Origin: Halalkalirubrum salinum
Lineage (GTDB): Archaea; Halobacteriota; Halobacteria; Halobacteriales; Haloferacaceae
DNA: 34,479 nt
Assembly: GCF_005543295.1 (NCBI RefSeq)
Contig: NZ_SRSG01000025.1
Span: 1 to 34,479, forward strand
Direction: 5' to 3'
How positions within the stretch are numbered: position 1 is the first letter of the stretch; every line of letters starts with the position of its first letter. Below the pieces are notes generated by a model. That model saw only the letters and a program-made list of their open reading frames with translations. It did not search any database and was not told where the DNA came from. The translations under genes and the position numbers were made by a program. This document shows, piece by piece, positions 1-34,479 of this stretch.

Positions 1-90
1 CTCGCTGTTGAAGAACGAGAGATGGAAAACCGTCCAAACAACTTTATCGTTAGCGGTGGTTGGTTGAGCCAGCAGAATTTCCATAGGTGA
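1..90. other. Left-edge open frame, strand unresolved
   Basis: On the plus strand a frame is open from base 1 to a TGA at 88-90 (29 codons). On the minus strand an ATG at 84-82 opens a frame that runs off the window, beginning MEILLAQPTTAND. Either could be the edge of a real gene. The minus reading has a normal start codon but no convincing TATA element, and the short repeat at 87-114 lies directly upstream of it. I recognise no family. The missing flank would settle it. Confidence 0.25.
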
Positions 91-114
91 ATACAGAGCG
101 CGTATTCATCATTG
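87..114 (+). repeat. Short interspersed repeat, copy A (AATACA..GCGTATT)
   Basis: The core GAATACAGAGCGCGTATTC is a palindrome with 6-bp arms around a 7-nt spacer. Aligned with 30344-30371, 24 of 28 positions match by eye. A third, shorter copy lies at 29812-29832. The copies sit in the accessory edges of the window, and one is preceded by an IS-end-like GGCTTTGCTGAAT. A remnant of an insertion-sequence end or a miniature element is more likely than a regulatory site, but an operator cannot be excluded. Confidence 0.55.
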
Positions 115-231
115 CTTCTTCAGCGAGAATAGCGGATATCGATCGGCCAATACAGATTTTGATCACGAGCGTATTCCGACAGCAACAACTTAATGACGTT
201 TTCAGACATATGCTGACATAGACGGACATTA

Positions 232-588
232 ATGCCTATCAGAATCGATTCCAGCGGAAGAGACACGCCACCCGTTAAACCGGATACGAACGCCCACGAA
301 CTGCTTACGCTGTTGGTTGACCATCCCGACATGGCGTTCACCCCGAGGGAACTGACGGAACTGACCGACGTTCCGCATTCCAGCGTCCACAAGACCCTCT
401 CCCGGCTCCAGAAGAAGGGCCTCGTTCGGAGGGTTGATTCCTACTGGGCGGTTGCCGAGGACGTCGCAGCCTCGGAGATTGCGAACGTAGTGAGCCTTCA
501 GCAGATTGAGGCTGTGTACGGCGACGACGCTTATGGCGACGATGACGGGTGGGTCGACGACGTGCAGGATTTAGGAGAGAACGCGTAG
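232..588 (+). CDS. Winged-helix DNA-binding protein, probable antitoxin of a PemK-type pair
   Basis: The 118-residue protein has a MarR-like winged-helix fold at about residues 20-75: helices containing LLTLLVDHPD, then FTPRELTELTDVPHSSVHKTLSRL as the helix-turn-helix, and a short wing ending in YWAV. The acidic tail (about 90-118, rich in Asp) resembles the flexible toxin-binding tails of antitoxins. The gene ends one base before the start of a PemK/MazF-like toxin, and an AGGAG at 573-577 inside its last codons can serve the toxin as a Shine-Dalgarno site. Antitoxin and autorepressor is the natural inference. A plain transcription factor is the alternative. The ATG at 232 is the first usable start in the frame; an upstream ATG at 211 hits a stop at once. 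Confidence 0.75.
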   Translation: MPIRIDSSGRDTPPVKPDTNAHELLTLLVDHPDMAFTPRELTELTDVPHSSVHKTLSRLQKKGLVRRVDSYWAVAEDVAASEIANVVSLQQIEAVYGDDAYGDDDGWVDDVQDLGENA

Positions 589-589
589 G

Positions 590-919
590 ATGGCCTACGC
601 ACAAGGTAGTGTCGTCCTCGCGCCAGCAACATTCAAAAGCGGAGTCCGGCCATATCTCGTCGTCTCGAATCGGAACCGACCGTTCTTCGGCGATCGGTAC
701 ACGGTTGCGGTCATCACGTCGACCGAGCGGGAGACGGCAGTTGAACTGACGGCCGATTCGCTCACCGAAGGCGAACTGAAGACGTATCCGAGTTACGTGA
801 GTCTGTGGTCGCTGCACGTCTTTCCCCATCAAGAGGTCATCAAGCGTGTGGCGCAGGTCGACGACTCAACCATGACTATGGTCGCAGACACTGTACACGA
901 ATTAACCCGAGTCCTGTGA
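590..919 (+). CDS. PemK/MazF-like type II toxin (predicted endoribonuclease)
   Basis: This 109-residue protein has the marks of the PemK/MazF beta-barrel toxin family: an N-terminal strand GSVVLAP, the conserved RPYLVVSN (Arg20, Pro21, Ser26), a strand ending in ITST (Thr41-Thr44 region), then the late hydrophobic YVSLWSLHVFP and a C-terminal helix. Family members cleave mRNA or tRNA in single strands and are neutralised by a partner encoded just upstream. Here the partner would be the winged-helix gene, separated by one base and giving the toxin its ribosome-binding site. The length is normal, and the active-site Arg and Thr/Ser positions look intact, so it is probably functional. Target specificity cannot be read from the sequence. 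Confidence 0.8.
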   Translation: MAYAQGSVVLAPATFKSGVRPYLVVSNRNRPFFGDRYTVAVITSTERETAVELTADSLTEGELKTYPSYVSLWSLHVFPHQEVIKRVAQVDDSTMTMVADTVHELTRVL

Positions 920-962
920 TAAATCGACTCTCTAGGAAGCGGCCGATTTATTGTATTCGCTA

Positions 963-982
963 AGTGGGCCAGAAGACCCACT
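963..982 (+). terminator. Possible hairpin between convergent genes
   Basis: AGTGGG at 963-968 pairs perfectly with CCCACT at 977-982 across an 8-nt loop. It lies between the toxin stop (919) and the convergent histidine kinase stop (1093). There is no clear T-run on either side, so a terminator role is only suggested by position. The rest of 920-1092 shows nothing I can support. Confidence 0.3.
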
Positions 983-1092
983 GTGGTGTTCAGCGAGTGC
1001 ATCAAGAATCGGAATTCCGGAACCCGTCCGCTTAGTCTGATATCAATAGCAGAACGAATCCGCAGTACAACCGATCGGAACCAAATTGACAG

Positions 1093-2790
1093 TTACGTTG
1101 TCATTCCAGATTCAGCTGGTTCATCTTGTATGACGGTGACACCATGGATAGAGATCTCGATGCCATCCCCATCAAGATTCGTCCCTGAGACACTCCAATT
1201 GTGGGCGTTCGCCAACATCCGGATATTTGGCCCGAGCATTCCCGCCTCCGTCTGAGGGGTTGCCGTCCCGTACTCGAACAGCGCCGCTGCGTTGCTGGCA
1301 GCAAATGACTCTCCGTCCATCCGGAATCGGAATCCATCTGAATGCAATGTAACGATAAGTTCTGAACTCTTGGTCGCTGCCGCCAACCGAGCCGCGTTCT
1401 GGAAGAGTTCGTCCAATCGCTCCGGATTTGCCCGAATTCGGCCTTCGCCCTCAACACGCAGCGATACCTCCTCAGAGTCAACGTCCGAAAACGCCTCGTA
1501 GACTGTCTGGCGAAACGGGACTGTCGCCAACACAGACACTGGTTGGCTCAGACGCGCCGACATCACGAGATCATCGACGATTTCGATCATTCGGTCTGTC
1601 GTCACGCTCATCCGTCCAAGGAATCGGCGCGTTAGTTCCGGGTCTTCTTTGTCAAATGCCTCCGTGATCAACTCAAGGTTTCCACTGACAATGGTCAGGG
1701 TGTTCCGCAGTTCGTGGGCGACAGCCGCCAATAACCCCTCAAGCGCCTCAGACTGGCGTTGGAGATTGCGTCGCTGGCGCTCAACAGTCGTCACGTCACT
1801 AACGATCAACGCCCGCCCCGCTCGTGCCGGCCCGATTGTCAGGGACTGCTCTTTCAATAGGTAATATCGCTCTTCGTCCGATCGCTCGACAGACAGCATC
1901 CGGACGTTACCGGATTCCGCTCCTTCCAAAGGTACCTCTGGATTAGCATCGGGTTCCGGTACGATCGCCCGGAGTCCGACTCCTGTGTCAATTTCGGGGA
2001 ACAGTTCTTGTGCTGCGGTGTTGAATTCTCTAACGATATCGTCTGTATCGACGACGATGACCGCCTCATTGATTGTATCCATGAGTTCTCGGTGACGCGT
2101 CCACCGCACCTGCTCGAAGGAGTCATCGGCAATATACAGCGCTCCGAGTGCAAAGGCCACGACGCCAACCGGTTCGTAGTTGTTGGCCACTAGCCCCGGC
2201 GCACCGAGCGTACTGAGCAGGTTGAGCACGACTGGAACAGCAGTAAGACTGACGAGAATACCAAGACCCGTCGTCGGGATGTTTGACTGATCGAACAGTC
2301 TGAACAGCATATAGAGGCCGATCGCTGCGAGTGAATACGCGAGAATACTCACTATCCAATGCAATCCAAGCAGATCGACACTTGCATACCGGAACGGCGT
2401 AGTGGCGAGTTCGATAGTAAAATACCTGCCATGAAGTGGGTTGGTCAGTTTGATACTGGAGAGGCCGACAAAGAGGATAATCCCAACGTATCGGTAGAGT
2501 GGTCTGTGGTGGTAGTCATACCCAGCGTAAGCTGAACAAAAATAGAGCCACGCGCCGACGCTTCCGAGGCCGGCAACGAGGCCAATTTGATAGGCGAGAG
2601 ATGCGATCCACAGCGGTATATTCAAAAAGGTGATGAGTTGCGCACCCGCCCAGAACCCGGAGGTTGCGAGCAGCCAGAGAAGTCCCACTCGTGTTCCCGT
2701 ATCCGGAATTGCCCTGGCCCGCCACAGCGCGATGAGACTGCCCACAGTCGCAATCCCAAATACCCCAATATGAGCCAACTGGAGGTACAT
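1093..2790 (-). CDS. 7TM-PAS sensor histidine kinase with eroded ATP-binding domain
   Basis: The 565-residue membrane sensor starts with about seven hydrophobic segments (residues 1-222), matching the N-terminal 7TM region of haloarchaeal kinases. A PAS-like domain follows (about 228-335, LMDTINEAVIVVDTDDIV), then a HisKA dimerisation helix with the phospho-acceptor His359 in AAVAHELRN. The C-terminal HATPase region is unusual. The N-box keeps Asn465 (LFQNAARLA) but has lost the usual NAxxH pattern. The G1 box is reduced to MDGES, and the place of the glycine-rich GTGxGL loop is taken by EAGMLGPN (515-522), although the following helix and HNWSVS strand are recognisable. It may be a weak kinase or a pseudokinase that works in heterodimers. 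No response regulator is adjacent. The ATG is supported by a TATA box 29 nt upstream. Confidence 0.85.
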   Translation of the reverse strand: MYLQLAHIGVFGIATVGSLIALWRARAIPDTGTRVGLLWLLATSGFWAGAQLITFLNIPLWIASLAYQIGLVAGLGSVGAWLYFCSAYAGYDYHHRPLYRYVGIILFVGLSSIKLTNPLHGRYFTIELATTPFRYASVDLLGLHWIVSILAYSLAAIGLYMLFRLFDQSNIPTTGLGILVSLTAVPVVLNLLSTLGAPGLVANNYEPVGVVAFALGALYIADDSFEQVRWTRHRELMDTINEAVIVVDTDDIVREFNTAAQELFPEIDTGVGLRAIVPEPDANPEVPLEGAESGNVRMLSVERSDEERYYLLKEQSLTIGPARAGRALIVSDVTTVERQRRNLQRQSEALEGLLAAVAHELRNTLTIVSGNLELITEAFDKEDPELTRRFLGRMSVTTDRMIEIVDDLVMSARLSQPVSVLATVPFRQTVYEAFSDVDSEEVSLRVEGEGRIRANPERLDELFQNAARLAAATKSSELIVTLHSDGFRFRMDGESFAASNAAALFEYGTATPQTEAGMLGPNIRMLANAHNWSVSGTNLDGDGIEISIHGVTVIQDEPAESGMTT

Positions 2791-2813
2791 ACGGTTATGT
2801 TACGTATGAGTTA

Positions 2814-2823
2814 CTAATATAAA
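2814..2823 (-). promoter_or_regulatory. TATA box of the histidine kinase gene
   Basis: Read on the minus strand the sequence is TTTATATTAG, centred 29 nt upstream of the ATG at 2790. This spacing puts the transcript start at or next to the start codon, as in leaderless haloarchaeal mRNAs. Confidence 0.6.
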
Positions 2824-2906
2824 ATGGATCTGCTACTGTAAACCGGCCCGTTGCTGTAGGCGTCGTAAATCAATCAGTTCGGAGCCGTACCGATCGATCC
2901 AGTCGG

Positions 2907-5021
2907 TTACTCGACCAGTTCGCTCCCGCCTGCGGGGAGAAACTCTTGGATCTGATCGGGACTTGCGACCTTTCGGACAAACGTCTCGTCTGCGAACATC
3001 TCTCGAAGCTCGCGGTAGCAGATCTTCGCAATGTCGTTTTGGGCGTACTTGCCCGGCTGCAGCCGCAGCGTCGCCTCCGCGTGAGCCTCGATCGGCTTCG
3101 GCGGGCCGCCCACCACCCGCGTTTGTGGTTCACACTGGATTCCAACCGCGACACCGACCGGAACGTCGTCGAAGTAGGTTCGATCGCCGCGGATCACGAA
3201 CGACCCCTTCTCGATGTATTCGCCGCTCTCTGGGGTCTTCGAGACCTGATCGGGACGAACCATGTACACATCACCGGAAAATCGGCTGTCCTTCCAGACC
3301 GACGAGTACGAAACCGCGAACTGTGCGGCTTCCTGTAGCGTTGAGTCGGGAAAGTCGATATCCTTTGCCGGTTCGCTTGGGCCGGTCGCTTTGAGGATCG
3401 TGACTGGCGCGCCGTGTGCCTGTGTGTGGAAGAACCGATCGCCCTTGCTCATGTATTTTTTGACGAGCGCCTCGTTGTCGTCGGCGTTGCGCCCGCCAAT
3501 TACAAGGAAACCGTCGCTCGTGTGGAACCACCGGAACCGCTCGTACCACTGCTCGTTTCTGCGAACCGGAACCGACCGCATCGATCGCCAGTCGGTCGGT
3601 TCCTGGTCTGCGTCGTCGTCTGACTCGTCTTCGTCGTCCGCATCGTCGGCTTCCCAGGCGTCTCTTCGCGCTTTGATCGCTTCGAGCTCCTCGCGGGTGT
3701 TTTCGATCGCCTGTTTTGCCCCTTCCTTTTTTTCCTCGATTCGCTTGGCTTCTGTGTAGAGCTTGTCGGCGTTCTTTTCGACGCCGGTCGTCGCATCGAG
3801 GGAAACTGTCGTCCCGTCGATCCTGACAGTCACTGTCCCCGTGGAGCCGTCGACGCCGACGACCGCTTCCGCGGCGTCTATCCCCGCCTCGGCTGCCTCC
3901 GTGAGTGTTTCGTCGATCGTGTCCCATGGAACACCGTCCGCACGCGCATCTTGGATGGTGCTGAGAATCTCGTCGACGAGATCGTATCGCGCGTAGATCA
4001 GTTCGGCCTTTTCGCGTTCGGCGGCTGCTTGCTCGTCGAAGCTGTCGATCGCGCCCTCCTGTTGGTCGATGATTCGCTGTTGTTTGGCGATCTTGGCCTC
4101 GAAATCCGGACGATTCGAGCCGCCCGTGTCCTGGGTTTCTTTGTCGTCACTGCGATCGAACCGGAAAAAGTACTCGTCGACTGCATCGTTGAACGAATCG
4201 AACGCCTCGCTGTCGAACGAATCAGATTCGTGTTCTTCCAGCGGGAACGGCGTCACGTCGACGACCCGATCGGCTTCGAGGTAGACCCGTGGGTCAACGT
4301 CGCCCGATCGGAGTCGTACCGAAAGCTCCTCGAGTGCGTCGTACACGGCCTTGTAGACCGCTTCGTCGGCTTCGTCGATCGAGAGCTCTTTTTCGACGCC
4401 TGCGCGGGTACAGACCTCCTCGGCGTACTGTCCGCCGAGATTGAGCTGGGTTGCGAGGGTTCGAACGACATCACTCGTCGACTCGTCCATTTGCCGGACG
4501 AACGCCTCGTAGCTCACGTCAAGCGGATTGAGCCGGGAGGCGGGATACTCGTACTGCGCCCCGGGGGCGACTGTCCGGGATTTGAGCCGAACCGTCTCAA
4601 GCGACTGGACAACATCGCCGTGTTCGTCCAGGACAGCGACGTTGCCCTGCCCGAACAGTTCGGCGACGATCGTCGTGTTCGCGTCCGGGCGCTCGAACTC
4701 GAATCGGAGGATGCGATCGAACTCGTACTGGCTGACGCCGGCGAAATCAGCGCCGCTCAGGCGGTTTCGAAGCATCTTTGCGAAGTTCGGCGGCCGACCC
4801 GGCGCGTCTGCGACGTGGTCGGGATCGGCGACGTGCGCGCGTTTTATCTCACCGACTTCGATCATGAGCTCGATCCGGCCGCGATCGAAATCCCGCATCC
4901 GCAACCGCAGCAACGAATCGCCGTAGAGATAGGCCTTGTCGACCTTCGCGCCCTCGTAGCGACCGAGCTCGGTCACGAGGGCGGCGAGGTCGATGCTCGA
5001 AAGCTCCCGCTTTGGATCCAT
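2907..5021 (-). CDS. rqcH: RqcH (Rqc2/NEMF) ribosome-associated quality-control protein
   Basis: RqcH binds the large ribosomal subunit carrying a stalled peptidyl-tRNA and recruits tRNA to add a C-terminal tail. The 704-residue protein has the family layout: NFACT-N domain (1 to about 180) with MLRNRL and GQGNVAVLD; an HhH and helical middle region; coiled-coil helices (about 305-345 and 415-455) separated by a small insert; an acidic linker (458-475); and the NFACT-R domain (about 491-610) with FRWFHTSDGFLVIGGRN. Asp102-Arg103 in EFDRILRF match the Asp-Arg pair required for tailing in bacterial RqcH, so tailing activity is likely. I chose the ATG at 5021 (MDPKRELSS) because it begins the conserved domain; the frame stays open 15 codons further. 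The gene is divergent from the ZIP transporter. Confidence 0.92.
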   Translation of the reverse strand: MDPKRELSSIDLAALVTELGRYEGAKVDKAYLYGDSLLRLRMRDFDRGRIELMIEVGEIKRAHVADPDHVADAPGRPPNFAKMLRNRLSGADFAGVSQYEFDRILRFEFERPDANTTIVAELFGQGNVAVLDEHGDVVQSLETVRLKSRTVAPGAQYEYPASRLNPLDVSYEAFVRQMDESTSDVVRTLATQLNLGGQYAEEVCTRAGVEKELSIDEADEAVYKAVYDALEELSVRLRSGDVDPRVYLEADRVVDVTPFPLEEHESDSFDSEAFDSFNDAVDEYFFRFDRSDDKETQDTGGSNRPDFEAKIAKQQRIIDQQEGAIDSFDEQAAAEREKAELIYARYDLVDEILSTIQDARADGVPWDTIDETLTEAAEAGIDAAEAVVGVDGSTGTVTVRIDGTTVSLDATTGVEKNADKLYTEAKRIEEKKEGAKQAIENTREELEAIKARRDAWEADDADDEDESDDDADQEPTDWRSMRSVPVRRNEQWYERFRWFHTSDGFLVIGGRNADDNEALVKKYMSKGDRFFHTQAHGAPVTILKATGPSEPAKDIDFPDSTLQEAAQFAVSYSSVWKDSRFSGDVYMVRPDQVSKTPESGEYIEKGSFVIRGDRTYFDDVPVGVAVGIQCEPQTRVVGGPPKPIEAHAEATLRLQPGKYAQNDIAKICYRELREMFADETFVRKVASPDQIQEFLPAGGSELVE

Positions 5022-5087
5022 ACACAGTGGTCTTCGGCGGTAACCAAAGGGCGTTCGGATGTCCACCCAACCGTGAACTGTGCAACC

Positions 5088-5116
5088 AAACGGCTTCGAC
5101 GATGTCGAAGCGGTTT
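5088..5116. promoter_or_regulatory. 13-bp inverted repeat, probable operator of the ZIP gene
   Basis: AAACGGCTTCGAC (5088-5100) and GTCGAAGCGGTTT (5104-5116) are inverted copies with one mismatch and a GAT spacer. The repeat ends 28 nt before the ZIP start codon, so it covers the place where a TATA box would sit. It is also 67 nt upstream of rqcH on the other strand. A dimeric metal-responsive repressor is the simplest reading. The regulator is not encoded nearby. Confidence 0.5.
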
Positions 5117-5144
5117 TGCGTTTCCCCGGTGTTCGATCGCATGA

Positions 5145-5954
5145 ATGGTCACCGTCTTAGAGGTCGCGATGATCGCTGGGGCAGCCGGCGCGGCGACCGG
5201 TCTCGGCGCGTTGCCCGTCTTCGCGACCAACCGATTCTCACACCGAAGCTACGACACGGCAGTCGGGCTCGCTGCGGGGGTGATGATCGGTGCGGCGGTA
5301 TTTGCACTCATCGTCCCCGGCTTGGAGTACGGAACGCTGACAGAGGTCGTTGCCGGAATGACGATCGGTGCAGTCTTTCTGTTGCTCGTGAACCGAACGC
5401 TCCCGCACGCACACGTCTTTTTTGACGGGCTAATCAACGGGGATTCCACAGAGAACGAAGAACGCGCGTACCCCGAATCGCGAGGGATTGAGCCGCTTGA
5501 CGACGACACCCGCCGCGCCGCGCTGATCGGCGGCTCAATCACGATTCACAACGTCCCAGAGGGGCTCGCGGTCGGGATCGCCTTTGCAAGCGGCCTTGAT
5601 GCAGTTGGGATTGCACTCGCGATCGCGATCGCCGTCCAGAACGTACCGGATGGCTTTGCCATGGCGGTGCCGGCGAGCCGTGCCGGACTGTCGAATATCA
5701 AGACAACCGTGCTCACGACGCTTTCTGGCGCGCTGCCCGAACCGATCGCGGCCGTGGTTGGTTTCACGCTCGTCACACTCGTTACGGGGCTCTTCCCGAT
5801 CGCAGCGGGCTTTGCAGCTGGGGCGATGATGGCGGTCGTCTTCCGGGAAATGATCCCGCTCAGCCACGGTCACGGCTACGCCGACGAATCCACACTTGCG
5901 TTCGTCGTCGGCTTCGGCGTGATGGTGGTTGTCGACGTTGGCCTCGCGGTGTGA
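5145..5954 (+). CDS. ZIP-family divalent metal transporter
   Basis: The 269-residue membrane protein has eight hydrophobic segments. The metal-binding signatures of the family are in TM4 (HNVPEGLAVG) and TM5 (QNVPDGFAMA), which form the binuclear metal site. The loop between TM3 and TM4 contains His and many acidic residues, as usual, and a late SHGHGY may also bind metal. ZIP proteins move Zn2+, Fe2+ or Mn2+ into the cytoplasm; the exact ion cannot be read off. The upstream palindrome suggests metal-dependent repression. The last codons and stop lie inside a 28-bp tandem duplication that does not alter the protein. Confidence 0.9.
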   Translation: MVTVLEVAMIAGAAGAATGLGALPVFATNRFSHRSYDTAVGLAAGVMIGAAVFALIVPGLEYGTLTEVVAGMTIGAVFLLLVNRTLPHAHVFFDGLINGDSTENEERAYPESRGIEPLDDDTRRAALIGGSITIHNVPEGLAVGIAFASGLDAVGIALAIAIAVQNVPDGFAMAVPASRAGLSNIKTTVLTTLSGALPEPIAAVVGFTLVTLVTGLFPIAAGFAAGAMMAVVFREMIPLSHGHGYADESTLAFVVGFGVMVVVDVGLAV

Positions 5955-6000
5955 GTTGTCTCAAAACAGGTGCGCGGTGTGAGTTGTCTCAAAACAGGTG
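5945..6000 (+). repeat. 28-bp perfect tandem duplication over the ZIP stop codon
   Basis: Two identical 28-bp units (5945-5972 and 5973-6000) lie head to tail. The first holds the last codons and TGA (5952-5954) of the ZIP gene; the second ends just before the stop of the convergent SHOCT gene at 6004. Each unit contains GTTGTCTCAAAACAGGTG. It looks like recent replication slippage and doubles whatever 3'-end signal the unit carries. Confidence 0.9.
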
Positions 6001-6003
6001 CGG

Positions 6004-6462
6004 CTACTCGCGCTCGGTTTCTCGTTCTCGATCATCTCCAGTCGTTCGATCGACCTCAGCTGCTCGAATCCTGTCGGCTCTGTCGGCTGCGTGTTCGATC
6101 GTCTCGGTCTCCAACAGTGCCTCTAATTTCTGCTCGAACTGTTCGTCGGTGAGTTCGCCCTCGGCGTACCGTCGTCGGAGAGCTGTAAGTGGACCTTCAT
6201 CGTCTCGTGTGTCGGTAGCGTCCGATTCGCTCGTCTTCTCGGACTGGCCTGAAATCCAGTCGTCCAGCCACTCTTTGCGGTCATCCTCGTCACCGAACAG
6301 CAACGCAACGAGGGGAACGATAACGATGTATCCGAACAACAAGAACCCGATCCACCAGTCTTGGCCGGTAAAAAGCGCCGCGAGCCAGATTCCGGTGACG
6401 AGCATTGACGCCACGCCCGTTGCGTTCGATTTGAGCCGATCGATCGGTGACTCATCGCTCAT
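6004..6462 (-). CDS. SHOCT-domain membrane protein
   Basis: The protein has 152 residues, with two hydrophobic helices (about 16-33 and 36-58, forming a hairpin), an acidic and Ser-rich linker, and a SHOCT motif at about 90-120 (PLTALRRRYAEGELTDEQFE). SHOCT is a short C-terminal helix-turn unit found in many membrane and phage proteins, thought to aid oligomerisation. The C-tail is very charged. No specific function can be assigned. The start codon is supported by a TATA box at -26. The gene converges on the ZIP transporter and begins the long minus-strand run. Confidence 0.8.
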   Translation of the reverse strand: MSDESPIDRLKSNATGVASMLVTGIWLAALFTGQDWWIGFLLFGYIVIVPLVALLFGDEDDRKEWLDDWISGQSEKTSESDATDTRDDEGPLTALRRRYAEGELTDEQFEQKLEALLETETIEHAADRADRIRAAEVDRTTGDDRERETERE

Positions 6463-6483
6463 TGATCGGACCTAATTCTATAA

Positions 6484-6493
6484 TCAATAAAAA
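6484..6493 (-). promoter_or_regulatory. TATA box of the SHOCT gene
   Basis: The minus strand reads TTTTTATTGA here, about 26 nt before the ATG at 6462, consistent with a leaderless transcript. Confidence 0.5.
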
Positions 6494-6594
6494 ACGATCG
6501 TTCGTTGATTCGTCTCACGTTGGGTGATCTATCGCCGCATCACGGGCCGATCACGCTGACGTGATCGCCGTTTCGATTGCCAGATCTCTTGCGG

Positions 6595-6993
6595 CTACGA
6601 CAGCTGTGCGGCGACGTCTGTCGAGGAAATCATTCCAACGTAGTCATCGTCTACGACTGGAAGATGCTTGATGCCGTACGTCGTCATCATCGCAGATACT
6701 TCCTCCATGAAGAGATCGGGCGTCACGGTTTCGACAGACTCCGTCATCACGTCCGCAACGAGCACCTCGTTTGGGTCGTCCCCGTCGGCCACACTGTGGA
6801 GGACGTCAGTACTCGTGATGATCGATCGTGTCGTCGTTGTCACGACGAGCGCGCTGATCTCCTTATCGCGCATAACCTGCGCCGCCTGCCGAACTGTCGC
6901 ATCCGGTTCGATGGTCACGAGGGGTGACGACATGACGTCTCGTACCTGTGTTCGAGTTTCGTTTCGCATACTGGTCGGTCGTTCCCCGGTCAT
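6595..6993 (-). CDS. CBS-domain pair protein
   Basis: The protein is a stand-alone Bateman module of about 132 residues. It has two CBS repeats, the first beginning RDVMSSPLVTIEPDATVRQAA and the second VADVMTESVETVTPDLFMEE, each with the typical IxxLPVV/ISALVV strand and a closing (S/T)T(S/T)D motif. Such modules bind AMP, ATP or SAM and report cell energy or ionic state to a partner; none is fused here. Two starts are possible. I chose the ATG at 6993 because a TATA box lies about 25 nt before it. A later in-frame ATG at 6969 would remove only eight residues. Confidence 0.88.
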   Translation of the reverse strand: MTGERPTSMRNETRTQVRDVMSSPLVTIEPDATVRQAAQVMRDKEISALVVTTTTRSIITSTDVLHSVADGDDPNEVLVADVMTESVETVTPDLFMEEVSAMMTTYGIKHLPVVDDDYVGMISSTDVAAQLS

Positions 6994-7013
6994 ATGGGTG
7001 TTGCTACTGAATC

Positions 7014-7022
7014 GTGTATATG
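7014..7022 (-). promoter_or_regulatory. TATA box of the CBS gene
   Basis: The minus strand reads CATATACAC, centred about 25 nt before the ATG at 6993. This favours that start over 6969 and over the longer open frame, whose first codon at 7035 lies upstream of the box. Confidence 0.5.
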
Positions 7023-7044
7023 TTGCCGGAACCAACCAGTCGGC

Positions 7045-8706
7045 TCACAGGTACGTGCTCACGTACGGCCCGTCCTGGTGATAGCCCAGCTTCTTGCGGT
7101 AGTATTCGCGGACGCCGATCCCCGAAATAACGCTCAGTTTGTCGTAGCCGGCTTCGCTCGCGAGCTCCTCTGCACGGGCGAGGAGCCGTCGTCCGTAGCC
7201 TTTGTGTTGCCACTCGCGATCGCCGACGTCTGCGCCGATCCCTGCTTCGCTCCCGTAGACGTGGAGTTCGCGGACGATCGCTGCGTCCTGGAGCTCTCGC
7301 CGCACCGGATCGCCCGGGAACCGGAGCCGACAGAACCCAATCAAGAGGTCTCGAACGGGGTCTTCGAAGCTGATGAAGTGTTCGGTGCCGCCACAGACCG
7401 AATAACGCTCCACTGAGAGCTCGATCGCCTCAGGATCGGGGTCTTCGTCGTTCATGCCGACCTCTCGGGATCGAATGTCGCGGATCTCAATCCCGCGCGC
7501 TTCGGCGCGCTGTTCGGCCAACTGCCGGAGGTTCGACTTCCAGACGCCGGCGTCGATGAAGTCCGCGGGGATATCTCGCTGGACGCGCTGCAGACGGGTG
7601 TACTCGGGGATCATGCCCATGACCTCGGCAACGATATCGGCTGCTGCCTCGTTGTCGAGTGGTTCGTACTCGCCGCGATACCACTCGTCGTACACCCGGG
7701 TCCCGCGGACGACGAGCGTTGGGTAGATCTTGAGGTAGTCGGGGCGGAAATCGTCGTTCTCGAAGAGCTGTCTGAAATCTTCGAGGCACATTTCTCTGGT
7801 CATTCCCGGCTGGCCGGGCATCATATGAAACCCTACCTTGAACCCCGAATCGCGGAGTCGCTGGTTCGCGTCGATCGACGCCTGTGTGCCGTGCCCGCGG
7901 TGCATCTCGCGGTTGATCCGTTCGTAGGTCGTCTGGACGCCGACCTCGACTTTCGTCCCGCCGAGATCGAGCATACGATCGATCTGCTCGGGGTCACACC
8001 AGTCGGGCTTCGTCTCGAAGGTCGTCCCGATGTTTCTGATGTCTGCAGTTTCATTTTCGGCAATTACGTCCTCAAGGTAGCGGAACTCGTAGTTCTCCGG
8101 ATCCTCTGCGAAGCTCACCTCCTCGGCTGGCTGTGGCTCGGCGTCGAGGTCGTAGTCGTTCATCGCCTCCAGTGCGCGCTTGACGAACCACTCCTGGTAG
8201 TCGTGGCTCCGGGCAGTCATCGTCCCGCCCATGAGAATCAACTCGGCCTTGTCGACGGGATGGCCGATCTGTCGCAGCTGGTGGAGTCGCAGTGTCACCT
8301 GTCCGTAGGGATCGTAGTCGTTCTGTTTCCCGCGTGCGGCGGCGGGTTCGTGGCCGGTATAGCTTTGAGATGACGAGAAATCACTGGCCGGCCCACCCGG
8401 ACAGTACAGGCACTTGCCGTGCGGGCACATATGTGGGGAGGTCATGATCGCGATCGGCGAGACGCCAGACGCGGTGCGCACCGGCTTGCGTCGGACGACC
8501 GTCTTGACCGCTTCGCGGCGATCCTCTGGCGCGAAATCGAGTAGCTCGGTGTTTTTCGGAACTTTCGGGGAAGAGAACTCCGAACACGCTGATAGCTTCG
8601 CGGACTCCAGATCGTCGCGGTCGATCTCGCCGGCTACGATACCCTCGACGATCGACTCGCAGGCCTCGCGGAACGCTCGGCTCTCGGATTCGGCCTCCGA
8701 ACTCAT
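7045..8706 (-). CDS. elp3: Elp3-type tRNA U34 carboxymethyltransferase (radical SAM plus GNAT)
   Basis: Archaeal Elp3 acts alone to place a carboxymethyl group on wobble uridine 34 of tRNAs, using acetyl-CoA and SAM. The 553-residue protein has the expected order: a basic N-terminal tRNA-binding segment; a radical SAM domain with the cluster cysteines Cys94, Cys99 and Cys102 in MCPHGKCLYC; further conserved blocks (LILMGGTM, VEVGVQT, KIYPTLVVRGT); and a C-terminal GNAT acetyltransferase domain ending with HKGYGRRLLARAEELA and GVREYYRKKLGY. All key motifs are intact. The start at 8706 (MSSEAESES) fits the family length; the frame stays open 18 codons further. The gap to the next gene upstream is about 100 nt. 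Confidence 0.96.
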   Translation of the reverse strand: MSSEAESESRAFREACESIVEGIVAGEIDRDDLESAKLSACSEFSSPKVPKNTELLDFAPEDRREAVKTVVRRKPVRTASGVSPIAIMTSPHMCPHGKCLYCPGGPASDFSSSQSYTGHEPAAARGKQNDYDPYGQVTLRLHQLRQIGHPVDKAELILMGGTMTARSHDYQEWFVKRALEAMNDYDLDAEPQPAEEVSFAEDPENYEFRYLEDVIAENETADIRNIGTTFETKPDWCDPEQIDRMLDLGGTKVEVGVQTTYERINREMHRGHGTQASIDANQRLRDSGFKVGFHMMPGQPGMTREMCLEDFRQLFENDDFRPDYLKIYPTLVVRGTRVYDEWYRGEYEPLDNEAAADIVAEVMGMIPEYTRLQRVQRDIPADFIDAGVWKSNLRQLAEQRAEARGIEIRDIRSREVGMNDEDPDPEAIELSVERYSVCGGTEHFISFEDPVRDLLIGFCRLRFPGDPVRRELQDAAIVRELHVYGSEAGIGADVGDREWQHKGYGRRLLARAEELASEAGYDKLSVISGIGVREYYRKKLGYHQDGPYVSTYL

Positions 8707-8805
8707 TGTCTGTCTATCACCACGGTTCGCCGATAAGGGTGTCGCTCGGCGATCGAACAAACAGAGCCTATTCGCTGTCTCACCGAAGATTGTCGGCGAT
8801 CGAGC

Positions 8806-10923
8806 TCACTCGAGCTGGTCGGCGATCGCGTCGAGAACAGCGTCTGTGACTGCGTCCCGGCGACCGGCGAGGAACTCGATTCGTCCCTCGCGGACGCCGA
8901 CTGCGGTTACGTCCGCGTCGGGAACTGCCTCGGCGGCCGCTGCGGCGACCTGCCGGACGTCGATCGGGTGCGTGCTCCGGATGAACAGCTCGTCGGTCCC
9001 GAGCCCAACAGTAACGAACGAACCGTCGTTACGTTCTCGTCGGTGGATCTCATCGAGCAACAATCCAGTCGGCGGGAAGTCGAACCGGTGGGTGTATGCG
9101 TCCGTGTCGATGAGGGCTAGGGTAGTTTCGCCGCGCGATTCTGTTTCGAGGTGGGCGGTTGCCGTCTCGAACTCCGTTTCGAGTTTTTCATCAAACTGGT
9201 CGGCGATGTGACCCGCGAGACTGCCCGAGTCCTCAAAGAGGAGGTCCGTGACGAGTTCGCGTTTGTCCTGGTAGGACTGGTAGTACGCTTCGAGTGCGAT
9301 CGCCGCACGCAGGTCAGCAACAGCCGCTTCGTCGTAGCCAGCCTCCGCAGCCAGTTCGAGGTACGCCTCAGGTGCGTTCTCCCAGTAGCTGACCGCGGGG
9401 AGGTGGCTCACGTCATCACGAATCGAGTCGTTGACGGCTGCGGCGACGTTCGCCGCGAGCGATCCAGTCGACGGATCGGCATCGCCGGTCCCGTCGCCGC
9501 TCGGGGTAACGAGCAGATCGACAACGCCTGCCAGGCCCTCGTCGACCGCGCCGCCGTCAACGACGATCCGTTCAGCTCCGTACACGTCCAAGAGGCCGAG
9601 GCCATCTTCAGACTCGACGGTACTTGCGGTGCCGAGGAAGACGAAAAGCGGAATCTTCTCGTCGTGGCGATCGCGGTCCTGCAGCATCCGCGTCGCGTCG
9701 TTCGTCGCCGCGTTCATCCCGTACACCGCGTCATCAAGTGGCCGACGGGTGAAGTAGTGGTATTCGGCGTCCGATCGAGCGTGTTCCTCGCGGATCAGCG
9801 GCAAAACGGCGTGTTCGAGCGCTGCACCGGCGACGTAGCCATCTGCGCTTGCCGGATGGCGGACGACGATCGGCCGGGACTCGAAGACTGCGGTTCGAAT
9901 CGCCTCAGCAGTGTCGAGAAGTTCTTCGGCGATGTCGACGACCGCAACGTTAGCCGCGAGCGGTTTCAACGCCTCCGGGCGGGCGCGATCTGAGAGTGCA
10001 TCCGAGAGCCGCGATGTGACCGCCTCGTGGTCTTCGCCGTCGAGTTCGACGAGGGCACTCGTTTCGACCTGCAGATCACCACGGCGTGTCTCGACCTCGC
10101 CGTCGAGACGGACGATCGAATCGACGTCGACCTCGGGGTACGCACGGACACCGGCCTCGACGAACGCCGCACAGTCAACGACACCCGTCTCGTCGCGGAG
10201 TTCGAACACGGTCGGGCCACCGGTCTGTCTGGCACCGACGACTTCGCCTTCAATCCGAACGGTCTCACCCACTCTGTCTCCGAGCGAACTGATTTCGACG
10301 CGCTCTGTTGGTTCGGACTCGGTCGTTTCTGTGTGACTTTGGGTTTCGGCACCGCCGCCAGCAGTCGCGGCAACGGCCGTTCGCTCAGCTGTCTCGCGGT
10401 CCGAATCGTCTCCACTGCTGTCTGATCCCTTGGTCTCGTCGTCTACAACAGACGAGTCGTCAATGTCCGAGTCTTGTGAGTTGCTGGCCCCGTCCGAACC
10501 GCTCGATTTGTCTGATTCCTCGGCTGCGTCTGATTCTTTGTTTCTATCAGGTTTGACGTCTGTCGATCCCTCCTGGATCAGCGATCCCCGGAACTCGCGA
10601 TCGGCCTGCCGAATCGACCAGCCGAGGTCGATGTTGCCGTTGTCGCGAACGTTCTTGACCTGGACGTACACCGAGTCGCCCGGTTCCCACTCTAAGCTCT
10701 CTAAGCGGCGATCGAGTTCGCTTCGGTGCAACAGCCCCGTAACGCCTGGGGCGATGTCGATGAAGACGCCGAAGTCGGCGTAGCCGTCGACCGTGCCGCG
10801 ATAGAATCGGCCGGGGACGAGTTGGTTTGCGTGATTACCTCTGAATTCGAAGACGACGTCTTCCTGGTGGCTGTCACAGATGTGGCCGTCGACAGGAGCG
10901 CCGCAGATGATACATGAACCCAT
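8806..10923 (-). CDS. RecJ/Cdc45-like protein with zinc finger, S1 and OB domains, DHH motif lost
   Basis: The 705 residues read in order: a short zinc finger (Cys4, Cys7, His14, Cys16, His19); an S1 RNA-binding domain (about 37-105, GTVDGYADFGVFIDI); a long Asp/Ser/Glu-rich linker (about 120-205); an OB-fold (about 208-295, VRIEGEVVGARQTGGPTVFEL); and a DHH-superfamily region (about 345 to end). Family members are RecJ-like single-strand nucleases, the GINS-associated nuclease, or inactive Cdc45. Here the first motif is HPASADG (356-362), and the position of Asp-His-His reads VVDGG (454-458), so metal-dependent catalysis seems lost or strongly altered. A role as a replisome or RNA-binding scaffold is an inference. 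The start follows TTTTAG at about -27. Confidence 0.8.
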   Translation of the reverse strand: MGSCIICGAPVDGHICDSHQEDVVFEFRGNHANQLVPGRFYRGTVDGYADFGVFIDIAPGVTGLLHRSELDRRLESLEWEPGDSVYVQVKNVRDNGNIDLGWSIRQADREFRGSLIQEGSTDVKPDRNKESDAAEESDKSSGSDGASNSQDSDIDDSSVVDDETKGSDSSGDDSDRETAERTAVAATAGGGAETQSHTETTESEPTERVEISSLGDRVGETVRIEGEVVGARQTGGPTVFELRDETGVVDCAAFVEAGVRAYPEVDVDSIVRLDGEVETRRGDLQVETSALVELDGEDHEAVTSRLSDALSDRARPEALKPLAANVAVVDIAEELLDTAEAIRTAVFESRPIVVRHPASADGYVAGAALEHAVLPLIREEHARSDAEYHYFTRRPLDDAVYGMNAATNDATRMLQDRDRHDEKIPLFVFLGTASTVESEDGLGLLDVYGAERIVVDGGAVDEGLAGVVDLLVTPSGDGTGDADPSTGSLAANVAAAVNDSIRDDVSHLPAVSYWENAPEAYLELAAEAGYDEAAVADLRAAIALEAYYQSYQDKRELVTDLLFEDSGSLAGHIADQFDEKLETEFETATAHLETESRGETTLALIDTDAYTHRFDFPPTGLLLDEIHRRERNDGSFVTVGLGTDELFIRSTHPIDVRQVAAAAAEAVPDADVTAVGVREGRIEFLAGRRDAVTDAVLDAIADQLE

Positions 10924-11019
10924 TTGCTAACAACCAATAGTTCAGCCCTAAAACTGTTGTCGAAACGCGCTCAGGTTCAGTCCGTCTACTAGTGAGTCTC
11001 TCCGCGGCACTGATCTCGG

Positions 11020-11640
11020 CTACAGTTGCCGGAGTGAAAGCAGCCCGGCGGCGGCTTCAATCCCGCCAAAGGCCCATCCGAAGACGATCGCTGCCGGCAG
11101 GAATCCGACGATCGACGCGGTGCCAATTGATATCCGATGGACGGTCGAGAGCCCGACAACGAGCAGCGACGCGGCGTATCCAACCGCAAGAAACTGCAGC
11201 GGCGCAATGGGAATCCACGCGATCGCACACGGCGCGGTCGCGTAGGCGATCACCTGCACCGTCTCGGAAACGCCCGCTCGATCGTCGACGGTCACCATCA
11301 AAATGATCGTCTGGAGAGCTGCCATGAGGTGCAATCCCAGCGGGGCGATGAACACCGCAGTCACCAAGACGACAAGCAGTCCAGAGAGTGCAACGCTGTC
11401 TGCGACGAGCGGGAACCACCCATTGTCGCCGAGGATATCGAATGGTGAGACCGCGAGCGTCCCGATCGTGTAGACCACGGCGATTGTCACCACGAACGTC
11501 AGCCCCGGCTCTTGGTCCCCGGGCGCAACCGCCTCAACAAAGAACTGCCGGGGATCGACGATCGCGCCGACCCACGCGCGGGCCAACCCAGTCGGCCCGC
11601 GATCACGACCCTCCCGTGGTGATTCGACCCAAGTTGTCAC
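11020..11640 (-). CDS. Yip1-family membrane protein
   Basis: This 206-residue protein resembles prokaryotic Yip1/YIF1-domain proteins: a short cytoplasmic N-terminus with VDPRQFF, then about five hydrophobic helices, with a conserved-looking ETVQVIAYATAP segment between the third and fourth. The function of prokaryotic members is unknown. It lies between thymidine kinase and the RecJ-like gene on the same strand, with gaps of 120 and 96 nt, so it probably has its own promoter. The 120-nt gap at 11641-11760 contains several CGATCG sites and no gene. Confidence 0.78.
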   Translation of the reverse strand: MTTWVESPREGRDRGPTGLARAWVGAIVDPRQFFVEAVAPGDQEPGLTFVVTIAVVYTIGTLAVSPFDILGDNGWFPLVADSVALSGLLVVLVTAVFIAPLGLHLMAALQTIILMVTVDDRAGVSETVQVIAYATAPCAIAWIPIAPLQFLAVGYAASLLVVGLSTVHRISIGTASIVGFLPAAIVFGWAFGGIEAAAGLLSLRQL

Positions 11641-11760
11641 GATCGCGCGTACGGGTGCTCGACGTTTGACGGTTCCGACCTCGATCGCAGGTAACCGTTG
11701 CGATCCCTGATCGCGCGTAACTGTTCAGATCTCGATCGCTCGACTCCGTGCGGTTTGCTG

Positions 11761-12348
11761 TCAGTCTCCGCGGACCGCGTGACACTGCCGGCACCGCGCC
11801 TCGTAGGTTTCATCGGCGCCCACGACGATCGTCGGCTCGTCGACGTGGGCAGGCTCGCCCTCGATCAACCGCTGGGTCCGCGTGGCCGGCTCCCCACAGA
11901 TCGTACAGATCGCGTGCAGTTTGTCGACGTACTCGGCGGCAGCGAGCAACCCGGGCATCGGCTCGAACGGCTCCCCACGGTAGGTTCGATCGAGCCCCGA
12001 AACAATCACCCGACGACCGTCATCGGCAAGGAACTCACACAGATCGAGCAGCTCGTCGCCGAAGAAGTTCCCCTCGTCGATCGCGACCACGTCTTCGCCG
12101 TTGAGCGCGGACTCGACCTGTGACCGGAGAGCAGACTCGGGTTCGACGATCGTCGCCTGCCACTGCCGGCCGTCGTGCGAGCCGATCGTCGCCTCGCCGT
12201 AGCGGTCGTCGATCGACGGTTTGAACACCGCAACCGACTGCTCGGCGATCTCTGCGCGTCGGAGCCGGCGGATCAACTCCTCGGTTTTTCCAGAGAACAT
12301 CGATCCGGTGATGACCTCGATCCACCCGGACCGGGTGATCGCATGCAT
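11761..12348 (-). CDS. tdk: Thymidine kinase (type II)
   Basis: Transfers phosphate from ATP to thymidine in the salvage pathway for dTTP. The 195-residue protein has the type II features: Walker A GSMFSGKT (15-22), the catalytic Glu in AIDEGNFF, the lasso-region SGLDRTYRGEPFEPM, and a four-cysteine zinc site (CTICGE and CRQCHA). Length and motifs are normal. The ATG at 12348 (MHAITRSG) begins the conserved domain and has a TATA-like ATTTAG about 29 nt upstream. An upstream TTG at 12396 would overlap the amidohydrolase stop and is less likely. Neighbours include an amidohydrolase and two HD phosphohydrolases that may also act on nucleotides. Confidence 0.95.
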   Translation of the reverse strand: MHAITRSGWIEVITGSMFSGKTEELIRRLRRAEIAEQSVAVFKPSIDDRYGEATIGSHDGRQWQATIVEPESALRSQVESALNGEDVVAIDEGNFFGDELLDLCEFLADDGRRVIVSGLDRTYRGEPFEPMPGLLAAAEYVDKLHAICTICGEPATRTQRLIEGEPAHVDEPTIVVGADETYEARCRQCHAVRGD

Positions 12349-12372
12349 GCTACAAGCCGGGCAGTCCGACGA

Positions 12373-12381
12373 CCTAAATGA
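12373..12381 (-). promoter_or_regulatory. TATA-like box of tdk
   Basis: The minus strand reads CATTTAGG, centred about 29 nt before the chosen ATG at 12348. It lies only about 15 nt past the amidohydrolase stop and suggests that tdk has its own promoter. Confidence 0.4.
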
Positions 12382-12392
12382 TTCTGTTTTGC

Positions 12393-13406
12393 TCAAAGAT
12401 GGACGCGTTTGATATCTGCCTGTCCGGCCCGCCGAACGACCGCTCTCCGGGGATCTTTGACATATGAGAGATTGTCCGAGGTTCTGTCGAGTTCAAGTAG
12501 CTTCGCCTCACGGCCGGGTTCGATCACACCGTAGTTGCGATCGGCAAGCGCCGCGCCGTGTTTCGTTGCCATCGCGAGCACCTCTGCGTCCGAGAGGCCA
12601 GTGAGCTTTGCGAGAAATTCCATCTCCCGGAACATCGACGGGCTGTTGGTCATGACGTTGTCAGTGCCGAGCGCGACGGTCGTCCGCTCACAGAGCGATT
12701 CGATCGGTGGAAATCCAACGTCAGTCACGAGGTTCGACCGCGGGCAGACAACGACCGGCGTTCCCATGTCTTCGAGGCGATCGAGGTGAAGTTCCTCAGC
12801 GTGAACCATATGGACGACGAACTCTGGGCGGAGATCAAGCGCCGCATTGATGTCCGTGGCGTCTCGCTCGCCAGCGTGGATGGCGAACATTTTCTCCGCC
12901 CGCCGTGTTGCGTTGCGGAGTTGATCAAAATCGCCGTCGCGTGCACCAGACGCCCCGAAGCCGTCCGCAGCGTGCATCGCGGCCTCGGTTTCCCGGCCGA
13001 GCACGATCGCCTCGACATCACTCCTGTCTGCGGCCTCACGAATCATGTTGATGCCCTCGACGCCGCCCTCGCGAAACTCGAGAAACGCCGCGGTTCCGGT
13101 CGCCTCCATGAGTCGAATCGTCTGCCGCATTGCGTCGACTTTGGTCTCTCGATCGGCTGCCCGAAGCAGGCGATGTTTGAGGCCATCCGGCGGCGCGACG
13201 AGCTCGTCCAACGACAGCCCCGCGCCGGCTTCTTTGGCGATCGAGTCGCCGATGTGGGTGTGGGCGTTGACAAACGCCGGCAACACGATCGATTCTGCGG
13301 CCGTCTCGGTCTCCTCGACGGCGGTGATGATCCCATCCTCGACGATGACCCGTCCCTCGATCGGTTCAAACTCTGGACCCGCGAGGATCGTCCCCTCCAC
13401 GTTCAT
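12393..13406 (-). CDS. Amidohydrolase-superfamily metal-dependent hydrolase
   Basis: The 337-residue enzyme has the metal ligands of the superfamily: HTH (His49, His51) after strand one, IHAGE, HMVHAEE, and the catalytic Asp in GTDN. The small N- and C-terminal beta-sandwich halves (ILAGPEFEPIEG; IEPGREAKLLEL) are present, as in the cytosine deaminase, chlorohydrolase and guanine deaminase branch. The substrate is not determined. Deamination of a nucleobase or related compound would fit the thymidine kinase 44 nt downstream, but this is inference. It is somewhat shorter than most members of that branch (usually above 400 residues) and may form a separate haloarchaeal group. Confidence 0.85.
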   Translation of the reverse strand: MNVEGTILAGPEFEPIEGRVIVEDGIITAVEETETAAESIVLPAFVNAHTHIGDSIAKEAGAGLSLDELVAPPDGLKHRLLRAADRETKVDAMRQTIRLMEATGTAAFLEFREGGVEGINMIREAADRSDVEAIVLGRETEAAMHAADGFGASGARDGDFDQLRNATRRAEKMFAIHAGERDATDINAALDLRPEFVVHMVHAEELHLDRLEDMGTPVVVCPRSNLVTDVGFPPIESLCERTTVALGTDNVMTNSPSMFREMEFLAKLTGLSDAEVLAMATKHGAALADRNYGVIEPGREAKLLELDRTSDNLSYVKDPRRAVVRRAGQADIKRVHL

Positions 13407-13484
13407 ACGCGGATCTCACGGGCTGTGGTTTTCAACCTCACGGAGGACCGTCTCCTCATTCAAGTGCGACCGTACGCCGTGCCC

Positions 13485-14714
13485 TCATCCATCGAACTCG
13501 TCGACGCGAGCCTGCACGCCGTGGTGGGTGATCTCGCTGATAAGTCCCTCGCCGCTGTCGATTCCGAGCTCGGCCGCGGCGATCCGCCCGACCCGATCGG
13601 TCTGCGCTGCTGTGGTATACACACCGAGACGCCACTGGCGCTCCTGTGCGATCCGAAGCGTCTGGACGAGCGGAGACTGCTCGCCGAGCGATCGAACCTC
13701 ACCGTTGACCATCACCCGCGAGGTCGACTCGCGCATCGACGGGCGGGCTGGCACGTCGATAACGACGTCGGTTTCTGGCACATCGGCCCGATCGGCGATC
13801 GTCTCTTCGAGTTCACTGAGACGGGCGCGATCGGCATCGACGATCGAATCTGGAACCGCGTCCATCTCTGCCCAGATCGCCCGCTTGAGGAGGTCGCGGG
13901 TGTCGTACCGCCGGGCAAACGTCTCAGTCTCTGGGGTGTGTCGCAGCGCAACCAGCAGATCGTGATCGTCCATTCGTCGAAGCTGTGCCGCGGTGGTATC
14001 GGTCGATTCCAGCAGCCGCTCGCTGGCTCGTCGAAGCATCGCCTTGCTTATTCGGGCGACCGGGTGGGTGTAGACGGTCGGATTCATGAGCGCCCGAGCC
14101 AAAAGGAGACTCTCTGCGGTCTGGACGTTCCCCTCGTCGAGAACGAGTTCACCGTCGACGAACCGGAGTTCACGGATGAGCCGCTCGCTGTCGATCGTCC
14201 CGTAGGGGACGCCGGTGTGGTGGGCGTCCCGAACGAGGTAGTCCATTCGATCGACGTCGAGTTCGCCCGAGACCAACTGTCCATATGTTCCTTCTCCGGC
14301 GATCAATCCCGCGATGTAGTCCGGATCGAGGTCGTGCTCTCTGAGGACGTCACCAACTTCCCCCTGTCTGAGCAGTTCGGTGACGTCGTCGTGGTATTTT
14401 CCAGTATAGCGGTGGGTCAACGATTCGATGTTGTGGCTGAACGGCCCGTGGCCCACGTCGTGTAACAGCGCCGCTGCGGTCAGCCGATCGGCGTGTTTGC
14501 CCTCGATGCCGAGGTGATCGAGCGCGCGATCGGCGAGATGATAGACGCCGAGGCTGTGCTCGAATCGGGTGTGGTTCGCTGAGGGATAGACGAGCTGGAC
14601 CGTCCCGAGCTGTTTGATGTGACGCAGGCGCTGCAGCGCCGGGGTGTCGAGGAGGGCCTCGGCCACGCCCATCACGTCGATGTGGTCGTGAACGCTGTCT
14701 TTGATCGTGGCCAT
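13485..14714 (-). CDS. HD-domain phosphohydrolase, SAMHD1-like (paralog 1)
   Basis: The 410-residue protein of the dNTPase/SAMHD1 type has an HD metal site His53 (RFEHSLGVYHLA), His85-Asp86 (ALLHDVGHGPFSH) and the later Asp in VDRMDYLVRDA. Family members hydrolyse dNTPs to nucleosides plus triphosphate, or act on other nucleotides, usually as oligomers with allosteric nucleotide sites. The C-terminal half (about 270-410) is less conserved. It is strikingly similar to the next gene upstream, including VYPSANHTRFEHSLGVYHLA and AESLLLARALMN, so the two are a tandem duplication. I chose the ATG at 14714 (MATIKDS) because the paralog begins MAPIKDS; an in-frame start two codons earlier is possible. 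Confidence 0.9.
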   Translation of the reverse strand: MATIKDSVHDHIDVMGVAEALLDTPALQRLRHIKQLGTVQLVYPSANHTRFEHSLGVYHLADRALDHLGIEGKHADRLTAAALLHDVGHGPFSHNIESLTHRYTGKYHDDVTELLRQGEVGDVLREHDLDPDYIAGLIAGEGTYGQLVSGELDVDRMDYLVRDAHHTGVPYGTIDSERLIRELRFVDGELVLDEGNVQTAESLLLARALMNPTVYTHPVARISKAMLRRASERLLESTDTTAAQLRRMDDHDLLVALRHTPETETFARRYDTRDLLKRAIWAEMDAVPDSIVDADRARLSELEETIADRADVPETDVVIDVPARPSMRESTSRVMVNGEVRSLGEQSPLVQTLRIAQERQWRLGVYTTAAQTDRVGRIAAAELGIDSGEGLISEITHHGVQARVDEFDG

Positions 14715-14735
14715 TGTCACTCGTTGGGACGGCTT

Positions 14736-14744
14736 AGGATAAAA
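14736..14744 (-). promoter_or_regulatory. TATA box of HD paralog 1
   Basis: The minus strand reads CTTTTATCC, centred about 26 nt before the ATG at 14714. The gene is therefore probably transcribed on its own as well as by read-through from paralog 2. Confidence 0.5.
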
Positions 14745-14762
14745 GGATCCGCCCGCGCTGGA

Positions 14763-14798
14763 TTTGTTCTCAGCTCACTATTTGTTCTCAACTCACTT
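14763..14798 (+). repeat. 18-bp imperfect tandem repeat at the stop of HD paralog 2
   Basis: TTTGTTCTCAGCTCACTA (14763-14780) and TTTGTTCTCAACTCACTT (14781-14798) are adjacent and differ at two positions. The second copy includes the stop codon of the upstream HD gene. This is the second small duplication at a gene end in the window. Confidence 0.75.
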
Positions 14799-15983
14799 GG
14801 TGACTGCGAGCCCGAACTGGTCGATCGCCGCCTCCCGAACTGAATCAACGGATGCTTCAGGCGCGTAGACGCCAAGCCGCCACTGCGCACGCTCGGCCGC
14901 CCGGAGCGCGCCAACGAGTTCGGAGGCGTCCTCAAGCCGTTGCACGACGCCGTCGACGACGACACGCGTCGCGGACTCTTTGATCTGCGGTCGTGGCGGA
15001 ATGTCGACGATCACCTCGGTTTCGGGGACGCCTGCCTGTTCGGCGATCGCCCGTTCGGCGTCGCGTTCTTCGGACCTGTCGAACGCCATGATCCCCGCGG
15101 GCACGGATTCGATCCCGATCCAGACTGCTCGCTTGTAGAGCCGCCGGCGTTCGATCCGCCGGCCGAGCGCCGGAACGTGCTCTCGCAGGGCGACGAGTAG
15201 GTCGTGATCGGACAGCCGGCGAAAGTGCTCGATCGACGGCCCCGCGTCGTCGTCGACCAACTGCTCGCAGGCCCGCTCAAGCATCGCCCCGGCAATCCGG
15301 GAGACGTGGTGTCGATAGACGGTCCCGTTCATGAGCGCACGGGCCAGAAGGAGGCTCTCTGCGGTCTGCACGTTGCCCGCCTCGAGGACGAGTTCGCCGT
15401 TGACGAACCCCAACGCCCGCAGGAGTCGGCCGTGGTCGATCGTGCCGTAGGGGACGCCGCTGTGGTGGGCGTCCCGAACGAGGTAGTCCATTCGATCGAC
15501 GTCGAGTTCACCCGAGACCACCTGCCCCAACTCACCCTCTCCGCGAACGAGTGCTGCGACGCGATCGCGGTCAATTCCGTGGGTTTCGAGCACCTCGCCA
15601 ACCGTTCGTTCGTCCGACGGCCGCGGTCGGTCTGGCTTCAGCAGGTCTGTGATTTCGTCGTGATCGCGGCCGGTATGACGGTAGATGAGGTCCTCTGTCT
15701 GGTGGCCGTACGGGCCGTGACCGATGTCGTGCAACAGGGCGGCCGCCCGGACGTGCTCGCAGCGATCGTCCTCAATTTCGAGATGCGTGAGTGCGCGATC
15801 GGCGAGATGATAGACGCCGAGGCTGTGTTCGAAGCGGGTGTGGTTCGCCGAGGGATACACCAATCTGACCGTCGATAGCTGTTTGATGTGGCGCAAGCGC
15901 TGAAACGCGGGCGTATCCACAAGTGCCTCTGCGAGCGGATCCAACGAGATGTAGTCGTGCACGCTATCCTTGATTGGGGCCAT
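14793..15983 (-). CDS. HD-domain phosphohydrolase, SAMHD1-like (paralog 2)
   Basis: The 396-residue paralog of the downstream gene has the same catalytic set at the same positions: His53, His85-Asp86 and the Asp in VDRMDYLVRDAHHSG. All metal ligands are intact, so both copies should be active. It differs by a longer, charged segment after the HD helix pair (DLLKPDRPRPSDERTVG) and a divergent C-terminal half, which could change the allosteric or substrate site. The two copies are separated by 78 nt. The ATG at 15983 has a TATA box about 26 nt upstream and is divergent from the PhoU-TrkA_C gene. Confidence 0.9.
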   Translation of the reverse strand: MAPIKDSVHDYISLDPLAEALVDTPAFQRLRHIKQLSTVRLVYPSANHTRFEHSLGVYHLADRALTHLEIEDDRCEHVRAAALLHDIGHGPYGHQTEDLIYRHTGRDHDEITDLLKPDRPRPSDERTVGEVLETHGIDRDRVAALVRGEGELGQVVSGELDVDRMDYLVRDAHHSGVPYGTIDHGRLLRALGFVNGELVLEAGNVQTAESLLLARALMNGTVYRHHVSRIAGAMLERACEQLVDDDAGPSIEHFRRLSDHDLLVALREHVPALGRRIERRRLYKRAVWIGIESVPAGIMAFDRSEERDAERAIAEQAGVPETEVIVDIPPRPQIKESATRVVVDGVVQRLEDASELVGALRAAERAQWRLGVYAPEASVDSVREAAIDQFGLAVTK

Positions 15984-16003
15984 TGCTGTCGGTTCGATCG
16001 CCG

Positions 16004-16012
16004 ATACTAAAT
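16004..16012 (-). promoter_or_regulatory. TATA box of HD paralog 2
   Basis: The minus strand reads CATTTAGTA, centred about 26 nt before the ATG at 15983. Confidence 0.5.
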
Positions 16013-16086
16013 GGGCGTGGGTCTGCGATCGCGATCGCTGTGGGAAGTACCAATGCGGTGAGAAGCGGCGCTCGCCGGCGGGAAGG

Positions 16087-16095
16087 CTTTTTTTC
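16087..16095 (+). promoter_or_regulatory. TATA-like T-rich box of the PhoU-TrkA_C gene
   Basis: CTTTTTTTC is centred about 26 nt before the ATG at 16117. This supports that start over the longer open frame, which would include the promoter. Confidence 0.45.
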
Positions 16096-16116
16096 TTGCC
16101 CGGTGAGAGATTCGGT

Positions 16117-17325
16117 ATGGAACTGTTCGACAGGGATTCGTCTTCGCCCGCGATCTCCTACAAACCGACGAATGTCAAGGACGTGCTGGTCGAAATGAAA
16201 GACACGGCGGAGCTACTCATCGACCTGTCGTACTCGGCGGTGTTACACCGCAATGAGGCCCTCGCGACGGAGGTGTTACGGCTTGAAGCGCGGATGGACG
16301 TTCTCGAGATGCGCGCGCGGATGTCGCTCATGATGGCTGCTCGCAGCCCCGACGATACTGAAAAACTCGCGCCCGTGTTGGGTATCGTCTCGGCAGCCGA
16401 TATGATAAGCGACGCGGCCGGAGACATCGCAAAGATCGTCCTCGACGACATTGGGCTCCCCGAGTCGATGCGCGCAGCGCTCCCCGAGGCCACCGAAACA
16501 CTTGTTCAAGGGACTGTTGCCACCGACTCGCCGTACGCAGGCCAGACACTCCTCGATATCGACCTCGAATCACAGACCGGCGTTCGGGTGATCGCGCTGC
16601 GCCGCGACGATGACTGGTTGTTAAACCCAGGACGGGACACGCAGATCGAAGCCGCAGACGTGGCGTTCCTTCGCGGCCCCGAAGTTGGGATGACCGATGT
16701 ATACGAGTCGTTGACCGGCAACGCGTACGAACCACCCGCAGTTGATGTCCCCGAGATTAAGGATCTCGAACGGGCAGTCAACACTATTCTTCACATGAAG
16801 AACCTCTCTGAGCTGGCGGTCGATCTGGCATACAGCAGCGTACTGTTCAACAGCGAGGCACTCGCCGAAGAGGTCAGAAACATCGAAATCGAGGTCGACG
16901 CGATGGAGTCGCGCTTCGAGGCGTGGACGCTCCAGGCGGCCGCGGACGCACCGGACCCGGTCGCGCTGCGGGGACTCATCCACCTCGGTAGTTCGACAGA
17001 GGTAATAAGCGACGCCGCGGTCGAGATCAGCGAGGGCGTGATCAGAGAGATCGGCGTCCACCCAGTTATCCAGATGGCCGTCGAAGAGAGCGACGAGATC
17101 ATCACCCGCATCGAGGTCGAACCTGCGAGCAGCCTCGACGGAACTGCGGTGGCCTCAGGCGTTCCAGACACCGATTCGACGATGTCGGTCATTGCGATCC
17201 GCCGTCCCGAGACTGGATGGATCCTCGTCGGCGACGCGGACGAGACGATCGAGGCCGGCGACGTGTTGATCGCAAAAGGCACCCGAACTGCCGCCGAAAG
17301 TTTTGAGTCACTTGCAGCAGCCTGA
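16117..17325 (+). CDS. PhoU-TrkA_C duplicated regulatory protein
   Basis: The 402-residue soluble protein contains an internal duplication: a PhoU-like helical domain (about 15-120), a TrkA_C/RCK-C domain (about 130-210, GVRVIALRRDDDWLLNP), a second PhoU-like domain (about 220-320) and a second TrkA_C domain (about 330-400, MSVIAIRRPETGWILVG). The repeated LIDLSYSAVLxxNEALA and LAVDLAYSSVLFNSEALA blocks show the duplication. TrkA_C domains bind small ligands such as cyclic dinucleotides and gate ion channels, and in haloarchaea such proteins often accompany K+ or Mg2+ transporters. No transporter or Rossmann RCK-N domain is here, so it may regulate a channel encoded elsewhere. The start is chosen from the TATA box. 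Confidence 0.88.
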   Translation: MELFDRDSSSPAISYKPTNVKDVLVEMKDTAELLIDLSYSAVLHRNEALATEVLRLEARMDVLEMRARMSLMMAARSPDDTEKLAPVLGIVSAADMISDAAGDIAKIVLDDIGLPESMRAALPEATETLVQGTVATDSPYAGQTLLDIDLESQTGVRVIALRRDDDWLLNPGRDTQIEAADVAFLRGPEVGMTDVYESLTGNAYEPPAVDVPEIKDLERAVNTILHMKNLSELAVDLAYSSVLFNSEALAEEVRNIEIEVDAMESRFEAWTLQAAADAPDPVALRGLIHLGSSTEVISDAAVEISEGVIREIGVHPVIQMAVEESDEIITRIEVEPASSLDGTAVASGVPDTDSTMSVIAIRRPETGWILVGDADETIEAGDVLIAKGTRTAAESFESLAAA

Positions 17326-17394
17326 TTCTGGAGGTAGCCGCTCGCTCACCCGGGAAACGATTATCAGCCTTCCGCGATCATGGTATGATGAATC

Positions 17395-17742
17395 ATGTCA
17401 AACACCGAAGCCGTGCTCGAACAGCACCTCGACGCGTTCGGCACACAGGACCTCGAAGCGGTCATGATCGACTATGACGACGACTCGACAATCGTCACGA
17501 ACATGGGGACGTTCAGTGGTCTCGAAGAGATCAGAGGGCTGTTTTCGGGGTTTTTCGACGAGTTCGACCACCCGGAGGCGACAATCACCGTCGAGGAGAC
17601 GATCATCTACGATGACTTCGCGTATCTCCTGTGGAACGGCGAAACCCCGGAGAACAACTACGAGTTCTGTACCGATACGTTCTACATCCCCGAGGAGACG
17701 ATCGAGTTCCAGACATTTGCCGGGAAACTCGAGCCCGCATAG
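17395..17742 (+). CDS. SnoaL/NTF2-like protein
   Basis: The 115-residue protein has the cone-shaped NTF2-like pattern: an N-terminal helix pair (VLEQHLDAFGTQDLEAVMIDY), a strand with IVTNMGTFSGLEEIRGLF, then strands ending WNGET, CTDTFYI and IEFQTFAGKL. Members include small-molecule cyclases, isomerases and binding proteins. No catalytic set can be assigned, and the neighbours do not point to a pathway. It is very acidic. The ATG at 17395 is the first in the frame. Confidence 0.8.
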   Translation: MSNTEAVLEQHLDAFGTQDLEAVMIDYDDDSTIVTNMGTFSGLEEIRGLFSGFFDEFDHPEATITVEETIIYDDFAYLLWNGETPENNYEFCTDTFYIPEETIEFQTFAGKLEPA

Positions 17743-17756
17743 CCCAGTCCGGACGT

Positions 17757-17765
17757 TCAAATATC
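17757..17765 (+). promoter_or_regulatory. TATA-like box of the DUF433 gene
   Basis: TTCAAATATC lies about 25 nt before the ATG at 17786, only 15 nt after the preceding stop, so the antitoxin probably has its own leaderless promoter. Confidence 0.4.
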
Positions 17766-17785
17766 ATGGCGATGTACCATCCGAT

Positions 17786-18067
17786 ATGAGTCAGGTGACG
17801 AGACGGATCGTCCATGAACTTCACGACGAGCCACACCTGGAGGGCCGTCGGATTACAGTTCAGTTCATCAAAGAACAGGTCGAAGAGCGAGACCTCGATC
17901 CGAGAACGGTTGCCGATCGCCACGATCTCGACGTGGCTGACGTCTACCGGGCACTCACCTACTACCATGATCATCCCGAAGAAATGCGTACGATCGAACG
18001 CCAGCGAGAATCCGCGATCGAAGCACACGAACACCTGACGACCGATCCTGACGATGTGCGTGGCTAA
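17786..18067 (+). CDS. DUF433-family antitoxin-like protein, partner lost
   Basis: The 93-residue protein carries a DUF433 helix-turn-helix unit: RRIVHELHDEPHLEGRRITV, then DLDPRTVADRHDLDVADVYRAL and a closing YYHDHPEEM. DUF433 proteins are paired with DUF5615 PIN-like proteins in many prokaryotes and are regarded as antitoxins. The reading frame is intact. The stop overlaps the next start by one base (TAATG), the usual coupling of this pair, but the downstream toxin is broken. This copy may be an orphan antitoxin that still binds DNA or neutralises a homologous toxin elsewhere. The ATG at 17786 is chosen because an otherwise unrelated upstream extension of this frame only shadows the SnoaL gene. 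Confidence 0.82.
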   Translation: MSQVTRRIVHELHDEPHLEGRRITVQFIKEQVEERDLDPRTVADRHDLDVADVYRALTYYHDHPEEMRTIERQRESAIEAHEHLTTDPDDVRG

Positions 18068-18218
18068 TGGGCTATCGTATCCTCGCTGACGAAAACGTCG
18101 AGCAGGCGAGGATCAGACACTTTCTGCCCGAAAAGTTAGTGACATCGTCCACGAACTCTCTAGGTACGTCGAGCAATCTGATGTGAAACTCGAATACGTG
18201 AGCCGAAACTGGCTGTGA
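18067..18218 (+). pseudogene. Broken DUF5615 PIN-like toxin gene (internal deletion, frameshift)
   Basis: The start codon overlaps the DUF433 stop. The first codons read MGYRILADENVEQA, the normal N-terminus of DUF5615 proteins, with the first acidic active-site residues (ADEN). At about 18105-18111 the text jumps into another frame and reads DQTLSARKVSDIVHELSRY, then EYVSRNWL and a stop at 18216-18218, the normal C-terminus. Intact members are about 110-115 residues. About 14 and 36 residues remain, so roughly 60 middle residues are gone, including the expected second acidic cluster. Reading straight through in the first frame gives only a 39-codon ORF ending at 18186. The gene cannot make a working toxin. 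Confidence 0.85.
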
Positions 18219-18260
18219 ATCTTCAGCCGTTACCAAGCGTCCGTCGTTCTCAAAAGCCGC

Positions 18261-18875
18261 TCAGTCGTCCTGCAGCAGCATCCACGATCGGCGAGCGCGC
18301 TGTAAGGCGGTCCCGTTGCTCGCGATCGCAAAGAAGACCAACAGCCATCCGACGATCGTCAGCCCTCCATACGTGGCCGTCACCCAGGTCGCGGCGATGC
18401 TCACTCCGCCGATGAGCAACAACACCTCGATTCGGGTGATAAGCCCGCCATACATCCGTCCGAGCCCGACCGCCTGCGCCTGCGTCCCGAGGTAGGCGTT
18501 CAACAGGACGCCAGCGATCGCAATAATGCCGATCGCATACTGGTCGACACTCGCGATCAACCCGATAAGGATGACCACGTCGGCGTAGCGATCGATTACG
18601 TGATCGAGGTAATCACCGGCAGCGGTTTCGCTGTTTGTCTGTCTCGCCAACGCGCCGTCGAGGACGTCGAGGAACCCATTCAACAGAACGAACGCCCCGC
18701 CAAGCAGGTACCACGACGGGTCGTTCCGGGCGGTCCAGAGGATGACGGCCGCGAGGACGGCCACCACCATCGAGGCGGCGGTGACTGCGTTTGGAGTCAG
18801 TCCCAGGCGATCGGCCGCAGCGACGAACGGGGAGATTGCACGGTTCGAAAGCGATCGGAAGCGATTGAGTGCCAT
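18261..18875 (-). CDS. CDP-alcohol phosphatidyltransferase family protein
   Basis: The 204-residue membrane enzyme has the full family signature DGx2ARx8Gx3Dx3D in LDGALARQTNSETAAGDYLD followed by HVID, plus about six hydrophobic helices. These enzymes join a CDP-linked lipid (archaeol in archaea) to an alcohol such as glycerol phosphate, inositol phosphate or serine at the membrane. The acceptor cannot be told from the motif. The gene starts 19 nt after the carboxylase alpha-subunit stop and is probably transcribed with it, though no metabolic link is evident. Confidence 0.9.
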   Translation of the reverse strand: MALNRFRSLSNRAISPFVAAADRLGLTPNAVTAASMVVAVLAAVILWTARNDPSWYLLGGAFVLLNGFLDVLDGALARQTNSETAAGDYLDHVIDRYADVVILIGLIASVDQYAIGIIAIAGVLLNAYLGTQAQAVGLGRMYGGLITRIEVLLLIGGVSIAATWVTATYGGLTIVGWLLVFFAIASNGTALQRARRSWMLLQDD

Positions 18876-18894
18876 AGTGTAGTATTCAGCCGCG

Positions 18895-20715
18895 TTACTC
18901 GATCACGACCAACACGTCGCCCATGTCGACGCTGTCTCCTTCGGCGATTGTGACCTCGGTCACGGTCCCACCGCGCTCTGTCGTGATATCGTTTTCCATC
19001 TTCATTGCCTCGAGCACACAGACGACGTCGCCGGGCTGGATCTCCTCTCCTTCTGTGACCTCGACTGAGAGGATCGTCCCCTGCATCTCCGCAGTCACTG
19101 TGTCACCGGCCCCTTCGTAGCCGCCAGAGTCCTCTTCTTCAGTCGTTTGTGCCTGCGGCGGTCGAGTCTGTCGACCGCTCGCTCCGCCTGCGCCCGACGG
19201 CAGCGGCGGCGCGCCACGCTCTTCGAGCGAGACATCGAAGCGCTTGCCGTTGACCTCGACGGTGAACTCGCGTTCTGTCACCTCCTCATCCTCATCGTCA
19301 TCTTCAGTCGCTGACGTGCGGTCGCCCCACTGCTCGACCGCCTCGGCAATCCGGGTCCGATCGAGCTCCTCGTCGAGGTATTTTGTCGTGTGCGCGCCGG
19401 TAATAAATGCCTCGTCAGTGAGCATGAGCCGATGGAACGGGATGATCGTCGGGAATCCCGAAATATCAAACTCCGCGAGCGCTCGCTCCGAGCGGGCCAG
19501 ACACTCGTCTCGATCGCCTGCGCTGACGATCAGCTTCGCGATCATCGAGTCGTAATCCGTAACGAGATCGTCGCCCTGTCTGATCGCGTCGTCCATCCGG
19601 ACGCCGATTCCGCCCGGCGGGTCGTACGTCTCTGCGGTCCCGCCAGTTGCCGGCGCGAACTGCTTGTCGGCCATTTCGGCGTTGATCCGGAACTCGATCG
19701 CGTGCCCGTCAAACTCGACGTCGGACTGCGCGAAAGACAGCTCCTCACCCGCAGCAACCCGAAGCTGCCACTTCACAATGTCGAGTCCTGTGATCTCTTC
19801 GGTCACGGTGTGTTCGACCTGGATCCGGGTGTTGACTTCCATGAAATAGAAATTACCGTCGTCGTCACCAGCACCCTCCTCGACGAGGAACTCAACAGTT
19901 CCGGCGTTTGTGTACTCCGCAGCCTCGACGCCGCGCTTTGCGGCCTCGCCGATCTGCTCGCGCATATCATCTGTCAGCGCGGGCGAGGGTGCCTCCTCGA
20001 TCACCTTTTGATGACGCCGCTGCAGCGAGCAGTCACGCTCGCCGAGATGTCTGACGTTTCCGTGATGATCGGCGATGATCTGGACTTCGATGTGTCTCGG
20101 CGACTCGAGGTACTTTTCCACGTAGACCGAGGCGTTATTGAAGTACGCTTCCCCCTCGCGTTTTGCGGTTTCGAGTTGCTCTTCGACCGCTGACTCGTCG
20201 TGGACGACTTTCAGCCCTCGGCCACCACCGCCACCCTCGGCTTTGATCGCGACGGGATAGCCGTACTCTTCGGCAACCGCTTTGACTTCCTCGGATGATT
20301 CGACCGGTTCGGTCGTTCCTGGCACGACCGGCACGTCCGCCTCTTTCATGAGCGCGCGCGCTTTCGTTTTCTCCCCAAGCGCCTCCATCGCCGCCGCAGC
20401 GGGGCCGACCCACGTGAATTCGCTCTCCTCGACCGCAGCCGCGAACGCAGCGTTCTCTGCGAGGAAGCCGTATCCGGGATGAATCGCGTCTACGCCGGCC
20501 TTCCGGGCCGCCTCGAGGATCGACTCCTGATCGAGGTATGAGTCCGCCGCGCGCGCGGGACCGACGTTGTATGCCTCGTCGGCGTAGCGGACGTGCCCGC
20601 TGTGTTTGTCGGCCTCGCTGTAGACGGCGACGGTCCTGATGCCGAGCTCTTCGCAGGCCCGAAACACCCGTACCGCGATCTCCCCGCGGTTCGCCACCAA
20701 AACCTTACTGAACAT
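18895..20715 (-). CDS. pccA: Acetyl/propionyl-CoA carboxylase alpha subunit (biotin carboxylase plus BCCP)
   Basis: Carboxylates its own biotin with ATP and bicarbonate, then hands CO2 to the beta subunit. The 606 residues have the expected parts: the biotin carboxylase N-domain ([20 protein letters not shown]), ATP-grasp with [14 protein letters not shown], the catalytic [16 protein letters not shown], a Pro/Gly/Gln-rich flexible linker (about 515-545), and a biotinyl domain with EAMKMEN, where Lys572 is the biotin site. The length is typical of haloarchaeal PccA. It is the third gene of a minus-strand operon (B, X, A) with a 95-nt gap upstream. No biotin ligase gene is nearby. PCC or a bifunctional ACC/PCC is possible. 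Confidence 0.94.
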
Positions 20716-20810
20716 TGTCGAACGTTTCTCGAACGGGATACCTGACTTTATCGATCCACGATGACCGGTGCCGATCGAGCAGATCGTTGTTTGAGACCGC
20801 GATCGGACGT

Positions 20811-21101
20811 CTAGAACCGGTCGCGACGCCCGCTCGCGGTCCAGGCATCTGTGGGCGCTGATCGCGGGACGCGGCGATTCGTTCCCCCATCAATCAACGC
20901 AATTCGGCCGGCGAAGCTCCACCGCTTGCCCTCCCACGATTCTGGCTCCTCGTCGGCCGCAGCGGCCGCGAGCTCCAGATCGCGAATGTGGGCGGCGATC
21001 GCTGCTATCACCGCTGCAGCCTCGTCTTCGGTGGCCGCATCGAGCCCGTCGATCTGGCTGACGCCCTCGATTTCTTCGGGTGCGATCGTTCCGGGCGACA
21101 T
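20811..21101 (-). CDS. pccX: PccX-type small subunit of the acyl-CoA carboxylase
   Basis: The protein has 96 residues: a helical N-terminal half (about 21-50, [20 protein letters not shown]) and a C-terminal half containing [15 protein letters not shown] and a basic tail. Haloarchaeal propionyl-CoA carboxylase (described in Haloferax mediterranei) has a third small subunit, PccX, encoded with PccA and PccB. Position and size match, and the WEGKRWxFAGR block resembles the epsilon-like subunits of actinobacterial acyl-CoA carboxylases. The start overlaps the pccB stop by one base (TGATG), so translation is probably coupled. Identification rests on context and general shape more than on a catalytic motif. 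Confidence 0.82.
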
Positions 21102-22645
21102 CAGATTGGGATATTGCCGTGTTTCTTTTCGGGCATCGATTTTCGCTTGCTCATGAGCATCTCGAGATCATCGATCAGCCGTTTGCGTGTTTCTGGCGGT
21201 TCGATCACGTCGTCAACGAAGCCACGATCCGCGGCGGTGTAGGGGTTCGCAAACTCGGCTCTATACTCGTCAATGAGTTCCTGTCGGCGCGCATCCGGGT
21301 CGTCGGCGTCCGCAAGTTCGCGGCGATACAACACGTTCACCGCGCCTTTCGGCCCCATTACGGCGATTTCGGCAGTCGGCCACGCGTAGTTGACATCGCC
21401 GCCAATGTGTTTCGAGGACATGACGCAGTACGCGCCGCCGTAGGCTTTCCGCGTGATGACGGTCAAAAGCGGCACAGTTGCCTCCGAGAACGCGTACAGC
21501 AGTTTCGCGCCGTGACGGATGATTCCGCCGTGTTCCTGATCGGTCCCCGGCATGAACCCGGGCACGTCCTCAAACGTGACGATCGGGATGTTGAACGCGT
21601 CACAGAATCGGACGAATCGTGCGCCTTTCTGGGATGCCTCGATGTCGAGCGTCCCGGCATTAACTCGCGGTTGGTTTGCGACGACGCCGACCGATCGGCC
21701 GTCTAGCCGGGCAAATCCGACCACGATATTCTTCGCGAAGTTCTCGTGGACTTCGAGGAACGAGCCCTCATCGAACACCGCGTCAATCACGTCGGTCATG
21801 TCGTAGGGCTTTCGGGGCTCGTCAGGGACGATCTCTGACAGTCGATCTGGCTCGCGATCGGGATCGTCCCACGGTTCGACCCGGGGTGGGTCCTCGACAT
21901 TGTTCTGTGGAAGGTACGACAAAAGTAGCGCAATCTCGTCGAGTGCCTGTTCTTCGGAGCGTTCAGCGAAGTGTGCCACACCCGAGGTCGACGAATGGGT
22001 GACTGCGCCGCCGAGTTCCTCGAAAGAGACCTCTTCGCCGGTGACGGTCTCAATAACGTCTGGACCGGTGATGAACATGTGGCTCGTCTCCTCGACCATG
22101 AAAATGAAGTCGGTGATCGCCGGCGAGTACACCGCACCGCCGGCACAGGGGCCCATGATTGCCGAAATCTGTGGAATCACGCCGCTGGCCTCGGTGTTTC
22201 GTCGAAAGATTTCCGCAAAGCCGGCAAGGGAGGCCACACCTTCCTGGATCCGCGCGCCCGCAGAGTCGTTCAATCCGATAACGGGAGCGCCGACGTCCAT
22301 CGCTTTGTCCATCACTTTACACACCTTTTCAGCGAAAACCTCCCCCAGCGAACCGCCGAACACAGTGAAGTCGTGTGCGAAGACGAATACAGTGCGGCCG
22401 TTGACCTCACCGTAGCCGGTTACGACCCCGTCGCCAGCAAGCTGTTCTTCCTCCATACCGAATTTGTGATTCCTGTGGGTTCGGAACTGATCGAACTCGT
22501 GGAATGTCCCATCGTCAAGGAAGTAGTTGATCCGCTCGCGGGCGGTCTTTTTGCCCTTTTTGTGTTGGGATTCGATTCGATCCTCGCCGCCACCCTTCTC
22601 GGCGGCTCGACGTCGGTTTCGAAGGTCCTCGATCCGATCGTCCAT
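21101..22645 (-). CDS. pccB: Acyl-CoA carboxylase beta subunit (carboxyltransferase)
   Basis: Moves the carboxyl group from biotin to propionyl-CoA (or acetyl-CoA), making methylmalonyl-CoA. The 514-residue protein has both crotonase-like halves: the N-terminal oxyanion-hole region [13 protein letters not shown] and the C-terminal [19 protein letters not shown] and [15 protein letters not shown]. In bacterial enzymes the residue after GGAY helps choose the acyl-CoA (Asp in PccB, a branched residue in AccB). Here it is Cys407, so specificity cannot be assigned by that rule. It is the first gene of the operon. The ATG at 22645 (MDDRIED) is preferred; a GTG two codons earlier (22651) is possible. 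Confidence 0.94.
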
Positions 22646-22894
22646 CGTCACCGCGAACCACCCGTCATTGTCCGTAACCGAGTACCAGATGCGGCAAAAG
22701 CGTTCCGCAATCGGCTGTTGTGTGGTTCGACAACTGTCGTATTCTCTTGCAGCATCTGTGTAGAGTCAACTGCCACAGCGGCATATGTTGACGTTTGATT
22801 GTCAAATTAACCAAAGAAAATGATAATTTGTTACAAAAATTTCGCGGAATCAAGTGGTCAGGCTTATGAACGATGAATAGAGTAGTGGGAGCCA
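22646..22894. promoter_or_regulatory. Divergent intergenic region of pccB and the SNF transporter
   Basis: About 250 nt with no gene. The AT-rich half (22795-22850) can carry the pccB promoter, which would give that transcript a long leader. For the transporter, CTTATGA at 22863-22869 is centred about 29 nt before its ATG and suggests a leaderless start. I see no strong inverted repeat. Confidence 0.45.
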
Positions 22895-24223
22895 ATGGCA
22901 TCACGAGAGTCATGGGCGACACGAATTGGATTCATTATCGCGGCGGTGGGCAGCGCCGTCGGCCTCGGTAACATCTGGCGGTTCCCGTTCCTGACGGGCG
23001 AGGCAGGGGGTGCGGCGTTCCTCGTTGTCTATCTGGGATTGGTTGCAGTTGTCGGGTTGCCAGTGTTACTGGCTGAACTCGTCATTGGCCGGCGATCGAA
23101 GCGCAACCCGATCGGCGCGTTCGATGCGTTAGGCAAGCCGGCGTGGAAGTTTATTGGGGGTCTCGGGGCGCTTGCGGGGTTAATTATCCTCTCGTACTAC
23201 AGCGTCGTCGGCGGCTGGGTGATCCAGTACATCATCGGCAGCCTCACTGGCGGATACGTCGCTGACTCGGAGGCATTCTTCCTCGACGTTGCGATGGGAT
23301 GGGACACCGTTGCATTTGACTTCGTCTTCATGGCGATCGTCGCTGGCATCGTCGCACTCGGGATCCGAAACGGACTCGAACGCGCCGCGAAGGTGATGGT
23401 TCCGAGTGTTATTGTGCTTCTCGTCGTACTTGCTGCCTACGGCGCGACACTCGACGGTGCGTCTGCAGCGTATTCGTACTACCTCTCGCCGGACATGGAG
23501 TATCTCACGGGGAACTTTTTCTCAATTCTTCCAGACGCGGCCGGGCAGGCGTTCTTTACGCTTTCTCTCGGCATGGGCGTCATGATAACCTACGCGTCTT
23601 ACCTCGGTGAGGATCGCAGCCTTCTGAAAGACAGCGGGTACATCGTCGTGATCGACACCGCGATCGCATTCCTCGCCGGGTTGGTGGTCTTCCCGTTCCT
23701 GTTCACACAGGGTATCGAACCCGGCTCGGGTGGGGCCGGTGCGGTGTTCATCAGTCTCGCGGCCGCCTTTGCTGAACTGCCGGCGGGCAACCTTATCGGT
23801 GCCGTCTTCTTCATTATGCTCGGAATTGCCGCGCTAACGAGCGCGTTCAGTATCCTCGAAGTCGTCGTCTCGTTCGTCATCGACTCGACCGATATCGAGC
23901 GCACGCCTGCGACGATCGTGATCGCGGCGAGTATCTTCGTCATCGGCATCCCGACCGCGCTCGATCTCACGTACCTCGATCTGTACGACAAGTTCGCGAA
24001 CAACATCCTCCTTATTCTCGGCGGGATGTTGCTCTCGATTTTCGTTGGGCTGGTGTACGCCGACGGGGCAAAAGCCGAACTCTCGGAGGGATCGCCGCTT
24101 GGCGCGTCGATCGCGCCGATTTGGGTCCTCGTCAGTGCAGTTGTGGTCCCAGTTGTGCTCGCGATCACGCTGTACTTCGGTGTTGTGGAGTATATTGAGT
24201 TCCTGCGCGAGTCGTTCCTGTAG
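22895..24223 (+). CDS. Sodium-dependent transporter, SNF (NSS) family
   Basis: The 442-residue integral membrane protein has about eleven hydrophobic helices. The first holds the family signature AAVGSAVGLGNIWRFP, which contributes the Na+ and substrate sites in LeuT-type transporters; GGAAFLVVYL follows as helix 2. TM6 has the unwound-type segment AFFTLSLGMGVMITYASYL. Members import amino acids or related small solutes with Na+, a natural choice in a high-salt habitat. The substrate is not known. The gene stands alone, divergent from the carboxylase operon. Confidence 0.93.
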   Translation: MASRESWATRIGFIIAAVGSAVGLGNIWRFPFLTGEAGGAAFLVVYLGLVAVVGLPVLLAELVIGRRSKRNPIGAFDALGKPAWKFIGGLGALAGLIILSYYSVVGGWVIQYIIGSLTGGYVADSEAFFLDVAMGWDTVAFDFVFMAIVAGIVALGIRNGLERAAKVMVPSVIVLLVVLAAYGATLDGASAAYSYYLSPDMEYLTGNFFSILPDAAGQAFFTLSLGMGVMITYASYLGEDRSLLKDSGYIVVIDTAIAFLAGLVVFPFLFTQGIEPGSGGAGAVFISLAAAFAELPAGNLIGAVFFIMLGIAALTSAFSILEVVVSFVIDSTDIERTPATIVIAASIFVIGIPTALDLTYLDLYDKFANNILLILGGMLLSIFVGLVYADGAKAELSEGSPLGASIAPIWVLVSAVVVPVVLAITLYFGVVEYIEFLRESFL

Positions 24224-24281
24224 CGTCGTCGATCGAGTATACTGCGGGCGATCGTTTTGCGGTCGATTATCGTGCAGGCGA

Positions 24282-24293
24282 TCGGTATTTTTT
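24282..24293 (+). terminator. T-tract after the transporter gene
   Basis: A run of six T (24288-24293) follows a CGATCGG segment about 65 nt past the transporter stop. Haloarchaeal termination often uses T-tracts without a strong hairpin. It lies between convergent genes, so it serves the plus strand only. Confidence 0.35.
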
Positions 24294-24325
24294 GACTGCT
24301 ATAACTGCTGTGACGCGTCTGACTG

Positions 24326-25288
24326 TTACGGCGTGATCACCAACTTGCCGAGGACGCTATCCTCGAGCACCGCTCGCTGAGCCTCGGCCGCTTCGTCGAG
24401 GTCGTAGGTACGGGCAACCTCGATCGACAGGTCGCCGTCGCCCATCAGTGACGCCAACCCCGAGAGCGGCACGCGGAAATCCGGCGTGTTGAACATGCTC
24501 ATCATCGTCAACTGGAGGTCTTTCGATCGGGCGGCAGCCGACTGTGGGAACCCGACTTCTGCGCCCTTTTCACCGATTCCGACCACCCGACAGCCGGTAG
24601 CGGCGACTGTTGCGTCGAAGCCGAGGTATTCGTGCATCCGGTGATCGAGAATTACGTCGACGCCGCCGTCGCTTGCCTCAACGATCGCGTCATCGAGATC
24701 CGCACGCCTGTAGTCGAATACGTCATCGGCGCCTAGATCAGTAAGTCGATCGTGGTACTCAGGGCGGCCTGTGGTGATGACGTGTGCACCCGCTGCCGCA
24801 GCCAGTTGGACCGCCGCGTGGCCGACCCCGCCGGAGCCGCCGTGGATCAAACACGTCTCTGCGACCTGCAGAGTGGCGTGGTCGATCAGTGCCCGCCAGG
24901 CAGTCACCGCCGCGACACCAGCCCCTCCCGCAGCGACCGGATCGACACCAGCTGGGAGTTTGGCGAGCCGATCGACCGGGACCGCGGCGTACTCTGCGTA
25001 CCCGCCGTAGTGGTCTTTCCCGATTCCAGTCCCGTAGACGAGGTCGCCCACCTCGTAGTCCTCGACGTACTCGCTTACTTCCACGACTTCCCCGGCGACG
25101 TCGATGCCGGGAATCATCGGCAGTGTGAACGGCTCGTATGAGCCCTCCCTGAAATACGTATCAACTGGGTTGACACCCGCGCCGTGGACTGCAACGATGA
25201 CATCATGGCCGGTCGCGCTGGGGCGATCGATCTCGTCAACGGTCAATACATCCGGTCCGCCGTGTTCGTGAAATCTGACTGCGCGCAT
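24326..25288 (-). CDS. Zinc-independent MDR oxidoreductase (quinone oxidoreductase-like)
   Basis: The 320-residue protein is of the medium-chain dehydrogenase/reductase superfamily: a GroES-like N-terminal domain (MRAVRFHEHGGPDVL, GAGVNPVDTYFREG, PGIDVAGEV) and a Rossmann domain with IHGGSGGVGHAAVQLA for NADPH. It lacks the cysteine-rich zinc sites of alcohol dehydrogenases, as in QOR-type NADPH:quinone reductases. The substrate is not determined. The start at 25288 (MRAVRFHEHG) matches the usual family N-terminus; the frame remains open nine codons upstream. It converges on the transporter and diverges from sucC. Confidence 0.9.
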   Translation of the reverse strand: MRAVRFHEHGGPDVLTVDEIDRPSATGHDVIVAVHGAGVNPVDTYFREGSYEPFTLPMIPGIDVAGEVVEVSEYVEDYEVGDLVYGTGIGKDHYGGYAEYAAVPVDRLAKLPAGVDPVAAGGAGVAAVTAWRALIDHATLQVAETCLIHGGSGGVGHAAVQLAAAAGAHVITTGRPEYHDRLTDLGADDVFDYRRADLDDAIVEASDGGVDVILDHRMHEYLGFDATVAATGCRVVGIGEKGAEVGFPQSAAARSKDLQLTMMSMFNTPDFRVPLSGLASLMGDGDLSIEVARTYDLDEAAEAQRAVLEDSVLGKLVITP

Positions 25289-25437
25289 ACGCGCTGCTAC
25301 GCAGGCGGAGTACATAAACGTCGATCGGATTCGTGGCGAGATGTGTCGGTCTCGATGTCGATTGACTGATCAGCCGACCGATTCCACGCTGTTGCACTGC
25401 GATATGTTACCATCTCTTTGCACGGCGAATCGTTGGG

Positions 25438-25444
25438 ATTTAAG
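25438..25444 (+). promoter_or_regulatory. TATA box of sucCD
   Basis: ATTTAAG is centred about 30 nt before the sucC ATG. No Shine-Dalgarno-like sequence is needed if the transcript is leaderless. The rest of 25289-25437 holds no gene. Confidence 0.5.
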
Positions 25445-25470
25445 CCCGTAACTGCCCCGTTTGTAGGTAG

Positions 25471-26616
25471 ATGAAGCTACACGAATATCAGGCGAAAGGC
25501 ATCTTCGCCGAGGCTGGGATCCCGATTCCCGACTCGAAGCTGGCTGGAAGCGTCGACGAGGTCGTCGAAGCTGTCGAGTCGATCGGCTTTCCGGCGGCGA
25601 TCAAAGCGCAGGTCCACGTCGGCGGCCGGGGCAAAGCCGGCGGGATCGCGATCGTCTCAGACGTCGAGGAGGCTCGCGCGGAGGCCGATCGGATCCTCGG
25701 AATGGACCTGAAAGGCTACACCGTCAATCAAGTACTCGTCGAACAGGGCGTCGACTTCGTCGATGAGTACTATGTTGGCGTCACGATGGACCGCGGAGAA
25801 GGCAAACCCGTCGCCATGGTCTCGACGAAAGGCGGCGTAAACATCGAAGAAGTTGCTGCGGAGGATCCGGACGCGATCGCCCAGGAACACATCGATCCCG
25901 CGTTTGGTCTCCATCCGTACCAGGCGCGGAAGGCAGTCTACGACGCTGGCGTTCCAGCCGAATACGCCCGAGAGGTGTCGTCGATTCTCTCAACGCTGTA
26001 CGAACTGTACGTCGACAACGACGCCGCAGATATCGAGATCAATCCGGTGATGATCACCGCGGACGACGACGTGATCGCCGCTGACGCGGTCATGAACATC
26101 GACGAGGACGCGCTGTTTCGACACCCCAATCTCGCCGAGATGGAGGAGGACTCCTATCAGAGCGATCTCGAACGAAAAGCCGGCGAGTACGGCTTCGACT
26201 ACGTCCGACTTTCGGGCAACGTCGGGATTATCGGCAACGGGGCAGGACTCGTAATGACGACACTCGATCTCGTCGACTACTACGGTGGAAAACCCGCGAA
26301 CTTCCTCGATATCGGCGGCGGTGCGAAGGCCGAACGCGTGACGAATGCGCTTGATATGGTCTTTTCGGACGAGAACGTTGACGCGGTCGTGTTCAACATC
26401 TTCGGCGGGATCACCCGTGGCGACGAGGTCGCGAAAGGTATCAACGAGGCGCTCGAGAGCTTCGATGAGATCCCAAAGAAGGTCGTCGTCCGCCTCGCGG
26501 GCACGAACGCGAAAGAGGGCATGGAGATTCTGAACACCGATCTCGTCGAGGTCGAAGCGACGCTTGAAGAAGCCGTCCAGCGTGCAGTCAAAAACGCGAA
26601 GGAGGTCAGCCAATGA
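25471..26616 (+). CDS. sucC: Succinyl-CoA synthetase (succinate-CoA ligase) beta subunit
   Basis: Forms, with SucD, the TCA-cycle enzyme that interconverts succinyl-CoA and succinate with gain of ATP or GTP. The 381-residue subunit begins [20 protein letters not shown] and carries the ATP-grasp parts [25 protein letters not shown] and, in the C-terminal CoA-ligase half, [18 protein letters not shown] and [16 protein letters not shown]. Length and motifs are normal. The sucD start lies inside its stop (ATGA), so translation is coupled. The nucleotide preference is not clear from the sequence. Confidence 0.97.
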
Positions 26617-27482
26617 GCATCTTTGTCGATGACGATACCAGAGTGGTTGTACAGGGAATCACCGGCGGTGAGGGCAAGTTCCACACCCAACAGATGCTCG
26701 AGTACGGCACGAACGTCGTTGCGGGTGCAGTGCCGGGCAAGGGCGGCCAGAACGTCGATGGCGTTCCAGTCTACGACACCGTCGACGAGGCCGTTGAGGC
26801 CGAAGACGCAACCGCGTCTGTCGTCTTCGTGCCGCCGGCGTTCGCCGGGGACGCGATCTTCGAGGCGCTCGACACCGATCTGGACCTCGTCGTCGCGATC
26901 ACCGAAGGCATCCCGACCCAGGACATGGCGAAGGTCAACAAACGCCTCTCTGAGGTCGACACCCGGTTGCTTGGGCCGAACTGTCCCGGAATTATCACGC
27001 CTGGGGAGGCAAAACTCGGGATTCTCCCAGGCAATATCTTCGAATCGGGGAACGTTGGGCTCGTCTCGCGATCGGGCACGCTGACCTACCAGGTCGTCTC
27101 AAACCTTACTGATCGCGGGATCGGACAGACGACCGCGATCGGGATTGGCGGCGATCCGATCATCGGGACCTCGTTCATCGACGCGCTGGAGGCGTTCGAA
27201 GCGGATACCGAGACGGACGCGGTCGTGATGTGTGGTGAGATCGGCGGCGAGGACGAAGAGCAGGCGGCGAAGTTCATCGCCGAATACATGGACACGCCCG
27301 TGGCCGGCTTCATCGCCGGGCGAACAGCGCCGCCGGGCAAGCGGATGGGCCACGCCGGCGCGATCGTGTCGGGCTCTGGGACCGGCACCGCCGACTCGAA
27401 GATTGACGCGCTCAACGATGCTGGTGTCCCGGTTGGGGACACCCCCGAAGAGGTTGCTGACGCGATCGAAGACTTCCTGTAG
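26613..27482 (+). CDS. sucD: Succinyl-CoA synthetase (succinate-CoA ligase) alpha subunit
   Basis: The 289-residue alpha subunit binds CoA in an N-terminal Rossmann domain ([18 protein letters not shown]) and carries the phosphorylated histidine, His247 in [10 protein letters not shown]. The [15 protein letters not shown] block is intact. It overlaps sucC by 4 nt. Its stop is only 5 nt from the stop of the convergent SRPBCC gene, so the two transcripts must overlap or end sharply here. Confidence 0.97.
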
Positions 27483-27487
27483 CGACC

Positions 27488-27991
27488 TCAGCGATTCTCT
27501 TCGTCGGCTTCGACCTGCTGTCTGAGATTCGATAGCGTTGCCTCTAGCTGTCGGCGATTGTACGGCGTTGCTGCTTGATCGACGATGTCGGAGACGACGG
27601 GTAGCGACAGGACCGTCGGGAGATCGTACTCGGCGCTGTAGGTGACGGTTGTCCGATCGGCATCCTTGCCGTTGGCTGTCGCCTCATCGTCTACAGTTGT
27701 CTGGCCAGCCGGTTCGAACATCCACTCGATCGTTCCCGAAAGATCGCCGGTCATCTCGAAGACGATACGCTCGTTGGGTTCGAACTCGATAGCCCGCACC
27801 TCGCCGGTGAGTTCAACCGGTCCCATCGAGTAGACGTAGGAGGCGCGCTTGCCACCGTTGTCGAGGACTTCGAGCGCCTCCACATGTGAGAGTGCCGGGG
27901 TGATACGGGCTTGGTTTTCCGGGCGATTCATGAATAAAAAGACGCGCTCGATCGGGGCATCGATCGTCACGCGGCCGGTAAGCGGGCGCAT
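27488..27991 (-). CDS. SRPBCC (START/Bet v1-like) family protein
   Basis: The 167-residue protein has the helix-grip pattern: first strand GRVTIDAPIERVFLFMNRPEN, then an alternating strand series (KRASYVYSMGPVELTGEVRAIEF, ERIVFEMTGDLSGTIEWMFEP) and a long C-terminal helix (ATPYNRRQLEATLSNLRQQV). It is like polyketide cyclase/CoxG-type small lipid- or hydrophobe-binding proteins. No catalytic residues can be named and no pathway is suggested by the neighbours. It is convergent with sucD. Confidence 0.82.
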   Translation of the reverse strand: MRPLTGRVTIDAPIERVFLFMNRPENQARITPALSHVEALEVLDNGGKRASYVYSMGPVELTGEVRAIEFEPNERIVFEMTGDLSGTIEWMFEPAGQTTVDDEATANGKDADRTTVTYSAEYDLPTVLSLPVVSDIVDQAATPYNRRQLEATLSNLRQQVEADEENR

Positions 27992-28094
27992 AGGCAGCAG
28001 TACAACGCTCTGCTACTTTTGTTATGCGGGTCTTTTTACTGAGTGGGATTGTATCGGCATTCGAACTGTTGTCCCTCAGCTCACTGGCCAACGG

Positions 28095-28385
28095 TCACAG
28101 GTACTGATCGCGACAGCGCTGACACATCTTCCGATTAGTGGGTTTTCCACAGTATACACACGCGTGGTTGGCATCCTCACCAGTCGCTGGGTCGCGGTTG
28201 GAAAACAACACGGAAAAATCGAACTGGGGTGGTCGGGCACCGCCTGGTGTATCCCCGTAGATCTGTTCGATTAGCCGCTCGTCACGCATGTACTGCAGCC
28301 CGTGCCAGAGCCCGAGGAACAGAAGCGTTGGCGCGATGATGAGGATCACAGCCACGATGAGCCGGAACGCGACCTCCTGAACCAT
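28095..28385 (-). CDS. Small membrane-anchored zinc-ribbon protein
   Basis: The 96-residue protein has a hydrophobic helix at about 7-30 (LIVAVILIIAPTLLFLGLW), a polar middle, and a C-terminal zinc ribbon with CVYC (Cys76, Cys79) and CQRC (Cys88, Cys91). Similar short haloarchaeal proteins combine one TM helix with a CxxC-CxxC knuckle; their role is unknown. It lies alone between the SRPBCC gene and the threonine-synthase-like gene, with about 100 nt on each side, and no promoter element stands out. Confidence 0.75.
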   Translation of the reverse strand: MVQEVAFRLIVAVILIIAPTLLFLGLWHGLQYMRDERLIEQIYGDTPGGARPPQFDFSVLFSNRDPATGEDANHACVYCGKPTNRKMCQRCRDQYL

Positions 28386-28487
28386 TGGGGCCGGTATGGG
28401 CTTCGCATGTTAGTATGTGTCGGACACACAAACACGGTTCTCACTCGGTCGATCGCCGGAGTTCCCAGTGAGGTGGTTGAACATCGA

Positions 28488-29705
28488 TCACGATCGCTCG
28501 TGATCGTCAAATACCGACGCAATATCGTCGATCGAGACGTCTGTCGGGGCGGTCGAACCCCCCGAACCGGCTGTCAGCTCTTTGAACCCCGATCCAGTTC
28601 CGACGAGCACGACATGCTCGTCAGTCCCGAGTTCGCCAGTTTCGGTTAGCCGATCGACCGCAGCAAGTGTCGTCGCACACGACGATTCGACGCTTATACC
28701 GAACTCACGGGCCAGTCGAGTTTTTGCGTCTCGAATCTCCTCATCGTTGACCGCGAGGACGGCCCCCTCGGTTTTGCGCGCGGCGGTGAGTGCGCGTGTC
28801 CCACTCGGCGGATCGGCGTTCGCGATCGAGTACGCGATCGTCTCCCCGACCTCATCGGGCGAGAACGCCGTGACAGTGGGCTCGCTGCGATCGTACGCGC
28901 GAGCGATCGGCGCACACGCGGCCGCCTGGACGAGGTACAACCGCGGAATCCTCTCGATGAGCCCTGCGTCACGAAGCTCACAGAGGCCTTTCCACGTCGC
29001 ACTGGCGTGGCCGCCGGAGCTGACCGGTAACACGATCGCGTCTGACGCGGACGGCAACCCGGGGCGGGTCGCGAACTCGCTCGCGATTTCCATGCCCGTT
29101 GTTTTCTGTCCAGCGGTCCGAAGCGGTGAGTCAGAGTTGACGAATGTCACGTTGTGATCAGATTCAAGTTCGAGTGATCGCTCGTATAACTCTCCGTAGG
29201 GCCCTTCAACGCGGACGATCGTTGCGCCGAACTGGCCGATCTGCTCGATCCGCTCGGTCGGGATATCGCTTGGGACGAACACGTAACAGTCGAGTGGTGT
29301 CCCGGCCGCACACGCCGCAGTGCTCATCGCCATATTACCGTGGGAGACGGTTGCGATCGCCCCGGTTCCCCGGTCTGCAACAGCGGTCACTCCGACAGCG
29401 CTGCCGCGATCTTTGAAACTCCCAGTCGGGTGCAGCCCTTCATTTTTGAGATACATCGTCAATCCTCCGGAGGCTGCCCCGAGTCGATGCAGTGGCGTCC
29501 CACCGACGTCCGCGGCGATCCCCCGTACGGGCCGATCGACGGGTAACCACGGCGCGTATGCCCACATCGATCGAGAGACGCCGTCAAGAGACAGACTGCT
29601 CTCAATAGGGCTGGTGCTGTACCAGAGTGGTTCTCCACAATCACAGCGCTGACGGACTGCTGGATACTGATTTCCGCACCGATAACACACGAGCGCCTCT
29701 GCCAT
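28488..29705 (-). CDS. Threonine synthase-like PLP enzyme
   Basis: The 405-residue fold-type II PLP enzyme has an N-terminal zinc knuckle (Cys7, Cys10, Cys21, Cys23), as found in archaeal threonine synthases. It has PTGSFKDRG with the PLP-binding Lys98, the SHGNMAMSTAACAAG phosphate-side region, the VSSGGHASATWKG glycine loop, and a C-terminal GTGSGFKEL. Threonine synthase converts O-phosphohomoserine to threonine. Haloarchaea usually have several paralogs, so this one might be a diverged synthase, a threonine dehydratase-like enzyme or a cysteate/cystathionine-type relative. SGNxA-type residues are replaced by SHGNMA, which supports the threonine synthase family. Confidence 0.85.
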   Translation of the reverse strand: MAEALVCYRCGNQYPAVRQRCDCGEPLWYSTSPIESSLSLDGVSRSMWAYAPWLPVDRPVRGIAADVGGTPLHRLGAASGGLTMYLKNEGLHPTGSFKDRGSAVGVTAVADRGTGAIATVSHGNMAMSTAACAAGTPLDCYVFVPSDIPTERIEQIGQFGATIVRVEGPYGELYERSLELESDHNVTFVNSDSPLRTAGQKTTGMEIASEFATRPGLPSASDAIVLPVSSGGHASATWKGLCELRDAGLIERIPRLYLVQAAACAPIARAYDRSEPTVTAFSPDEVGETIAYSIANADPPSGTRALTAARKTEGAVLAVNDEEIRDAKTRLAREFGISVESSCATTLAAVDRLTETGELGTDEHVVLVGTGSGFKELTAGSGGSTAPTDVSIDDIASVFDDHERS

Positions 29706-29949
29706 AGGATTGTTCGGATGCGATCGGAAAAATCGGTTTCGGTGCTCCGAGAGCCGAAAACACCGGTGCGATCGCCTTGTAGAAACGCTTAGTGATACAT
29801 CGTAGCAGTTGTGCTGAATACACAGTGCGTATCTTGTACGCGATTGATGTCAGCTGTTGGACCGTAGCGGAGACCGTGTAAGACCACAGCTACCGCTATC
29901 TGATGCGGAGTCAATAATACACTGTGCTGAGCCAGCGATGTATCATCGC
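29706..29949. other. Intergenic, no gene; T-rich promoter region and a repeat copy
   Basis: The first 30-40 bases hold an AT-rich GATTTTTCC (minus strand, about -28) that may be the promoter of the threonine-synthase-like gene. The rest carries repeat copy C (29812-29832) and 6-bp arms TAGCGG...CCGCTA around 29875-29910. I see no coding sequence. Confidence 0.4.
29812..29832 (+). repeat. Short interspersed repeat, copy C
   Basis: TGCTGAATACACAGTGCGTAT matches copy B at 30344-30364 at 20 of 21 positions. Similarity stops sharply on both sides. Confidence 0.6.
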
Positions 29950-30204
29950 TCAGTCGACCCTCATCAAGACAATTCGTTTTAAATATATAACAAGCACGAA
30001 GATGACTGTCGCTGCTAGCACTGCCACAAGAAGGCCACCCTGGTGATTTTCAACAAGTGCGGTTTCGATGGGGGTCCCGACAAGAATGAAGCTGGTGATC
30101 CAGATGATTACATAGGCTCCGAACTTGAGCAGTCTGAGCCAATCACGGATCCTTTGATAAGCAACACCTTTGAATGCGGCTGTGAGCTCCTTCGGGGACC
30201 ACAT
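29950..30204 (-). CDS. Small two-helix membrane protein, unknown family
   Basis: The 84-residue protein has a basic amphipathic N-terminus (MWSPKELTAAFKGVAYQRIRDW) and two hydrophobic helices (about 27-44 and 57-76), then a short positive tail. I recognise no family. The frame has a good AT-rich promoter at the right distance, so it is likely expressed. It sits between two copies of the interspersed repeat, in the region poor in CGATCG, so it may be foreign. A holin- or toxin-like membrane role is conceivable but not shown. Confidence 0.6.
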   Translation of the reverse strand: MWSPKELTAAFKGVAYQRIRDWLRLLKFGAYVIIWITSFILVGTPIETALVENHQGGLLVAVLAATVIFVLVIYLKRIVLMRVD

Positions 30205-30225
30205 ATTAGTCGATTAAACATGTCG

Positions 30226-30235
30226 TTATATTATT
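30226..30235 (-). promoter_or_regulatory. TATA box of the small membrane protein gene
   Basis: The minus strand reads AATAATATAA, centred about 26 nt before the ATG at 30204. Confidence 0.55.
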
Positions 30236-30239
30236 ATTT

Positions 30240-30351
30240 GGCTCTGTTGAATCCCTTAGTAGGTGACACAAACTGAGCGCTGCATACAACCTCTGTATCT
30301 CGAACCTCACTACTGACAGAAACTGAGGATATCTTGTGGGCTTTGCTGAAT
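30240..30351 (+). mobile_element. Two direct IS-end-like sequences (degraded element)
   Basis: GGCTCTGTTGAAT (30240-30252) and GGCTTTGCTGAAT (30339-30351) match at 11 of 13 positions in the same orientation, 99 nt apart. The form GGCTYTGYTGAAT resembles ends of haloarchaeal insertion sequences as I remember them. No transposase lies between. The likely meaning is a scar of one or two insertions. Confidence 0.35.
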
Positions 30352-30371
30352 ACACAGCGCGTATTGACCAT
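30344..30371 (+). repeat. Short interspersed repeat, copy B
   Basis: TGCTGAATACACAGCGCGTAT plus the following TGACCAT. It begins inside the second IS-end-like sequence, which links the interspersed repeat to insertion-sequence ends. Confidence 0.6.
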
Positions 30372-30444
30372 TAAGAAGATTGCCAAGACCTCTAGGGAGT
30401 GACCCGGGTGAAGCCATCAGTTCCGTAGTGCCATCGACGGAACC

Positions 30445-30452
30445 GCTATACG
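30445..30452 (+). promoter_or_regulatory. TATA box of the HTH_10 regulator gene
   Basis: CTATACGC is centred about 27 nt before the ATG at 30475. This supports that start over an in-frame ATG at 30454, which would sit only a few bases from the box. Confidence 0.55.
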
Positions 30453-30474
30453 CATGCCTTGGCTTAGGACGTCT

Positions 30475-31824
30475 ATGTCATCATCAGGTTCTTCGGGAGA
30501 TGTCTATGCCGAAACGCTGGCCGTCTTCGACCGCCGCGACGACCCCTCTGAGCCACTCACGACCCCAGAGGTGGCAAACTCGCTTGACGCGGCTCGACGT
30601 ACCGTCTACAAACGTCTAGAGAAGTTGGCGAGCAGTGATGAATTGAAAACGAAGAAGGTAGGGGCCAACGCCCGGGTCTGGTGGCGATCACATCCAGATG
30701 AGGGGTCGTCGGTAAACGCGACCAATGCCCACGCGATGCTAACGCTGAGCAATGCCGAGCGTACGATCATCGAGAAAATCCTTGAAGCCAGTCCGATTAG
30801 TATCGTGGTGGTCGAGCCGTCCGGACAGATCTCCTTCGCAAACGAACGGGCTGAAGAAACGCTTGAACTGGAGCGTGACGAGATTACCTCTCGAACCTAC
30901 CGCCAGCCGGAGTGGAAGATCTATCACGACGACGGCACGCCTGTCAGCAAGGACGAGCACCCCGTGACCCGCGTTCTAGAGACAAAAAAACCCGATTACG
31001 GCTTCGAACACTGGATCGACCTCCCGAGCGGAACCGAACGCTGGCTATCGAGCAATTCGGCACCCGTGTTAAATGAAGATGGAGCAGTTGAATATATTGT
31101 CGTGGGATTCGAGGACACAACCCGGTTGAAAGAGCGCGAGGACAAACTGACGAGCGACAAACGCCGGGTGCTCGAACTCTCTTCCACGCAGTTATTCAGC
31201 CCGCTACTCGACGTAGCTGACGGTGACATGCGCATCGACGTTGACGAAGTCGTTCGACTCCAAGACGGGTCGGCCCTCGAGTACATCACCGGGAGGGGCA
31301 TTTCGGCAAAGGGGTTGAGCGACGTGTTCCGCCAGGCGTACGGTGTTGAAGACACCCGACTGCTTCAGTCGAGCGCCGATGAGTGCCAGGTTGAGGTCCA
31401 CGTCGAAGCGCCGACCGTGTCGCTCGTCTTTGCAGAGTTAGGAGGACAGGTGAAATCCCTGTTCCAGACTAACGGTGCTGCAGGCCCTCTCCTCACGGCT
31501 GAAGTGCCAGGAGATGTGGAATCGAGGACAGCCGTACAGGCCGCCCGAAAAGTGTATCCAGATATCCGATTAGAGTCACAGGAACTCAAGTACTCGCCGC
31601 GGTTCCTCTACGACATCGTCGAAGACGTGCTCACCGAACGGCAGTTTACCTCATTGCAGACGGCATATTATAGCGGGTATTTCGAGACGCCCCGCAAGAG
31701 CATCGGTGATGAACTTGCCGAGCGGCTGGGGATCACCCGTCAAACCTTCAATCAACACCTTCGATCGGCCGAGAACACCGTCTTAGAGCAGTTGTTCGAA
31801 GAGTCGGGGAAGGCCGTACGCTGA
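30475..31824 (+). CDS. Bacterio-opsin-activator-like regulator (winged helix, PAS, BAT, HTH_10)
   Basis: The 449-residue transcription regulator has an N-terminal winged helix (about 10-70, TTPEVANSLDAARRTVYKRLEK), a PAS domain (about 95-215, ILEASPISIVVVEPSGQISF), a BAT/GAF-like domain (about 230-375) and a C-terminal HTH_10 (about 390-445, LTERQFTSLQTAYYSGYFE with ITRQTFNQHL). The combination is typical of haloarchaeal Bat relatives, which sense light, redox or small molecules. The extra N-terminal winged helix means two DNA-binding units in one chain. No conserved haem or flavin ligand is obvious. It is followed 47 nt downstream by a HalOD1 protein that may act with it. Confidence 0.9.
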   Translation: MSSSGSSGDVYAETLAVFDRRDDPSEPLTTPEVANSLDAARRTVYKRLEKLASSDELKTKKVGANARVWWRSHPDEGSSVNATNAHAMLTLSNAERTIIEKILEASPISIVVVEPSGQISFANERAEETLELERDEITSRTYRQPEWKIYHDDGTPVSKDEHPVTRVLETKKPDYGFEHWIDLPSGTERWLSSNSAPVLNEDGAVEYIVVGFEDTTRLKEREDKLTSDKRRVLELSSTQLFSPLLDVADGDMRIDVDEVVRLQDGSALEYITGRGISAKGLSDVFRQAYGVEDTRLLQSSADECQVEVHVEAPTVSLVFAELGGQVKSLFQTNGAAGPLLTAEVPGDVESRTAVQAARKVYPDIRLESQELKYSPRFLYDIVEDVLTERQFTSLQTAYYSGYFETPRKSIGDELAERLGITRQTFNQHLRSAENTVLEQLFEESGKAVR

Positions 31825-31871
31825 CCAGTCAGCATACCTCCTTAGGTCGTCGGTGCTCCTTCCCTGGAGTA

Positions 31872-32174
31872 ATGACCTCAAGTCTGATACTGACCGACAG
31901 CACGGACCGTTTCGGCTACGATCCGATCACGGAGACGTACCACGCCCAGCACGACTGGACGAGCGATAGCCCGCTCTCGATAACGGTTGTTGGGGTGGTT
32001 GCCGCGGTAATCGGTGAGGAACCCATGGAGATGGAACCCCTCTACGCGGTAACCGATCCGGATGCTCTTGATACGCTCCTCTCTTCAGGAACGGAGGCGG
32101 GTATCCAGGTCGCGTTCGAGTACGAGGAGCAGTCGGTGACGGTGACGGGGCACGGGGAAATCGTCGTTGGATAG
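31872..32174 (+). CDS. HalOD1 output-domain protein
   Basis: The 100-residue protein matches the HalOD1 pattern: YDPITETYHAQHDWTSDSPLS, a helix with TVVGVVAAVIG, MEPLYAVTDPDALDTLL, and two closing strands IQVAFEYEEQSVTVTGHGEIVV. HalOD1 is thought to be an output module of haloarchaeal signalling. It is often found alone, next to HTH_10 or receiver proteins, as here. The ATG at 31872 is 47 nt after the regulator stop. Mechanism and ligand are not known. Confidence 0.88.
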   Translation: MTSSLILTDSTDRFGYDPITETYHAQHDWTSDSPLSITVVGVVAAVIGEEPMEMEPLYAVTDPDALDTLLSSGTEAGIQVAFEYEEQSVTVTGHGEIVVG

Positions 32175-32941
32175 GTGGTCTGGGTGACGAGGAGGCCCAG
32201 GTGGTTCGATTGAAGAACGGTGAGTGCGGCCTCTTCAAAGAGTGGTGTCGAGATTGCGGCCACGATGAGTTTCAAGTTCCTACTGGAGGCCCAAATGGTG
32301 ATATTGATGTTCTGTACCTCCGTGTTGATGCAATCGTTAGCTACATCCGCTCTATCAGTTCCGTGAGTTTTGATTGCGAGATACATCCTCTGCATCTTGC
32401 ACGCTGATTCTAACAGATTCTCTGTAAATCGGCTCGGACTGTGCAGGATCGATGGTGCGTGTCTGGTAAAGTACCACAGGTCGGGTGGCCCGTGGCGTTC
32501 GCAGAGACACATCACGCCCAGAATCGGGCGGTAAAGCGTGTGAATCTTTGATTCCCGTCGCGCTCCCGGTTGGTCGCATGTAACCAGTAACACCCGAACA
32601 CGCCGTTCGTGTCCGTGCAGGCCAGCCACTTTACGATGGCTCGACACCACCCGTCTCACCACGTCTTACCATGTTTCAGTGCGTGGGTTTTGAGCGGTTG
32701 TTAACGGTGAGTTCCTATCAGATTCAACGAGTTGATGCGGAATAAAACCGTGGATTATGACGAGGAGCGGACGCGATTCACTCACGGGCCAGGTGTTGAG
32801 CCAATCGAAGATTTACGAAAGCCGAAAACGGACATTTTCGGAAACCCGTGGAGCTCTCGTTGTACTCTTTAGACGGCCTCTTTGGAGATGGGTCAGCGCC
32901 GCAGCGAAAACAGAATTAAAACAACAGTCTCGTCGATTCAA
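32175..32941. other. Gene-poor stretch, probable decayed mobile DNA
   Basis: About 770 bp without a recognisable gene. The longest minus frame (32042-32662) overlaps the HalOD1 gene, is rich in Cys, His and Thr, and lacks the acidic composition of the neighbours. A 68-codon plus frame (32201-32407) has a CRDCGHDEF patch. A 45-codon plus frame (32735-32872) has a normal acidic/basic composition (TRFTHGPGVEPIEDLRKPK). None matches a family I know. The CGATCG palindrome is missing throughout. Remnants of genes or insertion sequences are the likely content. Confidence 0.45.
32822..32841 (+). repeat. Perfect 7-bp hairpin
   Basis: CCGAAAA (32822-32828) and TTTTCGG (32835-32841) pair across CGGACA. 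It lies inside the 45-codon frame at 32735-32872. It could be a terminator-like or regulatory structure, or chance. Confidence 0.35.
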
Positions 32942-34162
32942 CTAGGACGGATCTGATACACTTGTAGAATCGGGGTGACTGAGGTTGATCGGCGTCGAAG
33001 GGTCGCCCGAGACGTCGGTTCCGACCACGGTTGTCGGTCCGTTTCCATCTCGTTCGTCAATGCCGAAGCTAGCCTCCTTGACTTCGAGCGTCGACCGTAC
33101 AACCGAGATATCGGTAGACGGCTGGTCGGTCTCTTGGATAGATATCTCGGCGTTTCCCTCCTCGCGGGCGTTGGCTCTGCTCAGAACGGATAGCCAAATT
33201 TGCTCTGAACCCCGGATCTGTACTCCATAGGACCCGTTCTCTGCGATCGTCACCTCGTCAATCCGGACTTGCGAGGCCTCGCCGCCGCCGGTACCAACGA
33301 GAACCCCGGACTCACCATTCGTACTACTCTCGCCCCCGTCGATAGCTACATCGCGGTACCCGTTCTGTACGACCATCCCGCAGGCCCCATTCTCGTGGGA
33401 CTCACAATTATCGAGAGTCACACCGGCCCCGACATCGTCGGTGAGGTTGAACCCGTGGCGGTCGTTATCGTGGCTGCGACAGTCGCTGATCGTACAGCTT
33501 TCGATCCCTGCGATTGTGAAGCCATCAAGGCCGTTGTTGACCGATACGCAGTCCGAGATCATGAGATTCCGTCCAGGGGAATCTCCACTTCGGTGGGGAT
33601 CGAACCCGTATCCCGGACAATCACGAATCTGAACGCGCTCGACGAGCAGGTTCTCCGTACCCGAACTGTAGAGGCCGTACTCCTCCCCGTTGTCGGAGAC
33701 GTTGGCGCGGTTACCGTCGACGGTTAGGTCCGACACCGCGACATCGTCGCCCTCGACCCGAATTAGGCCAGCTAAGTCGAGATCCGTCCCATCCGCGATC
33801 GCGAGTGTCGTTGAGTCAGTCCCTGCCCCGCTAAGACGCGTGTTGGCCGGGACAACGATGTTGTCGTCCACGTCGTCGATCGTCCCCGGACCGACTGTAA
33901 CTACGCCTGGGTCTGATCCAAGCTCGTTCAGGGCGGATTGCAATCGCTCGTACCCGTCCGCTGGATCGACGCGGACATCGGGACCGTCTTGTCCTATCGT
34001 CCGCATCGCCTCAACGTTGGCCCTCCCGCCGTAGTCTCCCGAGGGTATCTCCTCAATGGTTTCGTCGGATCCAAATCCGATGCACCCCGTAAAACCCAGC
34101 AAGACAGCCGGCGCCGTTTTCAGGAACCGCCGTCGAAAAATTGAGTCGGTCTTACTGTTCAT
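32942..34162 (-). CDS. Tat-exported lipoprotein with right-handed parallel beta-helix
   Basis: The 406-residue secreted protein starts with a Tat signal (FRRRFLKTAPAVLLGFTGC) whose lipobox FTGC should give a lipid-anchored cysteine outside the membrane. A short Asp-rich linker leads to a YERLQSALNELG segment and then to about ten repeating beta-helix turns (RLSGAGTDSTTLAI, VSDLTVDGN, LVERVQIRDC, CTISDCRSHDN and so on), as in pectate-lyase-like and NosD-type proteins. Such folds bind or cut polysaccharides. No catalytic triad can be pinned down. The ATG at 34162 is chosen because it opens the signal peptide and has a TATA box at -27. Confidence 0.85.
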   Translation of the reverse strand: MNSKTDSIFRRRFLKTAPAVLLGFTGCIGFGSDETIEEIPSGDYGGRANVEAMRTIGQDGPDVRVDPADGYERLQSALNELGSDPGVVTVGPGTIDDVDDNIVVPANTRLSGAGTDSTTLAIADGTDLDLAGLIRVEGDDVAVSDLTVDGNRANVSDNGEEYGLYSSGTENLLVERVQIRDCPGYGFDPHRSGDSPGRNLMISDCVSVNNGLDGFTIAGIESCTISDCRSHDNDRHGFNLTDDVGAGVTLDNCESHENGACGMVVQNGYRDVAIDGGESSTNGESGVLVGTGGGEASQVRIDEVTIAENGSYGVQIRGSEQIWLSVLSRANAREEGNAEISIQETDQPSTDISVVRSTLEVKEASFGIDERDGNGPTTVVGTDVSGDPSTPINLSHPDSTSVSDPS

Positions 34163-34184
34163 ATCTGGGTCGAAGAAAGCCGTC

Positions 34185-34193
34185 AATTTAAAT
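34185..34193 (-). promoter_or_regulatory. TATA box of the beta-helix lipoprotein gene
   Basis: The minus strand reads ATTTAAATT, centred about 27 nt before the ATG at 34162. Confidence 0.6.
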
Positions 34194-34209
34194 GCTAACA
34201 AGCAGAATC

Positions 34210-34231
34210 CCACGGGTCACTGTACCCGTGG
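34210..34231 (+). mobile_element. Perfect hairpin upstream of tnpB, probable IS200/IS605-type end
   Basis: CCACGGGT (34210-34217) and ACCCGTGG (34224-34231) form an 8-bp stem with a 6-nt loop. Subterminal hairpins of this kind are the recognition sites of IS200/IS605 elements. It lies 66 nt before the TnpB coding start and about 50 nt from the lipoprotein gene, so it may mark the left end of the element. Confidence 0.5.
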
Positions 34232-34296
34232 ATGAATGCGACAATCGCCCGACTTAAACCGAATGTTCAAGTGACCCGCACCCCGAGATACTGTTA

Positions 34297-34479
34297 GTGG
34301 AGCAGACGTTCAAGTATCGCGTGTACATGACCGACGGTGTAGCGAGTGAAGCTCGCAGACACATCAACATTTGTCGGGAAGTGTACAACCACGCACTCGG
34401 ACTCTACGACTCTGCTCCAGATGGTGACAAACCCACGTACACTCAACTTCAGAACAAGCTCCCCACGTGGAAACGCCAG
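34297..34479 (+). CDS. tnpB: TnpB (IS200/IS605-family RNA-guided nuclease), 5' part only
   Basis: The frame is open to the window end and reads VEQTFKYRVYMTDG followed by ARRHINICREVYNHALGLY and QNKLPTWKRQ. This is the typical N-terminus of haloarchaeal IS1341-type TnpB: a FKYRxY strand, then the (H)INxCRxVYNHAL helix. TnpB is an OMEGA-type nuclease that uses an RNA from the 3' end of its element to cut at the donor site. The catalytic RuvC part and the RNA region lie outside the window. No tnpA is upstream, so this is a solo-TnpB element. The GTG at 34297 is the likely start; an ATG lies at 34327. Confidence 0.88.
   Translation, partial: MEQTFKYRVYMTDGVASEARRHINICREVYNHALGLYDSAPDGDKPTYTQLQNKLPTWKRQ

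Follow-up and report, generated by a model that had tools for sequence, protein, structure and literature searches.

The window analyzed here is a stretch of 34,479 nucleotides from Halalkalirubrum salinum, and its minus strand encodes a 705-residue protein whose frame opens with an ATG and closes with a stop at position 8806 (Table 1). A first-pass annotation of the raw sequence had recorded this frame without stating its strand; the frame is indeed present where it was placed and belongs to the minus strand, the plus-strand reading of the same interval being rejected because stops interrupt it. The N-terminus carries C4, C7, C16 and H19, which are spaced as in a putative zinc finger, and is followed in order by an S1 domain, an acidic linker, an OB-fold and a degenerate DHH/DHHA1 region. 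The S1 domain, acidic linker and OB-fold named in the first-pass annotation are thus all recovered, along with its zinc finger as a putative feature, although for the 705-residue protein no match to Pfam DHH was listed up to E=1.

Table 1. Features of the recJ4 locus, with residue numbers referring to the 705-residue protein
Feature	Residues	Position in window	Strand	Basis or remark
recJ4 (HVO_2889 orthologue), degenerate HAN-family protein	705 aa	8806..10923	minus	NCBIfam, PDB and genome searches, motif alignment
Putative zinc finger C4-x2-C7 ... C16-x2-H19	4-19	10867..10914	minus	sequence, alignments
S1 RNA-binding domain	38-100	10624..10812	minus	Pfam PF00575, E=2.4e-8
Acidic disordered linker	114-208	10300..10584	minus	net charge -19, pLDDT, dN/dS
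OB-fold	222-287	10063..10260	minus	Pfam PF01336, E=1.7e-11
Degenerate DHH/DHHA1 region	302-702	8818..10020	minus	aligned to PfHAN 5yh1
Motif I remnant RHPASADG	355-362	9838..9861	minus	retains the second Asp (D361) but neither the ligand His nor the first Asp
Motif III (DHH) remnant VVDGG	454-458	9550..9564	minus	Asp kept, both His lost
Elp3, radical SAM and GNAT		7045..8760	minus	neighbourhood survey; 45 bp downstream of recJ4, co-directional
Yip1-domain membrane protein		11020..11640	minus	neighbourhood survey; upstream of recJ4, co-directional

Sequence searches assign the protein to the branch of RecJ-like proteins that comprises HAN (Hef-associated nuclease; arCOG00429), outside the GAN/Cdc45 branch. 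The NCBIfam profile HAN_nuclease (NF053577) matches residues 199-702 with E=3.5e-109 and 366 bits, a score below the 840-bit equivalog cut-off of this profile, which sets the protein apart from the active HAN nucleases; with 1079 bits, the RecJ3 encoded in this genome exceeds the cut-off. The best match by sequence in the PDB is the DHH domain of Pyrococcus furiosus HAN (5yh1, E=4.7e-43), which is again the best match of a RecJ4 profile (E=7.9e-73). With the HANs, including PF0399, the Thermococcus kodakarensis HAN and the haloarchaeal RecJ3, it shares family, fold and domain order; these are active 3'-5' exonucleases with intact HxDxDG, DNG, DHH and GGGH motifs, whereas RecJ4 has lost them. 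Named Haloferax orthologues of RecJ4 (L102, L104, L110, L112, L135 and L139) are 56-63% identical to the window protein, in alignments that cover most of it or its C-terminal two thirds. Taken together, sequence, fold, domains and neighbours identify the ORF as the Halalkalirubrum salinum copy of RecJ4.

In common with the H. volcanii RecJ4 (HVO_2889) this copy has the S1 domain, the long disordered acidic linker, the OB-fold and a degenerate DHH/DHHA1 region that lacks the active-site residues. The linker between the S1 domain and the OB-fold has a median length of 119 residues in RecJ4 as against 20 in RecJ3. The two orthologues differ in that their identity is about 57% and in that the window protein retains the N-terminal CxxC...CxxH, which was missing from the Haloferax RecJ4 copies examined. 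Because the latter are without these cysteines, RNA binding or partners of the window protein may differ in detail from those of Haloferax RecJ4. At the 5' end, RecJ4 of Haloferax and several allied genera apparently begins with MDWITHEEDVWF or a sequence much like it and lacks the N-terminal cysteine finger (L102, L104, L107, L109-L112, L116, L123, L127, L129 and L130, the upstream region having been checked in L102 and L110 only).

Across 80 named RecJ4 loci, some of which end at contig ends, Yip1 is found in 75, Elp3 in 39, always downstream and co-directional, and RqcH in 26, and all three are conserved as neighbours of RecJ4 in Haloferax (L102). A minus-strand gene at 2907-5066 of the window encodes an RqcH/NEMF-like ribosome quality-control protein with NFACT domains, whose gene keeps close to RecJ4 and Elp3 in other genomes too, Haloferax among them. 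Elsewhere the Halalkalirubrum genome encodes an intact RecJ3 (C24:36303-38129), one aRNase J scoring over the cut-off (C26:204692-206026) and one ERCC4-nuclease protein of 904 residues that is consistent with Hef, and no match to the exosome subunit Rrp41 was found in it.

A search with the HAN_nuclease profile recovered one match over the cut-off, RecJ3, in each of 145 Halobacteria genomes, and one further, weaker match, RecJ4, in 144 of them. The sole exception is genome G021, in which RecJ3 and Elp3 were found and RecJ4 was not detected; this assembly of 1.9 Mb in 120 contigs is the only one of its family in the set, and the apparent lack of RecJ4 could reflect either a true absence or an assembly gap. 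The RecJ3 of G021 (locus L169) is itself divergent and branches outside the other haloarchaeal RecJ3 proteins. Genomes of the phylum other than Halobacteria generally have a single HAN, and a RecJ4 profile revealed no RecJ4 in the 22 such HAN-bearing genomes that gave any match; what it hit in each was the one HAN ORF, broken into pieces that sometimes lay on different contigs. Phylogenetic analysis unites the RecJ4 proteins, including those of Haloferax and others, as a monophyletic group with 100% support and a stem of 1.62 substitutions per site. In the best tree this long branch falls outside all other sampled Halobacteriota HANs, a placement in which long-branch attraction is likely to have played a part; the AU test did not reject a Halobacteria-specific duplication with RecJ4 as the sister of RecJ3 (p=0.40 with G021 and 0.25 without it). 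Accordingly, RecJ4 might have arisen either by duplication in the stem of Halobacteria or earlier.

An AlphaFold2 model built from 43 aligned RecJ4 sequences has a mean pLDDT of 83, with residues 127-202 of the linker predicted to be disordered (pLDDT<50). Its best match in the PDB by fold is again PfHAN 5yh1 (E=2.2e-31, TM 0.83 normalised by target, 27% identity over the fold alignment), after which the TM values (by target) drop to about 0.3-0.56 for the matches ranked next, namely bacterial RecJ, RecJ2 from the archaeon M. jannaschii and GAN/RecJ-Cdc45. Since HAN leads the fold search and GAN/RecJ-Cdc45 falls far below it, the fold of RecJ4 is of the HAN-type DHH/DHHA1 variety rather than that of GAN or Cdc45, and the fold comparison with GAN and Cdc45 called for in the first-pass annotation goes against placing it in their branch. 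That annotation had described the protein as a possible haloarchaeal Cdc45-like scaffold, of which the inactive, probably scaffolding component agrees with published work (PMC10470531) and the Cdc45-like component, taken as membership of the GAN/Cdc45 lineage, is not supported, the protein being of the HAN family and its gene non-essential in H. volcanii.

The corresponding reading, in which RecJ4 would be the haloarchaeal equivalent of Cdc45/GAN and serve as a dead RecJ in a structural role in the MCM-GINS helicase, draws on the fact that RecJ4, like Cdc45, combines a RecJ fold and an active site that looks dead; Cdc45 is likewise regarded as non-catalytic and shares the DHH superfamily fold. 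It can also appeal to an interaction study of H. volcanii Cas1 that recovers RecJ3, RecJ4 and RNase J along with MCM, although this is weak co-purification evidence (PMC9051519). However, GAN and Cdc45 belong to a separate branch (arCOG00427/00428 and Cdc45, as against arCOG00429) of replisome subunits, and both sequence and fold of RecJ4 are far closer to HAN. GAN has a CID and a motif V that are absent in HAN (PMC5717133), and published HANs do not bind GINS (PMC5717133, PMC7776575). Moreover, H. volcanii can do without recJ4 (PMC10470531), which would not be expected of a core replisome subunit. With family, sequence, fold and neighbourhood all against it, we reject membership of RecJ4 in the Cdc45/GAN group, and an equivalent role in the helicase is very improbable.

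The neighbourhood argument stems from the earlier placement of the haloarchaeal GAN orthologue, arCOG00428 (RecJ2), beside S15/S3 by Makarova et al., who described for it an independent inactivation of RecJ in Halobacteria (PMC3307487). The S15/S3ae neighbourhood is not found at the recJ4 locus, where the neighbours are Yip1, Elp3 and RqcH; in this genome it is occupied by a separate degenerate protein, a 407-residue ORF on the minus strand (G000:C24:51131-52354, equivalent to L205:2132-3355) between the genes for S3ae (E=7e-83) and S15 (E=4.2e-23). Neither Pfam nor the PDB matched this ORF, and its one hit, to the NCBIfam profile RecJ_archaeal, fell below threshold (E=0.007); its position together with this weak match suggests that it is likely to be the RecJ2/arCOG00428 protein. 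RecJ2 and RecJ4 would then both be predicted inactivated versions of RecJ in haloarchaea, with RecJ2 having been inactivated independently within the GAN branch, and its candidate being shorter and without the Zn/S1 region. Distinguishing these two degenerate proteins leaves RecJ4 as a pseudo-nuclease of the HAN branch, and points to the RecJ2-like gene beside S15/S3ae as the better candidate for a haloarchaeal Cdc45.

The state of the active site was assessed from an alignment of the window protein with PfHAN, 31 haloarchaeal RecJ3 and 110 RecJ4 sequences, the latter drawn from two collections in which species may overlap, so that the counts are only partly independent. We scored eight residues, namely the H, D and D of motif I, the D of motif II, the D, H and H of motif III and the D of motif IV, all of which are kept in each of the 31 RecJ3 proteins. 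The window protein lacks intact versions of the HxDxDG, DNG, DHH and GGGH motifs of active HANs. Instead of the intact RHHADGDG, MLDNGS, VIDHH and GLSDRS it has RHPASADG, FLGTAS, VVDGG and SYWENA, respectively, and the GGGH of DHHA1 is lost; only D361 and D456 remain of the eight. The sequences HPASADG (residues 356-362) and VVDGG that the first-pass annotation had noted at the first motif and the DHH position are thus genuine, and the comparison across haloarchaeal paralogs that it had proposed bears out its impression of a RecJ relative with a dead-looking nuclease fold, the same deficit recurring throughout the RecJ4 set. Among the 110 RecJ4 sequences one of the eight residues is kept in 5, two in 56, three in 46 and four in 3. 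The ligand His and first Asp of motif I and both histidines of DHH are lost in every one, and the motif II Asp in 105. As judged from the alignment columns, active-site loss is hence predicted to be common to all RecJ4 sequences examined.

The residues that persist might suggest that RecJ4 is still catalytically active and binds metal through displaced or non-canonical ligands: D361 is conserved in 106/110 sequences, D456 in 107/110, and the motif IV column has Asp in 49/110. The near-universal presence of D361 and D456 may leave a single weak metal site. Against this, even the most complete RecJ4 copies retain no more than half of the motif residues, the losses include ligands missing from the whole set along with the GGGH motif, and the activity of HAN depends on a motif I Asp, as seen with D366A (PMC5717133). 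We therefore consider an active RecJ4 hardly credible.

The degenerate region is nonetheless maintained by selection. Comparison with the nearest named relative, from halophilic archaeon SHRA6 (L064), gives an overall dN/dS of 0.10, with 0.02 for the N-terminal/S1 part, 0.06 for the OB-fold, 0.08 for the DHH/DHHA1 region and, highest, 0.38 for the linker; RecJ4 is under purifying selection that extends to the dead nuclease region. Because the same degeneration is seen across 110 RecJ4 sequences and is accompanied by purifying selection relative to L064, it reflects neither chance nor sequencing error. The notion of a decaying pseudogene, for which the long stem branch and the lost motifs might speak, is contradicted by these results, by the frame being open over its 705 residues, by 129 invariant positions across 43 diverse RecJ4 sequences and by the near-universal presence of the gene in Halobacteria, and retains practically no credence.

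Published evidence bears on the function of RecJ4. H. volcanii possesses RecJ1-4, and a complex purified from it contains RecJ3, RecJ4 and aRNase J at 2:2:1, the association of RecJ3 with aRNase J requiring RecJ4; the latter was termed an 'apparent scaffold', and its region 104-236 was described as disordered (PMC10470531). Both recJ3 and recJ4 are dispensable for growth of H. volcanii and important after treatment with phleomycin, which causes double-strand breaks (PMC10470531); the non-essentiality of RecJ4 has also been noted elsewhere (PMC7776575). That RecJ4 lacks the active site was reported in 2020 and again in 2023 (PMC7776575, PMC10470531), and it has been treated as non-catalytic on the ground of the absent residues. 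Recombinant RecJ4 from E. coli was inactive, but RecJ3 and aRNase J produced in that host were inactive too, so that this result is non-decisive (PMC10470531). The arCOG00429 proteins had earlier been said to have an active DHH domain (PMC3307487), to which RecJ4 is a later-recognised exception. The copy described here is therefore an ordinary one, both the inactivity of RecJ4 and its part as a scaffold having been described before.

In light of these observations, RecJ4 is very probably a haloarchaeal paralogue of RecJ3 that has lost the metal-binding site and acts as a non-catalytic partner or scaffold for RecJ3 and aRNase J. It would pair with the active RecJ3, as it does in H. volcanii in equimolar amounts and within an assembly of roughly 560 kDa, probably through contacts of the DHH/DHHA1 fold, and would recruit aRNase J, probably via the long acidic disordered linker, a contact that was suggested and left unmapped in the original report (PMC10470531). 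The assembly would function as a 3'-5' exonuclease on RNA and ssDNA, restrain or redirect aRNase J in a lineage without the RNA exosome, and aid recovery from DNA double-strand breaks. The same complex can be expected in Halalkalirubrum salinum, which encodes all three partners. The presence of one RecJ3 and one RecJ4 in 144 of the 145 Halobacteria supports the published view of the RecJ3/RecJ4-aRNase J complex as a lineage-wide assembly in the absence of an exosome. That RecJ4 additionally docks this complex at the replisome or at stalled forks, as a second dead-RecJ scaffold resembling Cdc45 in action and not in lineage, has at best a slender chance of being correct.

Two further gene pairs were observed on the minus strand of the window. 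Adjacent HD and HD_assoc_2 phosphohydrolase-like genes at 13485-14720 and 14793-15983 probably arose by tandem duplication, and the genes at 18895-20715 and 21101-22651, encoding a biotin carboxylase with a biotin carrier domain and a carboxyl transferase, constitute an acyl-CoA carboxylase gene pair.
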